Source: an uncultured Candidatus Binatia bacterium (GTDB taxonomy: Bacteria; Desulfobacterota; Binatia; Bin18). Taken from it: a DNA stretch of 64,000 nucleotides. Below, piece by piece: positions 1-64,000 of this stretch. Each line of letters starts with the position of its first letter. Positions within the stretch are counted from its first letter, which is position 1. The stretch is from assembly GCA_958296235.1 (NCBI GenBank), contig OY282457.1, positions 372,001 to 436,000 of the forward strand. The letters run 5' to 3'. The notes under the pieces are model-generated. The model saw only the letters and a list, made by a program, of their open reading frames with translations. It did no database searches and was not told the origin of the DNA. A program made the position numbers and the translations under genes.

Positions 1-765
1 GGTGTCGCGATTACCGCTCTGGGTCCTGAGGAGAACGCCAGTGTGGTCTCGCTCTTTGAGAAGCTTCAGAACGCGCTGATCGTCATCATCGGTTGGGTGA
101 TGGCTCTGGCTCCGTATGGCGTTGCCGCCCTTGTGGCAGAAGTGATTGGGACGAGTGGCATTAGCGTGCTGACGGCCCTGCTCGTGTATGGCTGCACGGT
201 CGTCCTTGGCTTAGCCATTCATGGCGGCCTTGTGTATGGTGGCCTGGTCCGCCTGATCGGCCGCCTGTCGTGGAGTTCGTTCATGCGTGCCGCCCGCCCG
301 GCTCAACTCATCGCTTTTTCCACTTCTTCTTCGTCAGCTACCCTGCCCGTTTCCATAGAGTGCGCTGAGAAGAATATTGGCGTGAGTAATCCTGTCGCGA
401 GTTTTGTTCTCCCCCTCGGCTCTACCGTGAATATGGACGGAACGGCTCTCTATCAGGGCGTTGCGGCAATTTTTATTGCCCAGGTATTCCAGACCGACCT
501 GTCGTTCGGCAGTCAACTCAGCATTGTGCTGGCCGCAACCATGGCCTCGATTGGCGCCGCGGGTGTTCCTGGAGCCGGGATGATTACCTTGGCCCTCGTC
601 TTGACTTCGACCGGGATTCCGACTGTGGGCCTGGCATTAATCCTCGGCGTCGATCGTATTCTTGATATGTTTCGGACGGCGGTCAATGTCACCGGAGACC
701 TGGCGATCACAACAGTGATGGCCAAGAGCGAAGGCGAACAATTGACGCTCCAATCACCCACATGA
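1..765 (+). CDS. Dicarboxylate/amino acid:cation symporter, C-terminal part
   Basis: The reading frame is open from the first base, so the 5' end lies outside the window and about 254 residues are seen. It belongs to the DAACS/SDF family, inner-membrane carriers that couple uptake of dicarboxylates or acidic amino acids to Na+ or H+. The serine-rich re-entrant loop (SSSSATLP) and the NMDGTALYQ motif of the transport core are both present, followed by the hydrophobic C-terminal helices. The sequence does not settle the substrate (glutamate/aspartate versus C4-dicarboxylate). The next gene starts 16 bases downstream, so co-transcription with the acyl-CoA genes is possible. Confidence 0.9.
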   Translation, partial: GVAITALGPEENASVVSLFEKLQNALIVIIGWVMALAPYGVAALVAEVIGTSGISVLTALLVYGCTVVLGLAIHGGLVYGGLVRLIGRLSWSSFMRAARPAQLIAFSTSSSSATLPVSIECAEKNIGVSNPVASFVLPLGSTVNMDGTALYQGVAAIFIAQVFQTDLSFGSQLSIVLAATMASIGAAGVPGAGMITLALVLTSTGIPTVGLALILGVDRILDMFRTAVNVTGDLAITTVMAKSEGEQLTLQSPT

Positions 766-781
766 CACACATTACATCCCT

Positions 782-1576
782 ATGAGCGAACTCCTTTTCG
801 ATCACACTGACTCGGATGGATCAATTGCAACGGTGACCTTTAACCGGCCCGAGGCCCGCAACGCCCTGACCTGGGATATGTACGCCGCCTTAGAAGAAGC
901 TTGCGATATCGTTGACCGGGACGACACCATCAAAGTACTCATCCTGCAGGGGGCTGGAGACAAAGCCTTTGTCTCAGGTACGGACATCAGCCAGTTTACT
1001 TCGTTCAAGGAAGACACAGACGCGATTGAATACGAGCGTAAACTCGAACGCCTGATTAGTCGCCTCGAAACCGTCAAAAAGCCGGTTATTGCCGCCATTC
1101 AAGGCGTTGCCGTTGGGGCGGGGGCGGCTTTGGCCCTGGCGAGTGACCTGCGCTATTGTACCCCGGAGAGCCGGCTAGGGTTTCCCATTGCCCGCACCTT
1201 GGGAAACTGTCTGACCGTGGCTATCCACTCCCGTATTGTTGACGCCATAGGTCCGGCAAGGACGAAGGAGCTGATGTTTCGTGCCAGACTGGTCGGAGCC
1301 CAGGAGGCGTTGCAACTCGGTCTGGTCAATGAGATTTTTGAAGCCGACCAGCTTGACCGTCAGGTTCGTCAGATAGCCGAGGAAATATCTCAGAACGCTC
1401 CCCTGACCCTCCAGGTCACCAAAGAAGCTATTCGGCGCTTACAACACTACAGGCGTGCGGTCGGCGAGGATATTTTGGGAGAAGATTTGGTGGTCCGCGC
1501 CTATATGAGTGAGGATTTTCGTGAGGGCGTGGCCGCGTTCCTGGCCAAGCGGCCGCCCCATTTTCGGGGGCGGTAG
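782..1576 (+). CDS. Enoyl-CoA hydratase/isomerase family (crotonase-fold) protein
   Basis: A 264-residue crotonase-superfamily protein of usual length, acting on a cytoplasmic acyl-CoA thioester. The oxyanion-hole strands are recognisable around residues 62-72 (AFVSGTDISQF) and 108-124 (GVAVGAGAALALASDLR), followed by the SRLGFP segment. The two glutamates that hydrate the double bond in classical enoyl-CoA hydratase are not at their usual places: the first lies in GAGAALAL and the second in the FPIARTLG stretch, and both are replaced by non-acidic residues. It may therefore be an isomerase, hydrolase or decarboxylase type rather than a hydratase. It is followed 83 bases later by a CoA-transferase, which fits an acyl-CoA or carnitine-like pathway. 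The start has only a weak ribosome-binding site. Confidence 0.85.
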   Translation: MSELLFDHTDSDGSIATVTFNRPEARNALTWDMYAALEEACDIVDRDDTIKVLILQGAGDKAFVSGTDISQFTSFKEDTDAIEYERKLERLISRLETVKKPVIAAIQGVAVGAGAALALASDLRYCTPESRLGFPIARTLGNCLTVAIHSRIVDAIGPARTKELMFRARLVGAQEALQLGLVNEIFEADQLDRQVRQIAEEISQNAPLTLQVTKEAIRRLQHYRRAVGEDILGEDLVVRAYMSEDFREGVAAFLAKRPPHFRGR

Positions 1577-1659
1577 AAAGCGCCTGTACCCAGGCCCATG
1601 CAAAAACAGCGCGGGCAACAGCCCGCCCGGACTGCGCAGGCAGTAAAATGGAGAAACCG

Positions 1660-2796
1660 ATGCCGCTCTCGGGAGTAAAAATTGTTGAGGTTGGCATGAA
1701 CCTGGCCGGTCCCTTAGCTGGCGCTATTCTGGCCGACCTCGGCGCTGACGTGATTAAAGTCGAGCGGCCTGAAACCGGCGATGACGCCAGGGCGTGGGGG
1801 CCGCCGTTTGTCGATGACACCTCCCTACCCTTTCATAATATGAACCGCAACAAACGCTCAGTTGTGATCGACTTCAAAGACGCGGCAGACATGGAACGAC
1901 TGTATCAACTCATCGAACAGGCCGATGTCTTTCTCCACAATCTCCGCCCTGGTGTGGCCGAGCAGGTTGGACTGGAAGCAGACCTCCTCCTGTCTCGCAA
2001 CCCCGCACTTGTCTATTGTGGTGTGACAGCCTTTGGGCATACCGGGCCGCTCAAAAATAAGCCCGGCTACGAAGTGCTGCTGCAAGCCTTCGGCGGGCTG
2101 ATGAGTATGACCGGCCAGGAAAACGGTCCGCCAGTACGGATGGGGACATCAGTCGTCGATTATGGCACCGGCATGTGGACAACCATTGCCGCGCTGGCAG
2201 CTCTCCGCAAACGAGATACGACTGGTCGCGGCTGCGTGATTACAACATCACTTTTTGAGACGGCTGTCTTCTATGTCAGCACGGCGCTGATCCAATATAA
2301 GAAGACCGGCAAAGCGCCCGCTCGCCATGCAACCGGCAGTCCTCGTCAGGTTGCCTTCGGTGCCTTTGAAACGCAGAACGGCCCCCTGGTCCTCGGCGTC
2401 GCCAATAGTCGGCTGTTTTGCAAACTCGCCAAAGCCCTTGGCCGCGACGAGTGGGTAACCGATTCCCGCTATCAAACGAATGCCAGCCGTATGGAGCATC
2501 GGGATTATCTTATACAGGAAATCGCCGCACATATGGTCCAGGAAACCAAAGAGACGTGGATGGAGCGTCTGGAAGCGACAGGCGTTCCGTGCGCCCCGAT
2601 TCTGACTATTCCTGAAGTCATTGCCCAACCCCAAACCCAGGCTATGGATATGATTCGTCAGATGCCCGGCGCTGCTCTTGAGGTCATGGGCTTACCCTTT
2701 TCGATTGACGGGCAACGGCCCGATTTTCGGTCTCGCGCTCCACAGCTAGGCGAGCATACGGATGAAGTATTCAACCCTGAGCGCTCTGAAAAATAA
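1660..2796 (+). CDS. CaiB/BaiF family CoA-transferase
   Basis: Class III CoA-transferase of about 378 residues. The N-terminal SGVKIVEVGMNLAGPLAGAILADLGADVIKVE segment (split here as SGVKIVEVGMNLAGP and LADLGADVIKVE) is diagnostic, and the catalytic aspartate is expected in VVDYGTGMWTT near residue 166. The family moves CoA between organic acids through an enzyme-aspartyl anhydride; the acids are unknown here. The frame also has an ATG at 1648, but GGAG at 1651-1654 is well spaced for the ATG at 1660. Together with the crotonase it could form a small acyl-CoA module. A second paralogue lies at 62.1-63.4 kb. Confidence 0.88.
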   Translation: MPLSGVKIVEVGMNLAGPLAGAILADLGADVIKVERPETGDDARAWGPPFVDDTSLPFHNMNRNKRSVVIDFKDAADMERLYQLIEQADVFLHNLRPGVAEQVGLEADLLLSRNPALVYCGVTAFGHTGPLKNKPGYEVLLQAFGGLMSMTGQENGPPVRMGTSVVDYGTGMWTTIAALAALRKRDTTGRGCVITTSLFETAVFYVSTALIQYKKTGKAPARHATGSPRQVAFGAFETQNGPLVLGVANSRLFCKLAKALGRDEWVTDSRYQTNASRMEHRDYLIQEIAAHMVQETKETWMERLEATGVPCAPILTIPEVIAQPQTQAMDMIRQMPGAALEVMGLPFSIDGQRPDFRSRAPQLGEHTDEVFNPERSEK

Positions 2797-2804
2797 CGGC
2801 GTTT

Positions 2805-2844
2805 CCCCTGAAATATCGCCTATGGCTGCTGAGCATTTCAGGGG
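2805..2844 (+). terminator. Perfect 10-bp hairpin after CoA-transferase gene
   Basis: CCCCTGAAAT (2805-2814) and ATTTCAGGGG (2835-2844) are perfect inverted arms around a 20-base loop, just after the stop codon at 2796. There is no long T-run, so this is a probable but not classical transcription end. Confidence 0.45.
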
Positions 2845-2906
2845 GTCTTGCCGATTCTTATAAAATCAGCGCATATAGGAGAAAATACACAGAGAAGGGG
2901 TAACAC

Positions 2907-3119
2907 ATGTCAGATCCTGACCAACCGCTATCATCTTCGGGCACGCAGGAAGACCCGGCTGAACGCTTAGTCCAACATCTCTTGCGCCAGCCGCATGACC
3001 TGGTTGATGCACGACGCTTGTTCCAACGCTTTCGTGTCACCACGCGGGAGTTCCAGCGCGCCCTCCGTCAATTTGAAGACTTACGTCCCACGGGAGATAT
3101 CCCACCCCAACCTGCATAG
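2907..3119 (+). CDS. Small hypothetical protein (70 aa)
   Basis: A 70-residue basic protein with no signal peptide or membrane segment and no family I recognise. A purine-rich AGAAGGGG sits about 7 bases before the ATG, which supports translation. The middle part (residues about 18-58: RLVQHLLRQPHDLVDARRLF and following) looks helical with many Arg and Leu residues, resembling a small helix-turn-helix or protein-binding domain. It stands alone between the hairpin at 2805-2844 and the VOC gene. A frame on the opposite strand is less convincing because it lacks a ribosome-binding site. Confidence 0.5.
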   Translation: MSDPDQPLSSSGTQEDPAERLVQHLLRQPHDLVDARRLFQRFRVTTREFQRALRQFEDLRPTGDIPPQPA

Positions 3120-3330
3120 TTGTTACGCATTTGGCCCTGCTTGCCCAACTCGCCCGGAGAGTACGGCGCAACGAGGGGAAGTCGGCGCCGAAATATCCTC
3201 TCGGCCTCAAACTCTGTAGCATTTTTTATCTTGGCTGTGACCGACAACGACCCCTCACATCTGGAGCCTAGATCCGCGTCCAAAGCTTCTGATATGCGTC
3301 CCAGGTGAAGACAAAAAATAGGAAATCGTC

Positions 3331-3783
3331 ATGGTTGAAGTGAACGGTATTGCGCATATTATTCTGACGGTCAGCCGGTTCGAGGAATGCCGGACATTCT
3401 ATAAAAAACTGCTGCCGTTTCTTGGTCTCCGACTCGTCTTTGACGGCGAGGACATGTGCTACCATGTGGGCGCCCGGACGGGTGTTGGCATTCAGCGCTG
3501 CGACCCTGAGCATCAAGGCGAGCGTTTCACCCAAACCCGCGCCGGGCTGCACCATTTCTGTTTTCGCGCCCGTTCCACGCAGGATGTCGATCAGGTCTAT
3601 GACGTGTTGAAAGAGCTCAACGCGACCATCGTTACTCCACCCCAAGAAGGCCCGTGGGCGCCGGGCTACTACTCGGTCTTATTTGAAGACCCGGACGGCA
3701 TCCGGGTCGAGGTGAATTATGTTCCGGGCAAGGGCGTATTAGCCAAAGACGCCGGGTTTAATCCGAGCGGAGACTATCAGTAA
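3331..3783 (+). CDS. VOC (glyoxalase/extradiol dioxygenase fold) family protein
   Basis: A 150-residue vicinal-oxygen-chelate protein. Two beta-alpha-beta-beta-beta units are visible: GIAHIILTVSRFEECRTFY at the start and GLHHFCFRARSTQDVDQVY in the second half, ending with the typical FEDPDGIRVEVNYVPG. The paired histidines (residue 9 and the LHHF segment) and the glutamate of RVEVNY are the usual metal ligands. Members include glyoxalase I, epimerases and dioxygenases, and this one cannot be assigned a substrate. Its end overlaps the end of the convergent FAD gene by 7 bases. Confidence 0.85.
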   Translation: MVEVNGIAHIILTVSRFEECRTFYKKLLPFLGLRLVFDGEDMCYHVGARTGVGIQRCDPEHQGERFTQTRAGLHHFCFRARSTQDVDQVYDVLKELNATIVTPPQEGPWAPGYYSVLFEDPDGIRVEVNYVPGKGVLAKDAGFNPSGDYQ

Positions 3784-5189
3784 GCCTGTCGAGCGGCTTC
3801 CCGTCCCGCAATGCGCCCAAACACGGCACCGCGTAAAACCGATGTCGCGCCCATATAGTTGTAGTAATACAACTCGCCCATAGGCTCGCCGGCGACGTAG
3901 AGGCCGGGGATGGCGCGGCCCGTAGAGTGGATGACTTCGGCTTTCGGGTTGGATTTGAGGCCGCCGAAGGTGAAAGTAATGCCCCCAGTCACGGGATAGG
4001 CAAGATAGGGCGGCCTGTCGAGCGGACGCGCCCAGTTGGTCTTGTTGACGACCAAGCCCTGCGTAGCCAGGCCGTCGAGTGTGAGCGGATCAAACGTCCC
4101 GGCTTGGCAGGCGGCGTTGTATTCCTCAATGGTGCGCTCCAGGCGGTCGCCTGGCACTTTGAGGCGGGCGGCTAACTCCTGAATACTCGGTGCTTCAAAC
4201 GCCTCCTCTTCTGTCCGAATCGCCCGTTTCCAGGCTTGCGGGTCTTCAGAACGCGGTTTGTTGTCAAAGACATTAAAGGCCACCCCGCTTTTATGCGCCA
4301 TAATAGCCTTACTGAATTTCACATAGGTCTGATCGCGAAAGTCTTCCCCTTCATCAATAAAGCGTTCACCATCTTCATCAATAAAGAGGCCAAGTTGAAA
4401 GATGTAGATCGCCGTCACCCCACACTCAAAAGGCGTGGAACGCGCATCAAGCACGGCAGAGTGGAAATCTCCCCATTGGCCGGCCGGCATCGCCCCGATT
4501 GCCAGGGCCATCCGCAGCCCATCGCCAGTATTGTAGCGGCTGCCGCGCAGAATGAGCCCGTCCATATGCCGCCCGAGATACCGCACCCGCATTTCCGGGT
4601 TGGCTTCAAAACCGCCGCAGGCAATGGCCACCCCACCACGCGCTTTAATATCGGTATAGCCCTCGGGCTCGAGCGCGCGCACACCAACCACGCGGCCATT
4701 ACGGCTGGTGAGGAGTGTTTCCGCGGCAGTCTCATATGCAATATGCACCCCACCCCGCTCCAGATGTTTATAGAGGGTATCGACCAGTTGCCAGCCGCCG
4801 CCCACGGGCTGACGTCGATAGCCGGCGACATGGGGATAGCCCTTTTCCCATTCAATCCCCATCCCGGTCAGCCAATCGGCGACATCAGCCGCGTTATCCA
4901 CCACGACCTGCACTAACTCTTTGTTCGCCCGCCCACGCGAAACCCGCATAAAAGCGTCAAAGAAATCCTCTTTGGTCTGTCGAGTGGGACAGTACTCATC
5001 CGCTTCGTGAGGATAGCGGATTTGGGCATCGGCAATCGCAGAGTTCCCACCCCGTTGCAGCTTGGGGGCCTTTTCGAGCAGGATGACTTCAGCGCCTGCG
5101 TTCATCGCGCTGATGGCTGCTGAAAGACCGGCAATACCGCCCCCGATGACCACGACGTCGCAATCGATTTCAGGGATAGATTCGGGCAT
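3777..5189 (-). CDS. FAD-dependent oxidoreductase (fumarate reductase/tricarballylate dehydrogenase flavoprotein family)
   Basis: A 470-residue soluble flavoprotein. The FAD-binding Rossmann motif is at the N-terminus (VVVIGGGIAGLSAAISA), followed by RGGNSAIADAQIRY. The C-terminus carries the family's GLYVAGEPMGELYYYNYMGATSVLRGAVFGRIAG signature (seen as GLYVAGEP, YNYMGATS and GAVFGRIAG). The relatives are TcuA-type tricarballylate dehydrogenase and FRD/SDH flavoproteins, which reduce or form C=C bonds next to carboxylates. It is the last gene of a leftward group of ferredoxin-like, AOR, MoaD and FAD protein, so it may exchange electrons with the tungsten enzyme; that link is inference. The ATG at 5189 begins a clean N-terminus. 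Confidence 0.87.
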   Translation of the reverse strand: MPESIPEIDCDVVVIGGGIAGLSAAISAMNAGAEVILLEKAPKLQRGGNSAIADAQIRYPHEADEYCPTRQTKEDFFDAFMRVSRGRANKELVQVVVDNAADVADWLTGMGIEWEKGYPHVAGYRRQPVGGGWQLVDTLYKHLERGGVHIAYETAAETLLTSRNGRVVGVRALEPEGYTDIKARGGVAIACGGFEANPEMRVRYLGRHMDGLILRGSRYNTGDGLRMALAIGAMPAGQWGDFHSAVLDARSTPFECGVTAIYIFQLGLFIDEDGERFIDEGEDFRDQTYVKFSKAIMAHKSGVAFNVFDNKPRSEDPQAWKRAIRTEEEAFEAPSIQELAARLKVPGDRLERTIEEYNAACQAGTFDPLTLDGLATQGLVVNKTNWARPLDRPPYLAYPVTGGITFTFGGLKSNPKAEVIHSTGRAIPGLYVAGEPMGELYYYNYMGATSVLRGAVFGRIAGREAARQAY

Positions 5190-5226
5190 ATGCTTCTATT
5201 TTTCTTGGCAGGTCGCACAAAAACGC

Positions 5227-5250
5227 AGGGGCGCAGCATGCTGCGCCCCT
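5227..5250. repeat. 24-bp perfect palindrome (interspersed hairpin)
   Basis: Bases 5227-5250 read AGGGGCGCAGCA followed by its exact reverse complement. It lies in the gap between moaD and the FAD gene, so it could attenuate or separate the two leftward transcripts. A similar GGGGCGC hairpin lies at 29283-29306, suggesting a dispersed intergenic element. Confidence 0.7.
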
Positions 5251-5291
5251 ATACCCATCCTGAACTGCGGCTACTCATCCTCAGGGGTCGT

Positions 5292-5573
5292 CTAGCCTCC
5301 GGCAATACCGACCATGAAGGAAACAGTTTCCCCGTCCGCCAGAATATCGTCAATAAAGAGCCGCCGTCCGCTGGAATCAATGAACAGCGTCCCGTTCGTA
5401 TTCAGGTCCTGCGTATTGGGATCAATAAGCAGCGCCTGCATTTGCGGCCCATATTTATCGGTCAGCATCTGCGCCAACTCTGCCATATTGGCCTGTTCGA
5501 GTTGGATGGTCTCACTCGTGGTCTGGGTAATTTCCTTAAAACGAGCGGTGTACTCTGCCTGAACCGTAATCAC
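5292..5573 (-). CDS. MoaD/ThiS-family sulfur carrier for the AOR
   Basis: About 93 residues from a GTG start at 5573, with AAGGA well placed upstream; the frame is open further but would give an atypically long protein. The C-terminus ends in a diglycine (VGIAGG), which is thiocarboxylated in MoaD so that it donates sulfur to molybdopterin. The LFIDDILADGETVSFMVGIAGG region (LFIDDILADG, then VSFMVGIAGG) matches the ubiquitin-fold end of the family. A MoaD copy beside an AOR gene is a common arrangement, since tungsten enzymes need bis-molybdopterin. It lies 75 bases after the AOR stop codon on the same strand. Confidence 0.8.
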   Translation of the reverse strand: MITVQAEYTARFKEITQTTSETIQLEQANMAELAQMLTDKYGPQMQALLIDPNTQDLNTNGTLFIDSSGRRLFIDDILADGETVSFMVGIAGG

Positions 5574-5648
5574 GTCCTGTTCCTTTCCACAAAAGAGCAA
5601 ACGTATCCTTAATAGAGATGCAATGCCGGACACGTTTGTTCTTTTCAA

Positions 5649-7679
5649 TCAGTCCGGAATGCCGGGGTCATCCGCGATCTTTACATCCACATGGACCGCG
5701 CGGTCGGCGCGACGTTCGCCAGCCAGAGCGTTGTCCGCGGCCAGCACATCGGCGACCTCTTCCAGTTCCAGCTCTTGCATACGTTCACGCGTTTGCAGTC
5801 CGGTTTCTTTATCCCAGCCGCGCCATTCGTAATACTCGTCGAGCACGTAGTCGAACATATCACCGGCCACCCGGCCCTTATTCGGCCCTTCTGGGCAGGG
5901 CTCGTGCATCCAGCGCTCGCAGATCGTATCGTGCTCACGTCGCATTCCCAGGCGAGAGTTAAAGGCTTTTTCCAGGTTGCAGATACGCTCGCCGTCGCGC
6001 ATCCGTTCCTCTTTGGTCTTATCGATTCCGGTGACTTCGGTGTAGACTTCCCCGTAATAGCTTTCGGGGGCATAGCCCAAAGGATCAAGCATCCAGTGGA
6101 ACATGCACACGCCATACGAGTTAATGAGTGCGACCTGATTTTCAATCAGAGCCGTACTCGCCCCTTTGAGTTCCGGGACAGTCGGATCGCCAGCTTCGGT
6201 TCTACCGTTGAAATATGCCTTGGATAAGTCTCTCCGCTGGAATTTCTCGATCAGGCCTATGCCCTTGAGGTGGTCCGCGCCGCGAGAGGCCACAGCCATA
6301 TTATTCATCCAGGTTGGGAAGGGACGCATTTCTTCAGTGAAGCTCGCCCCGCCCTTGCCGTAGATGGCATACTTCATGAAATTCTGGCCCTGTTGTTCCG
6401 AGTAGCGCAGGGCGCCGTGATAGGCCCCGTCGCGGAAGAGCCACCCGAACGGATTCCGCTGAAAAACCACATCCTCAACCAGGGTTTCGATGTCTTCCAT
6501 CCGTCCCCATTCCAGACTTTGGGAGCGGCCGAAAAGTTCTTCCACGTCACGGTCGGAGATAATCTCGCGCTGCTTGAGTTCCATGAGGAAGCTGATGGAG
6601 CAGCACAAGTCCTGGTTATCGATTCCGTAGTCGTTGGTAATTTTACCCCAGTGCGCCACCTCGGCCCAGTCGCGTACGTCGAGGGCGCCGGCACTGCTGG
6701 CCGTGGTCAGATATTCCGGGTGCCGGAAGGTCTCACCCACATATTTCTGGGCTTTGTCTGACTCATGCCCTTCGATTTTATAGCGACCATCACAGGCGAT
6801 ATAACAGTCAGACGAACACACCTCCGAGTATTTATGGTATTTTTTGACCCAGTTATCGGAGCGGACTTCTTCGCCCCGGAACTGCGTCCCCTGGTTATTG
6901 CGCCAGAAATTGCCCCCGATGCGTTGATACATTTCAACCGCACCCATGGTTCCCCGCCGCTTAAAGCCGTAGGCGGCTTCGTTGGCGTCGAGCTTTTGAC
7001 GAAAGCCGTCCGACCATTCGAGCAGACCGGCCGGGTTGTCAACTTTAATCCCCTGCGTCCCTTGGGTGACAATGGCTTTCAGATTCTTGGAGCCCATGAC
7101 ACCACCGCCCCCGCAGCGGGCATGAATCCGCCATCCATCCGAGACCACGCCGGCAATACCGACCTGATTTTCACCCGCCTGACCAATGGACAGGGTGTAG
7201 GCTTCAGAGGGGTAGTCGCCCAACTCTTTTCTGAGTGTATTATGCGTTTCCGCACTGTCTTTTCCCCATAAATGGGTCGCATCGCAGATGGTGACTTCTC
7301 CATTACAAATATGGATATACACCGGCTTGGGCGCTTTACCCGTCACCACAATATAGTCATAGCCGCTGAAGCGGACCACATAGGGAAACTTGCCCCCACC
7401 GGTTGAGTCGCCGAAAGAACCGTAACAGGGGCTCTTGAACGTCAGCCGGCCCTTGACCCCAATGCCGGACCCCACACCAGCCAAGGGACCGACCCCGAAA
7501 ATCAGGACGTTTTCGGGGCTGCGCGGGTCGCACATGATATCGTGCTTGAGGAAATGCTCCCACAAGAGCCAATCGTTAATCCCCGAACCACCGACCCAGC
7601 GTTCAAACATGGAGTGCGGGAGTATTTCACGCTGGATTTTACCGGTTGACAAATCTACTCGTAACAGTCCGCTTTCCAT
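5649..7679 (-). CDS. Aldehyde:ferredoxin oxidoreductase family (tungsten-pterin) protein
   Basis: A 676-residue AOR-family enzyme. The N-terminal LLRVDLSTGKI and GVGPLAGVGSGIGVKGR segments and RCGGGGVMGSKNLKAIV near 188-204 bind the tungsten bis-pterin. The [4Fe-4S] cysteines are probably C288, C292 and C296, with C526 in NSYGVC as fourth ligand. The first spacing is CxxxC rather than the CxxC of Pyrococcus AOR. The family oxidises aldehydes to acids with ferredoxin, and some members reduce acids or aromatic acyl-CoAs. The Fe-S gene directly upstream suggests a two-subunit enzyme. A strong AAGGAGG precedes the ATG. The aldehyde role is family inference. Confidence 0.9.
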   Translation of the reverse strand: MESGLLRVDLSTGKIQREILPHSMFERWVGGSGINDWLLWEHFLKHDIMCDPRSPENVLIFGVGPLAGVGSGIGVKGRLTFKSPCYGSFGDSTGGGKFPYVVRFSGYDYIVVTGKAPKPVYIHICNGEVTICDATHLWGKDSAETHNTLRKELGDYPSEAYTLSIGQAGENQVGIAGVVSDGWRIHARCGGGGVMGSKNLKAIVTQGTQGIKVDNPAGLLEWSDGFRQKLDANEAAYGFKRRGTMGAVEMYQRIGGNFWRNNQGTQFRGEEVRSDNWVKKYHKYSEVCSSDCYIACDGRYKIEGHESDKAQKYVGETFRHPEYLTTASSAGALDVRDWAEVAHWGKITNDYGIDNQDLCCSISFLMELKQREIISDRDVEELFGRSQSLEWGRMEDIETLVEDVVFQRNPFGWLFRDGAYHGALRYSEQQGQNFMKYAIYGKGGASFTEEMRPFPTWMNNMAVASRGADHLKGIGLIEKFQRRDLSKAYFNGRTEAGDPTVPELKGASTALIENQVALINSYGVCMFHWMLDPLGYAPESYYGEVYTEVTGIDKTKEERMRDGERICNLEKAFNSRLGMRREHDTICERWMHEPCPEGPNKGRVAGDMFDYVLDEYYEWRGWDKETGLQTRERMQELELEEVADVLAADNALAGERRADRAVHVDVKIADDPGIPD

Positions 7680-7720
7680 GAGATTGCCTCCTTACCGTCC
7701 TTTCGCATCAGCGCATACAT

Positions 7721-8371
7721 TTACGCCGCAGAGCTGACTTTTCCCTTTGATAACATGGCCTGCATGATACCAACTTCATCTCTCGCTTCGGGCTTTTGGC
7801 GTAAAATTTGACCGAAGGCCGCCTTCTCTTCATAGAAAAGAACCGGCATGCGGGAGTATTGTTTGCCCGCGTTGAGCATCTCGGGTCGCGTAGAGCAGGC
7901 TTTTACACAGGCCGGGTCCCCACCGCATAGATCGCATTTGAGCAGCTCACCAGTTGGCGCAACAAAGACCGTGTCAAACGGACAACCGGGAACGCATTCC
8001 ATACACTGAATACATTTGTCCTGGTCAATCACCGCCGCCTGGGTCTTGGGATCATAATAGAACGCATCCGTCGGACAGACTTCGGCGCACGGGGGTGGAT
8101 TGGCGCAATGATGACAGATGGCCGGCATAAACCCGAAGCCATCTTTCGAGACGCGCGAGACCTGGGGCGCGTGATCGATTTTAATGCGCGTCCAGACCGG
8201 GTTCAGCTCCCCTTCCGGTGAGTGGATCAACGAGCACGCCACCTCACACATTTTACAGTCAGTACACAGGTTTTGGAGCGCAAAGAGTTTGGTCGGGACA
8301 TTGGGGACATCGTCTCCGGGCGAGTACCATACCTCCCCGTTGACGAGTTCTTTTTGTCTGGTTTCCTGCAT
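7721..8371 (-). CDS. 4Fe-4S ferredoxin-type electron-transfer subunit
   Basis: About 216 residues with four cysteine groups: CTDCKMCEVAC, CHHCANPPPCAEVCP, CIQCMECVPGCP and CDLCGGDPACVKAC. This resembles the four-cluster subunits (DmsB/HycB type) that carry electrons for pterin enzymes. No signal peptide or twin-arginine motif is seen, so it is probably cytoplasmic. The gene ends 41 bases before the AOR start and is presumably its electron-transfer partner. I chose the ATG at 8371, preceded by AAGGAGGG, over an ATG 33 bases further out that lacks one. Confidence 0.85.
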   Translation of the reverse strand: MQETRQKELVNGEVWYSPGDDVPNVPTKLFALQNLCTDCKMCEVACSLIHSPEGELNPVWTRIKIDHAPQVSRVSKDGFGFMPAICHHCANPPPCAEVCPTDAFYYDPKTQAAVIDQDKCIQCMECVPGCPFDTVFVAPTGELLKCDLCGGDPACVKACSTRPEMLNAGKQYSRMPVLFYEEKAAFGQILRQKPEARDEVGIMQAMLSKGKVSSAA

Positions 8372-8496
8372 AAGGATACGCACCCTCCTTGATGAAGGCT
8401 GCATGCTATGCCCGATGCGGTTTGCCTGTCAAGCCAAAACCCCGTAAATAAATATGACCAGCACGCGCTGGAGAGTCCAGCCTGGAAGGAAGCAGC

Positions 8497-8778
8497 ATGA
8501 AAAAGCGTGAGACCCTGATTCATCCCGCGCTGGGTCGCCTGCCGGCCCGAAAAGTGTTGGAGTGCGTCTTCGCGCTCTCTCCAACGGGGAAATTTGCGCA
8601 TCATCATCTTGAGGAGGTCAGCACAAATGAAAGCGGTGGAGAAACGGACGGCGAGATTGAGTACAGGCTGACAGGCACACAGCCGGCAGCCGGCCGAGAG
8701 CGCTGCCGCATCATCCCGCCCTTTGTGCGTGAATTCGATCCGCCGGAATTTCCGACTCCACAGGAGCCTCGGTCATGA
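8497..8778 (+). CDS. Hypothetical protein (93 aa) overlapping rhodanese gene
   Basis: A 93-residue protein of unknown family, preceded by a GGAAGGA ribosome-binding site. The stop codon overlaps the rhodanese start in an ATGA, which implies translational coupling. The first third (PALGRLPARKVLECVFALSP) is hydrophobic-amphipathic, and the rest is charged and proline-rich, ending PEFPTPQEP. No motif for a cofactor is evident. It is divergent from the AOR operon across a gap of about 125 bases that must hold both promoters. Confidence 0.6.
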   Translation: MKKRETLIHPALGRLPARKVLECVFALSPTGKFAHHHLEEVSTNESGGETDGEIEYRLTGTQPAAGRERCRIIPPFVREFDPPEFPTPQEPRS

Positions 8779-9218
8779 GCAGCGCTACTCTCACCCCCCA
8801 GGAAGCGTTTGAACGCCTGAAGAACGACGCTGCGACGACGTATGTCGATGTCCGAACCGTAGCCGAATTCGCCACTGGTCATCCAAAAGGAAAAGTCATC
8901 AATGTCCCGATTGTCTTCTTTCATCCAACCACGCATGAAATCTTCCAGAACGAAAGCTTTGATCTGGTCATGGCAGAGGTGTGTCCCAAAGAGACCCCGT
9001 TGATTGTCGGTTGTGAGAAAGGGCCCCGGGCAAAGCAGGCGGTCGAGCGCCTCACTGCCGCGGGCTATGAAACCGTGCACCTCATGGAAGCCGGTCATAC
9101 CGGCTGGAAAGCTGCCGCCCTGCCGGTCACAGCCGATAACAGAGACGGGATCAGCTATGTTTCCCTCCTCACCCCGGCCAAGCGGAAACAGAAAAAAAAG
9201 AAAAAAGCGGCCCGTTAA
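8775..9218 (+). CDS. Rhodanese-like domain protein
   Basis: A single rhodanese domain of 147 residues. The N-terminus has the family's LTPQEAFERLKN and YVDVRTVAEFATGHPKG segments. The catalytic cysteine loop is IVGCEKGPRAKQAVERL, followed by GYETVHLMEAGHTGWKAAALPV. Such proteins carry a persulfide and pass sulfur between donors and acceptors. The C-terminus is an unusual lysine tail (KRKQKKKKKAAR), which could bind nucleic acid or membrane phosphates. It is cotranslated with the 93-residue protein and lies opposite the AOR/MoaD genes, where sulfur transfer is also needed; a link is only a suggestion. Confidence 0.85.
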   Translation: MSSATLTPQEAFERLKNDAATTYVDVRTVAEFATGHPKGKVINVPIVFFHPTTHEIFQNESFDLVMAEVCPKETPLIVGCEKGPRAKQAVERLTAAGYETVHLMEAGHTGWKAAALPVTADNRDGISYVSLLTPAKRKQKKKKKAAR

Positions 9219-9281
9219 CGTCTCCCCGTCAACACAAGCGACAGCCGACCGGCATTTTTTGGACTAAGAGAATTTTCGACA

Positions 9282-10436
9282 ATGCCTCTCGCTCGGCGGA
9301 CCATCCGATTCCGTTCTCTGCTCGCTATTCTGTCCGTCACCCTCCTGCCCGTGCCGGCGCTGGGGGGAGGCGACTATCGGTCCGTCATTGCGCGTCAGGA
9401 GAGAGATGCGCTCCGCTTCCTGCGGGCCTTTGAGCATGTCCAGGAACAGCTCCATCCGGCAAGACTCACGCAACTCCAGACCGACCTGAGCCAAACGGTT
9501 GGCGAACTGTTTGTGCGCCTCCGGTCTGAGTTGAGCAGCCTGGAGCCACCGCCGGAGCAACAGGATTTCCACCGGACCTGGGCTGAGGCCGTCGGCTTGC
9601 TGGATACGGCCTATGGTATTTTTGTACAGAGCGATCGGTCCAGTTTTATCGGGGCGTTTATGCAGAGCCGCGCGGCCTTCACTCAGGCGCGCTATCTTTT
9701 GTACGAGATTCGCCTGGACACACCCCGACTTCACCCCTACTGGGTTCTGTCCGAGGCCGTTGCCCACCTCCCCAAACTGGAAGAGCGCGTCCCTGCCCAG
9801 CAACAGCCGGTCGGTATTTCCCACCACGCCCCGTCAAGCAATCACGGAGCCTACTCCCTTTATGTGCCGGAGCAGTATGACCCGAAACAACACTGGCCGC
9901 TGATTATCGCCCTGCACGGCGGGGGTGGAGCAAACCACGAATACTTGCTGACCTGGCTGCGGCCGGCCAAGAGCAAGGGCTATATCGTACTCGCGCCCAA
10001 ATCGCTCGGCCCGACTTGGGCGATTGAGAAGCCGGAGCCGGACGTCGTGTCCGTGACCTCCACGCTCATGGCCGTGCGCGAACGCTACGCCATTGATCCC
10101 GACCGGATTCTTGTCACCGGTTTGTCGGACGGTGGGACGTTCTCGTATGCTTTAAGCGCCAGTCGCCCCCATCTCTTTGGGGCGATTGCTCCTGTCGCCG
10201 GAGTCCTCCCTCCCTGGCTGGATATGCAGAAGGCGACCACCCTGCCTTTTCTGATTATTCATGGCGGCCGGGACTTTATCTTCCCCGTGGCGGTCGCTCG
10301 CCTGGCGCACGCCACGCTTATCGAAAACGGCCTCACAGAAGTGACATTTACCGAGTTGCCGGAGTGGGGCCACGCCTATCCCTACTCAATTAACGAAACA
10401 TATATTCTGCCCTGGTTTGAGCGCTTGTTTGAATGA
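9282..10436 (+). CDS. Exported alpha/beta hydrolase (PHB depolymerase/feruloyl esterase-like)
   Basis: A 384-residue protein with a signal peptide (LLAILSVTLLPVPALGGG). Residues about 30-170 are helical and of unknown function; residues about 180-384 form an esterase domain. The oxyanion segment LHGGGGANHEY, the nucleophile elbow GLSDGG, the acid in GGRDFIFP and the histidine in WGHAYPYS make a complete catalytic set. Related enzymes cleave esters of polymers or lipids outside the cytoplasm. The helical N-terminal part is unusual for the family. A second, shorter esterase of this group lies at 56.9-57.8 kb. Confidence 0.78.
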   Translation: MPLARRTIRFRSLLAILSVTLLPVPALGGGDYRSVIARQERDALRFLRAFEHVQEQLHPARLTQLQTDLSQTVGELFVRLRSELSSLEPPPEQQDFHRTWAEAVGLLDTAYGIFVQSDRSSFIGAFMQSRAAFTQARYLLYEIRLDTPRLHPYWVLSEAVAHLPKLEERVPAQQQPVGISHHAPSSNHGAYSLYVPEQYDPKQHWPLIIALHGGGGANHEYLLTWLRPAKSKGYIVLAPKSLGPTWAIEKPEPDVVSVTSTLMAVRERYAIDPDRILVTGLSDGGTFSYALSASRPHLFGAIAPVAGVLPPWLDMQKATTLPFLIIHGGRDFIFPVAVARLAHATLIENGLTEVTFTELPEWGHAYPYSINETYILPWFERLFE

Positions 10437-10886
10437 GTGCGCGCCCCCTCACCCCACCCCTCTCCCCTTCGACAGGCTCAGGACAGGCCTCCGGGGAAGA
10501 GGGAGTCTGATTCCCTCCCCCCTTGAGGGGGAGGGCTAGGGGGGGGGGGTATTACGCAGGCAGCGGGGCAGGACGATGTGAAACTGAGACACGCTTGCCG
10601 GGCCGCCCCTGCCCCTGCTCCTCCGGTAGGACGGCTCCCGCTCTCCTGGCAGGAAAGGCGTAAACGCGCCGCCTTCATGAGGAGCGCGGCCATCTTGGCC
10701 GCGATTCGTTGCGGGCTGGAAGCCCGCACTCCTTGTTTGAGGGCCGGGGGCGGGTCTGAGCTTCCGGCAGTAAAAGAGTCGGGGGATTCCAAACTGATAC
10801 ACCACCCCTGCGTGTTTCTACTTGCAATCGCCCAGACCACGTGAAAGGTTGGGCCCTTAGCGTTTTCAGCCAATGGGGAGACTCGA
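10437..10886. other. 450-bp gene-free region with tandem hairpins
   Basis: I see no credible gene here. It opens with a C/G-rich low-complexity stretch that contains TTCGACAGGCTCAGGAC (about 10469-10485), a motif like dispersed intergenic repeats of other bacteria. A G-run follows near 10540-10550. At 10686-10702 and 10711-10727 lie two 7-bp hairpins with 3-base loops. The end contains the promoter and ribosome-binding region of the Rieske gene. Confidence 0.6.
10681..10732. repeat. Tandem double-hairpin element
   Basis: GCGGCCA-TCT-TGGCCGC (10686-10702) is followed after 8 bases by GCGGGCT-GGA-AGCCCGC (10711-10727). The whole unit is flanked by GGAG and CTCC. Pairs of this kind are typical of dispersed intergenic hairpin elements; whether other copies occur in the genome cannot be seen here. 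Confidence 0.6.
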
Positions 10887-12191
10887 ATGAGTACGCGTCT
10901 GGATGCTGCCCTGCCCGCCCAACCAACTGAGAGTGTGCAGGTTTCGTTACAGAAAGACTTCGACGCCGGCGTGCATCGCTGGCACGAGAAATATCCAAAA
11001 CTCGGGACCAGTCCGGTCTCCATCGAACCTCTGGTCTCCAAGCAATGGTTTGAGGCCGAACGCGAATATATTTACAAAAAGTGTTGGCTGCACGTCGGAA
11101 CGGTGGATGCCATTCCCAACGCGGGTGACTATTTCGTTCATGAGATCGCCATTGCCAAGGCCTCCATTGTCCTCATTCGGGGCAAAGACAATATTGTTCG
11201 GGGTTTCTACAATGTTTGCCGTCATCGAGGCAACAAATTGGTCTGGGACCATAAAGGCTCAAGCTCGTGCTATTTGAGTTGCAAGTTTCACGGTTGGGTC
11301 TATGACGCCGAAGGCACCCTCAGAGACGTGCCCGACGGTAAACGCTTTTACGAAAACCTGGAGGGCAAGGCCAACCTCATTCCGGTGCGTACCGCGGTCT
11401 GGGAAGGCTTTATCTTTGTCAATCTCGACCCCAATCCGACTGAGACCCTGGAAGAATATCTGGGAGAAGCCGGCCAACGCATGAAGGACTTTCCGTTTCA
11501 GCGCGTTCCACTCCAGTTTCATTATCAGTCCTATCAGCGCGCCAACTGGAAGCTGATGCTGGACGCGCAGTCCGAAATCTATCACGTACGCTATCTGCAC
11601 AGTTATTCCTGGCCGGAGGTCTTTACCCGCCCGGACAATCCCTACGGCCATGCCTATGAACTGGACCTGTACGACCGCCACCGCGTCGGCAACTGGCCGG
11701 GCAATAAGTATTTTCAGCCCAAAGAGGTTGAGGGCTTGGCACTCGGCAAATCGGCCGCCATCACCTCCAGAGGGAACGATTTCGTTCTGCCCACCGGTCA
11801 AGGTATCAATGTCACCAACGCAGACGACTGGGGCTTTGATATTGTCCACATTTTTCCGAATCTCAATATCCTCATTCTGCCCGGCGTCTGGCATACGCAT
11901 CAGTTCTGGCCGGTCTCGGAAAACGAAGCGCTGTGGGAACTCAAGATTCATATGCCGAGCGCCGCCACCCCCAGCGAGCGTTTCGGACAGGAATACAATA
12001 AAATTCTCCTGCGGGACGCCCTGCTCGAAGACGGCGCTACGCACGAACATACGCAGGATGCCCTGGAGACTGGGGCGATTGAGCAAATGTATTTGCAAGA
12101 CGAAGAACTCTTTGTCCGCCACTCATACTGGGCGGTTGAGCAGGAGATTCGCGCCAGACGCGATGGAGTCCGCGACTCCCTGTTCGCCTAG
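10887..12191 (+). CDS. Rieske non-heme iron oxygenase, large (alpha) subunit
   Basis: A 434-residue aromatic-ring-hydroxylating-type oxygenase. The Rieske [2Fe-2S] ligands are C111-x-H113 and C132-x2-H135 in CRHRGNK and CKFHGW. The mononuclear iron site has H233 and H238 in the SEIYHVRYLH segment, with D226 as the likely bridging aspartate. The enzyme uses O2 and electrons from a reductase not present here to hydroxylate or demethylate a substrate. The ATG has GGGAGA upstream. Two small genes follow in the same direction (unknown 127 aa and a double EthD protein), so a degradative operon is likely. The substrate is unknown. Confidence 0.9.
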   Translation: MSTRLDAALPAQPTESVQVSLQKDFDAGVHRWHEKYPKLGTSPVSIEPLVSKQWFEAEREYIYKKCWLHVGTVDAIPNAGDYFVHEIAIAKASIVLIRGKDNIVRGFYNVCRHRGNKLVWDHKGSSSCYLSCKFHGWVYDAEGTLRDVPDGKRFYENLEGKANLIPVRTAVWEGFIFVNLDPNPTETLEEYLGEAGQRMKDFPFQRVPLQFHYQSYQRANWKLMLDAQSEIYHVRYLHSYSWPEVFTRPDNPYGHAYELDLYDRHRVGNWPGNKYFQPKEVEGLALGKSAAITSRGNDFVLPTGQGINVTNADDWGFDIVHIFPNLNILILPGVWHTHQFWPVSENEALWELKIHMPSAATPSERFGQEYNKILLRDALLEDGATHEHTQDALETGAIEQMYLQDEELFVRHSYWAVEQEIRARRDGVRDSLFA

Positions 12192-12199
12192 GACCGACA

Positions 12200-12583
12200 A
12201 TGGCCGACCTGCTTTTGCCCCAGGAATTCGCCGACCTGGAACCGCTGGCCCAGGCCGGCTGGTGCTTGGCGACCGAACGGGAACGCACCAAAAAACGGCG
12301 CGCCAGCACGACCGAAGAGTTGCGCTCATTTTACGCCACGGTTCGGCCCCGCCTTGAAGCAGCCCTGGATTATCTGGACCAGTTCTCTGTGGATAATATG
12401 CCGGCCAAAGAGCAAAACCTCTTCAACCTCGTCCTCAGCATGACGGAAGTGGCGTTTGCCGTGGAGAAATATAAAGGCAATCCCAGCGGCTTTCAGGCTA
12501 TCGAGGCTTCACGTTTTGTCCCTGTGCACGATCTGCCTTCGGGAGCGGCGCCAAAACCAACTCTGTATAAAGCCGAGGGGTAA
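12200..12583 (+). CDS. Hypothetical protein in Rieske oxygenase operon (127 aa)
   Basis: A 127-residue, probably all-helical cytoplasmic protein starting 8 bases after the Rieske gene. It has no cofactor motif, and it is not a typical beta subunit of ring-hydroxylating dioxygenases (those are about 160-190 residues with an alpha+beta NTF2-like fold). The C-terminal part SRFVPVHDLPSGAAPKPTLYK looks extended. The tight spacing and the following EthD gene suggest a role in the same pathway, perhaps as an accessory subunit. Confidence 0.65.
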   Translation: MADLLLPQEFADLEPLAQAGWCLATERERTKKRRASTTEELRSFYATVRPRLEAALDYLDQFSVDNMPAKEQNLFNLVLSMTEVAFAVEKYKGNPSGFQAIEASRFVPVHDLPSGAAPKPTLYKAEG

Positions 12584-12604
12584 ACACCGGATAGGAGCAT
12601 GCCA

Positions 12605-13297
12605 ATGATTAAAGGATTTGCGCTGATACCCAAGAAGCCGGACATCAGTCACGAACAGTTTCATCGCCACTGGCGCGATATTCATGCTCCCTTGGCGGTC
12701 CGCATCAAAGCGCTGAGACGCTATGTGCAGAGCCATCACATGCCAGACGACATCCCCGGCGTCCCCTCCAGCCCATATGAAGGTCTGGCCGAGATCTGGT
12801 TTGACGACCTGGAAACCGGCCGGGGGCTGGGAACCAACCCCGATTATATTAACGGGGCCTACGCGGATGAGCCGAATTTCATTGCCGACGAGGGTCCGTC
12901 GTTTTTGATGACGCGGGAAAATGTTGTCGTGCCGGGGCCCGAGTTGGCCAAAGACGCGCCCGGTGTCAAAGCCCTCTTTCTGCTCAAACGGAAACCGGGG
13001 CTTAGCGTTGCCGAGTTTCAGGAGCATTGGCGCACGGTCCACGCCCCCATCGTACCCAGAACGCCGGGGCTCAGACGCTATGTCCAATGCCACGTCGCTC
13101 CCGAAACCTACGACACCGAGACGCCGGCTTTCGACGGTGTCGCCGAGCTGTCGTGGGCTGACATGGCCGCGTTTGAAAAAGGCTGGCAGTCGGACGAGAT
13201 GCAGATTGAGCAGATTCAGGGTGATGTGCCAAACTTCATTGACCTCAAGAATTCAGTTGGTCTGTTGGTCGAAGAAATCCGCATTATTTGGCCCTGA
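12605..13297 (+). CDS. Tandem EthD-domain protein
   Basis: About 230 residues composed of two EthD (dimeric ferredoxin-like) units. Unit one has ISHEQFHRHWRDIHAPLA and RRYVQSH; unit two has LSVAEFQEHWRTVHAPIV and RRYVQCH, so this is an internal duplication. EthD proteins accompany oxygenases, for example in ethyl tert-butyl ether degradation, with an unclear role. Some dimeric alpha/beta-barrel relatives are decarboxylases or lactone-forming enzymes. An ATG at 12599 is also possible, but AGGAG is better spaced for the one at 12605. It ends the operon, 50 bases before a convergent reductase gene. Confidence 0.82.
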   Translation: MIKGFALIPKKPDISHEQFHRHWRDIHAPLAVRIKALRRYVQSHHMPDDIPGVPSSPYEGLAEIWFDDLETGRGLGTNPDYINGAYADEPNFIADEGPSFLMTRENVVVPGPELAKDAPGVKALFLLKRKPGLSVAEFQEHWRTVHAPIVPRTPGLRRYVQCHVAPETYDTETPAFDGVAELSWADMAAFEKGWQSDEMQIEQIQGDVPNFIDLKNSVGLLVEEIRIIWP

Positions 13298-13346
13298 GCC
13301 CCACCCCATTCTGATCCGCTTGCCGGCCTTCTTGGTCGGGAGAGGC

Positions 13347-14699
13347 TCAGGCGGCCTTTTGCCGCATGGTGACAAACTCTTCGGCTGAGGTCGGATGGAT
13401 GCCGATGGTGGCATCGAACTGCGCTTTGGTGGCGTTGCATTTTATGGCCACGGCCAGACCCTGAATAATCTCTCCCGCCTCCGGGCCGGTCATATGGCAG
13501 CCAATCACCCGATCTGATTCTGGATCAACAATAATTTTCATAAAAGTCTTCTCATCCCGCCCGCTCAGCGTGTGCTTCAACGCCCGAAACGAGGACTTAT
13601 AGATATCTATCGCGTCGTATTCTTGACGCGCCTCCTCTTCCGTCAGGCCAACCGTACCGATATTCGGGTGGCTGAAGACTGCCGTTGCCACATTCATATG
13701 GTCCGGTCGGGTTGGATTATTATTGAACAGGGTTTCCGCCACGGCATGGCCTTCGGCAATAGCCATAGGCGTCAGGTTGAGGCGGTTGGTGACATCTCCG
13801 ACGGCATAGATATGGGGGATGTTTGTCCGCGAGTAGGCGTCCACACATACGGCGCCGATCTCGTCCGTCTCAACGCCGGCTGCGTCAAGACCGAGTTTCT
13901 TCGAGTTGGGCAAGCGGCCGGTGGCGTACATGATGATATCGGCCTCAAGCTCGCTCTTGTCATTCAGCGTGGCCTTGATTCCGTGCGGGGTTTTTTCAAT
14001 CCGACTCACATCCGCCTGAAAGCGTAAATTCACTCCCCGTTTGCGCATTTCGTCAGCCAGGACTTGCCTGACATCAGTATCAAATCCGCGCAGAAACAGC
14101 TCACCCCAATAGAGTTCGGTCACTGCTGACCCCAGACCGTGAAAGATGGTCGCAAACTCGACCGCAATATAGCCGCCCCCCACAATAATCACGCGTTTGG
14201 GCAGCGCATCCAGATAAAACGCTTCATTTGAGGTCAGGGCATACTCAATGCCTGGAGTCTGGGGAAAAGTCGGCCAGCTTCCGGTCGCAACCAGAATATA
14301 GGCCGCAGTATATCGCTGGCCGTCCACGTCTATCGTGTGGTCGTCAACGAGGTGGGCCGTGCCTTCAATGATTGCCGCGCCCGCGCCTTCGAGCAGATTG
14401 CGATAAATGCCGTTCAGCCGGTTGATTTCTTTGTCTTTATTCCCAATCAGTCTTTTCCAATCGACGGTTCGCTCGCCAACCGTCCACCCAAAGCCGGCGG
14501 CATCCTCAAAATGATCTCGAAACTCTGAAGCGTACACCAGGAGTTTCTTCGGAATGCAGCCCACGTTAACGCAGGTTCCGCCCAGATAGCGTTCCTCAAC
14601 AACCGCGGTCTTGGCCCCATACGCAGCCGCGATCCGACTCGCCCGCACGCCGCCGGAGCCTGCCCCTAAAACAAAGAAATCATAATCGTAGCGACCCAT
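13347..14699 (-). CDS. gor: Glutathione-disulfide reductase-like flavoprotein
   Basis: A 450-residue class-I pyridine nucleotide-disulfide oxidoreductase. It begins with the FAD motif FVLGAGSGGVRASR and then the redox disulfide GGTCVNVGCIPKKLL. The nucleotide motif GGGYIAVEFA follows, and then GIHPTSAEEF with the catalytic histidine. The arrangement matches glutathione reductase more closely than dihydrolipoamide dehydrogenase or mercuric reductase, and NADPH use is likely from family knowledge. I chose the ATG at 14699, preceded by AGGAGA; the frame extends 21 bases further. It probably maintains low-molecular-weight thiols in the cytoplasm. Confidence 0.87.
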   Translation of the reverse strand: MGRYDYDFFVLGAGSGGVRASRIAAAYGAKTAVVEERYLGGTCVNVGCIPKKLLVYASEFRDHFEDAAGFGWTVGERTVDWKRLIGNKDKEINRLNGIYRNLLEGAGAAIIEGTAHLVDDHTIDVDGQRYTAAYILVATGSWPTFPQTPGIEYALTSNEAFYLDALPKRVIIVGGGYIAVEFATIFHGLGSAVTELYWGELFLRGFDTDVRQVLADEMRKRGVNLRFQADVSRIEKTPHGIKATLNDKSELEADIIMYATGRLPNSKKLGLDAAGVETDEIGAVCVDAYSRTNIPHIYAVGDVTNRLNLTPMAIAEGHAVAETLFNNNPTRPDHMNVATAVFSHPNIGTVGLTEEEARQEYDAIDIYKSSFRALKHTLSGRDEKTFMKIIVDPESDRVIGCHMTGPEAGEIIQGLAVAIKCNATKAQFDATIGIHPTSAEEFVTMRQKAA

Positions 14700-14783
14700 A
14701 CGTTCTCTCTCCTGGCTCACCCCTTCACACTATCGCGGCGCACATCACACCGGATAATGCCGGCGAATGCAAGCAAGGGAAGA

Positions 14784-14981
14784 TTAGTGCTGCGGGGTGC
14801 AGACAAAGCAAGATGGAGTCTCGCCTGCGGAGCAGGGGGCCGATTGACACACGCCGAGCGGCCCGCCCGGGAGCTGGCACTGCGCGCCAATTTGAGAACA
14901 CGCGGTGGGTGGAGTGGATTCGATTGAGGCGGGCAGATCACAGGCGGAAAGCAGCAGGATAGTGCAAAACAGTCTCGCCAT
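14784..14981 (-). CDS. Small cysteine-rich lipoprotein candidate (65 aa)
   Basis: A 65-residue product starting with a signal and lipobox-like LLLSAC, then about 50 residues with six further cysteines (TACSQIGAQC, VCQSAPC, SCFVC). The cysteines probably form disulfides in the envelope. AGGGGG lies about 7 bases before the ATG. Translational evidence is reasonable for such a short frame, but I do not recognise a family. It stands alone between the reductase gene and a terminator. Confidence 0.55.
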   Translation of the reverse strand: MARLFCTILLLSACDLPASIESTPPTACSQIGAQCQLPGGPLGVCQSAPCSAGETPSCFVCTPQH

Positions 14982-15042
14982 TTCTACCCCCTGGGATGTC
15001 CGATGTCTGACATGTTGGCAATCTTATAGCGTACGAACAGAA

Positions 15043-15069
15043 AGCCCGGCCAAGCAGCCCGGCTTTTTT
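15043..15069. terminator. Rho-independent terminator (probably bidirectional)
   Basis: A GC-rich stem (AGCCCGGC/GCCCGGCT, one internal mismatch, 6-base loop) is followed by six T on the plus strand and by TTTCTG on the minus strand. It sits downstream of the leftward cupin gene and would end the molybdenum hydroxylase-PhyH-cupin transcript. Confidence 0.6.
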
Positions 15070-15098
15070 GTGTCCTCACTTTTGGAGAGGTCGGTTCC

Positions 15099-15440
15099 CT
15101 ACTCCCCATCCTTTGGCCCGTAAAAAATCGCCCACAGCATCAGACCGTCAGTGCAGTTTTCAAAGTGATGTCCGGCACGGGCTGGGACAAACAGCATATC
15201 GCCGGTCTTGAACGGGTGGCGTTCGTCATCGACGATGAGCGTCCCGCTGCCGTTCATGGGAATATACAGTTCGTCCTGGTCGTGGGGCTCCTGGTCGTCC
15301 GGGTCGGGCGGACGGTAGATGAGAGTAAACATCGAGCCGTGCGCCAACCCGAGACCGAACGGGCGCGGGCCGTGGCTGCCGATCTTGGCAATCGTTTCTT
15401 GGTAATCGGACACGAGCCCTTTGGTTTTGCTTTCACTCAT
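15099..15440 (-). CDS. Cupin domain protein
   Basis: A single cupin of 113 residues. The DELYIPMNGSGTLIVDDERHPFKTGDMLFVPARAGHHFEN region contains both cupin motifs (DELYIPMNGSG and GDMLFVPARAGHHF), with glutamate and histidines able to hold a metal. Function within this very broad superfamily cannot be fixed. It is the last gene of the leftward operon after a phytanoyl-CoA-type oxygenase. Longer starts would run into that gene, so I chose the ATG at 15440. A terminator lies just downstream. Confidence 0.8.
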   Translation of the reverse strand: MSESKTKGLVSDYQETIAKIGSHGPRPFGLGLAHGSMFTLIYRPPDPDDQEPHDQDELYIPMNGSGTLIVDDERHPFKTGDMLFVPARAGHHFENCTDGLMLWAIFYGPKDGE

Positions 15441-15498
15441 GGTGTTCCGCTGTAGTTGAGAGTCCTCGAATAGCTCGAAGTCAGGCCAGTGGAAATTC

Positions 15499-16455
15499 CT
15501 ATCGTGGCCAGACCTGAGGATTCTTGGCTGCATCGTGCCCGAGGGGAGTGCCATCGGGTAGTGGGCTGAGGTCTTGCGGTGGGGCGTGGCGACGGAATTT
15601 GTGGGTGACATCGTCGCCGCCGTAGCGTACGGTCACACCACTGCGCGTTCGCGTTGGGGAGAGGTTCCCGCCGGCCCCGTGCAGACTGGCTAAATGATGC
15701 ACCACCACATCTCCCGGCTGGGGCGCAAAGGTGGCGATATCGAAGTCGTCTTCGTGTCCGTCGATACGTGGAACGTCGAGTCCGTCATCATCGTTCGCAT
15801 GGGCATTGCTGATGAAAAAATTGACCTTGTAAATCCGGCCCGACTTGTGAACGCCCTTCAGATAGTGGACCAGGCCCATGTCTTCGCTCTCGGCATACAC
15901 CGGAACGCGCACGCCGCAGACCTGGCTGCCCTGGATGTTGTCATAGCCCAGGTCCTGGTGCCACGAGGTTTTTTCCAGGGTGAGGGGCGGTTTGACCAGA
16001 ACTTGGTCATCGTACAGAAAAACTTTCTGCGACTGCATCAGCGTGGCCGCGATTTCCGGCAGCGGGGAACGAATGGCCACATCGCGGAGGACATCGCTGA
16101 CCTGCCATGCCCCGGTGATCGATAGATAATGGCCCCGCTTCTCCGTTTCCGGCTGAATACGGTCTTCAAGCAACACCGTACCGGCTAATTGCCGGGGCGA
16201 GCCCCATTCGTTCTGCCCTTCCACCCATTTATCACGAGCCTGAAAACCGGAGACGGCCTCGGGCGTATTGGCGGCCAGACCAAGGTTCGTGAAATCCACC
16301 GCCTGCCCCTTGGGATTATTGATCAATTCATTGATTCCGTGGGCGAGGTGGCCAGCCCACTCCAGATCGAGAATGCCGGGCAGCCAGACAACGCCGTCCT
16401 CCTCGTAGGCTCGAATCTCCTCGTCCCTGATAGGACGCCGCAGGCGGGTATTCAT
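15499..16455 (-). CDS. Phytanoyl-CoA dioxygenase (PhyH) family oxygenase
   Basis: About 318 residues. The Fe(II)/2-oxoglutarate fold shows the HxD pair in TSWHQDLGYDN and the distal histidine in VVHHLASLHGAGGN, followed by an arginine-containing TRTRSGVTVRYGG that would bind 2-oxoglutarate. The family hydroxylates CoA esters, betaines or secondary metabolites. Three closely spaced ATGs exist; GAGG is best spaced for the one at 16455. The gene starts just after the large subunit of the molybdenum hydroxylase ends, so the two hydroxylating systems are co-expressed. Confidence 0.85.
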   Translation of the reverse strand: MNTRLRRPIRDEEIRAYEEDGVVWLPGILDLEWAGHLAHGINELINNPKGQAVDFTNLGLAANTPEAVSGFQARDKWVEGQNEWGSPRQLAGTVLLEDRIQPETEKRGHYLSITGAWQVSDVLRDVAIRSPLPEIAATLMQSQKVFLYDDQVLVKPPLTLEKTSWHQDLGYDNIQGSQVCGVRVPVYAESEDMGLVHYLKGVHKSGRIYKVNFFISNAHANDDDGLDVPRIDGHEDDFDIATFAPQPGDVVVHHLASLHGAGGNLSPTRTRSGVTVRYGGDDVTHKFRRHAPPQDLSPLPDGTPLGHDAAKNPQVWPR

Positions 16456-16463
16456 CGGCATCC

Positions 16464-18845
16464 TCATTCAGTACCTGGATTCGTTTGGGCGCGGTCCAAC
16501 ATACTGAGTACACGCTCCGGGGTCAGCGGCACCTCATTGACCCGCACGCCAAAGGGGGACAGCGCGTCGGCCACGGCATTGGCAATCGCTGCCGGCGGGG
16601 CAATCGCCCCACCCTCGCCCATGCCCTTGATGCCGTGCAAGGTATATGGCGACGGCGTTTCAATATGTCCGATTTCTACCTGGGGAACATCCGCGGCCGT
16701 GGGAATCAGATAGTCCATAAGTGTGCCGGTCAGGAATTGGCCGGCGTCATCGTATACAGCCTGTTCGTACAGGGCGGAGCCGATCCCCTGGGCCACCCCG
16801 CCCTGGATCTGACCATTCACAATAATGGGGTTGATGATCGTGCCGCAGTCTTCAACCACGATATAGCGCAAGAGTTGGACCTGACCGGTTTCAATATCGA
16901 CCTCAAGCGCGGCTACATGGGTCGCATTGGAGTGGGTAATCGGCGGCGGTTCGTAGGCCACGGTCACGTCCAGCCCCGGCTCTTCGTCGGGCGGCAGGCT
17001 CGTCGGCTGGGCAATAATTCGATGCGCCAGCTCGGGAATGGAAAGCAGGCGTACCGCACCGGTTTTGCGTTGGACAGCGCCCTGGACAAGTTCGAGGTCG
17101 TCTGCGGGCACCTCGGTCAGGCGCGCCGCAATGCGCAGCAGCTTATCGCGCAGCTTTTGCGCCGCCGAAGTCACGGCCCCCCCACCCGTTACCGCGCTCC
17201 GACTGGCCCAGGTTCCCCAGCCACGCGGGGTCGCCTGTGTATCGCCCTGGACAACCGCGACGTCTTCGAGCGCCACGCCCAGCGTGTCCGCGATCAGTTG
17301 GGCATAGACGGTGTGGTGGCCCTGGCCGTGCGAGTGCGTCCCAACGAAGACAGTCACCTTGCCCGACTCATCAATGCGCAGCGTCGCTGATTCATAGCCA
17401 CCGATCTTGACGCCAAAGGAATCAAACACGGCCGAGTTGTGGGCCGTGCCTTCCACATACGAGCCGATCCCCACCCCAAGATAACGGCCGTTCTGACGGG
17501 CTTTCTGCTGTTCGGCCCGAAAATCGTCATAACCAAGGATATCCAGCGCCTGTTGTAATGAGGCCTGGTGGCTGCCGCTCTCGATCTCCGCACCCATCAG
17601 CGTCGTATACGGATGTTCCTCTTTTCGGATCATATTCCGCAGCCGGATCTCTGCCGGGTCAAGATCGAGCTTTTGGGCGCCCATATCCAGAAGCCGCTCC
17701 ATAGTCAGAGCCGCAATCGGAATACCCACGCCCCGGTACACCCCGATGGAGGCTTTGTTGGTCGCGACCGTACAGGTTTCAAAGCTAAAGGCCGGAATTT
17801 TATAGGGACCCGTTATGGTCCCGGCTGCATGTTTTGGCTCAAAAGCCGAACTCCACGGATAGGACGAATAGCCACCCGCATCGCTCAGGAAACGCGCCTT
17901 GAGGCCCAGCACGCTCCCGTCGCTCTTGAGAGCCATTTCCGCAGTGACAATCTGATGCTTGGCCTGGAGGGAGGCAGATAAATGTTCACGCCGGTCTTCG
18001 ATCCATTTGACCGGTTTGCGCAGGGCTCTGGCCAGATAGGTCACCACTACTTCTTCAGGAAAAGGATGGGCTTTGAGGCCAAAGCCTCCACCCACATCAG
18101 GAGAAATGACCCGGATGCGGTGCTCTGCCAGGTCCAGCAGCGTTGCCAGACTGGCCCGCAGGGTATGCGGCACCTGAGTGGAGGACCAGACGGTCAGCGC
18201 CTCCGTTGCCACATCAAACTGGGCGACACAGCCCCGCGTTTCCAGGGGTGAGGCCATGTGACGGCCAGTCACAAACCGTTCGGACACCACACAGTCGGCC
18301 TCTTGAAACGCCTTGCCCACCTCACCAATCTGGGCTTCGAGCCGTTCCATGACATTGTCACCCCACTCTTCATGCACCAACGGGGCATCGGCGAGCAGTG
18401 CGCTTTCCATATCGGCCACGGCCTCAAATGGCTCATAGTCGACTTCGACAAGCTCGGCCGCGTCCTCGGCAGTATAACGATCCGTCGCCACCACGGCAGC
18501 AACCAGATCACCCACAAAACGGACCTTGTCAGGCGTGAGGACGTGCCAGTTGCACGACTTGTGAAAAGGGACTTTCTGCGTATCAAACTCGACCCGGAGC
18601 GGCTTGATCGTTTCCAGAATGTCCTTGCCGGTCAGGACACACGCCACGCCGGGCTTGGTCAGCGCAGCCTGAACATCGATCTTCGTAATTTTGGCGTGAG
18701 CGTAGGGACTGCGGACAAAGGCGACTGCCAGCATGTCGGGTAATACGAGGTCGTCAACGTATTGGGTTTTCCCCAGTAAAACGCGAGGGTCTTCGACCCG
18801 GCGGACCTGCGCCCCCAGCATTTTCCCGGTTCCCTCGCGACTCAT
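16464..18845 (-). CDS. Molybdenum hydroxylase large subunit (CoxL/xanthine dehydrogenase family, form II-like)
   Basis: A 793-residue molybdopterin-binding subunit. The N-terminal VRRVEDPRVLLGKTQYVDDL and DVGGGFGLK segments and the C-terminal GMGEGGAIAPPAAIANAVADAL are typical (the last contains the catalytic Glu region). The active-site loop reads VYRGVGIP. True aerobic CO dehydrogenase (form I) has AYxCSFR with a copper-binding cysteine, and that is absent, so this is a form-II or aldehyde/aromatic-oxidase-type enzyme. Substrate unknown. The ATG at 18845 has GGGAGGG upstream; the frame extends 141 bases further without support. It works with the FeS and FAD subunits just upstream. Confidence 0.9.
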   Translation of the reverse strand: MSREGTGKMLGAQVRRVEDPRVLLGKTQYVDDLVLPDMLAVAFVRSPYAHAKITKIDVQAALTKPGVACVLTGKDILETIKPLRVEFDTQKVPFHKSCNWHVLTPDKVRFVGDLVAAVVATDRYTAEDAAELVEVDYEPFEAVADMESALLADAPLVHEEWGDNVMERLEAQIGEVGKAFQEADCVVSERFVTGRHMASPLETRGCVAQFDVATEALTVWSSTQVPHTLRASLATLLDLAEHRIRVISPDVGGGFGLKAHPFPEEVVVTYLARALRKPVKWIEDRREHLSASLQAKHQIVTAEMALKSDGSVLGLKARFLSDAGGYSSYPWSSAFEPKHAAGTITGPYKIPAFSFETCTVATNKASIGVYRGVGIPIAALTMERLLDMGAQKLDLDPAEIRLRNMIRKEEHPYTTLMGAEIESGSHQASLQQALDILGYDDFRAEQQKARQNGRYLGVGIGSYVEGTAHNSAVFDSFGVKIGGYESATLRIDESGKVTVFVGTHSHGQGHHTVYAQLIADTLGVALEDVAVVQGDTQATPRGWGTWASRSAVTGGGAVTSAAQKLRDKLLRIAARLTEVPADDLELVQGAVQRKTGAVRLLSIPELAHRIIAQPTSLPPDEEPGLDVTVAYEPPPITHSNATHVAALEVDIETGQVQLLRYIVVEDCGTIINPIIVNGQIQGGVAQGIGSALYEQAVYDDAGQFLTGTLMDYLIPTAADVPQVEIGHIETPSPYTLHGIKGMGEGGAIAPPAAIANAVADALSPFGVRVNEVPLTPERVLSMLDRAQTNPGTE

Positions 18846-18905
18846 GGATGACCCTCCCGAAAGGTTTTCTCGGCCTGAAGGCGCGCGGGTCTTCGACCCG
18901 GCGGA
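18787..18905. repeat. 19-bp direct repeat, copies exactly 100 bp apart
   Basis: GGGTCTTCGACCCGGCGGA occurs at 18787-18805, inside the start of the large-subunit gene, and again at 18887-18905 in the gap before it. Each copy contains the small hairpin GGGTC-TTC-GACCC. The distal copy is outside the chosen coding region, so it may be a local duplication. Confidence 0.6.
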
Positions 18906-18916
18906 ATTCCGGTGTC

Positions 18917-19408
18917 CTAGGATTGGGACTGTTCCGCAACGGCCTGAACGGCTTTGATGATGTTCGCGTAGCCGGTACAGCGGCATAAATTGCCGGACAG
19001 TCCGTGCCGGATTTCCTCTTCGCTCGGGCGTGGATGCTTGTCGAGTAAATCAACCGCGCTCATGAGAAACCCGGATGTACAGAAACCGCATTGGAGCGCA
19101 TGGTTGTCCCAAAAGGCCTGTTGCAGCGGGTGCATGTCATCCCCATCGGCCAGCCCCTCAAGCGTCTGGAGTTCCGCCCCATCGGCTTGAACGGCAAATA
19201 ACAGGCATGATCTCACGCTTTCGCCGTCCATGATAATGGTACAGGCGCCACACACGCCGTGTTCGCAGCCGAGATGGGTTGCGGTCAGACCCAGGTCGTG
19301 ACGGATGAAGTCGGCCAGGAGGCGACGCACCGGAACTTCCCGTTCATATTCCTGGCCATTGACACGGACGCGGATGGTCTGACTCTCGGCAAATTGCGTT
19401 TCTGCCAT
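18917..19408 (-). CDS. Molybdenum hydroxylase small subunit, two [2Fe-2S] clusters (CoxS family)
   Basis: A 163-residue iron-sulfur subunit. The plant-type cluster binds CEHGVCGACTII and a later C in VRSCLLF. The helical second cluster is in LQCGFCTSGF and GNLCRCTGYANI. It carries electrons from the molybdenum site to FAD. The ATG lies just after a G-rich AGGGGGGAAAGGG stretch. It follows the FAD subunit gene by 57 bases and precedes the large subunit, giving the medium-small-large order common in CoxMSL-type operons. Confidence 0.92.
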   Translation of the reverse strand: MAETQFAESQTIRVRVNGQEYEREVPVRRLLADFIRHDLGLTATHLGCEHGVCGACTIIMDGESVRSCLLFAVQADGAELQTLEGLADGDDMHPLQQAFWDNHALQCGFCTSGFLMSAVDLLDKHPRPSEEEIRHGLSGNLCRCTGYANIIKAVQAVAEQSQS

Positions 19409-19465
19409 ATCCCTTTCCCCCCTGTTTATGCGGCTGAAGAGTAAACGTGTCCAGCAGCGGCATGT

Positions 19466-20347
19466 CTATTGGAGGGCACGTTTCCTCTTTTGAGCCCAGG
19501 CTTCTTTCAACGCGCGTTGGGTCAGTACTTTGACCATTCTGCGTCGATAGTCGGCAGAGCCGTGGACGTCCCCTGACGGATCGACCGCGGCCGCGGCTTT
19601 TTCTGCAGCGGCAGTCATCACCGCGGCCTCGCCCTGACTGCCGCTGATGATCGGTTCTACTTCGGCGACATGGAGTGGTGTGGAATGTGCTCCCCCAACC
19701 GCCAAAGACGCCGTTGAGCACGTTCCGCCGTCGTCCAGCGTCAACTGACACGCAATGGCGACGATGGCGAAATCTCCCGGTCGTCGGCACAACTCCTGGA
19801 AGCCCCAGACCGCCCCCACAGGAGCGACTGGGAAACGAACCTCACACAGAATTTCGTTCGGCTCAATCGCGGTCATGAGCGGAGCGAGAAAAAATTCACG
19901 CGCCGCAATCGTCCGGGAGTTGTCCTGAGAGCGCAGCACGCACTGGGCATCCAAGACCGCGGCAACTAAGGGCCATTCCGCGGCAGGGTCGGCATGGACC
20001 AGGCTCCCCCCAATAGTTCCCCGGTTTCGTATCGCCAGGTGGCCGACCTCAGCCGCGGCCCGACACAGTAACGGCTGGGCGGCCCGAATCTCATCGGACA
20101 CTTCGATTTGTCTATGCCGCGTCATTGCGCCAATGCGCAGGGTGTCGTTGTCCCGCTTGATATAGGCGAGATCATCCAGGCGATTCAGATCGACAATAGA
20201 CTCAACCGAGGCCATACGCAGGTTGAGCAGCGGCACAAAACTCTGCCCACCGGCCAGTACTTTGGCCTCATCACCGCCGGCCTGAAGCAAAGCCAGGGCT
20301 TCGTCAACAGAGTCGGGACGCGCATATTTGAATGGTGCTGGTTTCAT
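19466..20347 (-). CDS. Molybdenum hydroxylase FAD subunit (CoxM family)
   Basis: A 293-residue flavoprotein subunit. The FAD-binding motifs AGGQSFVPLLNLRM and TIGGSLVHADPAAEWP are clear, with the C-terminal domain after residue about 180. It passes electrons from the iron-sulfur subunit to the final acceptor. As the first gene of the leftward operon (FAD, FeS, Mo subunit, PhyH, cupin), its promoter should lie in the 190-bp divergent gap before 20540; I see no clear promoter there. Confidence 0.92.
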   Translation of the reverse strand: MKPAPFKYARPDSVDEALALLQAGGDEAKVLAGGQSFVPLLNLRMASVESIVDLNRLDDLAYIKRDNDTLRIGAMTRHRQIEVSDEIRAAQPLLCRAAAEVGHLAIRNRGTIGGSLVHADPAAEWPLVAAVLDAQCVLRSQDNSRTIAAREFFLAPLMTAIEPNEILCEVRFPVAPVGAVWGFQELCRRPGDFAIVAIACQLTLDDGGTCSTASLAVGGAHSTPLHVAEVEPIISGSQGEAAVMTAAAEKAAAAVDPSGDVHGSADYRRRMVKVLTQRALKEAWAQKRKRALQ

Positions 20348-20539
20348 ATATTCCAGCTAACAGGTTTCAGATATCAGAGCAAACAAAAAGAGGAACGGCT
20401 GAGGGAAGTTCTGGTTGACATCCCCAGCACCCAACCATAGGAAGAAGTCCCCCTGGCCTATTTGCCGGGCAATGCGGTACGGATCAAAGTCAAAGCGGTG
20501 GGCAGCCTGAAGACGGTATGGGGTTGAGGAAGAGCAACG

Positions 20540-21100
20540 ATGAAAACATATGCCTCCGTCCTGAAATCGTCCCTTTTCCTTGTCCCCTTTGTCACCTTAT
20601 GCGTGCTTTTCCCGGCTTCTATCTATCCCATAGGGATTGGTACTGGAGTTGGAGGGCTGGGGACGGGGAAGCCGGGTGCAGGTGACGAGAACTCACGCTT
20701 CCCCATAAAGGTCAGACTGGAAGGATTTCTCCGGTATATGCCGGCAGTCAGCCAACGACCTGAGCTCGATGTCGTCACCTTGGGGATTACGCGCTATGGC
20801 GAGCAGTATCCGTTTATCCTCGTCGCGATTGAAGCCGTGGACTTACCCCGGCTGACTTCCCGCCAGTTGCTTAAGATTGTGAAAAAATGGCAACTCAATT
20901 TTGATATTGTCGGCCCCGAAGACCTGCTGTCTGAAGTCGCCCAGGCTCTCCCCGGAACTCCGTTAACCATTGTAGGCTTCTTAATTCCGCGCAAGCGAAC
21001 ATTTCAGATCTGGAGTGTCGAGGGGTTTGGGTTTGATAGGCCTGGCAGCGGGACGCAAGCCGAGTTACTGCGTAAGAAGGAACCGGCGTCACCACCTTAA
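20540..21100 (+). CDS. Exported hypothetical protein (186 aa)
   Basis: A 186-residue protein with an N-terminal signal or anchor (SLFLVPFVTLCVLFPAS), then a glycine-rich stretch (GIGTGVGGLGTGKPGAG) and a mixed alpha/beta domain. GAGGAAGAG precedes the ATG. I do not recognise the family. It stands alone, divergent from the molybdenum hydroxylase operon and convergent with an HTH gene. The conserved-looking phrase LTIVGFLIPRKRTFQIWSVE suggests a compact soluble domain in the envelope. Confidence 0.65.
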   Translation: MKTYASVLKSSLFLVPFVTLCVLFPASIYPIGIGTGVGGLGTGKPGAGDENSRFPIKVRLEGFLRYMPAVSQRPELDVVTLGITRYGEQYPFILVAIEAVDLPRLTSRQLLKIVKKWQLNFDIVGPEDLLSEVAQALPGTPLTIVGFLIPRKRTFQIWSVEGFGFDRPGSGTQAELLRKKEPASPP

Positions 21101-21122
21101 GGGTGTTGATCCTTTGCCTTGG

Positions 21123-21458
21123 CTATCCTGAGTACGCAACTCGTTGATAAGGCTCTCCTTTTTTGTGCGGGCTTATCTGAATAATGACTTTTTGATCCAG
21201 CCGCTTGAGAAATTCGAGGAGTTTATCTGTCGTAAAACGGCTAAAATGACCGTTTAACAGGTGGGACACTTCAGCCTGTTTGATTCCAAGTTGAGTCGCA
21301 ATTTCTCGCTGTTTCAGGTCTTGAGCCTTCAAAAGTTGGATCACGTGATACCCGATCATACCTCTCGTCTGGAGTTCCTCAGCATCCTCCAAACCAAGGT
21401 CTGCGAAAATATTGCCTGAGCTTTCTTCAAAGACGATATCTTTTTTTTGCTTACTCAT
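21123..21458 (-). CDS. XRE-family helix-turn-helix protein (antitoxin-like)
   Basis: A 111-residue regulator. The DNA-binding helices are at about 48-70 (LKQREIATQLGIKQAEVSHLLNG, seen as REIATQLGIKQAEVSHLLNG), preceded by DAEELQTRGMIGYHVIQLLK. This matches the HTH_37/HigA-like antitoxin group, usually encoded next to a RelE/HigB toxin. No toxin-sized frame is found upstream or downstream, so it appears orphaned or works as a plain repressor. A palindrome in its own promoter (see 21508-21534) fits autorepression. Confidence 0.82.
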   Translation of the reverse strand: MSKQKKDIVFEESSGNIFADLGLEDAEELQTRGMIGYHVIQLLKAQDLKQREIATQLGIKQAEVSHLLNGHFSRFTTDKLLEFLKRLDQKVIIQISPHKKGEPYQRVAYSG

Positions 21459-21507
21459 GTTTCACTAGCTCCTGTGCATCCTTCCAAGCCAAACAACTGG
21501 ATTTCAA

Positions 21508-21534
21508 TTTATAGGATATTTCCTATATTTTCAA
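21508..21534 (-). promoter_or_regulatory. Promoter with operator palindrome for the HTH gene
   Basis: On the minus strand TTGAAA (21534-21529) and TATAAA (21513-21508) could be -35 and -10 boxes with a short 15-base spacer. The inverted repeat ATAGGA-TATT-TCCTAT (21511-21526) fills the spacer. A repressor bound there would block RNA polymerase, the usual layout of an autoregulated antitoxin-like gene. Confidence 0.45.
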
Positions 21535-21555
21535 CCGAGCTATTACCGATACCAA

Positions 21556-21602
21556 CGCCGGGGTGGCCTGTGTAAATTCCGCAATCACAGGCCACCCCGG
21601 CG
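21556..21602. repeat. 17-bp perfect-stem hairpin
   Basis: CGCCGGGGTGGCCTGTG (21556-21572) and its exact reverse complement (21586-21602) surround a 13-base A/T-rich loop. It lies in the 424-bp gap between the HTH gene and hyuA. A smaller hairpin (TCCATTT/AAATGGA, 21609-21627) follows immediately. No T-run supports plain termination. Confidence 0.75.
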
Positions 21603-21651
21603 GAAATGTCCATTTTAGGCAAATGGATAGAAAAAACTCTCGGAATAACAG

Positions 21652-21671
21652 TTATTGACTATAGTCAATAA
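21652..21671. promoter_or_regulatory. 20-bp perfect palindrome (operator candidate)
   Basis: Bases 21652-21671 are identical on both strands and contain TTGAC-TATA-GTCAA. This is the layout of a dimeric regulator site, similar in form to CRP/FNR-family boxes though not an exact FNR box. It lies 211 bases before hyuA. Confidence 0.5.
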
Positions 21672-21882
21672 TTTTCTTGGATTCTCTTCGCGGACCAACT
21701 CTTTCGCCACCTCCCGAACCGTTCACCCATCTCTCCCGATTCCAGGATTCCGCGGCGCGAGCCGCCCCAAACGACGGAACCTGACGGCTTTCCTCAGCGT
21801 CGGATTCATCGTATAGCTGAGGTGAACAGGAATCGTCAGTAACGCAAAACTTCGCAATTGGAATAAGCAGACAGGAATTGTT

Positions 21883-23928
21883 ATGCGTATTGCCGTTGAT
21901 GTTGGTGGCACGTTTACGGACGTGATCCTCCTGAACGAGGAAACCCAGGAACTGCGACTGGAGAAGGTCGAGACCACACCCCACAATCCGGCCAGCGGTG
22001 TCCTGCAAGGATTTCATAAAGCAGACGCGACACCCAGTACGATCGACTATTTCGTGCATGGCACAACGCTGGGACTCAATGCCTTGCTGACCGGCACAGC
22101 CGCTCGGGTGGCAATTCTCACCACCAAGGGATTCCGCGATGTGTATGAACTGGGCCGCACGGCCCGCGACCCCATGTATGACCTCACCTACCGGAAACCC
22201 AGGCCGCTCGTGCCCCGCTCTCTCGCCTTTGAGGTGACTGAGCGCATGGACTATCAGGGCAAGGTGCTGACTGCCTTTGACGAGCAGGAAGCCAGAGCCG
22301 TGGCCCGCAAACTGCGCGAACACGAAGTCGAGGCGGTGGCGGTGTGTTTTCTGCATAGCTACGCCAACCCCCAACACGAGTTGGCGGCGCAGGCCGTCTT
22401 GCAGCAGGAGTGCCCAGCCCTCTTCGTGACCTTGTCTCATCAGCTCAGCCGCGAATATCGGGAGTACGAGCGGACCAGTACCACCGTGATTGACGCCGGC
22501 ATTAAACCGATCATGCGCAGCTATTTGGAGCAACTCGACGGCGAGTTACGGGCCGGGGGCTTTGCCGGTCATTTCCTCCTGACGCGCTCGGGCGGCGGGG
22601 CCATGACCGTGGCCTCGGCCAAAGAACAGCCGGTGCATCTGGTCCTGTCCGGGCCGGCAGGCGGCGTGATCGGCGCAAGCGCGCTGAGCGCGCTCGTTGG
22701 AGCGCCCAACCTGATCACGCTGGACATGGGCGGGACGAGCCTGGACGCCTCACTCATTGTTGACGGTCACACACAAGTGGATAATGATGCCGCCTTTGAG
22801 CATTTTCCAATCTCCCTCCCCATTCTCGACATTAAGACAATTGGCGCCGGCGGCGGGAGTATCGGCTGGATAGACGAGGGCCGGCATCTGCAGATGGGAC
22901 CCCACAGCGCCGGGTCCGTACCGGGACCGGCCTGCTATGCCAAGGGCGGTCAGCAGCCGACCTTCACCGACGCCGCCCTGCTGGCCGGCTATCTTGATCC
23001 GGCTAATTTTCTGGGGGGTGAAATCGGCCTCGATCCGCGGCTGGCCCGCCGGGCGCTCCAGGAGCAGCTTGCCACTCCGCTGGGCCTCTCCGTGCCACAA
23101 GTAGCAACCGGCATGCTGCGCATGAGTGAGGCGAAAATTACGGGAGCGATCCGTGAGATCTCAATCGAGCGCGGCTTTCACCCTGGAGATTTCGCCCTGT
23201 TCGCTTTTGGCGGCGGTGGTGGTTTTGTGGCGGCCGGCGTCGCGCGGGAACTCGGGCTGCCGCGCGTGATCATTCCGCCCGGCCCGGCAAATTTCTCCGC
23301 CCTGGGGATGCTGATGGTCGACGTGGTCCACGATTTTTCGCAGACCCTGGTCACCGACCTCCACGCGCCCGACCTGGCCGCCATTCGCGTGGCCTATGCC
23401 CTCTTGGCCCAACAGGGAACGCGTGCCCTTGAACAAGACGGCTTCAGCCCCGCCGACCAACGCCTCGTCCGCTCGGCAGAACTCCGCTACCACGGCCAGG
23501 AGCACACGGTGAATGTGGCCCTCCCCGGGCATGAAATCACCGCCGCTGACCTCAGCCGGCTGACGACCACGTTTAATGAATCTCACCGTATTCAGTACGG
23601 CCATAGCATGGACGACCCCATTGAGTTGGTGACGCTGCGGGTGCGTGCGGTCGGACTGCTCCCGCGCCCGCGCCTGCCAAAAATCGCGTCAGGGACGGGC
23701 GGTGTCGAGGCCACGCGAAAGGGAGAGCGACCGGTGTACCGGCCGGGCCCCTCGCAACACGAACACCAAGTCGGGTACGCCGTGTATGATCGCCTCAAAC
23801 TGCACCGAGCGAATCGGATTGCCGGGCCGGCTATCGTCGAGGAGCCGACGTCAACCACAATCCTCCATGCCGGCGATATGCTGACGGTTGGAGAGTATGG
23901 CGAATTAGTGCTGACTATTGGGAAGTAA
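21883..23928 (+). CDS. hyuA: Hydantoinase/oxoprolinase family protein, subunit A
   Basis: A 681-residue ATP-grasp-like/ASKHA-fold subunit. The N-terminal DVGGTFTDVILL phosphate loop, the GTTLGLNALLT segment and GPAGGVIGA plus DMGGTSLDASLI match HyuA, the ATP-binding subunit of hydantoinases, 5-oxoprolinase and acetone/acetophenone carboxylases. The enzyme would cleave a cyclic amide or carboxylate a ketone at the expense of ATP, together with subunit B. AGGA precedes the ATG. The gene pair has no close metabolic neighbour, so the substrate remains open. Confidence 0.9.
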   Translation: MRIAVDVGGTFTDVILLNEETQELRLEKVETTPHNPASGVLQGFHKADATPSTIDYFVHGTTLGLNALLTGTAARVAILTTKGFRDVYELGRTARDPMYDLTYRKPRPLVPRSLAFEVTERMDYQGKVLTAFDEQEARAVARKLREHEVEAVAVCFLHSYANPQHELAAQAVLQQECPALFVTLSHQLSREYREYERTSTTVIDAGIKPIMRSYLEQLDGELRAGGFAGHFLLTRSGGGAMTVASAKEQPVHLVLSGPAGGVIGASALSALVGAPNLITLDMGGTSLDASLIVDGHTQVDNDAAFEHFPISLPILDIKTIGAGGGSIGWIDEGRHLQMGPHSAGSVPGPACYAKGGQQPTFTDAALLAGYLDPANFLGGEIGLDPRLARRALQEQLATPLGLSVPQVATGMLRMSEAKITGAIREISIERGFHPGDFALFAFGGGGGFVAAGVARELGLPRVIIPPGPANFSALGMLMVDVVHDFSQTLVTDLHAPDLAAIRVAYALLAQQGTRALEQDGFSPADQRLVRSAELRYHGQEHTVNVALPGHEITAADLSRLTTTFNESHRIQYGHSMDDPIELVTLRVRAVGLLPRPRLPKIASGTGGVEATRKGERPVYRPGPSQHEHQVGYAVYDRLKLHRANRIAGPAIVEEPTSTTILHAGDMLTVGEYGELVLTIGK

Positions 23929-23952
23929 CCCTAATACGGACAGGAGAGCGTT

Positions 23953-25692
23953 ATGCAAACGATCGATCCCATTACGGTTGAAGTGATCCACAATTACTTA
24001 CTGTCCGCTGCCCGCGAGATGAACCGCAACCTGATGCGCACGGCGTATAACACGATTGTGTATGAGGTGCGGGATTTTGGACTGGGGCTGTATGACCGGC
24101 ACTGCCGCTTGCTGGCGGAAGCGCCGGGGCTGGCGATTTTTACACGGGCGAATGATTACGCGCTCAGAAAAATCGTCGAGTTTCTGGGTGAGGACAATAT
24201 TCATCCGGGCGACGTGATTTTGCTCAATTATCCGTTCTGGAGTTCGACCCATACCCTTGATGTGACGGCTTCGTCGCCGATTTTCCATGAAGACCAGTTG
24301 GTCGGTTTTACCGCAGTCAAAATCCACTGGCTGGACCTGGACCAGAAAGATGCCGGTTATTGTCTCGATACCACCGATATGCACCAAGAGGGCTTATTTT
24401 TCCCATGCTCGAAAATCTATAAACGTGGCGTATTGAATAAAGAGCTCGAAGATATCATCCGCTTTAACTGCCGGATGCCCGAGCGTGTCCTGGGCGATAT
24501 GAATGCTCAGATCTCGTCGTGTCGGACCGGAGAACGGCGGGTCCAGGAGTTGGTCAAAAAATTCGGTCTTGAAACCTTTACCCAGGCAACAGCCCAGATC
24601 CTTGACCACGGCGAACGGCTGGCGCGGGTCCGCCTGTCGGCCCTGCCTAAAGGCAGCTGGTCGGCTGAGGACTGGGTGGATGATGACGGGATCGATAAAG
24701 ATACCATGCTCAAAATAAAGGCAACCGTGACTATCTCAGAAGACGAATTACTGGTTGATTTCAGTGGCTCTTCCCCCGCGGTCAAAGGCCCGGTGAATAT
24801 TCCCATCGGGCTGACCCTGGGCGTGGGAGCGCTGATCTTCAAAGCGATTACAACGCCGGATACGCCGGCCAACGACGGCAACTTCCGTCCGCTGCGGGTT
24901 GAAGCGCCACCGGGCAGCCTGATGCATGCGGTTCCGCCGGCAGCCACGTTTACCCTCTGGCCGGGCATCCTGGCGACCGAGGTCGTCACCAAGGCCCTCG
25001 CCCAAGGCATTCCAGATATTGTTCCCGCCTGTTCGGGAGGGGATCTGTGTTCCATGATGGGGGTCGGCACCCACCCGCGCACCGGGAAAATCTGGCTTGA
25101 AAGCACGAACGAGGGGGTCGGCTTTGGCGGCCATGCCGGCGGCGATGGGGAACATGGCATCATGCATTTGACAGAACCGGGCTGCCAGAACGTGCCCATT
25201 GAGGTCATGGAAACAAAAGCGCCGTTATTGATCGAACAGTACGGTTTGCGTCAGGACTCGGGCGGCGCAGGGGAACATCCGGGTGGACTGGGCGTGACCC
25301 GAAAGTATCGATTTTTATCTGAGGCCTCAGCGCTGACGCTGATCAAAAAGACGAAAACCCGCCCCTGGGGCATGGCCGGCGGTCAGACGGGAGAAAATTG
25401 TCACGTGATTCTTCGCCCTGGAACAGAACGGGAGCAAACCACGGGGATGGTCTATGAGGCCATGACTCCGGGTGAGGTTCTGGTCAACTGTTCCGGTGGG
25501 GGCGGCGGCTGGGGAGAGCCGCTTAAGCGAGATCCGGAAAAAGTACTCAATGATGTGAGGAATGGATATATTTCGCTGACGAGCGCCGAGCGAGATTATG
25601 GTGTTGTTATTGATCCGGGCGCGTTGACGCTAGAGGCAGCGGCAACCGAGGCATTACGGAACGAGAAGAAGGCCCGTGCTGGGACGACGTAA
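23953..25692 (+). CDS. hyuB: Hydantoinase/oxoprolinase family protein, subunit B
   Basis: A 579-residue partner of HyuA. It starts with DPITVEVIHNYLLSAAREMN and contains HPGDVILLNYPF, GDMNAQISS, DFSGSSPAVKGPVN and the glycine-rich GGGGGWGEPLKRDPEKVLNDV near the C-terminus, all typical for the B subunit. It begins 24 bases after hyuA with a good AGGAG site, so the two are co-translated. The metal-dependent active site is believed to lie in this subunit. Confidence 0.9.
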   Translation: MQTIDPITVEVIHNYLLSAAREMNRNLMRTAYNTIVYEVRDFGLGLYDRHCRLLAEAPGLAIFTRANDYALRKIVEFLGEDNIHPGDVILLNYPFWSSTHTLDVTASSPIFHEDQLVGFTAVKIHWLDLDQKDAGYCLDTTDMHQEGLFFPCSKIYKRGVLNKELEDIIRFNCRMPERVLGDMNAQISSCRTGERRVQELVKKFGLETFTQATAQILDHGERLARVRLSALPKGSWSAEDWVDDDGIDKDTMLKIKATVTISEDELLVDFSGSSPAVKGPVNIPIGLTLGVGALIFKAITTPDTPANDGNFRPLRVEAPPGSLMHAVPPAATFTLWPGILATEVVTKALAQGIPDIVPACSGGDLCSMMGVGTHPRTGKIWLESTNEGVGFGGHAGGDGEHGIMHLTEPGCQNVPIEVMETKAPLLIEQYGLRQDSGGAGEHPGGLGVTRKYRFLSEASALTLIKKTKTRPWGMAGGQTGENCHVILRPGTEREQTTGMVYEAMTPGEVLVNCSGGGGGWGEPLKRDPEKVLNDVRNGYISLTSAERDYGVVIDPGALTLEAAATEALRNEKKARAGTT

Positions 25693-25720
25693 CACAAGGA
25701 CCGTCGCGGGGTTCTTTCCT

Positions 25721-26194
25721 CTAGCCGTCTTCAGACGGCTTTTCCAAGCGGCGACGGCGGGCGGTCAGGAGAGACGCAAAGGCTGCTCTGACCTCGGGGT
25801 TGTCGATGGGCGGAATGGGGATATCACGAAATTGCGGTAGTCTCCGTTGCGGGGGGGAGGCTGTGACGCCATCCTCCTGTCGCATTGGCCCCCGTCCAAA
25901 ATAGATGTGCGTAATCATCTCCGCGCCAATGTGGTGATTCAGCCGGCGACGGATACGCTCCTTCACAAATTGCAACTCTTGCATCAGGGCGGGATGGAAG
26001 ACTGTTACAAAAAGTTTTCCATTCCGAAACCTAGTCGGCTGCGCCCTTTTTGCATTGGCCGGCCCGACCACCTCGGGCCACGCTTCCCAGGCCCGATACA
26101 CGCGTAATTTTTCGGGCTTGGCGCTGTCTGGAAAAACGGTCCGTAAGACTCCGGCGACGGAATTCCAGTGCGAATTCTTTGTCTGACTGCCCAT
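25721..26194 (-). CDS. DUF721 (DciA-like) protein
   Basis: A 157-residue protein with the DUF721 pattern: RVYRAWEAWPEVVGPANAKRAQPTRFRNGKLFVTV followed by QELQFVKERIRRRLN (shown as two pieces: AWPEVVGPANAKRAQPTRF and LFVTVFHPALMQEL). DciA proteins help load the replicative DNA helicase DnaB in bacteria lacking DnaC. The C-terminus is a basic tail (LLTARRRRLEKPSEDG). It is divergent from nrdJ, a sensible neighbour since both serve DNA replication. The ATG at 26194 gives the usual length. Confidence 0.8.
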   Translation of the reverse strand: MGSQTKNSHWNSVAGVLRTVFPDSAKPEKLRVYRAWEAWPEVVGPANAKRAQPTRFRNGKLFVTVFHPALMQELQFVKERIRRRLNHHIGAEMITHIYFGRGPMRQEDGVTASPPQRRLPQFRDIPIPPIDNPEVRAAFASLLTARRRRLEKPSEDG

Positions 26195-26270
26195 CTCTGC
26201 ACCAGGATAAAGGAAAACCCGCGAAAACAGAAGAGATTTCTCGGCCTACCAAGTCTTGCGTCTCAAGAAC

Positions 26271-26299
26271 TTGACAATACAATATATAGTATGTAATTC
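26271..26299 (+). promoter_or_regulatory. nrdJ promoter with an NrdR-type box
   Basis: TTGACA (26271-26276) is a perfect -35 box. CAATATATAG at 26280-26289 fits the core of the NrdR operator (C-W-ATATAT-W-G), and ATAC/GTAT arms extend the palindrome to 26277-26292. The box sits in the spacer, and the -10 (TGTAAT or TAATTC) is weak. NrdR represses ribonucleotide reductase genes when dATP is plentiful. Only one box is seen; boxes usually come in pairs. Confidence 0.6.
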
Positions 26300-26340
26300 A
26301 GTTTTTCGTTCATTTTGTTGGAAAGGGAGAGGAGGAGGCC

Positions 26341-29172
26341 ATGACAGCGAAGATGCGGAGGGGAGAGCGGACGGAGGAAACAGCCGTAGAACAACCCAAA
26401 CGACAAGTGGTCCGGAAAAACACGGGCCTGACGATGCAGCGCTATTTCACCCAGCCGAACGTCGATCCGTTCGATGCCGTCGAATGGGAGAAGCGGAGTG
26501 CCGTGATCTCGGGCGAAAACGGCGAGGTGGTTTTTGAACAACACCAGGTAGATATCCCGAAATCCTGGTCTCAACTCGCGACCAATGTTGTGGTTTCAAA
26601 GTATTTTCGCGGCCCGCTGGGGACCCCACAACGCGAGTTCAGCGTCCGCCAGATGATCGGGCGCGTGGTCAACACGCTGACCACCTGGGGGAAGCAGGGC
26701 GGTTATTTTGCCAGTGCAGACGACGCGCAGGCTTTTTCAGACGAACTGACCCATTTACTTGTCCAGCAAAAATTGGCCTTTAATAGCCCGGTCTGGTTCA
26801 ATGTCGGCGTTGAGCCTCATCCCCAGTGTTCGGCGTGTTTTATTCTGTCGGTCAACGACACCATGGATTCCATCCTGGACTGGTATCGTAGGGAAGGAGT
26901 GATCTTTAAGGGCGGCTCAGGCGCGGGTGTCAATCTCTCCGCGATTCGCTCGGCAAAAGAACAGTTAGGGGGCGGAGGAACCGCGTCGGGGCCAGTTTCT
27001 TTTATGCGAGCCGCGGATGCCTCTGCCGGGGTCATTAAGTCTGGCGGGAAAACCCGCCGGGCCGCGAAAATGGTGGTCCTCAACGCCGACCATCCAGACA
27101 TCGTCGAGTTTATTCAGTGTAAGGCGGAAGAGGAGAAAAAAGCCTGGACCTTGATTGAAGCCGGCTATGACGGCTCCATCGACGGAGATGCGTATCGCTC
27201 TATTTTCTTCCAGAACGCGAACAACTCCGTCCGCGCGACTGATGGCTTTATGCAGGCCGTGGTTGATAACGCCGCGTGGCAGACACATTTTGTCCTGACC
27301 GGCGATCCCTGCGAATCCTATCAGGCGCGCGATCTCATGCACATGATCGCCACCGCAACGCACTACTGTGGCGATCCGGGCATGCAGTTCGATACCACGA
27401 TTAACAACTGGCATACCTGTCCGCATACCGGTCGGATTAATGCCTCGAACCCCTGTTCGGAGTATATGCACCTCGACGACAGCGCCTGCAATTTAGCCTC
27501 TCTCAATCTGCTCACATTCCTCAAAGAGGATGGAAGTTTCGATACCGCCGCGTTTAAGCATGCCGTCGATATCAGCATCATGGCGCAGGACATCATCGTC
27601 GATAATTCAAGCTATCCGACGGAGGAAATTACCGCCAATGCCAGGGCGTTTCGTGAACTCGGCCTCGGCTATGCCAACCTCGGCGCCCTGCTCATGTCCC
27701 TGGGTTTGCCCTATGACTCAGAAGCCGGACGGCAGTATGCCGGAGCGCTCACGGCCCTGATGACGGGGCAGGCATATCTCCAGTCGGCTCGTCTGGCAGA
27801 AGAGATTGGACCGTTCTCCGGGTATGCGGAAAACAGCACGCCCATGCTGAAAGTTATCGACCAGCACCGCTCCTATGCGCATAAGCTGGACCCGGCCCTC
27901 GTTCCGCTCGACCTGCTGTCGGACGCGCGTAAGGTCTGGGATGAAGCCTTGGTGTTGGGCCAGGCCGTCGGCTATCGCAACTCACAAGCCAGCGTATTAG
28001 CCCCGACTGGCACCATCGCCTTCATGATGGACTGTGACACCACGGGCGTTGAACCTGATATCGCCCTGGTCAAATACAAACGTCTGGTCGGCGGCGGCAT
28101 GCTGAAGATCGTGAACAATACGGTTCCCCGCTCCCTCAAACGCCTGGGCTACGACAGCAAGGAAATCCAGTCCATTGTTGAATATATCGACGAGCATGAA
28201 ACGATTGAGGGAGCCCCCAATTTACGTGACGAACACCTCAACGTGTTTGACTGCGCGTTTAAGCCGGCGAATGGGAGGCGGGCCATTCATCATTTAGGCC
28301 ATTTGCGCATGATGGGCGCGGTCCAACCCTTTATTTCCGGGGCCATCTCAAAAACGATCAATATGCCCAATGATGCCACCGTCGAAGACATCACCCACGC
28401 CTATATCGAGGCGTGGAAGCTCGGACTGAAAGCCGTGGCTATCTATCGGGATGGCTGCAAACGGGTTCAGCCGTTAGGAACGCAGAAGCAGTCTCAGTCA
28501 GCGGCACCGCAAGCCAACCAGACCACCGCTCCGGCTGAGCGAAAACCGACCCGCAGGCATTTACCAGAGGACCGGAGTGCCATTTGTCATAAGTTCGAAA
28601 TTGCTGGGCATGAAGGCTATATTCACATTGGCTTTTATGAGGACGGGACACCGGGTGAAATGTTCATCCGCATGGCGAAAGAGGGGAGCACTATCTCGGG
28701 CTTAATGGACACGATTGCCACCCTGACCTCAGTCTCATTGCAGTATGGTGTGCCGCTCGAAGCCTTGGTCTCTAAATTCAGTCACGTCCGATTTGAGCCG
28801 TCGGGCTTCACCCGGAATCCCGATATTCCGTTCGCGAAATCTTTAACCGATTATATTTTCCGTTTTCTGGGCACCCGCTTCTTGTCCACCGAGCAGAAAC
28901 AAGACGTCGGATTAGCCGAAATAGAGCCCGAATCCCACCAGGCTGAACCTTACACCCCACAGCCTGTCGCCTCGGTTAAACACGTCGAAGAGACCACACA
29001 CGCTGCTATTGATGAGCCTGTACACCAACCACCTGCTGACACCGCCTATACCCGTCCGACTTGGCAGACCCAAGCCGATGCGCCAAGTTGTGCGGACTGT
29101 GGCTCAATCATGATCCGAAACGGTTCCTGCTATAAGTGCCTGGATTGTGGTTCAACAAGCGGCTGTTCGTAG
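26341..29172 (+). CDS. nrdJ: Adenosylcobalamin-dependent (class II) ribonucleotide reductase
   Basis: A 943-residue enzyme reducing ribonucleotides to deoxyribonucleotides with B12 and no oxygen requirement. The SPVWFNVGVEPHPQCSACF segment, GGSGAGVNLSAIR, NPCSEYMHLDDSACNLASLN and the LAPTGTIAFMMDCDTTGVEPD loop are the catalytic core. The C-terminal CADCGSIMIRNGSCYKCLDCG ends in a zinc-finger-like cysteine set that reduces the active site. Length and domain order are those of the long NrdJ form. NrdR-type regulation is predicted from the upstream box. A hairpin terminator follows at 29283-29306. Confidence 0.95.
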   Translation: MTAKMRRGERTEETAVEQPKRQVVRKNTGLTMQRYFTQPNVDPFDAVEWEKRSAVISGENGEVVFEQHQVDIPKSWSQLATNVVVSKYFRGPLGTPQREFSVRQMIGRVVNTLTTWGKQGGYFASADDAQAFSDELTHLLVQQKLAFNSPVWFNVGVEPHPQCSACFILSVNDTMDSILDWYRREGVIFKGGSGAGVNLSAIRSAKEQLGGGGTASGPVSFMRAADASAGVIKSGGKTRRAAKMVVLNADHPDIVEFIQCKAEEEKKAWTLIEAGYDGSIDGDAYRSIFFQNANNSVRATDGFMQAVVDNAAWQTHFVLTGDPCESYQARDLMHMIATATHYCGDPGMQFDTTINNWHTCPHTGRINASNPCSEYMHLDDSACNLASLNLLTFLKEDGSFDTAAFKHAVDISIMAQDIIVDNSSYPTEEITANARAFRELGLGYANLGALLMSLGLPYDSEAGRQYAGALTALMTGQAYLQSARLAEEIGPFSGYAENSTPMLKVIDQHRSYAHKLDPALVPLDLLSDARKVWDEALVLGQAVGYRNSQASVLAPTGTIAFMMDCDTTGVEPDIALVKYKRLVGGGMLKIVNNTVPRSLKRLGYDSKEIQSIVEYIDEHETIEGAPNLRDEHLNVFDCAFKPANGRRAIHHLGHLRMMGAVQPFISGAISKTINMPNDATVEDITHAYIEAWKLGLKAVAIYRDGCKRVQPLGTQKQSQSAAPQANQTTAPAERKPTRRHLPEDRSAICHKFEIAGHEGYIHIGFYEDGTPGEMFIRMAKEGSTISGLMDTIATLTSVSLQYGVPLEALVSKFSHVRFEPSGFTRNPDIPFAKSLTDYIFRFLGTRFLSTEQKQDVGLAEIEPESHQAEPYTPQPVASVKHVEETTHAAIDEPVHQPPADTAYTRPTWQTQADAPSCADCGSIMIRNGSCYKCLDCGSTSGCS

Positions 29173-29553
29173 CCGGTGTCCAGCGGGGGAGAGAATCTGC
29201 TGTGGGGAAAGGGAGGCAAGGGGCAGTATAAGAGGCGAGGGAATTGAGGATGCTTCTCTGGGATGGGCCGGTATCAAACCGGGCGGGGCGCTGCATAGCG
29301 CCCCGCGGTTGGCCAAGGCTAACCTGACACGCATTAATTACTCAGCGTAACCGGCATAGGGATAGGATAGGCATACGATATGCCATAAATCAGATGCGGA
29401 CCCGCGGACTTTGCCATTTTCAGCTCTTTTGGCTTGGTCCGCGGGGAGACATGTAAGACAAAACCGTTTTTTGCCGTCAAAAGGCGCTGCTGTTTGTGCA
29501 ATTGCTTTGCTGGAAGCTGCATAGTGTGAGTGGATTCTTTTGGTAAGTCCTGA
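29173..29553. other. Gene-free region after nrdJ
   Basis: About 380 bases with no gene I can support. It holds the hairpin at 29283-29306. The minus-strand frame that covers 29334-29639 has no ribosome-binding site and overlaps a better-supported small gene at its 5' end. Confidence 0.5.
29283..29306 (+). terminator. 10-bp hairpin downstream of nrdJ
   Basis: GCGGGGCGCT-GCAT-AGCGCCCCGC forms a perfect stem with a 4-base loop 110 bases after the nrdJ stop codon. No T-run follows. Its GGGGCGC core resembles the palindrome at 5227-5250, so it may be a dispersed repeat used as a terminator. Confidence 0.5.
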
Positions 29554-29775
29554 CTAGTGGCCGACTTCTTTGACGACTCCTGAGGAACCATTCTCCTCGG
29601 CCTGATCAAGTAAATACCCGAGTTCCCGTAGCCCTTCATTCATATGGTAGGCCACAGACAAGAGCGAGCTATAAGTATCCTCGTCTGGATCATACAATTT
29701 GAGGTGGTCGTTGATGACACATAGGAGTTCTCGCATCTGCTCTTCAGCATGTATGAGATGCTCACATGGAGCCAT
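29554..29775 (-). CDS. Small hypothetical protein (73 aa)
   Basis: A 73-residue acidic helical protein, start chosen at the ATG 29775 because GGAGGAGG precedes it; longer starts lack a site. The sequence has DHLKLYDPDEDTYSSLLSV and AYHMNEGLRELGYLLDQAE, with a DPDED acidic cluster. No signal peptide, membrane segment or known family. It lies divergent from the TPR gene. Confidence 0.5.
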   Translation of the reverse strand: MAPCEHLIHAEEQMRELLCVINDHLKLYDPDEDTYSSLLSVAYHMNEGLRELGYLLDQAEENGSSGVVKEVGH

Positions 29776-29911
29776 CGCCTCCTCCGTCTCATTGAGTAGT
29801 GTTCCCATAGAGGATATTGTAGCCGACCCGCCGCGCAACGCCTAGTGGGAGGTATCTTTCCCCGACCTCCATGCAGCGGTCTTGACGCATAGGGGGGAAA
29901 AGCGTTCTGAT

Positions 29912-29930
29912 ACCAGCCATCATGGCTGGT
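29912..29930. promoter_or_regulatory. 19-bp odd palindrome before TPR gene
   Basis: ACCAGCCAT-C-ATGGCTGGT has 9-bp arms around a single base, 41 bases before the GTG start of the TPR gene. It could be an operator or a leader hairpin. Confidence 0.4.
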
Positions 29931-29970
29931 GTGTCAGGCTCGTACTCCAGTACGGCATATCGGAGGCATT

Positions 29971-30759
29971 GTGAGACGCATATATACGGGTCTATTGGCC
30001 CTCGTCGTAAGCTCTAGCGCGGTTGGGCTACTGGCCGCGAATCCTCAGGATTATATCGACAGCGGCCGCAAATTTGAGAACGAAATGCGCTGGGGCGAGG
30101 CCATGGCCGAATACCATTGGATTCTCACGGAAATTGATCCGAACCATGTGGAGGCGCACTACCGTCTCGGCGTTGTGCGCGAAAAAGTTGGCGCAATAGA
30201 GGACGCCATTCAATCCTATACAACGGTCCTGCAACTCAGCCCCAGCCATCCTGGGGCGAGGGGTTTTCTTGAAGGCTATTATGTGAACGAAGGCATTGCG
30301 TTTCGCCGCGAACAGGAATTTGACAAGGCGAAGGCCGCATTCCAACAGGCACTCAGCGTTAATGGTTCATCGGCCGCTGCCCATTTTGAACTGGGCCAGG
30401 AACTCGCACGCCAAGGACAGCTCGATCAAGCAATACAGGAATACCAAGAATCGATTCGACTCGATCCGGGTAAGAGTGCCGCCCACACGCGCCTGGCTGC
30501 GGCCTACACAGAAAAAGGGCAGTACGAGCAGGCCATTCAGGCTTACCAAGCGGTCATTAAACAGCATCCCCGAGACCCTGCCGCGCACGATGGACTCGGC
30601 GTGGCGTACAGTAAAACGGGGCAGCGAGAGAAAGCCATAGAGACACTCGGACAAGCCGTTCGGTTTTATCTCGTCCGCGGCGAACGGGAACAGGCCCGGC
30701 CAGCCTATGAACTGCAAAAGAAATTGTTAGCGGAAAAAAATTCAGGGCAGAAGCAATAA
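29971..30759 (+). CDS. Exported TPR-repeat protein
   Basis: About 262 residues from a GTG start preceded by GGAGG; the open frame extends 42 bases further without support. An N-terminal signal peptide or anchor (TGLLALVVSSSAVGLLAA) is followed by about five tetratricopeptide repeats, seen for instance as DAIQSYTTVLQLSPSHPGA, QAIQEYQESIRLDPGKSAA and QAIQAYQAVIKQHPRDPAA. Such domains are scaffolds for protein complexes in the envelope. The partner is unknown. It is convergent with the hopanoid genes. Confidence 0.85.
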   Translation: MRRIYTGLLALVVSSSAVGLLAANPQDYIDSGRKFENEMRWGEAMAEYHWILTEIDPNHVEAHYRLGVVREKVGAIEDAIQSYTTVLQLSPSHPGARGFLEGYYVNEGIAFRREQEFDKAKAAFQQALSVNGSSAAAHFELGQELARQGQLDQAIQEYQESIRLDPGKSAAHTRLAAAYTEKGQYEQAIQAYQAVIKQHPRDPAAHDGLGVAYSKTGQREKAIETLGQAVRFYLVRGEREQARPAYELQKKLLAEKNSGQKQ

Positions 30760-30777
30760 GCGCTCTGACAATCGCCT

Positions 30778-31542
30778 TCAACTCGACAGGTCCAGCGCGT
30801 CCAGCCTGGGGAAGAAGGTCCGGCATAAGCGCGAGACCGTTTCGGCAGCGTGCTTCCGGCATTGTTGGAGTCGTACAAAAAACGGCAGATGTTGCGGATG
30901 GGTCGCGATATGAGCCACGGCTTTGGAGAGGCGGATTTTTCCCTCCGCGGTTGTGACTCCTTTCATAGGTGGGATGACCATATCAACCGAATCAAGAATA
31001 ACGCGCAAGACTAAAAATGGGAGTTTGCGTTCCGTGGCAAAGGCAGCGTGCACGCCACTTTCCATCTCAACAGCAATACACTCTGTCTCTCGTCCTCGCG
31101 CTTCTTTTTCTTGCTGGGTAAAGAGGACACGAGGACTCGTGACTATTCCCCCTTCCCTCGTTTCGATACCCGCCTGCTGGGCGGCGTTCTGAGCAGCACG
31201 GAGCAGGCGCGTATCGACTCCAAAAGTACCGAGCGGTCCTTCCGGCTCTTTGGCATACATACGCACAGCCGGAGCCAGAACAAGCTGGCCGGTGGTCAGC
31301 CCTGGAATCAACGCCCCAGCACACCCAACAGAGAGTACGGCCGAAAGCGGTGTATCGGTAAATTCTTGAACCGTCTGACGAGCCCGACGCGGGCCTATCC
31401 CGCCGGTAACAATGAGGATGTCACGCTGCCCGCTTGAGCCGCGCCAGACTCCCTCTCCTTCTCGTCGGACCTGGCGCAATACCGAACGCACTGCCGCGCT
31501 TTCCCAGGCAAGCGCGGTAAAGACAATAACAGGCCGTGTCAT
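30778..31542 (-). CDS. hpnG: Nucleoside phosphorylase-family protein, hopanoid-associated (HpnG-like)
   Basis: A 254-residue protein of the purine nucleoside phosphorylase/MTA-SAH nucleosidase fold: VTGGIGPRRARQTVQEF, SVGCAGALIPGLTTGQLVLAP and the acidic VEMESGVHAAFA motif that contacts ribose. HpnG proteins are thought to remove adenine from adenosylhopane during synthesis of side-chain-extended hopanoids. The assignment depends on its place 30 bases after hpnB, behind hpnA. Without that context MTA/SAH nucleosidase would be the alternative. Confidence 0.78.
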   Translation of the reverse strand: MTRPVIVFTALAWESAAVRSVLRQVRREGEGVWRGSSGQRDILIVTGGIGPRRARQTVQEFTDTPLSAVLSVGCAGALIPGLTTGQLVLAPAVRMYAKEPEGPLGTFGVDTRLLRAAQNAAQQAGIETREGGIVTSPRVLFTQQEKEARGRETECIAVEMESGVHAAFATERKLPFLVLRVILDSVDMVIPPMKGVTTAEGKIRLSKAVAHIATHPQHLPFFVRLQQCRKHAAETVSRLCRTFFPRLDALDLSS

Positions 31543-31572
31543 GCTACCCCTTGTCCAAACGCATTCCGCGAC

Positions 31573-32781
31573 CTAACGCCAGTCAAGGCGTTTTTTCCGC
31601 AAGTGGCGGAATGCCGAATCGAGAGTCATCGCTTCATAGAGCATTGCAGCCAGCGGCAAGCCGAGGCCCCAGACTCTGCTTAAATCAAAAAAACGAACGC
31701 CAGGGAGATACACCGTAGTCATCAGCCCCCAGGCAAGCCCTCCTTCGAGCATCAAAAGGAGGGCGAGCTGTGCCGAAACCTCGACATCAACAATTGAGGG
31801 AAGACAGAAAAGCACGAGACCACAAAGAAAAAAAATGGGAGGGAGGCTGAACGCGACGGCCATACCGACAACAGTGCCAATGAGTCGGAGCCAGGAATAA
31901 TTGAGCTCGGTAAAGGCAGTCCGCCGGACCATACTCCAGATACTGTCTACCGTATCGTAGATACGCAGACTTTTGACGGCAGTACGACTCAGGGAGAGCC
32001 GAATCGGGAGCCCCACCCCCTTCACTAACAGGCTAAGAGTCACATCGTCTATGAGTTGGTCTCGCAAAGCCTGAAATCCACCGATGCGGATGAGGGCCTG
32101 TGCGGAGAGTAAGACACAGCCGCCAGCAGAGGCGGCAGTTTTTTTTCGAGGATCGTTTACCCAACGCAAGGGGTATAACAGGATAAAAAAGAAGACAAAC
32201 GGCGGGATAAGCAGGCGCTCAGCAAAGGACACACAGCGCAGACGCGCCATCCGGCTATTGAGCGCGAGTTGCCTATCTTCACTTTCCATCACTAAACATC
32301 GGAGAGAATCGGGGGCATGCCAAATGTCGGCATCGGTCAGCAGGAGATAGTCGGGAAGGCCCTCATTCGAGTCCTGTTCAAAGCCACACGCTACGGCTCC
32401 TTGCTGGAGCGCCCACACCTTGCCAACCCAGCCTGATGGGAGTGCTGTGCCTGGAACAATACGCAAACAGGTCGTGGTCTTGCATTGCTCAGCGATTGCA
32501 GTAGCAACGCTCGCCGTCTGGTCCTGGGAGCGATCATCAATGACGCTCACTGAAAACGGCCCTGGATAGTCTTGATGCAGGAGTGAGGGCAAGGTCTCAA
32601 GCAATATCGCTGCTTCGTTTCTGGCTGGGATCAAGACCTGAACGGAGGGCCATTGATACGGTTCAGGAGATAAAACATCATCCTCTCCAACAGGACGAAA
32701 ATCCCACGGACGCGCCGGATGCAGCGCGATACTGACCCAGATGAGCAGAACAAGCGCCCCGAGTGCGAGACAGACTGCCAC
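31573..32781 (-). CDS. hpnB: Hopanoid-associated glycosyltransferase HpnB
   Basis: A membrane-bound GT2-type glycosyltransferase of about 403 residues. One N-terminal membrane helix precedes a nucleotide-sugar domain with VQVLIPARNEAAILLETLPSL, the DDRSQDQT motif and LLLTDADIWH. Three or four C-terminal membrane helices follow, including LIPPFVFFFILLYPL. The start is a GTG at 32781 with AGGAG seven bases upstream; a longer frame overlaps hpnA. HpnB is found in hopanoid clusters and probably modifies the hopanoid head group. Confidence 0.82.
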   Translation of the reverse strand: MAVCLALGALVLLIWVSIALHPARPWDFRPVGEDDVLSPEPYQWPSVQVLIPARNEAAILLETLPSLLHQDYPGPFSVSVIDDRSQDQTASVATAIAEQCKTTTCLRIVPGTALPSGWVGKVWALQQGAVACGFEQDSNEGLPDYLLLTDADIWHAPDSLRCLVMESEDRQLALNSRMARLRCVSFAERLLIPPFVFFFILLYPLRWVNDPRKKTAASAGGCVLLSAQALIRIGGFQALRDQLIDDVTLSLLVKGVGLPIRLSLSRTAVKSLRIYDTVDSIWSMVRRTAFTELNYSWLRLIGTVVGMAVAFSLPPIFFLCGLVLFCLPSIVDVEVSAQLALLLMLEGGLAWGLMTTVYLPGVRFFDLSRVWGLGLPLAAMLYEAMTLDSAFRHLRKKRLDWR

Positions 32782-32813
32782 AGCTTTACTCCTGGAGGGC
32801 TGGCGTCGGCCCC

Positions 32814-33806
32814 CTACCCTTTCACATAGTCGTGCGCGCGGAACCACGTAATGGCCTTGAGGAAGGCTGCCCGCACGGGAGTCTGCGGCAGTCCTAATTC
32901 ACCGATGGCCTTGGCCGGACTGAAAAACATCTTTTTCTTACTCAGTCGAACTCCAACCGGAGGGGCGAACGGTTCACGGCCGGGAATGAGACGGGCGAGT
33001 GCCGCATCACCATAGGCAACCCCTAAGGCGAGCGCATACGGGACCTTCAAGCGCGGTGCTGGACGGCCGGTGAGGTCAGCGAGGAGTTGGAGAATCTGCC
33101 TGAGGGTCAGGTTTTCATTACCGAGAATATATTTTTCTCCTATTTTCCCATAGGTCGCGGCCAAAAGATGGCCCTGGGCAACGTCCTCAACGTCGACCAC
33201 GTTCAGCCCGGTGTCCACATAGCCCGGCATATTGCCGTTTAGGAAATCCACAATCAACTTTCCGGTGGGTGTGGGCTTGATATCACCCCCACCAACTGGG
33301 GTACTCGGATTTACGATCACAACGGGCAAACCGTCTTGGGCATATTGCAGTGCCACGTGTTCGGCTAGAAATTTACTCCGTTTGTAATGCCCGACCATAT
33401 CAGACAGGCTGACGGGCGTGTCCTCCGTTCCTTGACGCCCATCGCCCGGAAGGCCGAGCGTCGCTACGGAACTCGTGTACACGACTTTTTCCACCCCCGC
33501 CTCACGCGCCGCTCGTAAAATATTCTCCGTGCCGAGGACATTGCAGTCATACATGTCTTGCTTACGACGGACCCATAATTTATAGAGCGCGGCAACATGG
33601 TAGACCTGGTGACAGCCACGGGTCGCCTGGAGGACGCTGTGATAATTCCGCACGTCGCCAGTAACGATATCTACCGGAAGATCTTTCACCAAATCGGCAT
33701 TGGCCGTCTGGCGCAGGAGAACCCGGACGCGTGAGCCGGCCTGAACGAGTGCACGAGCAACCGCGCCACCAACAAAACCAGATGCACCAGTCACCAAAAC
33801 AGACAT
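32814..33806 (-). CDS. hpnA: Hopanoid-associated sugar epimerase HpnA
   Basis: A 330-residue extended short-chain dehydrogenase with the NAD(P) motif [16 protein letters not shown]. The catalytic YKRSK (YxxxK, in [15 protein letters not shown]) and the TSSVATLG region are present. It matches HpnA, the sugar epimerase/dehydratase of hopanoid clusters. The ATG at 33806 gives the standard start. Transcribed leftward ahead of hpnB and hpnG, it points to a hopanoid side-chain module; squalene-hopene cyclase is not in the window. Confidence 0.82.
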
Positions 33807-33906
33807 AGCTTTTCCCGTAAATTGCCTCCCGTCAGGTGTCAAGGGTATAGGTTCACCGGCTTGTGTCTGCTATGAGAGGAGAAGATTTTTTGTGAGGAGG
33901 CAAGCT

Positions 33907-34230
33907 ATGGCTGATATTCAGCAGGTTTCAGATTCCAGTTTTGACGGCGACGTTCTGAAAGCGGATGTCCCGGTTCTCATCGATTTTTGGGCTCCGTGGT
34001 GCGGCCCCTGTCGGGCTATTGCGCCGATTGTTGAAGAACTCGCCGGCGAATATGATGGCAAGCTCAAGATCGTAAAAATGAACGTTGACGACAACCCCCA
34101 GACACCGGCACAGTACGGGGTGCGGGGTATTCCAAATCTCATTTTGTTCAAGGATGGCGAAGTCAAGCAGCAAATTGTAGGGGCGGTTCCTAAAGCCCAC
34201 CTCGTGAAAGCTATTGACGACGTTGTCTAA
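33907..34230 (+). CDS. trxA: Thioredoxin
   Basis: A 107-residue thioredoxin with the redox site [13 protein letters not shown] and the cis-proline loop GIPNLILF. A strong GAGGAGG lies seven bases before the chosen ATG; the frame extends 15 bases earlier. It reduces cytoplasmic disulfides and may serve the ribonucleotide reductase and peroxiredoxin encoded in the same window. Confidence 0.95.
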
Positions 34231-34246
34231 GGCAGTCGGCCAGTAT

Positions 34247-35350
34247 TCAAAAGAACAGGCGTCTAGTGCTCACATTGAGCGCTAGGCCGATCGCCACCAT
34301 CGTCGTGAGCAAGGAAGAGCCTCCGTAGCTCAAAAGAGGCAGGGGAACCCCGACAACGGGCAGCGCGCCAACATTCATCCCGGTATTGATCACGATCTGC
34401 CAAAATATAATACCGGCGACCCCAACGGTGAGGAGCAAACCGAACCGCTCACGCGCCCGCAGGGCAATGACGAGCAGACGTATCAGCAGAGCGCAGTACA
34501 AGACTAACAATCCAAGCGCCCCCACAAATCCCCACTCTTCAGCAAATACGGCAAAGATAAAGTCCGTATGCTTTTCCGGCAGAAAGTCGAGTCGATTCTG
34601 CGTCCCCAACAGGAAGCCTTTGCCCCAGAGCATCCCTGACCCCACCGTCATCTTTGATTGAATCATATGATAGCCGGCACCGAGCGGATCAATGTCCGGG
34701 TACAGGAAGGACAGGACTCTTTGCTGCTGGTAGGGTTTGAGATAGGTCCAGATAAAGGGCAGAATGCTCCCGCCGGCCAGGGCGAGAATAGACAAGGACT
34801 GTAAGCGCAGGCCCGCCGTAAAGGTCAGAGTGAGAAAGAGGAGTCCGAGCGTGATGGTGGTCCCGAGATTCGGCTGCCAGAGGACAAGGAGCGCTGGAGC
34901 AGAAAAAAATACGGCTGGAGCGAAAAGATCTCTGATACCATACCCCCCTGGAGGGACAACGCGGTGATACCACCGGGCCAGCACGAGGAGCAGGCCAATT
35001 TTCATGAATTCAGCCGGCTGGAGTGAAAACATGCCAACATAGATCCAGCGACGCGCTCCGCCGCCAAAAGAGCCAATGAGCGGCACTAAAATGAGCAGAC
35101 AGAGCGTCGCCCCGTATAAGAGATAGGCCCACTGCTCAAGCCGACGATAGTCAATGGCAAACGCGAGACCCATCCCGCAAAAGCCCACGGCAGCCCAGAT
35201 GAGTTGCCGGATGAACTGCGGGCTCGCCTGTGGTGACCCGTCATACGTTGCGCTGTAGAGCCCAAGCAGGCCAAGACCCAGCAGCCCGACCGTCAGACAG
35301 AACAACAGCCAGTCGAAATGCTCAACCAGCCGTCTGTCGAATCCCATCAT
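34247..35350 (-). CDS. rodA: Peptidoglycan glycosyltransferase RodA
   Basis: A 367-residue SEDS-family polymerase of inner-membrane peptidoglycan with about ten membrane segments. The LQPAEFMKIGLLLVLARWYH segment contains the essential loop, and the C-terminal GVPLPLLSYGGSSLLTTMVAIGL (GVPLPLLSYGGSS) is a family hallmark. It acts with PBP2 in side-wall synthesis. The gene overlaps the PBP2 gene by about 29 bases. Confidence 0.93.
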   Translation of the reverse strand: MMGFDRRLVEHFDWLLFCLTVGLLGLGLLGLYSATYDGSPQASPQFIRQLIWAAVGFCGMGLAFAIDYRRLEQWAYLLYGATLCLLILVPLIGSFGGGARRWIYVGMFSLQPAEFMKIGLLLVLARWYHRVVPPGGYGIRDLFAPAVFFSAPALLVLWQPNLGTTITLGLLFLTLTFTAGLRLQSLSILALAGGSILPFIWTYLKPYQQQRVLSFLYPDIDPLGAGYHMIQSKMTVGSGMLWGKGFLLGTQNRLDFLPEKHTDFIFAVFAEEWGFVGALGLLVLYCALLIRLLVIALRARERFGLLLTVGVAGIIFWQIVINTGMNVGALPVVGVPLPLLSYGGSSLLTTMVAIGLALNVSTRRLFF

Positions 35351-37184
35351 TTTCTAGCTTTCGTTGTTCAACGATACGAAAATATGCCTCTAAAACCTGA
35401 CGAACAACAGGCGCGGCAACGGCTCCACCTCCCTTACCGGCGTGCTCAATCAGACAGGCAACAGCGATTTTAGGGGTCTTTACCGGCGCAAATGCGATAA
35501 ACCAGGCATGATCGCGGTGGTGACGCGGGACCTTTTCCTCTTTACCTGGTATGCGACTCACGACCTGAGAGGTTCCCGTCTTACCGGCAACTTCAATATC
35601 GGGGAGGAAGGCTTTCTTTCCCGTCCCCCGTTCGCCATGAACCACCTCTCGCATACCGTCTCGCACGATACGGAGGTGCTCTTCAGGGATTTCGGTTCGC
35701 GTCATGATCTCTGGAGAATAGATCTGAATGGGCTCTCCATCGACGCTGCTCACCTGTGTGACAAAGAAAGGGCGATGGATGATCCCCCCGTTTGCGAGAG
35801 CCGCAGTCGCAACCGCCATTTGGAGTGGAGTTGTGAGGACATAGCTTTGCCCGATCACAACGGACAGCGTCTCACCATCATACCACGGGGCGTTGAAGCG
35901 ACGCCGTTTCCATTCGATATCGGGGATCAAGCCTGGTGACGCAGCAAGGGCAAGACCGAGGTCCTGGCCTAATCCAAACCGACGGGCGGCCTGAGCAATC
36001 TTCTGTATCCCGAGACGTTGGCCAACCTTGTAGAAATAGACGTCACACGACTGGGCGAGGGCTTGTTTCAAATCCATCCAGCCGTGTCCGGGCCGCTTCC
36101 AACAGTGGAAGGTTCGCCCACCAAAAGGTAAGCCTCCCTGACAGTTGAACTGCGTCTCAGGCATAACAACCTCTTCCTTCAGCGCTGCCAATGCCATAAA
36201 AGGCTTAAATGTAGAGCCTGGAGGATATTGGCCCCGGAGAGCCCGATTGGTAAGCGGGCGTAGGGGGTCCTCTACGAGCGTCCGCCATTCGTTGGGCTTG
36301 ATACTGAGCGCAAAGAGGTTCGGATCGAATGTAGGGCGATTGGCCAGAGCCAGGACTTCTCCAGTCTCGACGGCCAGGACCACAACGGCGCCCTCTGCCT
36401 CTCCCAGCGCCTGTTCGACCTGTTCTTGCAGTTCAAGATCAAGCGTGAGGTGTACATTGTACCCGGGTTGGGTCTTCACTTCGTCCAGAACGCGTAGTTT
36501 TCTTCCCGTGGCATCAACTTCGATCTGTTGTCCGCCATTATATCCACGCAAAACTTCTTCCCAGGCTTTCTCTAACCCGACCTTACCAATAAGGTCGCCC
36601 TGCCGGTACCTCTTGTATGCGGCCATTTCAGCCTGATTCACTTCACCGATGTAGCCGACGAGGTGTGCAGCAAGGTTCCCAGCGGCATAGAAACGTTTGA
36701 GATTCGCCTCAACGGAGACACCAGGCAGGTCTAACTGGTGGGATTCGATCATGGCCAGCGTATCCCAAGAGATATCACGGGCTACAGAGATGCCTTCGTA
36801 TGCGGGCCGAAGTGGATTCCGCGGAGCCTTTCCCTCTAAAAAATCGACCGCCTGGGGCAAATACGACGCGAGAGTATGGAGCGTTGTCAGACGATCTTGT
36901 GCGTCCTCTGGGACCAGAATGACATCAAACGACGGGTGATTCCCGACGACGACGCGTCCGGTTCGATCAAGCATGAGCCCCCGTATAGACGGCAGGCGCT
37001 TCAGACGAATACGATTCTTTTCCGACAGCGTTCGGAAACGATCGCCCTCAACGATCTGAAGCTGCCACAGACGAAAGCCCAGAGCACAAAAAACAAACAA
37101 GATGATGAGACTGATGACACCGATGCGGCGATAGCACGCGGTCAGTGTTTCCTGAGACGCAAAGACCTCTGACTGCTCGTTCAT
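35322..37184 (-). CDS. mrdA: Penicillin-binding protein 2 (transpeptidase)
   Basis: A 620-residue class B PBP: one N-terminal membrane helix (IGVISLIILFVFCALGF), a pedestal domain, then the transpeptidase. The catalytic motifs are S324-x-x-K327 in GSTFKPF, S379-C-D381, and KTG in AGKTGTSQV. It cross-links elongating peptidoglycan with RodA. Order mreB-mreC-mreD-mrdA-rodA is the classical elongasome operon. Confidence 0.94.
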   Translation of the reverse strand: MNEQSEVFASQETLTACYRRIGVISLIILFVFCALGFRLWQLQIVEGDRFRTLSEKNRIRLKRLPSIRGLMLDRTGRVVVGNHPSFDVILVPEDAQDRLTTLHTLASYLPQAVDFLEGKAPRNPLRPAYEGISVARDISWDTLAMIESHQLDLPGVSVEANLKRFYAAGNLAAHLVGYIGEVNQAEMAAYKRYRQGDLIGKVGLEKAWEEVLRGYNGGQQIEVDATGRKLRVLDEVKTQPGYNVHLTLDLELQEQVEQALGEAEGAVVVLAVETGEVLALANRPTFDPNLFALSIKPNEWRTLVEDPLRPLTNRALRGQYPPGSTFKPFMALAALKEEVVMPETQFNCQGGLPFGGRTFHCWKRPGHGWMDLKQALAQSCDVYFYKVGQRLGIQKIAQAARRFGLGQDLGLALAASPGLIPDIEWKRRRFNAPWYDGETLSVVIGQSYVLTTPLQMAVATAALANGGIIHRPFFVTQVSSVDGEPIQIYSPEIMTRTEIPEEHLRIVRDGMREVVHGERGTGKKAFLPDIEVAGKTGTSQVVSRIPGKEEKVPRHHRDHAWFIAFAPVKTPKIAVACLIEHAGKGGGAVAAPVVRQVLEAYFRIVEQRKLENDGIRQTAG

Positions 37185-37754
37185 TTATGCTCGGGCGATA
37201 GCGCGCTCCCCCGTTGTCAGGAGGGCAAAGATGAGTGGGGTCAGGAAGAGAGCCAGGAGTAAATCCCACAGCACGTATTGTGTGAGAAAAGACCAAATGG
37301 GAGCGACTGCCCAGGGGGATTCGAGCAGGGCCAAAAAAGTGACCGCCTTCAAGAGTACCGCACCAGCGACGAGTCCGAGAACACAGAGGGGATCCTGAAC
37401 CCACAGCTTTTGGGACAGGAGTTTTGTCGCGGTAAAAACAAGACTCATGGCGAGGGTCCACATGCCGGCCGGAACTCCTGAACAACTATCCAGCAGATAT
37501 CCCAGGAAAAAGGCACCGGCCGCTCCAGCCAAGGCACCATGGTAAATACCAAGATAGACACACAGGATGAGGAGCAGATCAGGAACAAAGGGGAGATGAG
37601 AAACGGCTGTTGTTTGTAAAAGAACCGCCCCAATTCCGCAGACTCCCAGGAGTCCAAAGGTCTGGAGCCTATTCGTTCCAGAGGTGCTCGGCTCCTGCTC
37701 GGACCACAGCCGGGGCAACCACCAAGACTTCTTCGATCTCTGCGAGTTCAGCAC
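37185..37754 (-). CDS. mreD: Rod shape-determining protein MreD
   Basis: A 189-residue inner-membrane protein with about five hydrophobic segments (for example VCGIGAVLLQTTAVSHLPFV). Divergent in sequence but placed between mreC and mrdA. The start is a GTG at 37754 with AGAGG upstream; it overlaps the mreC end by 86 bases, which suggests translational coupling. Confidence 0.85.
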   Translation of the reverse strand: MLNSQRSKKSWWLPRLWSEQEPSTSGTNRLQTFGLLGVCGIGAVLLQTTAVSHLPFVPDLLLILCVYLGIYHGALAGAAGAFFLGYLLDSCSGVPAGMWTLAMSLVFTATKLLSQKLWVQDPLCVLGLVAGAVLLKAVTFLALLESPWAVAPIWSFLTQYVLWDLLLALFLTPLIFALLTTGERAIARA

Positions 37755-38520
37755 TGAGCGTCACCTCTATGTCTTGGAATATCTCGTCATCTCGTGTGGC
37801 AACACGCGTCACGCGCCCAATCTGCTGTCCTTTCGGAAAGACTCCGTCAAGTCCAGAGGTGATGATTACATCTCCAACCACGACATCACGACCCTGCTGA
37901 ACATATTTCAATTGACAGTTCCCGGCAATGGAGCCGGATACGATACCGGAGACACGCGAACGCTGAACGAGGGCATCGACTCCACTATTGGCAGAAGAGA
38001 TAAGGAGAAGGTGGGCGGCATGTGGGCTCACAGACACAATTTTTCCGACAACACCAGCTGGGGTGAGCACTGCCATTTCTTTCTGGACTCCGTTCCATTC
38101 CCCCTTGTCTAACACAGCCGTGTGTGTCCACGTCCCAGGATTTCGTCCAATAACGCGGGCGGCAATTGACGTATCTGAGCTTTGCGTCCGTAAACCCAAC
38201 AGGAGCTCTAAACGCTGATTCGCCAACTCTAATTCAAACAACCGTTCCCGCGTCTGCTCAAGCGCTTCAAGCCGGGCACGGAGAACTTCATTGGTTTGAT
38301 GGACGGAGAGCAGGTCGCGATATTGATCAAGGACTTCTCCCGTGCCTTGGACCACTATTGTCGCGCCGACTTGAAGGGGTTTCATCACTTCGAGAAACAG
38401 CACCCCAACAGGATCGATTCGGTACGGAGACCGGGCGTTCACTGTCGCCAACAGTAACGATACAAAGAGAAAGAATCCGCAGGATAAGAGCAGACGGTAT
38501 CTGTGGAGGATCTCAAGCAT
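37669..38520 (-). CDS. mreC: Rod shape-determining protein MreC
   Basis: A 283-residue bitopic protein: an N-terminal membrane helix (LLLSCGFFLFVSLLLATVNA), a coiled coil (LRARLEALEQTRERLFELEL), then the beta-rich periplasmic domain with VIGRNPGTWTHTAVLDKGEW. MreC links MreB filaments to PBP2 activity. It follows mreB by 9 bases. Confidence 0.92.
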   Translation of the reverse strand: MLEILHRYRLLLSCGFFLFVSLLLATVNARSPYRIDPVGVLFLEVMKPLQVGATIVVQGTGEVLDQYRDLLSVHQTNEVLRARLEALEQTRERLFELELANQRLELLLGLRTQSSDTSIAARVIGRNPGTWTHTAVLDKGEWNGVQKEMAVLTPAGVVGKIVSVSPHAAHLLLISSANSGVDALVQRSRVSGIVSGSIAGNCQLKYVQQGRDVVVGDVIITSGLDGVFPKGQQIGRVTRVATRDDEIFQDIEVTLSAELAEIEEVLVVAPAVVRAGAEHLWNE

Positions 38521-38529
38521 GCTTTACAC

Positions 38530-39570
<1,041 letters not shown>

Positions 39571-39610
39571 TTATTTCCTTCGTTCCCAAAGCGGCCCTAA
39601 TAGAACAAGG

Positions 39611-39639
39611 TTTCTAGCAGAATTTTGATAGCTGGGCAA
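39611..39639 (-). promoter_or_regulatory. Candidate promoter of mreB operon
   Basis: On the minus strand TTGCCC (39639-39634) and TAGAAA (39616-39611) are separated by 17 bases. The 140-bp gap is divergent, so it must also hold a rightward promoter for ppiD, which I could not identify with confidence. Confidence 0.35.
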
Positions 39640-39708
39640 GTCATTGTAATACAGTTGCTTTTTCTTCAACTATCAACTATGGCATGGTGAAACAGGAGGT
39701 CAACCCAT

Positions 39709-41625
39709 ATGCTTGACTTTATGCGTCAACGAGCTCGGTCAGTATGGATCAAAGCGCTTTTTTTGGTTATTGCCCTGGTCTTTGTGTTCTTTGGTATTGG
39801 GAGCTTTGGAGACGACGCACAAGTACAAATAGTCGTAACCGTCGATGATGAGCCTATCACCCTTCAGGAATTCCAGCGAGCCTATCGGAACGTCGAGTCC
39901 AACTACCGTGAAGTCTACAAAGAAGGTTTTACTCCAGAGCTCGCCCAGCAAATGAATCTGCGACAACAGACGCTTGATCAGCTCGTTGACGCGAAGTTGT
40001 TGGCCAAAGAGGCGCGCCGGATTGGTTTCAGTGCATCGGATGAAGACGTGCGACAAGAGATCGCCACCTCCCCTACCTTTCACAGCTTCGGCGCTTTCAG
40101 CGCAGACCGCTACCGTCGGCTATTGCGGTATTTGCGGATGACTCCTCAGGAGTTCGAAGAGCAGCAGCGAGACCGGCTCGTTATCGAGCGATTCCAAAAA
40201 TTCATGGACGGATCGATCCGCGCTACGGATTATGAGGTAGAGGAATTATTTCGCTTTGAACAAGACCAAGTGAATCTCGCTTTCCTCAAAATCGCCTCGG
40301 CCGATCTCGTGGATATAGTCACAATCAGTGAACAGCAGGTGCGCGAATTCTACACCAGCAACACCGAGTCTTTTCGGATACCGGAGCGTGTCCGCCTGCA
40401 TTATGTCTCGTACACACCGGAAGACTTTGAAACAGAGGCCGCGGTCTCTGAAGAGGAGGTGCTCGATTTTTACAACACCTATAAAGATGAGCGCTTTACG
40501 GAAGAGAAACAGGTCCAAGCCCGTCATATTCTCTTCTCCATAGCTGATAGTGCCTCAGATGAGAGGAGAGCGGACACGCAAAGCGCGGCGCAAATGATCC
40601 TCGAACGCGCGCGCGCAGGAGAAGACTTTGTCGCTCTGGCCAAGGAATATTCACAAGATACGGGAACGGCAAGCAGCGGCGGCGATCTCGGCTTTTTTGG
40701 TCGGGGTCGTATGGTCAAGCCGTTTGAAGAGGCCGCTTTCGGTATGGATGTTGGGCAAGTGAGCGACCTCGTAGAAACACCCTTCGGTTTTCACATCATC
40801 AAGGTTGAGGCAATCCAGCCTGAGCATATCAAACCGCTCGAAGAAGTCGCCGATACGGTTACGGCAGAATTACTGGAACACAAAAGTCGTACTATTGCAG
40901 AGAAGCGGGCACGAGAGGATCGGAAGAAAATTGCAGAGGGCATGACGCTCCTCCAGTTTGCCGAATCCGTTGGATTGGAGGCAGAGGAAACCCCGCTTGT
41001 GACTCAGAACGAGACGATTCCAGGCCTTGGTCATCGTCCAAAACTCGTTGAAACGGCCTTCGGACAGTCCCCGGGACAAATCAGTGATCCCGTTCAAGTT
41101 GATAATACCTGGTTCCTTGTGTCACTTGCGGAACGCGTGCCCTCTCGGATTCCTGAATTTACGGCAGTGCAAGAAGAGGCTGAGGAACGCTACCGGAGCG
41201 AGCAAGCTGAACGCTTAGCCCAAGAGAAAGCGGACAAACTCCTTACGAAACTCAAGGAAACCAAGGATTTGGCCAGTTTGGCAAAAGCAGAGGCACTCAC
41301 AGTAGAAGAGACTGGGGCGTTTGCCCGTCGGGGCGGCTATATTCCAAAGATCGGCGTTATGCCGGACCTGAAAACCGAGGCCTTTCGATTAACGCCAGCC
41401 GCTCCTGTCGCCTCCCAGAGTTATATTTGGGGGGGGAATGCTTTCATTGCGGTTCTGAAAGAATATATTCCTGCCGACCCGGAGCAACTCGAAGAGCAGC
41501 GGGATGACCTGCGTCAGTCGCTTCTCCAAAGGAAAAAAACGGCGACATACCAGGAGTTCACAAAATACTTAAAAGAGCGGGCAAAAATTGAATATAATCA
41601 GCGGAATCTGCTCAGTGCGCTATAA
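39709..41625 (+). CDS. ppiD: SurA/PpiD-type peptidyl-prolyl isomerase, membrane-anchored
   Basis: A 638-residue periplasmic folding factor. An N-terminal membrane anchor (ALFLVIALVFVFFGIGSF) precedes the SurA_N-like helical part and a parvulin domain at about 265-370 with QARHILFSI, AKEYSQDTGTASSGGDLGFFGRG and PFGFHIIKVE. The C-terminal half is another helical region. It resembles PpiD in architecture and assists folding of exported and outer-membrane proteins. An AGGAGGT site is placed optimally upstream. Confidence 0.9.
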   Translation: MLDFMRQRARSVWIKALFLVIALVFVFFGIGSFGDDAQVQIVVTVDDEPITLQEFQRAYRNVESNYREVYKEGFTPELAQQMNLRQQTLDQLVDAKLLAKEARRIGFSASDEDVRQEIATSPTFHSFGAFSADRYRRLLRYLRMTPQEFEEQQRDRLVIERFQKFMDGSIRATDYEVEELFRFEQDQVNLAFLKIASADLVDIVTISEQQVREFYTSNTESFRIPERVRLHYVSYTPEDFETEAAVSEEEVLDFYNTYKDERFTEEKQVQARHILFSIADSASDERRADTQSAAQMILERARAGEDFVALAKEYSQDTGTASSGGDLGFFGRGRMVKPFEEAAFGMDVGQVSDLVETPFGFHIIKVEAIQPEHIKPLEEVADTVTAELLEHKSRTIAEKRAREDRKKIAEGMTLLQFAESVGLEAEETPLVTQNETIPGLGHRPKLVETAFGQSPGQISDPVQVDNTWFLVSLAERVPSRIPEFTAVQEEAEERYRSEQAERLAQEKADKLLTKLKETKDLASLAKAEALTVEETGAFARRGGYIPKIGVMPDLKTEAFRLTPAAPVASQSYIWGGNAFIAVLKEYIPADPEQLEEQRDDLRQSLLQRKKTATYQEFTKYLKERAKIEYNQRNLLSAL

Positions 41626-41664
41626 CTGAAGAGATCTCAGCCTCACCACCGGAGAATAAGTATC

Positions 41665-42108
41665 ATGTTACAAGTAGGAGAGACCGCGCCGGACTTTACA
41701 GTCAAGACACACGCAGGCAACGAGTTATCCCTATCGGCTTTACGTGGCAAGAAGGTCCTTTTATGGTTTTATCCAAAAGCCGATACTCCTGGCTGAACGA
41801 TTGAAGGTCGTGGGTTCTGCGACCACATTGAAACCTTCAGATCACAAAATGTTGAGGTTTTGGGAATCAGCTTCGATACGGTTGAGGAAAACGCCGCTTT
41901 TGCGAAAAAATTCAGCTTTCCGCATGCGCTCCTGTGTGACACGACTCGGAGCATAGGGCTGGCGTATGGTGCGTGTACTGATGTCGGCGCGGGCTTTGCC
42001 AATCGGATCAGTTACCTGATCGATGAGGCGGGTACGGTCCAGCGCGTGTACGCCTCCGTCAATCCCCGCGTTCACCCCGCTGAGGTTCTGGCCGATCTCA
42101 TTTCGTAA
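41665..42108 (+). CDS. Peroxiredoxin (Bcp/AhpE-like), predicted selenoprotein with UGA at the peroxidatic position
   Basis: A continuous 147-residue peroxiredoxin frame interrupted only by TGA at 41794-41796 (codon 44). The flanks are FYPKADTPG before and TIEGRGFCDHIE after; in Bcp-type enzymes the residue between PG and T is the peroxidatic cysteine, so UGA lies exactly at the catalytic position. Selenocysteine is the natural reading, and a hairpin just downstream (41806-41824) looks like a bacterial SECIS. The usual resolving cysteine five residues on is Arg49; C52 might substitute. GGAG precedes the ATG by about 10 bases. The enzyme would reduce peroxides with thioredoxin or glutathione. 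A substitution from a Cys codon is the alternative, but the rest of the frame is intact. An annotation pipeline would probably report only a truncated second half from 41860. Confidence 0.82.
41806..41824 (+). promoter_or_regulatory. Candidate bacterial SECIS hairpin
   Basis: GGTCG (41806-41810) pairs with CGACC (41820-41824) around the loop TGGGTTCTG, starting 9 bases after the UGA. Bacterial SECIS elements lie immediately after the UGA inside the coding region and have G and U in the apical loop, as here. The stem is short, and competing pairings exist (GTGG/CCAC). Confidence 0.55.
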
Positions 42109-43285
42109 GGGATTCGTCCTGCCGGTACTCGCTCTGCACCCCCTGCAGGGCTGCCTCATACACCAGCTTGAGCGCAATATTCTTTTCTTGGGCGAGGCGT
42201 TTGCAGTCGTCATATTCTGGAGCACAGTTGACCTGTCCGTTGGGCTGATAGGCAATTTTGACTCTGACCCTGCCGTACTTGGTTTGTACCTCTTTCTGCT
42301 CCCGCCGGAGCGCCAGACGCTCGACCCTATAGGAGCGGATGCCTAATGTCGAAGTCTCGTTAAAGAGAATGCCGGAAAGCTGGCCCTCGTCTTGGGGATC
42401 GCATAAAACCCAGAGAAGAATGCCCGGTCGATTTTTCTTCATCTGAATCGGTGTGAGAGAGACATCCCGGGCGCCGGCAGCAAAGAGCTGCTCCATGACA
42501 TGTTCGTACCACTCTGGATTGAGGTCATCAATGTTCGTCTCCAGCACGAGTAGTTGTTCGCGTCGCACCTCAGGGACTGGGTGTCCGAGGCAGACTCGTA
42601 AGACATTGGGCCGATCAGACAAGGTACGCTCTCCCGCGCCATAGCCGACCTGCGCAATGGAAAACAAGGGTGGCCGCGGCTGGGCCAACGCGGCAAGAAT
42701 AGCCGCCCCAGTAGGCGTGACCAGCTCGGACTGGCCGTCCTCGAATCGAACCGGCAGTCCTTTTACCAGCTCCGCAGTGGCAGGACCGGGCACAGGCAGT
42801 ATGCCATGACGGGAGGATACGAGTCCGCCTCCCATAGGGAGCGGACTCGTGTATATGGTCTGTATTCCTAAGGCCTCAAAGCCGATGGCGGCGCCAACAA
42901 TGTCAAGAATCGAATCAACCGCACCAACCTCATGAAAGTGGACATCCTCAACTGAGGCATTGTGCACGCGGGCCTCGGCTTCAGCCAATCGGGTAAAAAT
43001 ATTGAGCGCCTTTATTTTTGCCGCTCCACTCAGCCTACTCACCTCCAGCATGTCAGCAATGGAGCGAAAGCTGCGTTCGTGCTGTTTTACGGTGACTTCT
43101 ACATCGAACTTGATCGCGCGAATGCCATTGTGAGTTCGCTCTGATTGACGCAACGTATAACCATCAAGGGGGAGCTTGGAGAATTCGGCTTTCAGCAGAT
43201 CGAGCGAGAGACCCAGGTCAAGGAGCGCCCCGATGACCATGTCACCACTGATACCGGAAAAAGCATCGAAGTAGGCTATCTTCAT
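42098..43285 (-). CDS. larC: Nickel-pincer cofactor biosynthesis protein LarC (nickel insertion)
   Basis: A 395-residue LarC/DUF111 protein. The start MKIAYFDAFSGISGDMVIGAL, HFHEVGAVDSILDIVGAAIG and ELVTPTGAAILAAL are family signatures. LarC inserts nickel into the pyridinium dithiocarboxylic cofactor used by lactate racemase-type enzymes. It is encoded here as one frame rather than the frameshifted LarC1/LarC2 of some species. No LarA or LarB is in the window. The ATG at 43285 gives the family's usual beginning. It overlaps the peroxiredoxin end (convergent) by 11 bases. Confidence 0.88.
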   Translation of the reverse strand: MKIAYFDAFSGISGDMVIGALLDLGLSLDLLKAEFSKLPLDGYTLRQSERTHNGIRAIKFDVEVTVKQHERSFRSIADMLEVSRLSGAAKIKALNIFTRLAEAEARVHNASVEDVHFHEVGAVDSILDIVGAAIGFEALGIQTIYTSPLPMGGGLVSSRHGILPVPGPATAELVKGLPVRFEDGQSELVTPTGAAILAALAQPRPPLFSIAQVGYGAGERTLSDRPNVLRVCLGHPVPEVRREQLLVLETNIDDLNPEWYEHVMEQLFAAGARDVSLTPIQMKKNRPGILLWVLCDPQDEGQLSGILFNETSTLGIRSYRVERLALRREQKEVQTKYGRVRVKIAYQPNGQVNCAPEYDDCKRLAQEKNIALKLVYEAALQGVQSEYRQDESLTK

Positions 43286-43415
43286 AAACTCACTCACAGT
43301 GTATCACGTCCGAACTGCAATTAGGATGGGCGGCCCTGTCTCGGCCTCTCTCGTCTCAGCCGCGGTACAGGTGCCTGCGTTGGCTTGGGCGGACGCCTGT
43401 GGTAAAAAGAGGGAG

Positions 43416-43733
43416 ATGATACGGGTTGTTTTCTTTAGCGTTGTCTGTCTCAGTCTTGCGCTCAACGCGCCCATCCTGGCGCAGCCTTCACACTATGGCG
43501 ATACGGGGGATAACCTGGGAACGTGGAAATGGGGGTCAGCATCGCCGCCTCAAGTTGATGACTTTGAAGAAGACGACTACGACGGGACAACCTGGGAGCA
43601 AATGTATGAGGACCGTCTCTATGAGCAGGAACTTGAAAAGGAAGACGAGCCGGCTGCATTGTCACTGTTAAACGCTCCTGTCAAGCTCTGGCGTTTCTTT
43701 TGGCCCCAAAAAGACGAAGACGCGCTTGAGTAA
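43416..43733 (+). CDS. Exported acidic hypothetical protein (105 aa)
   Basis: A 105-residue protein: signal peptide VVFFSVVCLSLALNAPILAQ, then a very acidic middle (VDDFEEDDYDGTTWEQMYED) and a C-terminal WRFFWPQKDEDALE. The ATG at 43416 has AGAGGGAG directly upstream; the frame extends 117 bases earlier without support. No family recognised. The acidic stretch could bind cations. It lies back-to-back with larC and end-to-end with a copper-binding protein gene. Confidence 0.55.
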   Translation: MIRVVFFSVVCLSLALNAPILAQPSHYGDTGDNLGTWKWGSASPPQVDDFEEDDYDGTTWEQMYEDRLYEQELEKEDEPAALSLLNAPVKLWRFFWPQKDEDALE

Positions 43734-43753
43734 TACCAGAACTCCGCCGAGCG

Positions 43754-44089
43754 CTATTCGCTCCTCCCCTTCTCCTCTGCTGCTCGTATTGCAATTTTCT
43801 CCACAGCAACCAGATACAAGGTCAGCTTTGTCCGCTCCAGGGTAAAACGGATATGGTCGCCGGGCTTGAGTTTATGGAGCAGACTGGGCTTGTTCACTTC
43901 AAAGCTCATAGTCATGGCCTCCATGAAGCCTGGAATGTCTTCGTGAGCGACGATGACGCGTCGGTCTGGGATCACGACCTTTTCGACAATCCCTTCGCCC
44001 GTGAGAATTTCAGGGGCGGGCGCAGGGCCACAGCCGGCACTCATGCCAAAGAGCGCCCACAAAACAAGGCTGATTTTCTTCACAGTCAC
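43754..44089 (-). CDS. CusF-like periplasmic copper-binding lipoprotein
   Basis: A 111-residue protein with a lipobox (LFGMSAGC) and one CusF-type OB domain. The segment VIVAHEDIPGFMEAMTMSFEV has the His, Met and Met of the Cu(I)-binding motif of CusF-like domains (HEDIPG, then FMEAMTMSF). It probably carries copper in the periplasm. With the copper monooxygenase cluster 4-12 kb away it suggests the organism invests heavily in copper handling. The neighbour just upstream is a NIPSNAP gene, 14 bases away. Confidence 0.82.
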   Translation of the reverse strand: MTVKKISLVLWALFGMSAGCGPAPAPEILTGEGIVEKVVIPDRRVIVAHEDIPGFMEAMTMSFEVNKPSLLHKLKPGDHIRFTLERTKLTLYLVAVEKIAIRAAEEKGRSE

Positions 44090-44103
44090 GAAGGGGCGAG
44101 CGC

Positions 44104-44418
44104 TTATTGCATGGGAGAAAATTTCGTTGGGCTCAGAATTTTATTACTCTGACTGAGGATCACCCCACGCAGCCGCTTGGCCACTTCGGCCCGGCGCGGA
44201 TCCTTGGCCCAGCGCGCCCACTTTTCCTGCCGCTCATTCAGGTCGTTATACGCCCAGAGGTGGACGACTTCGTTAAGCTGGCCGATCTCGCTATACCAGA
44301 ATCCAGCGGGTTTGATCCCGTGTTCGGCTACACCGGGTAGGATAATCGTTTCTGCAACTTCGAGATATTCGGGCAGGCCACCAAAGGCGAGCTGGTAGGT
44401 GCGCAGTTCATAAATCAT
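44104..44418 (-). CDS. NIPSNAP family protein
   Basis: A 104-residue NIPSNAP/dimeric alpha-beta-barrel protein: MIYELRTYQLAFGGLPEYLEV at the start, VVHLWAYNDLNERQEKWARW in the middle. The biochemical role is unknown; relatives accompany degradative enzymes. GGAGGAAG precedes the ATG at 44418. It is followed by the CusF-like gene in the same direction. Confidence 0.82.
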   Translation of the reverse strand: MIYELRTYQLAFGGLPEYLEVAETIILPGVAEHGIKPAGFWYSEIGQLNEVVHLWAYNDLNERQEKWARWAKDPRRAEVAKRLRGVILSQSNKILSPTKFSPMQ

Positions 44419-44555
44419 ACGGCTTCCTCCATAAGGGCTAGAATCTTCCATCTATCCCACCCGGGGCAGAAGTCAAGCTTGTCTGTCGCTTGACTCTTCC
44501 GCCCCTCTTCCGTTACAGCTCGCACATATCGAGTGAGAAGAAAGAGGAGGCACTC

Positions 44556-45128
44556 ATGGCTCTTGATCCCAAGAAAACAGCGCTGATCGTCATAGATGTT
44601 CAGAATGAATACTTTGATGGCAAATGGCCCATCCCTGATGGAAACGTCGCGTTGGACAGAATCGAAGCAGCGATTGAAGCCAGCCAGCAGGCGGGCGCAA
44701 AGATCATCTATGTTCAGCACGAAGTCCTGAATCCTGAGCGCGGGCTGTTCATTCGGGGGACCAATGGCTTTGAACTCCACCCGCGCCTCACCCCTCGCCC
44801 CGAAGACCACCGTATCGTCAAGAATTATCCTGGGTCATTTTCCAAAACTGACCTGGAGGAAACGCTCCGAAAAAATGGCGTCGAGACCTTGGTCGTCTCA
44901 GGGTATATGACGCATATGTGCTGCGACACGACTGCGCGGGAAGGGTTTCACCGGGATTTTCGCGTCTTATTTCTGAACGACGCCACCGCAACGCGCGACG
45001 GTGAGCACCCCACGCTGGGGAAAATAGCGCACGGCGAATTACACCGCTCCACCCTGATTACCCAAGCGTCGATGTTTGCCGAGGTCTTGCCCACCCAGGA
45101 ACTGGTTGAACGTTTGCAGGCGGGTTAG
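44556..45128 (+). CDS. Isochorismatase-family cysteine hydrolase
   Basis: A 190-residue member. The catalytic triad parts are visible: Asp in IVIDVQNEYFDG, Lys in IVKNYPGSF and Cys in VSGYMTHMCCDTTAREG. Family members hydrolyse amides or enol ethers such as nicotinamide, biuret, N-carbamoyl compounds or isochorismate. GAGGAGG lies before the ATG at 44556. Its context (NIPSNAP, luciferase-like enzymes) is catabolic but does not give the substrate. Confidence 0.86.
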   Translation: MALDPKKTALIVIDVQNEYFDGKWPIPDGNVALDRIEAAIEASQQAGAKIIYVQHEVLNPERGLFIRGTNGFELHPRLTPRPEDHRIVKNYPGSFSKTDLEETLRKNGVETLVVSGYMTHMCCDTTAREGFHRDFRVLFLNDATATRDGEHPTLGKIAHGELHRSTLITQASMFAEVLPTQELVERLQAG

Positions 45129-45176
45129 CCAGACATTGGACGAGGAGAGACAGGCCGTCGCGGCATCGCTCCTCGC

Positions 45177-46187
45177 TCATTTTCGAAAATACGGGATAAT
45201 GTGCTCGCCCAGCAGTTCCACTACGCGGTAGGCATGAGAGGCTTCCATGCCTGGCCACCAGATGCGGAAAATAAAATGGTCAATGCCGAGCTGGTGATGG
45301 TGGACTTCGATTTGCTCAATAACCTCTTCGATACTGCCAAGAATGAAGCGGTCCTTGGCCAGTTCCTCAAACGATACGCGAAACGATTCCTCGCCAGGTA
45401 ATTCCTTGTCCTGTCCCCAGTCGGCATAGGCTTGATATTTTTTTTCCAGATACGGCTGGGCAATGGCCAGCGATTCGTCATGCGTTTTGGCGACATGCAT
45501 TTCTTTGATGACAGGGACCTCCAGCGCGTCGGTATGACCAGAGGCGGCCAAAGTGGCTTTATACAGCGCCATCTGGCGTTGCAACGTGTGGGTGGTGGCG
45601 TGGGGATTTACCAACCACGAACACCCCAGCCGGCCGGCGCGCACAATGGCGCTATCATTGTTCGCAGCAATCCAGATAGGCGGATGCGGCTGCTGGACGG
45701 GCCGAATCGTACTCGTCGCGTTTTCCAGACTGAAATGGCTGCCCCGGAAGGATACCTGTTCTTCTGTCCACAGGCGACGGATGAGTTCCAGGGACTCCTC
45801 GAAGCGGGGAATACGGTCACGGCGGCGCGTATTAAATCCCTGATACTCGATATCTCGGTAGCCGAGCCCAACGCCAAAGACGGCCCGGCCATCACTCATG
45901 ACATCAAGCGACGCCACATCTTCAGCCAGACCCACCGGGCTATACAGCGGGAGCAGAATCACCGACAGCACGAGTGACATCGAGCCACTCTCGGCCGCCA
46001 GCCTCGCCAGCAGCGGCAGGCTTTGGATATTCTGATACGGTGGGGCAAGAAAGTGCTGACCGCAGGCAATCGAGTCGAGGCCAGCATCCCGGGCCAATCG
46101 GGTCAGTTCAACTGTTTCCCTGAAGCGTTTGACGGGCGGATCCGTTCGGGGATGCTGGGGCATGGCCATGATGCCAAATTTGATCAT
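45177..46187 (-). CDS. Luciferase-like (LLM class) flavin-dependent oxidoreductase
   Basis: A 336-residue TIM-barrel protein of the bacterial luciferase superfamily. It has the family's ETVELTRLARDAGLDSIACG and the DVMSDGRAVFGVGLGYRDIEY segment that contacts the flavin phosphate. These enzymes use reduced FMN with O2 or F420 to oxidise small carbon compounds, and the substrate is unknown here. AGGAGA precedes the ATG at 46187; a longer frame starts 33 bases earlier. It lies downstream of a second LLM protein on the same strand. Confidence 0.87.
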   Translation of the reverse strand: MIKFGIMAMPQHPRTDPPVKRFRETVELTRLARDAGLDSIACGQHFLAPPYQNIQSLPLLARLAAESGSMSLVLSVILLPLYSPVGLAEDVASLDVMSDGRAVFGVGLGYRDIEYQGFNTRRRDRIPRFEESLELIRRLWTEEQVSFRGSHFSLENATSTIRPVQQPHPPIWIAANNDSAIVRAGRLGCSWLVNPHATTHTLQRQMALYKATLAASGHTDALEVPVIKEMHVAKTHDESLAIAQPYLEKKYQAYADWGQDKELPGEESFRVSFEELAKDRFILGSIEEVIEQIEVHHHQLGIDHFIFRIWWPGMEASHAYRVVELLGEHIIPYFRK

Positions 46188-46261
46188 GCTGCTTCTCCTG
46201 GAGAAAAGGGGCAGGCACAAGCGGACCGCCCCTTCCCTATCCGGGTGACAATCCGTTCCCC

Positions 46262-47119
46262 CTAGAGCACTTCTTTGGCCAGAGATTCCAATTCCGCGAG
46301 AACGGCCTCTTCGCCCTCCTCACTCTGCATCAGCCAGATGGTGACATGGTCCACGCCCGCGGATTTCAGTTCACTGATTTCCTCTTTGGTCCGAAATTTT
46401 TCAGGCCAGCCAAAGGCGAGGACGGAGATTTCTTTGGGATCGCGCCCGGCCTGTTCGGCCATCTCGTTGAGGCGCTGCCGCCCTTCTTTAATGTATTCCA
46501 CAGGTGAAAGAACGGGCATCCAGCCGTCTCCCCATTCGACCACACGCTTAAAGACATACTTTGACGAGCCGCCCATATACACCGGCGGGTGAGGTTTTCG
46601 CGCGGGTTTCGGGAATGAACGGACGGCAGGGAAGTCGTAGTACTTGCCGTGATATTCGGCCTCGTCCTGCGTCCAGAGTTCCTTCATGGCCAGGATGGCA
46701 TCCTTGGTTTGTCCCCAGCGGTGATCAAAGTCACCCCCCATGATCTGCGTCTCTTCTCTCAGCCAGCCCGCGCCAATACCAAAGATGAAGCGCCCACCCG
46801 AGAAATGATCCAAGGTCGCGACTTCTTTGGCCAATTCAAGCGGATTGCGCTCCGGGATCAAACAGATTCCCGTACCAAGTTCAATCGTCCTGGTCACCGC
46901 CGAGGCACGAGCCAAGGATACAAACGGATCAGTGATGCGGCCATACTCGTCTGGAATGACGCCGTCTTCAGAGCCTGGATAGGGCGAGCTGGTTTTAATC
47001 GGAATAATCGCATGTTCCGGCACCCAATAGGAGGCAAAACCCAATTCCTCCGCACGTTGGGCAATGACAGCCGGATCAACCGATCTATCGATACAGAACT
47101 CGAAAACCCCAATTTTCAT
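46262..47119 (-). CDS. F420-dependent LLM-class oxidoreductase
   Basis: A 285-residue luciferase-like protein of the F420-associated subgroup. Typical segments are EELGFASYWVPEHAIIP, ATLDHFSGGRFIFGIGAGWLREE and KPHPPVYMGGSSKYVFKRVVEWGDGWMPV. The ATG at 47119 follows AGAAGGAGG. It would transfer hydride from reduced F420 or FMN; substrate unknown. The next gene in the same direction is a second LLM protein 74 bases on, so the pair is probably co-transcribed. Confidence 0.87.
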   Translation of the reverse strand: MKIGVFEFCIDRSVDPAVIAQRAEELGFASYWVPEHAIIPIKTSSPYPGSEDGVIPDEYGRITDPFVSLARASAVTRTIELGTGICLIPERNPLELAKEVATLDHFSGGRFIFGIGAGWLREETQIMGGDFDHRWGQTKDAILAMKELWTQDEAEYHGKYYDFPAVRSFPKPARKPHPPVYMGGSSKYVFKRVVEWGDGWMPVLSPVEYIKEGRQRLNEMAEQAGRDPKEISVLAFGWPEKFRTKEEISELKSAGVDHVTIWLMQSEEGEEAVLAELESLAKEVL

Positions 47120-47277
47120 ATATTCCTCCTTCTCTTCTGTCTGAATACAGCGCTCCTGACTCTATCACGGACCTCTTGGCACGCCTAGCAGTGAGCGTAT
47201 TCCTTCGATAGTATTCATGCCATATTCACGATTTCAGGCAGCAGCGAGCTGTCGTACCAGAGGGAGGATTGACATCT

Positions 47278-47904
47278 ATGCGGATGATTTTAGTCGGACC
47301 GCCGGGGGCGGGCAAAGGGACGCAGGCCGTGCATCTCGTCGAGCGGTTCAAGATTTCCCATATCTCAACCGGCGACATGCTCCGCGCTGCGGTGAGCGAA
47401 GGGACCGAGTTAGGCAAACAGGCGGACGGTTATATGAAGGCCGGTGGGTTGGTGCCGGATGAACTCGTCATCGCCCTGGTGATAGAACGGATCGGCAAAC
47501 CGGACTGCGCGAAAGGATTTATGCTGGACGGTTTTCCGCGTACCCGGCCCCAGGCTGAGGCGCTGAATGTTGAACTGCACAAAGCCGGGGTTGCCTTAGA
47601 TGTCGTGCTGCAAATCGAAGTCCCGGACAATTTGATTGTCGAACGCATTACCGGCCGACGTTTGGACCCCGATACAGGGGATATCTACCATATGAAATTC
47701 AAGCCGCCGTCGGCGGATATTGCCGGTCGGGTGATACAGCGCAAGGATGATACCGAAGAAGCCTGCCGGGCCCGGCTCGAAAAATACCACTCGGAAACAG
47801 CGCCCATTATCCCTTTTTATGAAGCCCAAGGAAGGCTGAAACGGGTGGATGGCAATGCCGCACCGGATGAGGTCAGTCTGCGTATCCGGCAGGTTTTGGG
47901 TTAG
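47278..47904 (+). CDS. adk: Adenylate kinase
   Basis: A 208-residue nucleotide kinase. The P-loop is GPPGAGKGTQ, followed by STGDMLRAAVSEGTELG, LDGFPRTRPQAE and the LID region ITGRRLDPDTGDIYHMKFKPP (long form without the four-cysteine zinc site). It balances AMP, ADP and ATP. GGAGG precedes the ATG at 47278; the frame extends 9 bases earlier. Confidence 0.95.
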   Translation: MRMILVGPPGAGKGTQAVHLVERFKISHISTGDMLRAAVSEGTELGKQADGYMKAGGLVPDELVIALVIERIGKPDCAKGFMLDGFPRTRPQAEALNVELHKAGVALDVVLQIEVPDNLIVERITGRRLDPDTGDIYHMKFKPPSADIAGRVIQRKDDTEEACRARLEKYHSETAPIIPFYEAQGRLKRVDGNAAPDEVSLRIRQVLG

Positions 47905-47978
47905 GAGATGTAGGCTCACCTGAACGGAGAGGCAGTTCATGCAGCGCCCCTCCGTATCAGACTAGTGGTGCCGCGCTG

Positions 47979-49691
47979 CTACGGCAGCGCAAAGACCGCA
48001 ACAGCGCTCCCCGGTGTGGTGTGGGGATATTTGCCAACGATATCCACGACCAGACCCCCGGCACCACTCGGAACGGCAATATATTGTTTGCCCCCGACCT
48101 TGTAGGAAATCGGTTGTCCCCGAACTGCTGACCCGGTCTGAAACTTCCACAAGACTTCACCTGTGGCGTCATCCAGAGCAAGAGCGTACCCCTTTTGGTT
48201 GCCCGTAAAGACGAGGCCGCCGGCTGTGGCGAGCGCCCCGCCCACCATCGGCCACTCGTCCTTGTAGCGCCACTTCACCTCACCGCTGGTGGGGTCTATA
48301 GCCGTGACGTGACCGTAGGCCGTACCGAGGTCGCCCTGGGTTTGTCCAGGCCCTCCGCCCCAGAATGGGATGCCTTTGATGAAAATGGACTTGGCCTTTT
48401 CCATTTTGCCGCAACTCTCTATTGTCGGGACAAAGATCAGGTTGGCCAGTGGGCTGTAGGCCGCAGCGTACGAGCCATTTTGTCCGCCCACATTCCCAGG
48501 GCAGATAAGTTCGGGATTGCCTCCCTCCAGGGGTACATACTTCGGGTCAACAATCGGTCGACCAGTTTCGTCCAGCCCTTTTGCCCAGTTGAGCTGCTCA
48601 ACATACTGAGAGCCGTGCAGAAACTTCCCATCCCCACGATTCAGGACATACATATAGCCGTTCCGGTTGGGCTGGGCTAAGGCTTTGACAGACTGTCCGC
48701 TGCGCGTTACGTCGAGCAGAAACATGCCCGTGTTGCCATCATAGTCCCAGACATCGTGCGGGGTGAATTGGAAGTACCATTTGATCTCCCCACTATCCGG
48801 GTCAAGGGCCAATACCGAGTTCGTATAGAGATTATCGCCCTCACGTCCATCGCCGTTCCAGTCCGGAGCCGGGTTGCCCGTTGCCCAATACACCAGGTTG
48901 AGGTCCGCATCGTACGAGCCCGTCACCCAGGCCGGACCACCGCCCTGTTTATATGAATCCCCGGCCCACGTCTCAACACCGGGCTCGCCTTTGTCAGGCA
49001 CGGTATAGCGGCGCCACTTCCGCTCCCCAGTCTCAAGATCATAGGCATCGATATAGCCGCGAATGCCGTATTCGCCGCCGGCAATGCCAACAATGACGTT
49101 ATCTCGGACAATCAGGGGGGCCAGGGTAAAGCTGAAGCCGCCGGCATAATCGTCGGCTTGCGTATTCCACACGACCGCACCGGTTTTTCTGTTGAGCGCG
49201 ACAATACGCGCGTCCAGAGTGGCCATAATGACCTTATCCCCAGCCAGCGCTGCGCCCCGGTTACCCGGCCCGCAGCAAATCCGCATATCGTCCGGCAATT
49301 CATGATCGTATTTCCAGAGCGGTTTACCCGTTGCGGCGTCTAAGGCAAAGAGCTTGTTGTAGGCTGCGGTGAGATACATGACACCATCGGCAACCAAAGG
49401 TGAGGCTTGCATTTGTGCGGGCACACCAGTTTGGAAAATCCAGGCGGCCTGAAGTTTTTTGATATTCTGGCGATCAATATCCGTCAGCGGGCTAAATCGC
49501 CAGCCGGCGTAATTCCCCCCGTACATCAACCAGTCAGCGGCGTTGGCCATGCCGTTGAGCAAACGCTCGTGCGTAACCGGCTGAAGCGCGGCGTCGTTCT
49601 TGGCATGAGAGTCAGCGTACAGTGCGGTTGGAGATAGCAGCATGAGCGTGACTGCTATCTGTAAAAATCTCCACAACCAGAAACCTCGCAT
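47979..49691 (-). CDS. PQQ-dependent alcohol dehydrogenase, lanthanide-type (XoxF/ExaF-like)
   Basis: A 570-residue periplasmic quinoprotein with a signal peptide (FLQIAVTLMLLSPTALYA). The start is ATG 49691 with GAGGAGG; the open frame is 75 bases longer. The vicinal disulfide C139-C140 (RICCGPG), the eight-bladed propeller repeats and the metal ligands E207 (GGEYG), N273 (GNPAPDW) and D316 are present. D318 follows in WDYDG; this extra aspartate two residues after the catalytic one marks lanthanide-dependent enzymes. It would oxidise an alcohol formed by the monooxygenase upstream to an aldehyde. No cytochrome cL gene is nearby, so the cupredoxin could be the electron acceptor (inference). 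Confidence 0.9.
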   Translation of the reverse strand: MRGFWLWRFLQIAVTLMLLSPTALYADSHAKNDAALQPVTHERLLNGMANAADWLMYGGNYAGWRFSPLTDIDRQNIKKLQAAWIFQTGVPAQMQASPLVADGVMYLTAAYNKLFALDAATGKPLWKYDHELPDDMRICCGPGNRGAALAGDKVIMATLDARIVALNRKTGAVVWNTQADDYAGGFSFTLAPLIVRDNVIVGIAGGEYGIRGYIDAYDLETGERKWRRYTVPDKGEPGVETWAGDSYKQGGGPAWVTGSYDADLNLVYWATGNPAPDWNGDGREGDNLYTNSVLALDPDSGEIKWYFQFTPHDVWDYDGNTGMFLLDVTRSGQSVKALAQPNRNGYMYVLNRGDGKFLHGSQYVEQLNWAKGLDETGRPIVDPKYVPLEGGNPELICPGNVGGQNGSYAAAYSPLANLIFVPTIESCGKMEKAKSIFIKGIPFWGGGPGQTQGDLGTAYGHVTAIDPTSGEVKWRYKDEWPMVGGALATAGGLVFTGNQKGYALALDDATGEVLWKFQTGSAVRGQPISYKVGGKQYIAVPSGAGGLVVDIVGKYPHTTPGSAVAVFALP

Positions 49692-49796
49692 GGATAATGC
49701 CTCCTCAGAGAGAATTGACGATAAAAAATGTGGTCGAACCCTACTGATTTTTAGACTGAAGGTCAAGGCAAAGAGCGCATATGACGCCCCAAACCC

Positions 49797-50513
49797 CTAT
49801 GGGAAAAGGCGCAACCTTCTCCCCACGAAGAGCGCCCCGACGATACCGAACAGAACGCCCGCCCCGTGCGTCCATCCGTTCCAGGCGAGTGCATACGGGT
49901 CCCGCAGCCGTGGTCCGGTCACACCAGGAATACTGGGCAGATCCCCATCTCCAGCACCAGCCTTGAGCTGCGCCTTCATTCCCTTTTCCATGTGCTGGGG
50001 AACATCACAGTGTACGAGATACGTCTTGTCTCCGGGCGGGAGAATAAACGTACTGGTCCGCTGTCCTTTGCCCGCCACTTCAAGGGTAAACATCCCCTGG
50101 GGGTAGATGTAGCGCGGAAGGCCGTGCAGCATCCACTGGTGACGAACGCTGTCCGTATTAATGAGCGTCACCGTGAGTTTCGTACACGGCTCAAAACTCC
50201 ATTCGCTTCGATCATACGCGAACATCGTCCCCGGGCGGGCAAATTCTTTTCCGGCGCGAACGGTGATCTCGTGTTCACCTGAGAGACGTGGACAACCCCG
50301 GGGGAGTTGGTCCGTGTTTTCATTCATCACCATACCTGCAGTATCGAGCTGCATCCCGTGATGATGATGGGCATGCTCTTGCGCCGCGCTGCCCGCGTTG
50401 AAAAGCACAGTAAACAAGGCGCTCACAATCAGTGCGGAGACGGTCCGCGGAAGATGCCTGCTCCGGGACACCCCTGTCCCCTTCCGATCCTCTTCTCTGA
50501 GAAAAAAATCCAT
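49797..50513 (-). CDS. Membrane-tethered cupredoxin (type 1 copper protein)
   Basis: A 238-residue protein: hydrophobic N-terminal segment, a histidine cluster after the cleavage area (EHAHHHHGM at about 46-54), a cupredoxin fold at about 75-185, and a C-terminal membrane helix (GVLFGIVGALFVG) ending in RRLRLFP. The type-1 copper ligands are probably H125 (VRHQWM), C169, H174 and M179 (HCDVPQHMEKGM). It begins 12 bases after the multicopper oxidase with GAGGAGA upstream. A periplasmic electron carrier linking the monooxygenase, oxidase and alcohol dehydrogenase is the likely role. The His-rich part may also collect copper. Confidence 0.82.
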   Translation of the reverse strand: MDFFLREEDRKGTGVSRSRHLPRTVSALIVSALFTVLFNAGSAAQEHAHHHHGMQLDTAGMVMNENTDQLPRGCPRLSGEHEITVRAGKEFARPGTMFAYDRSEWSFEPCTKLTVTLINTDSVRHQWMLHGLPRYIYPQGMFTLEVAGKGQRTSTFILPPGDKTYLVHCDVPQHMEKGMKAQLKAGAGDGDLPSIPGVTGPRLRDPYALAWNGWTHGAGVLFGIVGALFVGRRLRLFP

Positions 50514-50525
50514 TGAAGATTCTCC

Positions 50526-52226
50526 TCACCGGTGTCGAGTCCAGCGTCTTCTAAGGGAACAAGCCGCGCCGATGAGGAAGCCGATACCTATCCCCAACAT
50601 GAGGGCGTACCCCCAGGGCAGGGAGCGAGCGCCGGCCTCGCCAAGCAGACTGACGGCTTCCAGTTCAGCCCAGACGGGAATCTTCTTTTGATAATATTCC
50701 TTGGTGAAAAACGGCGCCCATTCCATCCCCTGCGTTTTCGGCTGGCCGGCTGTGCCCAAATAGTCCTGGTAGACAATGGCACTGATATTGCCACCAGGGT
50801 TGATCCCATCAGTGGTGATAGCCTTTTCCTTATGGTCGTGGAGCAGCCAGATGCCTGGTCCATAATTATGCAAGCCATCATCAGTGGTGTTGAGGAGGAG
50901 GTCCACCCGTTGGGCCGGGCTAATCCAGACGACATCACGGGTGATTTGCGCAGCCGGATTATGTTCGACGCCGTCGTAATGCGTCAGCCTGACTTTATGC
51001 CCATGCGTATGCAGCGAGATGCCTTCTGCTCCGCCATTGAGCACGCGCAGTTTGACGCGCTCATTCGGGGCGACAACAATAAGCGACTCACGGGTCGTGT
51101 AGGGAAAGGAGCGACCGTTAAGTAAGAAATAGTCAGGGTCTTGATCGGTAATATCATAGCGGCGATTGGTCGCTTCGGCGATTAATCGAGGATCGCCGGC
51201 GGTCTGAATAATATTATTCAACGTCGGGTCAATGTCCTGGTAGTGCAAATCGAATTCCCGGTCATACGACTCTCTGACTGCTACAGAGACGGAGCGCACC
51301 CGACCGGCCCCGATATTGAGCGTTTGGAGCCAGTTATTTGGCCGGTTGTCTTCAACCACAAACATACCCTGGAGTCCCATCAGAATATGGACATGGGGTT
51401 GGACGTGGCAGTGATAAAACATCGTACCCGTTTGACGCGGGGTCATTTCATAGGTACGGCTCGTCCCTGGTGTGACTGGCATTTCACTCGCAATCGGAAC
51501 GCCATCATTGCCCTCGCCGGTGGCGTCAACATAGGGATGGTCTACCCCGTGGAAGTGTATGGTGTGCGGCAGATAGTGCGCATTCTCCAAGGTCACCCGG
51601 AGCGTATCACCCTGCTCTACGCGAATCACCGGAGATGGGGCGCGCAGGGTCGGATGCGCCTGCTCACTCTCAAAGTTTTCAGTCGCCATGCCGCGCGATT
51701 TCGGTGCAAAAACCCAGAGTCCGGGCTGTACGCCAGGCGCAATAGCATAGGCGGGGAACGGCGCGGGGTCATCCGGTGAGTGCCCGTTCAGTTCTACGAC
51801 TTCAAGCCGGATATGAATCTCATCCGGGTCGCCATCCCCATCTCTGTCGTTCTCTTTCACCACCGTATTGGGCGTCAGCCGGGTCTCCATAAGGGTATGC
51901 AGGGCAATATTATTCGTTCCTTTGACAAAGGCCGCAATCTCCGCCGGGTTGTCTGGATCACACACCGGTGATGCTTCTACGGCAACGCCCTCAATAGTCT
52001 GAGGTTTCCGCCAGTCCGGGTGTCTGTCCAGACAAAATGGCTCCACACTGACAGGGCTTATTTCACGACTGGGAGGCGGCTTGTGGTAGGACTCTTCACC
52101 GATATATTGATACGCAAAGTCTTGTATTGGGCGGGGGAGCCAGGCACGCGGAACGAGAAAAAGCGTCCCAAGAGCGAGCACACTCAGAAGAAGGCAGAAA
52201 AAGAGCAGACCGCGCAGCCACATCAT
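50526..52226 (-). CDS. Membrane-anchored multicopper oxidase
   Basis: A 566-residue protein with membrane helices at the N-terminus (LLFFCLLLSVLALGTLFLV) and C-terminus (YALMLGIGIGFLIGAACSL). Two cupredoxin regions are present. The first contains HTIHFHGVDH (H221-H230) and YHCHVQPHVHILM (C273, H278, M283), the only HCH cysteine motif. The second contains LHTHGH (H406-H410) and LLHDHKE (H463, H465) without the Cys-His pair expected in three-domain laccases. It thus resembles the two-domain oxidases, or a nitrite-reductase-like arrangement. An EF-hand-like DRDGDGDPDE near 127-136 may bind calcium. It lies between the second 190-residue protein and the cupredoxin. Function could be copper oxidation or electron transfer to O2. 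Confidence 0.85.
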   Translation of the reverse strand: MMWLRGLLFFCLLLSVLALGTLFLVPRAWLPRPIQDFAYQYIGEESYHKPPPSREISPVSVEPFCLDRHPDWRKPQTIEGVAVEASPVCDPDNPAEIAAFVKGTNNIALHTLMETRLTPNTVVKENDRDGDGDPDEIHIRLEVVELNGHSPDDPAPFPAYAIAPGVQPGLWVFAPKSRGMATENFESEQAHPTLRAPSPVIRVEQGDTLRVTLENAHYLPHTIHFHGVDHPYVDATGEGNDGVPIASEMPVTPGTSRTYEMTPRQTGTMFYHCHVQPHVHILMGLQGMFVVEDNRPNNWLQTLNIGAGRVRSVSVAVRESYDREFDLHYQDIDPTLNNIIQTAGDPRLIAEATNRRYDITDQDPDYFLLNGRSFPYTTRESLIVVAPNERVKLRVLNGGAEGISLHTHGHKVRLTHYDGVEHNPAAQITRDVVWISPAQRVDLLLNTTDDGLHNYGPGIWLLHDHKEKAITTDGINPGGNISAIVYQDYLGTAGQPKTQGMEWAPFFTKEYYQKKIPVWAELEAVSLLGEAGARSLPWGYALMLGIGIGFLIGAACSLRRRWTRHR

Positions 52227-52281
52227 TCAACATGTACTGTGAACAGAGCGTTAGGAAAAGGGGGGATGGGTGGTTTCGCAC

Positions 52282-52854
52282 CTATCCCTTGGCCAATGTA
52301 CGTGGCGGAACCTTTTTCACCGAAAACGGTGGCCAGCCGAGTTTACCACCGACAACGTAATAGCCAACGCCACAGCCAATGAGCAGGCCCGCGATCAAGA
52401 CCAGTATGGTATTTGAGAGTGAAGCGACTCGAATGGGAAACCGCACAGACCCATCAACCCCGTCAAGTGTCATCAGGGCCGTATATTGGCCAGGTGTGTC
52501 AAAATGGACTTCAGCATTCACCACGCCGCTGGGATACACCCGGGCCGGGATATCGAGCAACAGGCGAGGTTCAGCAGTATTGGTTTCCTCAATAATGCGC
52601 ACCGCAGCTGATTTCTTGCGCAATTCAGGATCAATCAGATCAAAAACGAGAATCGCACTCCCGGTCAGAGGAACGCTCCGACAGAATTCTTCGGTTGCGT
52701 ACTCTTGCGGCTGGTAGGCAGAAAAATGGATCAGATAGACGCCGGCCCGCTCTATGCAGGGGTCCAGATCCATGGCGACACCCCCATGTCCCCAGGCTCC
52801 CGTTGGGACGAGGAGCAGGGCAACAAGGGAGAAGAGTTTCACAATGCTGTCCAA
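52282..52854 (-). CDS. Exported membrane-anchored protein paired with the copper monooxygenase (paralogue of 56269-56841)
   Basis: A 190-residue protein with a signal peptide (LFSLVALLLVPTGAWG), a mature start predicted as HGGVAMDLDPC, a beta-rich domain and a C-terminal helix (LVLIAGLLIGCGVGYYVV). The conserved residues H23, C33, H43 and C58 match H28, C37, H47 and C62 of the paralogue, with shared LDPC/GDPC, YQPQ/YQTQ and EEFC/TEYC. Cys and His in such spacing could bind copper or form a disulfide. The start is TTG at 52854 with GGAG upstream. Not a family I can name with certainty; PmoD-like function is possible but sequence similarity is not evident. It follows pmoB by 41 bases. Confidence 0.8.
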   Translation of the reverse strand: MDSIVKLFSLVALLLVPTGAWGHGGVAMDLDPCIERAGVYLIHFSAYQPQEYATEEFCRSVPLTGSAILVFDLIDPELRKKSAAVRIIEETNTAEPRLLLDIPARVYPSGVVNAEVHFDTPGQYTALMTLDGVDGSVRFPIRVASLSNTILVLIAGLLIGCGVGYYVVGGKLGWPPFSVKKVPPRTLAKG

Positions 52855-52895
52855 CGAGGCTCCACCCGCGGGGAGGTCTGTCCCCGCTCTGGAGC

Positions 52896-54155
52896 TTATG
52901 GCAGATAGGTCGAACGGAACTGGGTGGGGACGACGTTTGAACGGACCGTCACGAACTCATGACCGTCGTTCCCATTCTCAAAGCGTAAGACTGCGCCAAT
53001 AAACTGCTGCGGCGCTTGCGTCGGGATGAGACGCTCTTCGCTGAAAATACTACTTGAAATAGTCAGGGTCAGCTCTTTATTTTCGCCCGGAGCAATCGGC
53101 CCGTCCGGCTGGACTTCGAGCCGACCGACAAAATCACTCGGCCCAGCTTTGGCCTGTTCGGCTTCCGGTCCGTTCACGAAGGTCGCCATCGCTATAGTCA
53201 GTTGCTTCAGTGCGATGTCGCTCTGGATAACATTCGTCACCTGGACCTTCATCTCAAGCGTTTCACTCGCTTCGTCATACGTCGCCCCGCTGGCCCGAGC
53301 CTCGGCCATTTTCTCGCCGGAAGAAATGAATTCCGGTGTAAACCAGTCCGTTTGCTGTGGCCAGCGAACTGGCGCATTTGAGGTGGCATACGTCCAACCG
53401 ACCACCAGCATCACCAGGGTCACGCCAACGATAACATTCATCCACATATGGTCGCGGGGCGTGATGAGGCCAATATCGGGGGCATCATCGTTCACCGGAA
53501 GCTGGACAGTAACGGCGAGATTGGTCACCGTTCTTTTATTCGTCGTCCAGTACAGTATCCAGATAAACCCCAGGACAAATCCGGCGAACGACCACCACCA
53601 GACAAACGCACCTCCATAGGTGCTGAGTTCAATCGTCTCACCAGACATCAGGGTGAGTGGGAAGGAGAACGGCTCGTCACTCGGTTTGACGGTCACCCAC
53701 TCGCCAGGTCCAATCAGTGTACCGGTCCCATAGACTGCGATACCGGGATGCACATGCCAGTCCCCAGGCTCTTTGCCAACAAGCTCCATTTCAAACTCGT
53801 AAATGCCCCCCTTTTGGGCAAAAAACGAGCCGATCGCAGCCGTTCCATTGACAAAACGCTCTTTAAGCACAAAGACCGGTCCGGGAACGACCGGCATAAT
53901 GGAAGCAATTTCTGGCGTCTCTAGCGTATGCGGCCACGTCTCCAGGATCTTGACCGAGCCCGTCACCCTGACCGGCTCTCCAACCTCGATTTCAGTCGGC
54001 GACACGCTGACGTTGAAGAAAGCCGTTGTCATGTTTTTCAAGAACGGTTCGTCTGCCGCCTCACCGTGGGCAGCGGCGTTCGGCGGATTGGCAAGGACAA
54101 CGGCCAGTATGACGCATAGCGCGCCAACACTGCCAATCACGAACCGCTTACCCAT
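52896..54155 (-). CDS. pmoB: Copper membrane monooxygenase subunit B (PmoB/AmoB family)
   Basis: A 419-residue subunit, as long as methanotroph PmoB. A signal peptide (ALCVILAVVLANPPNAAA) exposes H30 as mature N-terminus. H30, H134 and H136 (GDWHVHPGIAV) match the three-histidine copper site (His33, His137, His139 in Methylococcus), all shifted by three. The bis-His site residues of Methylococcus (His48, His72) are not evident. Two membrane helices (WWWSFAGFVLGFIWILYW and NVIVGVTLVMLVVGW) separate two cupredoxin-like domains. AGGAGGG precedes the ATG. It forms the enzyme with PmoA and PmoC; the small protein gene upstream overlaps its start by 8 bases. Substrate may be methane, another short alkane/alkene or ammonia. 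Confidence 0.93.
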   Translation of the reverse strand: MGKRFVIGSVGALCVILAVVLANPPNAAAHGEAADEPFLKNMTTAFFNVSVSPTEIEVGEPVRVTGSVKILETWPHTLETPEIASIMPVVPGPVFVLKERFVNGTAAIGSFFAQKGGIYEFEMELVGKEPGDWHVHPGIAVYGTGTLIGPGEWVTVKPSDEPFSFPLTLMSGETIELSTYGGAFVWWWSFAGFVLGFIWILYWTTNKRTVTNLAVTVQLPVNDDAPDIGLITPRDHMWMNVIVGVTLVMLVVGWTYATSNAPVRWPQQTDWFTPEFISSGEKMAEARASGATYDEASETLEMKVQVTNVIQSDIALKQLTIAMATFVNGPEAEQAKAGPSDFVGRLEVQPDGPIAPGENKELTLTISSSIFSEERLIPTQAPQQFIGAVLRFENGNDGHEFVTVRSNVVPTQFRSTYLP

Positions 54156-54489
54156 CGGCCGCCCTCCTGGTTTCGGGCTGTTCGTCCGGGAGCTGGGGTC
54201 TCGTTTCTATGACACGCAATCGGGGCTTACGCTTGATGCGAATGACCGGACCCGTTTCCGGCAACCCGCCTCCGTCCGTCTCTGCACTCTTCGATACTGG
54301 CCACAAAACCACCAGCCAATAACACACAAAGCCTAAGATGCCTGCGGTAATGACGGGCGGGGCTATTTCAGAGATATTCATGCCGTGCGCATACACGGGG
54401 GAAGGAAACAGAGACAGGCCGGCAAGAAGAGCCACGAGAACAGAGCAGACTCTTCCGTATCGGGCGGGCTGCTGAGGTTCGAAAGACAT
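54148..54489 (-). CDS. Small HG-type membrane protein between pmoA and pmoB
   Basis: About 113 residues (start ATG 54489 with GAGG; the frame begins 12 bases earlier). A signal peptide ends in PSPVYA, giving the predicted mature start HGMNISEIAPPV, like the HGEAADE of PmoB. One membrane helix (VITAGILGFVCYWLVVLWPV) is followed by a basic cytoplasmic-style tail (RIKRKPRLRVIETR). The gene overlaps pmoB by 8 bases and lies 19 bases after pmoA, so it belongs to the core operon. I do not recognise it among PmoD/AmoD/AmoE types; it may be an additional small subunit such as those seen in membrane monooxygenase structures. Confidence 0.75.
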   Translation of the reverse strand: MSFEPQQPARYGRVCSVLVALLAGLSLFPSPVYAHGMNISEIAPPVITAGILGFVCYWLVVLWPVSKSAETDGGGLPETGPVIRIKRKPRLRVIETRPQLPDEQPETRRAADG

Positions 54490-54508
54490 ACCGCGCCTCA
54501 TATTTGTC

Positions 54509-55312
54509 TCACATAGTTTTCAGATAGCGCCGAATCGGCCACACTGCCAGATACCGGCCAATAAACTGACCGATCCAGTAGCCAACAAAAGCTGCCGTTC
54601 CAGCAAAGGCCAGCGAAACGTATTGCGTCTCACCCAGGAAACTCCGCAACGCGCCGCGTTCAATCAGCCGGAGGTATTCCGGGGTTTGAGAGCGGATGTA
54701 GGCAATGCCTTGAACATCAGCAACCGTCACCACATGATCCATAAAATGGGCCGGCTGGAGGAAGGCAGCTAAGGGGACGTAATTATAGGCCCACACCGCA
54801 ATCGCCCACACGTGGGCGCCGATCAGCGAGGTGAGGATAAAACTCTTGGTTTTCATTAAGGTCCAGTCCATCAAGATCCCGGCGCAGACGACGGAGGCAG
54901 GCCACACGAAGTTCATAGGGTAGGTCGCTGCGAGGTCCCACTGGAAATACCGTCCAACCCAGGCCGCGAAAAACAAGCAACACGCAGTGTAGGTCGCACC
55001 GGTCGGAAAGCGCCAGGCGGTCCATTGGATGTATTGCAGCGTCGAGGGAATAATGATTGTGGCAAAGGCCGTGACTACAGGCCACCACTGAGGATCTTTC
55101 CAATCGGTCCAGAAATCCCAGTCGCCGGCAAATAATTGCTTGGTGATATCAGCGGCACCGGCTACCACAAAAACCGCCGTAGTCCAGAAAACGAGGTCCC
55201 ACTTCCAATCAATCCACTTATACTTCTTGTTGAGCAGTTCTTTGAGTTCGAGCCGCCGTTGCCGTTCCGCCGCCTCTGCCAGGTCGGTTACGGTTGTGGT
55301 TTCCGTCGCCAT
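54509..55312 (-). CDS. pmoA: Copper membrane monooxygenase subunit A (PmoA/AmoA family)
   Basis: A 267-residue integral membrane protein with about seven helices. It carries the signature region AGDWDFWTDWKDPQWWPVV, used in the standard pmoA/amoA survey primers, plus YPMNFVWPASVVCAGILMDW and the C-terminal IRSQTPEYLRLIERGALRSF. These define the family but do not separate methane, ammonia or hydrocarbon enzymes. AGAGGAAGG precedes the ATG. Order C-A-small-B is close to pmoCAB. The family is known in methanotrophs, nitrifiers, alkane-oxidising actinobacteria and several uncultivated phyla. Confidence 0.94.
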   Translation of the reverse strand: MATETTTVTDLAEAAERQRRLELKELLNKKYKWIDWKWDLVFWTTAVFVVAGAADITKQLFAGDWDFWTDWKDPQWWPVVTAFATIIIPSTLQYIQWTAWRFPTGATYTACCLFFAAWVGRYFQWDLAATYPMNFVWPASVVCAGILMDWTLMKTKSFILTSLIGAHVWAIAVWAYNYVPLAAFLQPAHFMDHVVTVADVQGIAYIRSQTPEYLRLIERGALRSFLGETQYVSLAFAGTAAFVGYWIGQFIGRYLAVWPIRRYLKTM

Positions 55313-55369
55313 GCGCCCTTCCTCTCTGCACGAGGACTTTCGATACGTTTATCGACCCACGCCACCGTA

Positions 55370-56218
55370 TTAATCGGCGGCGAGCGGCGACTCAAGCGAG
55401 GCTTCCGGGTTGGCATCCTCTTCGGTCTTCTCGACCTCGAACATACGCACCAGGGTTTCACCCCATACCGCAAACATACCGGCCGCAAGCCAGCCATAAA
55501 TCACAAACGGCCAGTGAAACGGAACAGAGAAGATTTCTTCAGAGATCCACAGGCTATGGCCCCACTCGTTGGCGGCCACCGCCATACATTCGAGTACACA
55601 GGCACTGATCAGCAGAAAGAACGACCAGGGAAATCCTTTGTCTTTTCCGTACAGCGCCGGAATGTGGAACCGCCCGTAGATATAGGTCCCGACGGCCAAT
55701 ATGACCGAGAGGGGGAAGAAAAAGTAGAACATCGGAATATGGGTCGGGGTAAATGCCGTGTCACGAACCATGGTTTGGTGCCACGATCCGTCCCAGTTCG
55801 GCCAGAAGCTGGCCATCAGATAGATAGCCAGACTCGTCGCGCCAATGAGGCTCCACAAAATCGCAATCCGGCGCGTCTCTTCGGCGGGTGAGCATTCTTG
55901 TCCTTCAATGGCCCGGCCATTCCGTATGAGCCAGCCCAGCCACACACCGCTGAATACGCCTAAGACGATCAATTCACCCCAGAACAGCGTCCAGTAATAC
56001 ATCGTGAATTCAGCGCTTGCTGAGTTCAGTCCAGCAGTGAACATAAAGGCGTAGTTCCAGTACCAGAAAAAGACATTGGCAAGCATGATAAGCCCGCACC
56101 CCCAGAAGAGAGGATGCCAGCCGACCGACCAGTCAGTCGGGTTGGCAGGGTTGCCAGTTGTCATGGAGCCGTCGCCGGAACCTTTCGGTACATTTTGTAC
56201 TGCTTGTGCCTGAGCCAT
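55370..56218 (-). CDS. pmoC: Copper membrane monooxygenase subunit C (PmoC/AmoC family)
   Basis: A 282-residue membrane subunit with about six helices. Both metal sites of methane monooxygenase are intact: D143, H147 and H160 correspond to Asp156, His160, His173 (CuC), with identical spacing. N217, H221 and H235 correspond to Asn227, His231, His245 (CuD), again with identical spacing (AANEWGHS and SVPFHWPF). These sites are essential for activity, so the enzyme is predicted functional. GAGGAGGG is placed before the ATG. It is preceded 50 bases upstream by the first 190-residue accessory gene. Confidence 0.95.
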   Translation of the reverse strand: MAQAQAVQNVPKGSGDGSMTTGNPANPTDWSVGWHPLFWGCGLIMLANVFFWYWNYAFMFTAGLNSASAEFTMYYWTLFWGELIVLGVFSGVWLGWLIRNGRAIEGQECSPAEETRRIAILWSLIGATSLAIYLMASFWPNWDGSWHQTMVRDTAFTPTHIPMFYFFFPLSVILAVGTYIYGRFHIPALYGKDKGFPWSFFLLISACVLECMAVAANEWGHSLWISEEIFSVPFHWPFVIYGWLAAGMFAVWGETLVRMFEVEKTEEDANPEASLESPLAAD

Positions 56219-56268
56219 GCCTATCCCTCCTCAATAGTAATAACGCGGTTACTGTACACTCTCTCTCT

Positions 56269-56841
56269 TTATTTCACCAGCTCTTCTCTGCTCCGGGCAG
56301 TGATCTTATAGCGAATCACCGAGACAGCAAGAACGGTCACCACTCCGAGCACGATCAGCGCTGGCCCGACCAAAGCCTTATACCATGCCGCCACTTGAAA
56401 GGGAAATGAAAATTTACGCGGCTCTGGTTCACCGGTGAGCCCAAGCAGGACACGCACTTCGTAGCGAAGTCCGGCCTTCACAACGACCTCGGCGTTGGCC
56501 ACGCCACGTTCATACACCTGTAAAGGCAGGGACAGGATCGGACTCGACCGCCCGGATTCATCCGAAGCAAGGAGTTCAACGCCGATCGGCCTTTCCCACA
56601 GATCGGGCGTCACATCCACGACCAGGAAGGCAGTACCCACCCGCGGGATTTCTTCACAATACTCCGTCACCGGATCGAATTGGGTCTGATAAAACGTAAT
56701 ATGCAAGAGCGAAGCGCCGACCTCTCGCCGGCACGGGTCTCCAGGCCCTCTGTCCCGGTGCGCCCCGGACGGCACGGGAAGCGCCAGGCAGAGCGCCGCT
56801 CCGACAGCGAGAAGAGAAGAGATTCGGCAAACGCGTCCCAT
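56269..56841 (-). CDS. Exported membrane-anchored protein paired with the copper monooxygenase (first gene of cluster)
   Basis: A 190-residue paralogue of the protein at 52282-52854. Signal peptide (LLAVGAALCLALPVPSGA), predicted mature start HRDRGPGDPC, a beta-rich domain and a C-terminal helix (LVGPALIVLGVVTVLAVSVI). Shared positions H28, C37, H47, C62 keep C-to-H (10) and C-to-C (25) spacings identical in both. It is the leading gene of the monooxygenase operon, with a candidate promoter at 56883-56911. A copper delivery or assembly role is inference. Confidence 0.78.
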   Translation of the reverse strand: MGRVCRISSLLAVGAALCLALPVPSGAHRDRGPGDPCRREVGASLLHITFYQTQFDPVTEYCEEIPRVGTAFLVVDVTPDLWERPIGVELLASDESGRSSPILSLPLQVYERGVANAEVVVKAGLRYEVRVLLGLTGEPEPRKFSFPFQVAAWYKALVGPALIVLGVVTVLAVSVIRYKITARSREELVK

Positions 56842-56882
56842 CAGTCAATTCTTACGGAATTTCAGTATTGACCAGCGGTACT

Positions 56883-56911
56883 GAGATAACAGGATGAGGG
56901 AGCAGGGACAA
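56883..56911 (-). promoter_or_regulatory. Candidate promoter of the copper monooxygenase operon
   Basis: On the minus strand TTGTCC (56911-56906) and TATCTC (56888-56883) are spaced by 17 bases, about 40 bases before the start of the first gene at 56841. Both boxes deviate from consensus, consistent with activator control or a weak promoter. Confidence 0.35.
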
Positions 56912-56931
56912 CTCCAGGGCGTGCACCCGAC

Positions 56932-57822
56932 TTAGCGAAGGGAGCGATCAATATCAACAAAGAACGACAGGAGGGCCGCATTGAACGCCGGCCAATGCCT
57001 ATGTGCGCCAGTTCCTTCACAGTATATGGTTTTGCTGTTTGCCGGACATCCCGAGTAGGCCATACAGCCGTTTTCGTCCCTGTCAACTAAACGGGACTGA
57101 CACTTGTTACACAACGCGAGCCAGGCAGCCGCCTCAGCCCCGTAACCGGGGAAAAGATGGTCGTTGGCGCTGTGCATAATCAGAGCGGGCAGGGTTTCGG
57201 GACACGAGAAGGTTTCGAGGTCGGCCCGCCTGAACCCGGCTGCGCTCGGCGCCACCGCAGTCGGGATGTGGCGTGTCTCGTCCAAAAGCGCGAGTGCCAG
57301 GGCAACCGTTCCGCCGTCAGAATGGCCGGTCATATAGACTCGCCGTTCATCAACACACCATTTTTTGGCGATAAGCCGCGGGATCGTCCCGAGTTCAGGA
57401 ATGATTTCGAGTGAAAGACGACGCGAGTCAGCATAGGCAACGACAAAGCCCGCGGTCGTTGCCGTAAAAGTCAGATTGGTCAGCCGCTCTGAGCGCAACC
57501 GACTTGAGCCTGCTGGGGCATAGACCATGAGGAGCGGATGAAGAATGCCTGGATTGTAGTTGGCCGGCGTCCGAACCGCATACGTAATCCCGTGTTCGGT
57601 CTGCTCGTCGTTGCTCATCCCGCCGTGTCCGCTCCGTTCACCGAGCGGACACGGCTCGACGCTGGGGTCGTTACTATACGTATGCCGGCCTAACTTGGGT
57701 GGTTCGCCTGGCAATTCAGAACATCCAGCCCCCCAGAGGACGAAGACAACGAGACAGAGCATCCGGCACTGAATCCTGCTCAGCGATATGGGGCGGCAGT
57801 AACGTCTCTCCGCTTGTCCCAA
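56932..57822 (-). CDS. Esterase-like lipoprotein (PHB depolymerase family)
   Basis: A 296-residue exported alpha/beta hydrolase with a lipobox-like WGAGC near residue 34. The nucleophile elbow is GHSDGGTVALAL, an acid is in HSANDHLFP, and a histidine in GAHRHWPAF. About ten cysteines suggest several disulfides. The start could be TTG 57822 (AGGAGAGG upstream) or ATG 57762. It ends 90 bases before the monooxygenase cluster in the same direction, so it could be cotranscribed with it, but the candidate promoter between them argues against it. Confidence 0.75.
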   Translation of the reverse strand: MGQAERRYCRPISLSRIQCRMLCLVVFVLWGAGCSELPGEPPKLGRHTYSNDPSVEPCPLGERSGHGGMSNDEQTEHGITYAVRTPANYNPGILHPLLMVYAPAGSSRLRSERLTNLTFTATTAGFVVAYADSRRLSLEIIPELGTIPRLIAKKWCVDERRVYMTGHSDGGTVALALALLDETRHIPTAVAPSAAGFRRADLETFSCPETLPALIMHSANDHLFPGYGAEAAAWLALCNKCQSRLVDRDENGCMAYSGCPANSKTIYCEGTGAHRHWPAFNAALLSFFVDIDRSLR

Positions 57823-57909
57823 TGGCCCTCTCCTGCTTGCTGCGTCAATGCGTCTCAGTTTATACTACCGGCTCTATCTGAGGGAACAGCAATCGGTAAG
57901 GAGGGACCT

Positions 57910-59025
57910 ATGCTCTCGGTTTTTTCAGCCCCCAGCCACTACGTACAAGGGAAGCACGCCACTGCCGCCTTGGGAACGGAAATGCAGCGTATTGGCTTGC
58001 AGGGACCGGCCTGTATTGTTGCCGGGAAAAGCGCCATTCGGCTGCTCTCGGAAGTCTGGCAGAAACATTTGAATAATGCCGGCATCACCCATGTCGTCCA
58101 TCAGTTCGGGGGGGAGTGCTCCTACCCTGAAATCGAACGTATCAAAGAAACGGCGCGGGCGAATAAGGCTCAGGTCATTATCGGCGCGGGCGGCGGGAAG
58201 GTATTGGATGCGGCCCGGGCCGCCGCCGACGACCTTGACCTGCCTGTCGTCAACTGTCCAAGCATTGCCTCAAGTGACGCGCCGTGCAGCGCGCTGTCGG
58301 TGATTTATACTCCCGAAGGAGTATTCCAGGAATATCGCTTTTATCGCAAGAACCCGGATTTGGTTGTGGTGGACACCTCTGTTGTCGCCCAGGCTCCGGC
58401 CAGGCTGCTGGTGGCAGGGATGGGAGATGCGCTGGCCACCTGGTTCGAGGCCAAAACCTGTGTTGCCGGTCATGTCCAGAATATGCGTGGGGGAGCCTCA
58501 ACGCGCAGCGCCGAAAAGCTGGCGGAGCTGTGCTATAATATCCTGGTTGAAGACGGCCCGGATGCGAAACGGGCCGTGGAACGTCACGTTGTCAATCCAG
58601 CCCTGGAGCGGCTTGTCGAAGCCAACACCCTGCTGTCGGGTCTGGGCTTCGAGTCCTCAGGGCTTGCCGCAGCCCACGCCATCCATAATGGCCTCACCGC
58701 AGCCCCGCTCACCCACCCCTACTATCATGGGGAAAAAGTCGCCTACGGTCTTATCTCCCAGTTAGTGCTCGAAGGTCAGCCACGCTCGGTTATCGATCCG
58801 GTGCTGGAGTTTTCATCCGCGGTCGGCCTGCCCATTACCCTGGCCGAGATCGGGCTCAACGAATTCCCGCAAGACATGCTTGAACAAGTGGCCGCGCGGG
58901 CGACCGCCGAAGGGGAAACCATCCATAACGAGCCGTTTGACGTGCAGCCCGACATGGTTGCCGACGCCATTCTGGCCGCGGATTCGATGGGCCGCGCCTG
59001 GCAGGATGCACACACGACGGAGTAA
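57910..59025 (+). CDS. gldA: Glycerol dehydrogenase-like iron/zinc-dependent alcohol dehydrogenase
   Basis: A 371-residue group III metal-dependent dehydrogenase of the GldA type. The nucleotide segment IIGAGGGKVLDAARAAADDL and NCPSIASSDAPCSALSVIY are family motifs. Metal ligands are D in GDALATWFEA, H in AAHAIHNGL and H in HPYYHGEKVAYG. It would interconvert glycerol and dihydroxyacetone or a related diol with NAD+. AAGGAGG precedes the ATG at 57910; a longer frame runs into the divergent gene. It is divergent from the esterase-like gene, with about 90 bases between. Confidence 0.87.
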   Translation: MLSVFSAPSHYVQGKHATAALGTEMQRIGLQGPACIVAGKSAIRLLSEVWQKHLNNAGITHVVHQFGGECSYPEIERIKETARANKAQVIIGAGGGKVLDAARAAADDLDLPVVNCPSIASSDAPCSALSVIYTPEGVFQEYRFYRKNPDLVVVDTSVVAQAPARLLVAGMGDALATWFEAKTCVAGHVQNMRGGASTRSAEKLAELCYNILVEDGPDAKRAVERHVVNPALERLVEANTLLSGLGFESSGLAAAHAIHNGLTAAPLTHPYYHGEKVAYGLISQLVLEGQPRSVIDPVLEFSSAVGLPITLAEIGLNEFPQDMLEQVAARATAEGETIHNEPFDVQPDMVADAILAADSMGRAWQDAHTTE

Positions 59026-59078
59026 GACGCGCTGAGGGGACCGGCAGCCGCAAGAGCTGTTGCGCGCGAAGAGCCATC

Positions 59079-60437
59079 TTACTGTTGCGCTTTGACCTCA
59101 ATGAGCGGAGAGGAGATGTCGAAGACCAGATGTCCGGCTTCTTCTTGCAAACGGTAGCGCTGCGCCAGCTCTGCGGAGATGGCAACGCTCCGGTCTTGTG
59201 GGAATTTATCTGGGTATAAGCGGGGACGGAGGAAGAATTTTTCCGGAGAATAGACCAGGGATTGGGATTTGAGCGGATACTTGAGCCAACTGCGGCGCAT
59301 GAAATCGGGCTCAAACATCGTCGCCTGATCTTCTGGAGACCACTCCTTCACCCAATGGGCATCATGCGCGCTATAGCTCATCAGGTCGAGGGCGAGGTCG
59401 TAGTAGACCGTAAACAGTCCGGCATAGCCGCGTTCTTCCAGCGCCGGGTTGACGAGATAGGCATTCCGCACCTCAATCACCCGCAGTTGGTTGTCATTGT
59501 CATACTGCTCAATCCGCAACGGATAGAAACTGTGCTGATCGAGCCAGTATATCAACCGGCTCATACGGTAGTGCGGCAGCCAGTCTTCTTTCCTGGTCGC
59601 CTCAACCACATAACAGGCCACTCCACCGTCTTGCGTATAATGTGGATAGGTGTCACCCAGCATTGTAATCTGGTCCGATGGGACCTCATTAAAACTTCCG
59701 TCGGGCTTGGCCAGGGTGACCGTCGGGCGGGTATTGGGGAAGCGAATAGTCTCATGCAGGACATCCGTGCCAAGCAGTCGCCACGAGAACTCCCAGGCAT
59801 CGCGCCCCACCACATCCTCAAAGGTCTGGACATTATTGGGAAACTGGGCGTCCCGGCGGGGCTGAGGCTGGCGGCGCACGCGGCGTAAGGTTGGGCTATA
59901 GATGAAATTGTCCAGTTTGGTCGTTTCTTCCTTATCCGTCCGTCTCAAAATCCACAGGTCCTGAAGACCCTGATTCTCGGGCGGATAGGTATAAAAGAAG
60001 ACCATCCGAAAATAGTCCTCCCCTGGCGTCATGCTGAGCTGGCCGGGCACACCGTCTTCGTCCGGGAGGTAATGGCTATAGCCCAGCGTAATGCCTTCAT
60101 CCAGAAAGCCATTGCTGGTAATCGCGCCAAACACATCCGCCATAGCGTGTGACCAGCGAGCCACATGCGGAAATTCCATGGAACGATAGCCCATCTCTTC
60201 CGCGGTATAGGGCGGTTGAAAAGGATAGGCTTCCGCCGGGAGGTAGGGAATCGTCCTATCTCGGGGGGTATCGACCCGAAAATCAAGGCGCGATTTTTCC
60301 GCCTCGGACAGCTCCGCTACCGTTTTCCAGGTCTGCCGATGGCCGCCGTTCTGCTCAGCCGCCTCAGCAATCGATACAGCCAAGCCGAAGAGAAAAGAAA
60401 AGGCCCATACCGTCAGGAAAAAAAAGTGTCTGTTCAT
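59079..60437 (-). CDS. DUF1329 family exported protein (outer-membrane lipoprotein-sorting-like)
   Basis: A 452-residue protein with an N-terminal signal peptide (FFFLTVWAFSFLFGLAVSIAEA). The DUF1329 fold resembles a lipoprotein-sorting (LolA/LolB-like) beta structure. The next gene, a DUF1302 barrel, begins upstream on the same strand, and the two families are commonly paired in hydrocarbon- and lipid-degrading bacteria. It could bind a hydrophobic molecule between membranes. The frame extends 30 bases further to a GTG; I preferred ATG 60437. Confidence 0.82.
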   Translation of the reverse strand: MNRHFFFLTVWAFSFLFGLAVSIAEAAEQNGGHRQTWKTVAELSEAEKSRLDFRVDTPRDRTIPYLPAEAYPFQPPYTAEEMGYRSMEFPHVARWSHAMADVFGAITSNGFLDEGITLGYSHYLPDEDGVPGQLSMTPGEDYFRMVFFYTYPPENQGLQDLWILRRTDKEETTKLDNFIYSPTLRRVRRQPQPRRDAQFPNNVQTFEDVVGRDAWEFSWRLLGTDVLHETIRFPNTRPTVTLAKPDGSFNEVPSDQITMLGDTYPHYTQDGGVACYVVEATRKEDWLPHYRMSRLIYWLDQHSFYPLRIEQYDNDNQLRVIEVRNAYLVNPALEERGYAGLFTVYYDLALDLMSYSAHDAHWVKEWSPEDQATMFEPDFMRRSWLKYPLKSQSLVYSPEKFFLRPRLYPDKFPQDRSVAISAELAQRYRLQEEAGHLVFDISSPLIEVKAQQ

Positions 60438-60476
60438 AAGATGATCGTCCGGTGAGAGCTCTTTCACGCCGGTCGG

Positions 60477-62105
60477 TCAGAACTCGTAACTCAGTTCCCA
60501 GCCGATATTATCCCATTTGTTAAATTGGCCGTATAAATCAGTCCGATCACCGCTACTGAACGCCGTATAAATGAGGCGACCGGTCACAAATTGGGAAAAG
60601 CGATAGCTCGAAACAAATTTCGTTTTTATGCCCTGCCATTTCTTCTGCGGCAAACTGATAACGGGAACAACGGTCAACTCCAGGCGCAAACGGTCACGGG
60701 TGAAGCGAAACGGGCGCCCAACAAAGAAGACCGGCAGGAGGCTCATTTCATCTCCGATCCCTCCGCCAAAGCCCCCGCCGAGATTGCGACGCCAGTCAAA
60801 AGTATACAAGAGTGAGGGTTGTATAATCGCAGAGGTATTGCCGGGAAAGGCGAACTCCAGCGCAATCGCGGCCCGCAGGGTATCGCGCCGAATGATGCCC
60901 GAGTTGAGATTCCCGTCCCGCGCCGCCTGCTGATGGTCAAAGTCGGCGAAGGGAACGTCTTTGGTCCACAAACCCTCAACCCGCAGCACAATGGGCAGTT
61001 CGCCGACAAGCGGCATGTTCGAGAGCGCGGAAGCATAGTCGGCAGTGACGCCGAGATGATGCATGCGGGTAAAACGCGGCTGAAAGGTCAGATAGGGGTC
61101 CCCGGCGGCATCGATATCGCGGGCGACAATGAAGGACGTCGGGTTTTTGTTCCAGGCGTAATAATAAATAAGACCCCAGGTGAGCGGTTCCATGGAAACA
61201 TCAAGCCGCAGGCCATATTGATGGTCGCCGAAGTCCCCCATAGACGGCCGCTTCGTCTCTCTGAACTGATCCCCGGTCGCATCTTGCCGTCCGTCCAGGA
61301 GCGCTTTCGTCTCGGTATCCCTGGGCGGAGCCAGGGGCGAATACCACGGTGAGCCAGGGACTGGATTGCGGTCTTGCTCAAAGTTCGGAATCCACAGGAA
61401 GTTGAGAGAGTTTGCCCCAAAGAAATAGGTCACGTTCGCCATCCAGGCCGGCAGCCGTCGCCACTCGTAGTCGCTCGCCTCAAGCTGGACGGACTCGCGC
61501 CGGTCCATACCGTTGATGACGTCAATATACTGGCCGTCCATTTTACCCCAGGCGATTTGCTGTTTGCCCAGGACCACATCAAGGTTGTGGGTGCGATAGC
61601 TGACATACAACTCGCGTACGATGCGCTCGAAGTTATGATAGGCGCGGAAGGTCTCGCTCGTCCGGGGGGCAAACAGACCGGCAGAATCCTGCCAGTTGTA
61701 CACACTGTCGTACATGAAGTTGTTGATATTGGTTATCTCGATATTGGGTGAGACCTGGTAGTGGAGCTCCAATTCCAACAAATTCTGCATCTGGGAAAAA
61801 CGGAAGTCTTTCTGTCGATTGCCAACACGCCGGTCGCCCGAGAGTTGGATATCGGACCATTGGCGGAGAAATCCCCGGAACGTCAGAGCCGGGATCTGGC
61901 GTTCGACGGGCTGGCGGACGTACCGCCCAGCCGGATCAAAGGTGGACAGAAAGCGATCGAAGCGTGACCAGGTATTCACGACCGCATCAACCTGTTTGTC
62001 CATGAAATAGCCATAACAGGGAGAAACATTGGCCGAGACCGCCAGGAGCAACAGTCCGCCGATGACGCTACCGACTACGGATATGAGCCCGCGTTTACCG
62101 TGCAT
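60477..62105 (-). CDS. DUF1302-type outer-membrane beta-barrel protein
   Basis: A 542-residue exported protein: signal peptide (VVGSVIGGLLLLAVSANVSPCYG), then about 16-18 amphipathic strands, ending in the typical aromatic C-terminus WELSYEF for barrel assembly. The strand FRGFLRQWSDIQLSGDR and VVLGKQQIAWGKMDG are family-like. DUF1302 proteins act as outer-membrane channels or adhesins for hydrophobic substrates, usually next to DUF1329. AGGAAAG precedes the ATG. Placing this pair beside a monooxygenase cluster is suggestive of hydrocarbon uptake. Confidence 0.82.
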   Translation of the reverse strand: MHGKRGLISVVGSVIGGLLLLAVSANVSPCYGYFMDKQVDAVVNTWSRFDRFLSTFDPAGRYVRQPVERQIPALTFRGFLRQWSDIQLSGDRRVGNRQKDFRFSQMQNLLELELHYQVSPNIEITNINNFMYDSVYNWQDSAGLFAPRTSETFRAYHNFERIVRELYVSYRTHNLDVVLGKQQIAWGKMDGQYIDVINGMDRRESVQLEASDYEWRRLPAWMANVTYFFGANSLNFLWIPNFEQDRNPVPGSPWYSPLAPPRDTETKALLDGRQDATGDQFRETKRPSMGDFGDHQYGLRLDVSMEPLTWGLIYYYAWNKNPTSFIVARDIDAAGDPYLTFQPRFTRMHHLGVTADYASALSNMPLVGELPIVLRVEGLWTKDVPFADFDHQQAARDGNLNSGIIRRDTLRAAIALEFAFPGNTSAIIQPSLLYTFDWRRNLGGGFGGGIGDEMSLLPVFFVGRPFRFTRDRLRLELTVVPVISLPQKKWQGIKTKFVSSYRFSQFVTGRLIYTAFSSGDRTDLYGQFNKWDNIGWELSYEF

Positions 62106-62118
62106 GCAATATCTTTCC

Positions 62119-63363
62119 TTACTCGTATTCTACTGGTGTTGGGCGGCTGACCAGGATGCCGTCCCGGGCTAAGCGCTCCAGTTTGTCAACGGAATAGTCC
62201 AGATAATCGCGCAGGATGGACTCGTTGTGCTCGCCCAGGTCCGGCGCTTCAAACGGGGTATCGGTTCGGGCCGGACTCGAAAAGCGAAACGGAAAGCCGG
62301 GCAGGACAAAATCGCCCAACACCTTATCCTGGATCGGCCGGATGGCTTCTCGCTCAAGCAAATGGGGATGATTGACCACTTCTGGAATAGTCAGGACGGG
62401 TGCGGCCGGCACGCGTTCACGGTGCAGAGCGGCAACCGCTTCTTCCCGATTCGGCATGGTGTCGAGCCAGGCTTCAATGGCCTGGATGAGTTCTTTTTTA
62501 TGATGGACCCGATCCCGATTGGTGCGGAAACGCGGGTCTTCCACAAATTCCGGCTGTCCGATTGTCCGCGCCACGCCTTGCCATTGGTGGTCAAGGGCGC
62601 CCACGATGACAACGAAGCCGTCTTTTGCCTGAAAAATACCGCACGGGGCCAGACCCATATGGTGAGCGCCACTCCGAGTCGGAACGAACTTGCCACCCGA
62701 GGCACTATGCGACTGAATCGTAAAGTCGTGGGAATGGATATAGGCATCGAGCAGCGACACGTCGATATACTGGCCTTCGCCTGTCCGCTCGCGGTGCAAT
62801 AGCGCGCAGGCAATCGCGCCAAAGGCATGCACGCCCGTGCTGACATCGCCAATCGCAGCCTGGGGCATGGCCGGCGCCCGACCCCGTTCGCCAGTGACTT
62901 CATTAAAGCCTGAATACGCCTGAGCGATGAAGTCATAGCCGGGCACATGGGATAGCGGGCCGGTCTGCCCGAGGGCCGAGATCGAACACATGATGATACG
63001 CGGATTCAGCTTTTGCAGTTCTTCATAGGCAAAACCGAGCCGTTTGATCGCACCTGGACTATAGTTCTCGACCACCACATCCATATGCGGAATGAGCCCG
63101 CGTAGAATGTCCCGCCCCTCCTCTGTCTTCAGGTTCACACACAGGCTTTGTTTGCAGACATTGTGCTGGATGAAATAGCCGCTCCGGCCTTTTTTCAGAA
63201 TCCCGTTGAGACGGGCCGGGTCTCCTTTCGGCGCCTGCTCAACCTTAATGACCTCAGCCCCCATTTCGGCCAGCAGGCGCGTCGTCGTCGGTCCGGCAAC
63301 AATCTGCGTAAAGTCCAGCACCTTATAGCCAGCTAACATACCCTGACGTGATGCGCCTGCCAT
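62119..63363 (-). CDS. CaiB/BaiF family CoA-transferase
   Basis: A 414-residue class III CoA-transferase: GYKVLDFTQIVAGPTTTRLL and EVIKVEQAPKGDPARLN at the N-terminus, ENYSPGAIKRLGF, and IGDVSTGVHAFGAIACALL, where the catalytic aspartate is expected. The AAGGGGA upstream of the ATG is in place. It ends 14 bases before the DUF1302 barrel begins, so the two are probably cotranscribed. The first paralogue is at 1.7-2.8 kb. Confidence 0.9.
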   Translation of the reverse strand: MAGASRQGMLAGYKVLDFTQIVAGPTTTRLLAEMGAEVIKVEQAPKGDPARLNGILKKGRSGYFIQHNVCKQSLCVNLKTEEGRDILRGLIPHMDVVVENYSPGAIKRLGFAYEELQKLNPRIIMCSISALGQTGPLSHVPGYDFIAQAYSGFNEVTGERGRAPAMPQAAIGDVSTGVHAFGAIACALLHRERTGEGQYIDVSLLDAYIHSHDFTIQSHSASGGKFVPTRSGAHHMGLAPCGIFQAKDGFVVIVGALDHQWQGVARTIGQPEFVEDPRFRTNRDRVHHKKELIQAIEAWLDTMPNREEAVAALHRERVPAAPVLTIPEVVNHPHLLEREAIRPIQDKVLGDFVLPGFPFRFSSPARTDTPFEAPDLGEHNESILRDYLDYSVDKLERLARDGILVSRPTPVEYE

Positions 63364-63497
63364 ACTGAGTCCCCTTCTCTCAATACTTATAGTGTAGTTT
63401 GGCCGAATGGCTGAATGAAGGTTCAGTTATACGAACTGCCGCGATCCTAGCCACAAGCCTCTACGGATGCAAGGTGGGGATGATGCAGGTGACAAAG

Positions 63498-64000
63498 TCA
63501 CAGGCCGGGGCTCAGCAGAGCCTCGTTCCACGCCTTATAGACAGCGGACGCGAGACCTAGCAGCGTATCCTTGTGTTTTTCCCACTCCTGTTTGTTCAGC
63601 AGGCAGTAACATTGCTCCTCTACTTCCTTAGTCGGGGGTGCATTAGGAGGCGGTTCGTAGACAAATGGAATAGATTTTTTGGCACTTGAAAAATCTGTTT
63701 TGCACAGGTGAATAGATACAGGGTAAAAGGTGATTTGGATCTTCCGATCTTCCGTGAATAGAATCGAATGAGAGGATTTGAGCCGGCCATCCTCAAGCTT
63801 CAGCGGCCGTTGGATGAAAGCGTATCCGTGCTTACGTGGCTTCAGATTATGCGCTAGCTGCCTAAAAGGTTTAATCACTTCTTCAAAGAAATCACGTATC
63901 CCAAGTGCCTCGGCACGCTCAATGACCTTTCTCTCCCTCTCCGCTAAACGTTCTTTTCTATCGCCGGGAATCCTACTTACTAGGGTGGGTTCTGCTTGCA
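63498..64000 (-). CDS. Hypothetical protein, 5' end beyond window
   Basis: The frame is open to the window edge, so the start is outside; at least 167 residues are seen. The N-terminal visible part is charged and helical (RKERLAERERKVIERAEALG), followed by a mixed region and a C-terminal LLGLASAVYKAWNEALLSPG. I do not recognise a family. No signal peptide or membrane segment is visible. Its codon usage and A/T content look somewhat lower in GC than the genes around, which might mean later acquisition. Confidence 0.55.
   Translation of the reverse strand, partial: QAEPTLVSRIPGDRKERLAERERKVIERAEALGIRDFFEEVIKPFRQLAHNLKPRKHGYAFIQRPLKLEDGRLKSSHSILFTEDRKIQITFYPVSIHLCKTDFSSAKKSIPFVYEPPPNAPPTKEVEEQCYCLLNKQEWEKHKDTLLGLASAVYKAWNEALLSPGL

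Follow-up and report, generated by a model that had tools for sequence, protein, structure and literature searches.

The nine-gene cluster at positions 47979-56841 of the window (the whole 64,000-nucleotide stretch of DNA analysed) is probably a chromosomal operon whose products oxidize a short-chain (C2-C4) alkane in the periplasm of a sponge-type Binatia bacterium. In the pathway proposed from its genes, a copper membrane monooxygenase (CuMMO) trimer, PmoCAB, probably with a small protein X, would hydroxylate the alkane at the copper site of PmoC, and a lanthanide/PQQ alcohol dehydrogenase would oxidize the resulting alcohol to the aldehyde in the periplasm. Proteins D1 and D2, a multicopper oxidase (MCO) and an anchored blue copper protein (CUP) would provide copper loading and/or electron transport for the CuMMO. 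The original prediction of a route from a small substrate to an aldehyde with built-in copper proteins is supported in outline and can be refined, in that the accessories belong to the PmoD family and the dehydrogenase is PedH/ExaF-like. Its gene order (D1, pmoC, pmoA, X, pmoB, D2, MCO, CUP, PQQ-ADH) and coordinates proved correct; all nine genes lie on the minus strand, with intergenic gaps of -8 to +57 bp. The cluster and two adjacent genes comprise:

56269..56841, minus strand: D1, PmoD-family protein encoded upstream of pmoC (signal peptide, domain of PmoD type and TM helix at the C-terminus; Cx9HxnC)
55370..56218, minus strand: PmoC/XmoC, 282 aa (D143/H147/H160 and N217/H221/H235 intact)
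54509..55312, minus strand: PmoA/XmoA, 267 aa, hydrocarbon-monooxygenase clade (Pfam, tree, NCBIfam scores)
54148..54501, minus strand: X, small bitopic membrane protein (gene between pmoA and pmoB; alignment, conservation)
52896..54155, minus strand: PmoB/XmoB, 419 aa (H30/H134/H136 intact)
52282..52854, minus strand: D2, PmoD-family protein encoded downstream of pmoB (Cx9HxnC; phmmer against PmoD 6CPD, E=4.7e-10)
50526..52226, minus strand: MCO, two-domain-type multicopper oxidase (best PDB matches 2ZWN and 3G5W)
49797..50513, minus strand: CUP, membrane-anchored blue copper protein (His/Met-rich N-terminus)
47979..49766, minus strand: PQQ alcohol dehydrogenase, PedH/ExaF-like (TIGR03075, 603 bits)
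56932..57822, minus strand: secreted alpha/beta hydrolase, PHA-depolymerase/esterase-like (Pfam and NCBIfam)
57814..59025, plus strand: GldA-type Fe alcohol dehydrogenase (NF006941, 491 bits; cut-off 336)

The window comes from a genome assembled as one contig of 4.62 Mb and 98% complete, that of a sponge-type Candidatus Binatia of the family Bin18. Among named genomes, its best relatives are Candidatus Binatia MAGs, one of them 'bin18' (MPMI01), reported from the sponge Aplysina aerophoba (Murphy 2021, PMC8262859; Ramirez 2023, PMC9999580). A 16S search of the genome returned nothing, and the identification is based on named loci that are nearly identical. Identical gene order and flanks recur in independent assemblies and the codon GC agrees with that of neighbouring genes, ruling out foreign DNA or misassembly; the possibility, raised at the outset, that the cluster had entered from another organism through assembly is likewise contradicted by the long contig and this recurrence. 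Window-type PmoA is found in 14 of the 16 genomes of the order (6/6 of the high-quality ones), which as sampled consists of one family with seven genera, designated g1, g2 and so on. Three MAG records named 'Klebsiella pneumoniae' (L019, L054, L055) carry CuMMO loci of Binatia or gammaproteobacterial type, and the name looks wrong.

The alpha/beta hydrolase gene lies 90 bp upstream of the nine genes on the same strand and is a possible operon member; in unrelated lineages, homologues are encoded no more than 10 kb from CuMMO operons (L041, L055-L058, L060, L063, L071, L087). The GldA-type dehydrogenase gene is divergent to the operon and linked to it in genera g1-g3, and its product is a candidate participant in the pathway. 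It adjoins a DUF1329 and DUF1302 gene pair (window 59079-62105). A CusF-type periplasmic copper-binding protein is encoded about 4 kb from the operon (window 43754-44089).

The three core genes, xmoC, xmoA and xmoB, are contiguous and their products contain Pfam domains scoring above cut-off, placing them in the CuMMO superfamily (pMMO/AMO/HMO). E-values were 1e-42 for AmoC, 3e-53 for AMO, 5e-68 for Monooxygenase_B and 4e-181 for the PQQ alcohol dehydrogenase; the multicopper oxidase domain was also confirmed. Most of the length of PmoC, PmoA and PmoB can be aligned to pMMO and AMO chains of solved structure. The metal ligands, predicted to be intact, are numbered exactly as proposed and show none of the loss on alignment that would have spoken against the assignment, the six PmoC residues being identical in 65/65 aligned PmoC and the three PmoB histidines conserved in all aligned PmoB.

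Phylogeny, the check suggested originally, points away from the methanotroph and nitrifier enzymes. In a FastTree of concatenated CAB sequences, the window PmoCAB is separate from both and sits inside a Binatia clade, which nests with sequences from Rokubacteria, Chloroflexi, Acidimicrobiia and Nocardioides; the next group contains the plasmid HMO of Mycolicibacterium NBB4, Rhodococcus WAY2 and M. dioxanotrophicus. This position with actinobacterial BMO/HMO makes the enzyme a member of the butane/hydrocarbon monooxygenase clade. SH support is 0.92-1.0 at most nodes and 0.58 at one, and a tree of PmoA alone, to which further Binatia sequences were added, gives the same placements with lower support; the trees have an arbitrary root, as they lack an archaeal outgroup, and contain Nocardioides but not strain CF8 itself. 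The family scores agree: the curated cut-offs of the methane/ammonia monooxygenase equivalogs (TIGR03078-80, NF041557/640/641) are not reached by either CuMMO copy of the genome (see below), the scores being similar to those of the Nocardioides and NBB4 HMO; the same cut-offs are passed by the controls from methanotrophs, nitrifiers and Cycloclasticus. The actinobacterial systems (M. chubuense NBB4, Nocardioides) also have an alcohol dehydrogenase nearby; however, the neighbour of the NBB4 HMO is an NDMA-dependent Fe-ADH, whereas the window operon has a PQQ enzyme, and no homologues of X, PmoD, MCO or CUP were detected in the HMO/BMO loci examined. Oxidation or detoxification of ammonia is very improbable. 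CuMMOs do co-oxidize ammonia, and the best NCBIfam names are AmoA/B/C, but PmoA, PmoB and PmoC all score well below the equivalog cut-offs and linked alcohol dehydrogenases fit poorly with this substrate.

The linked dehydrogenase matches PedH (6ZCV, its best PDB match) at 422 bits versus 336 bits for XoxF, keeps E232, N298, D341, D343, C164 and C165, and has the second Asp expected for lanthanide binding (WDYD; D343). Being nearer to PedH than to XoxF/MxaF and having the extra Asp, it is assigned to the PedH/ExaF (ethanol) type, with predicted lanthanide dependence; PedH/ExaF enzymes share its WDxD motif. It differs from PedH/ExaF in its surroundings, as neither a cytochrome gene nor a periplasmic binding-protein gene stands beside it. 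Since the cluster contains no cytochrome gene, CUP or an unlinked cytochrome are candidate electron acceptors of the PQQ enzyme. A paralogue 73% identical to the linked enzyme is encoded at 1.63 Mb with MoxJ-like and cytochrome genes. A true XoxF (798 bits versus XoxF 4MAE) is encoded at 3.19 Mb, about 2.8 Mb from the operon (or 1.85 Mb on a circular chromosome), accompanied by an XoxJ/G-like protein of its own, and the presence of this XoxF makes methanol use likely. The PQQ gene is linked to the CuMMO in two genera only: in g1, it shares a contig with pmoA in five genomes and lies on a different contig in the other two, and it is also linked in g2 (G008). In g6 and g7, the place beside D1 is taken by a GMC oxidoreductase together with a Tat-signal protein (L115 5001-7285, L117 10574-12714). 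A genome search for formaldehyde oxidation, as proposed earlier, found neither Fae nor Mch, both of the H4MPT route; methylmalonyl-CoA mutase is present in three copies.

These data favour C2-C4 alkanes because PmoCAB belongs to the butane/hydrocarbon clade with PmoA below the AmoA/PmoA cut-offs, the linked dehydrogenase is PedH-like while the true XoxF is far away, Fae and Mch were not found while methylmalonyl-CoA mutase is triplicated, and g6 and g7 have the GMC oxidoreductase in place of the PQQ enzyme beside the operon. On the other side, methylmalonyl-CoA mutase is widespread among bacteria, XoxF is encoded in the genome, the PQQ linkage is confined to two genera, PedH-type enzymes may act on other alcohols, and C1 metabolism could follow a route that does not use H4MPT. 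The C2-C4 reading also draws on Nocardioides CF8, which belongs to the same clade and oxidizes C2-C4 hydrocarbons, not methane (Murphy 2021, PMC8262859). However, CuMMOs are promiscuous (PMC6215863), and other formaldehyde routes and serine-cycle genes occur in Binatota (Murphy 2021, PMC8262859). Methanotrophy, with methane converted to methanol by the window CuMMO and then oxidized by XoxF or the linked PQQ enzyme, has been proposed for the sponge 'bin18', whose pmoA (CuMMO copy unspecified in the sections available) is transcribed in sponges where methane sources were also proposed (Ramirez 2023, PMC9999580). The true XoxF with its XoxJ/G-like partner would suit such a pathway, but the clade, the PedH-like character of the linked dehydrogenase and the failure to find Fae and Mch make it rather unlikely.

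The genome encodes a second CuMMO (C1:2773330-2776344; L007 13192-16542), whose metal ligands are intact and whose PmoA is 35% identical to that of the window. Two copies are present in all g1 and g2 genomes searched, and within the order the second is restricted to these genera. In the tree, its long branch arises separately, basal to the group of the window copy and outside methanotroph PmoA. A division of labour, with the window copy acting on C2-C4 alkanes and the second on methane or another small molecule, would be compatible with the C2-C4 reading of the operon and is possible, if doubtful. The divergence of the two PmoA, the intact ligands, the occurrence of both copies in all g1 and g2 genomes searched and the separate long branch are in its favour, but the second enzyme also stands outside methanotroph PmoA, has no characterized relative, and has no linked alcohol dehydrogenase (nor PmoD) among the neighbours examined.

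Among the copper accessories, D1 and D2 share with the Methylocystis PmoD (6CPD) its fold, paired Cys and TM helix, and both have the signal peptide, PmoD fold, two invariant Cys and C-terminal TM helix of PmoD/AmoD proteins, the fold of D2 being deduced from sequence. The AlphaFold model of D1 (pLDDT 85) has PmoD 6CPD as its best Foldseek match (TM 0.74 on target), with a weaker sequence match (phmmer versus 6CPD, E=0.0016), and H28, C37 and C62 are invariant in its alignment. CuA-forming PmoD proteins follow the motif rule Cx7MxHxnC (PMC6189053), whereas D1 and D2 have Cx9HxnC, with Leu at C+8. Because Leu stands where the CuA-forming proteins have Met, D1 and D2 probably bind copper without forming CuA. 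MCO is a two-domain multicopper oxidase, with the type-1 Cys273 located in domain 1, HDH but no Cys in the second domain and a complete trinuclear-cluster His set; its copper residues are invariant in 19 homologues. In CUP, H125, C169 and H174 are invariant and M179 is present in 17/18 sequences; phmmer gave no useful match in the PDB, and an AlphaFold model of moderate quality retrieved auracyanin/laccase-domain cupredoxins with Foldseek (E~2e-6). The operons of Cycloclasticus, UBA2780 and Skermanella, from a distant CuMMO clade, likewise continue after pmoCAB with PmoD and with the MCO and blue-copper protein found here; this recurrence marks the block as a general CuMMO companion. However, these operons lack X and a D1 upstream of pmoC, and no homologue of the PQQ gene was detected near them.

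The gene for X adjoins pmoA in 14/14 genomes of the order with window-type pmoA, and lies between A and B in all readable Binatia window-type loci. The protein has a single helix and is conserved, with the motif AHGx..E.GPP..YW..LWP and an invariant His39 directly after the likely signal-peptidase site (deduced from the sequence), so that this His is the predicted mature N-terminus. PmoB H30 and the first His of D1 and D2, which is likewise invariant, are placed in the same way. X probably serves as an extra membrane subunit or as a helix that handles copper. The more specific proposal, that Binatia-type CuMMOs have X as their fourth membrane subunit, with the His at its mature N-terminus binding copper beside PmoB, is speculative and unlikely; if true, these CuMMOs would be structurally unlike the solved pMMO/AMO trimers. 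A second X-like sequence, not near pmoA, occurs in five genomes (G001, G002, G003, G005, G006), with an in-frame TAG in 4/5 cases, and is absent from the window's genome.

Much of the setting has been described before. These CuMMOs, their CAxB order, pmoD and the BMO-like clade were reported by Murphy 2021 (PMC8262859), with the same findings and the substrate left open in mSystems 2024 (PMC11264602), and bin18 was treated as a methane sink by Ramirez 2023 (PMC9999580). The original remark on a non-classical context therefore holds for the organism, which is not a classical methanotroph, but had already been published for the family in these three papers. The A. aerophoba bin18 (GCA_002238415.1; MPMI01, L012), of the same genus-level group, has a PmoA 99% identical to that of the window, the same gene order, CAxB arrangement and PmoB copper His, and two CuMMO copies (L012, L047). 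The available sections of Murphy 2021 (PMC8262859) do not describe D1, X, MCO, CUP and PQQ as one operon, nor the type of the linked dehydrogenase. New here are the assignment of both accessories to the PmoD family, the conservation of X with its invariant N-terminal His, the PedH/ExaF type of the linked dehydrogenase, the GMC oxidoreductase by the operon in sister genera, and the failure to find Fae and Mch. The make-up of the operon speaks against the proposed methane-oxidizing role and favours C2-C4 alkanes. Sponge Binatia are cited as a shallow-sea methane sink on the basis of pmoA, and given the clade, the PedH-like dehydrogenase and the missing H4MPT genes, Binatia pmoA should not serve as an untested methane marker. 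X, D1, D2, MCO and CUP are concrete candidates for the copper and electron supply of CuMMOs.
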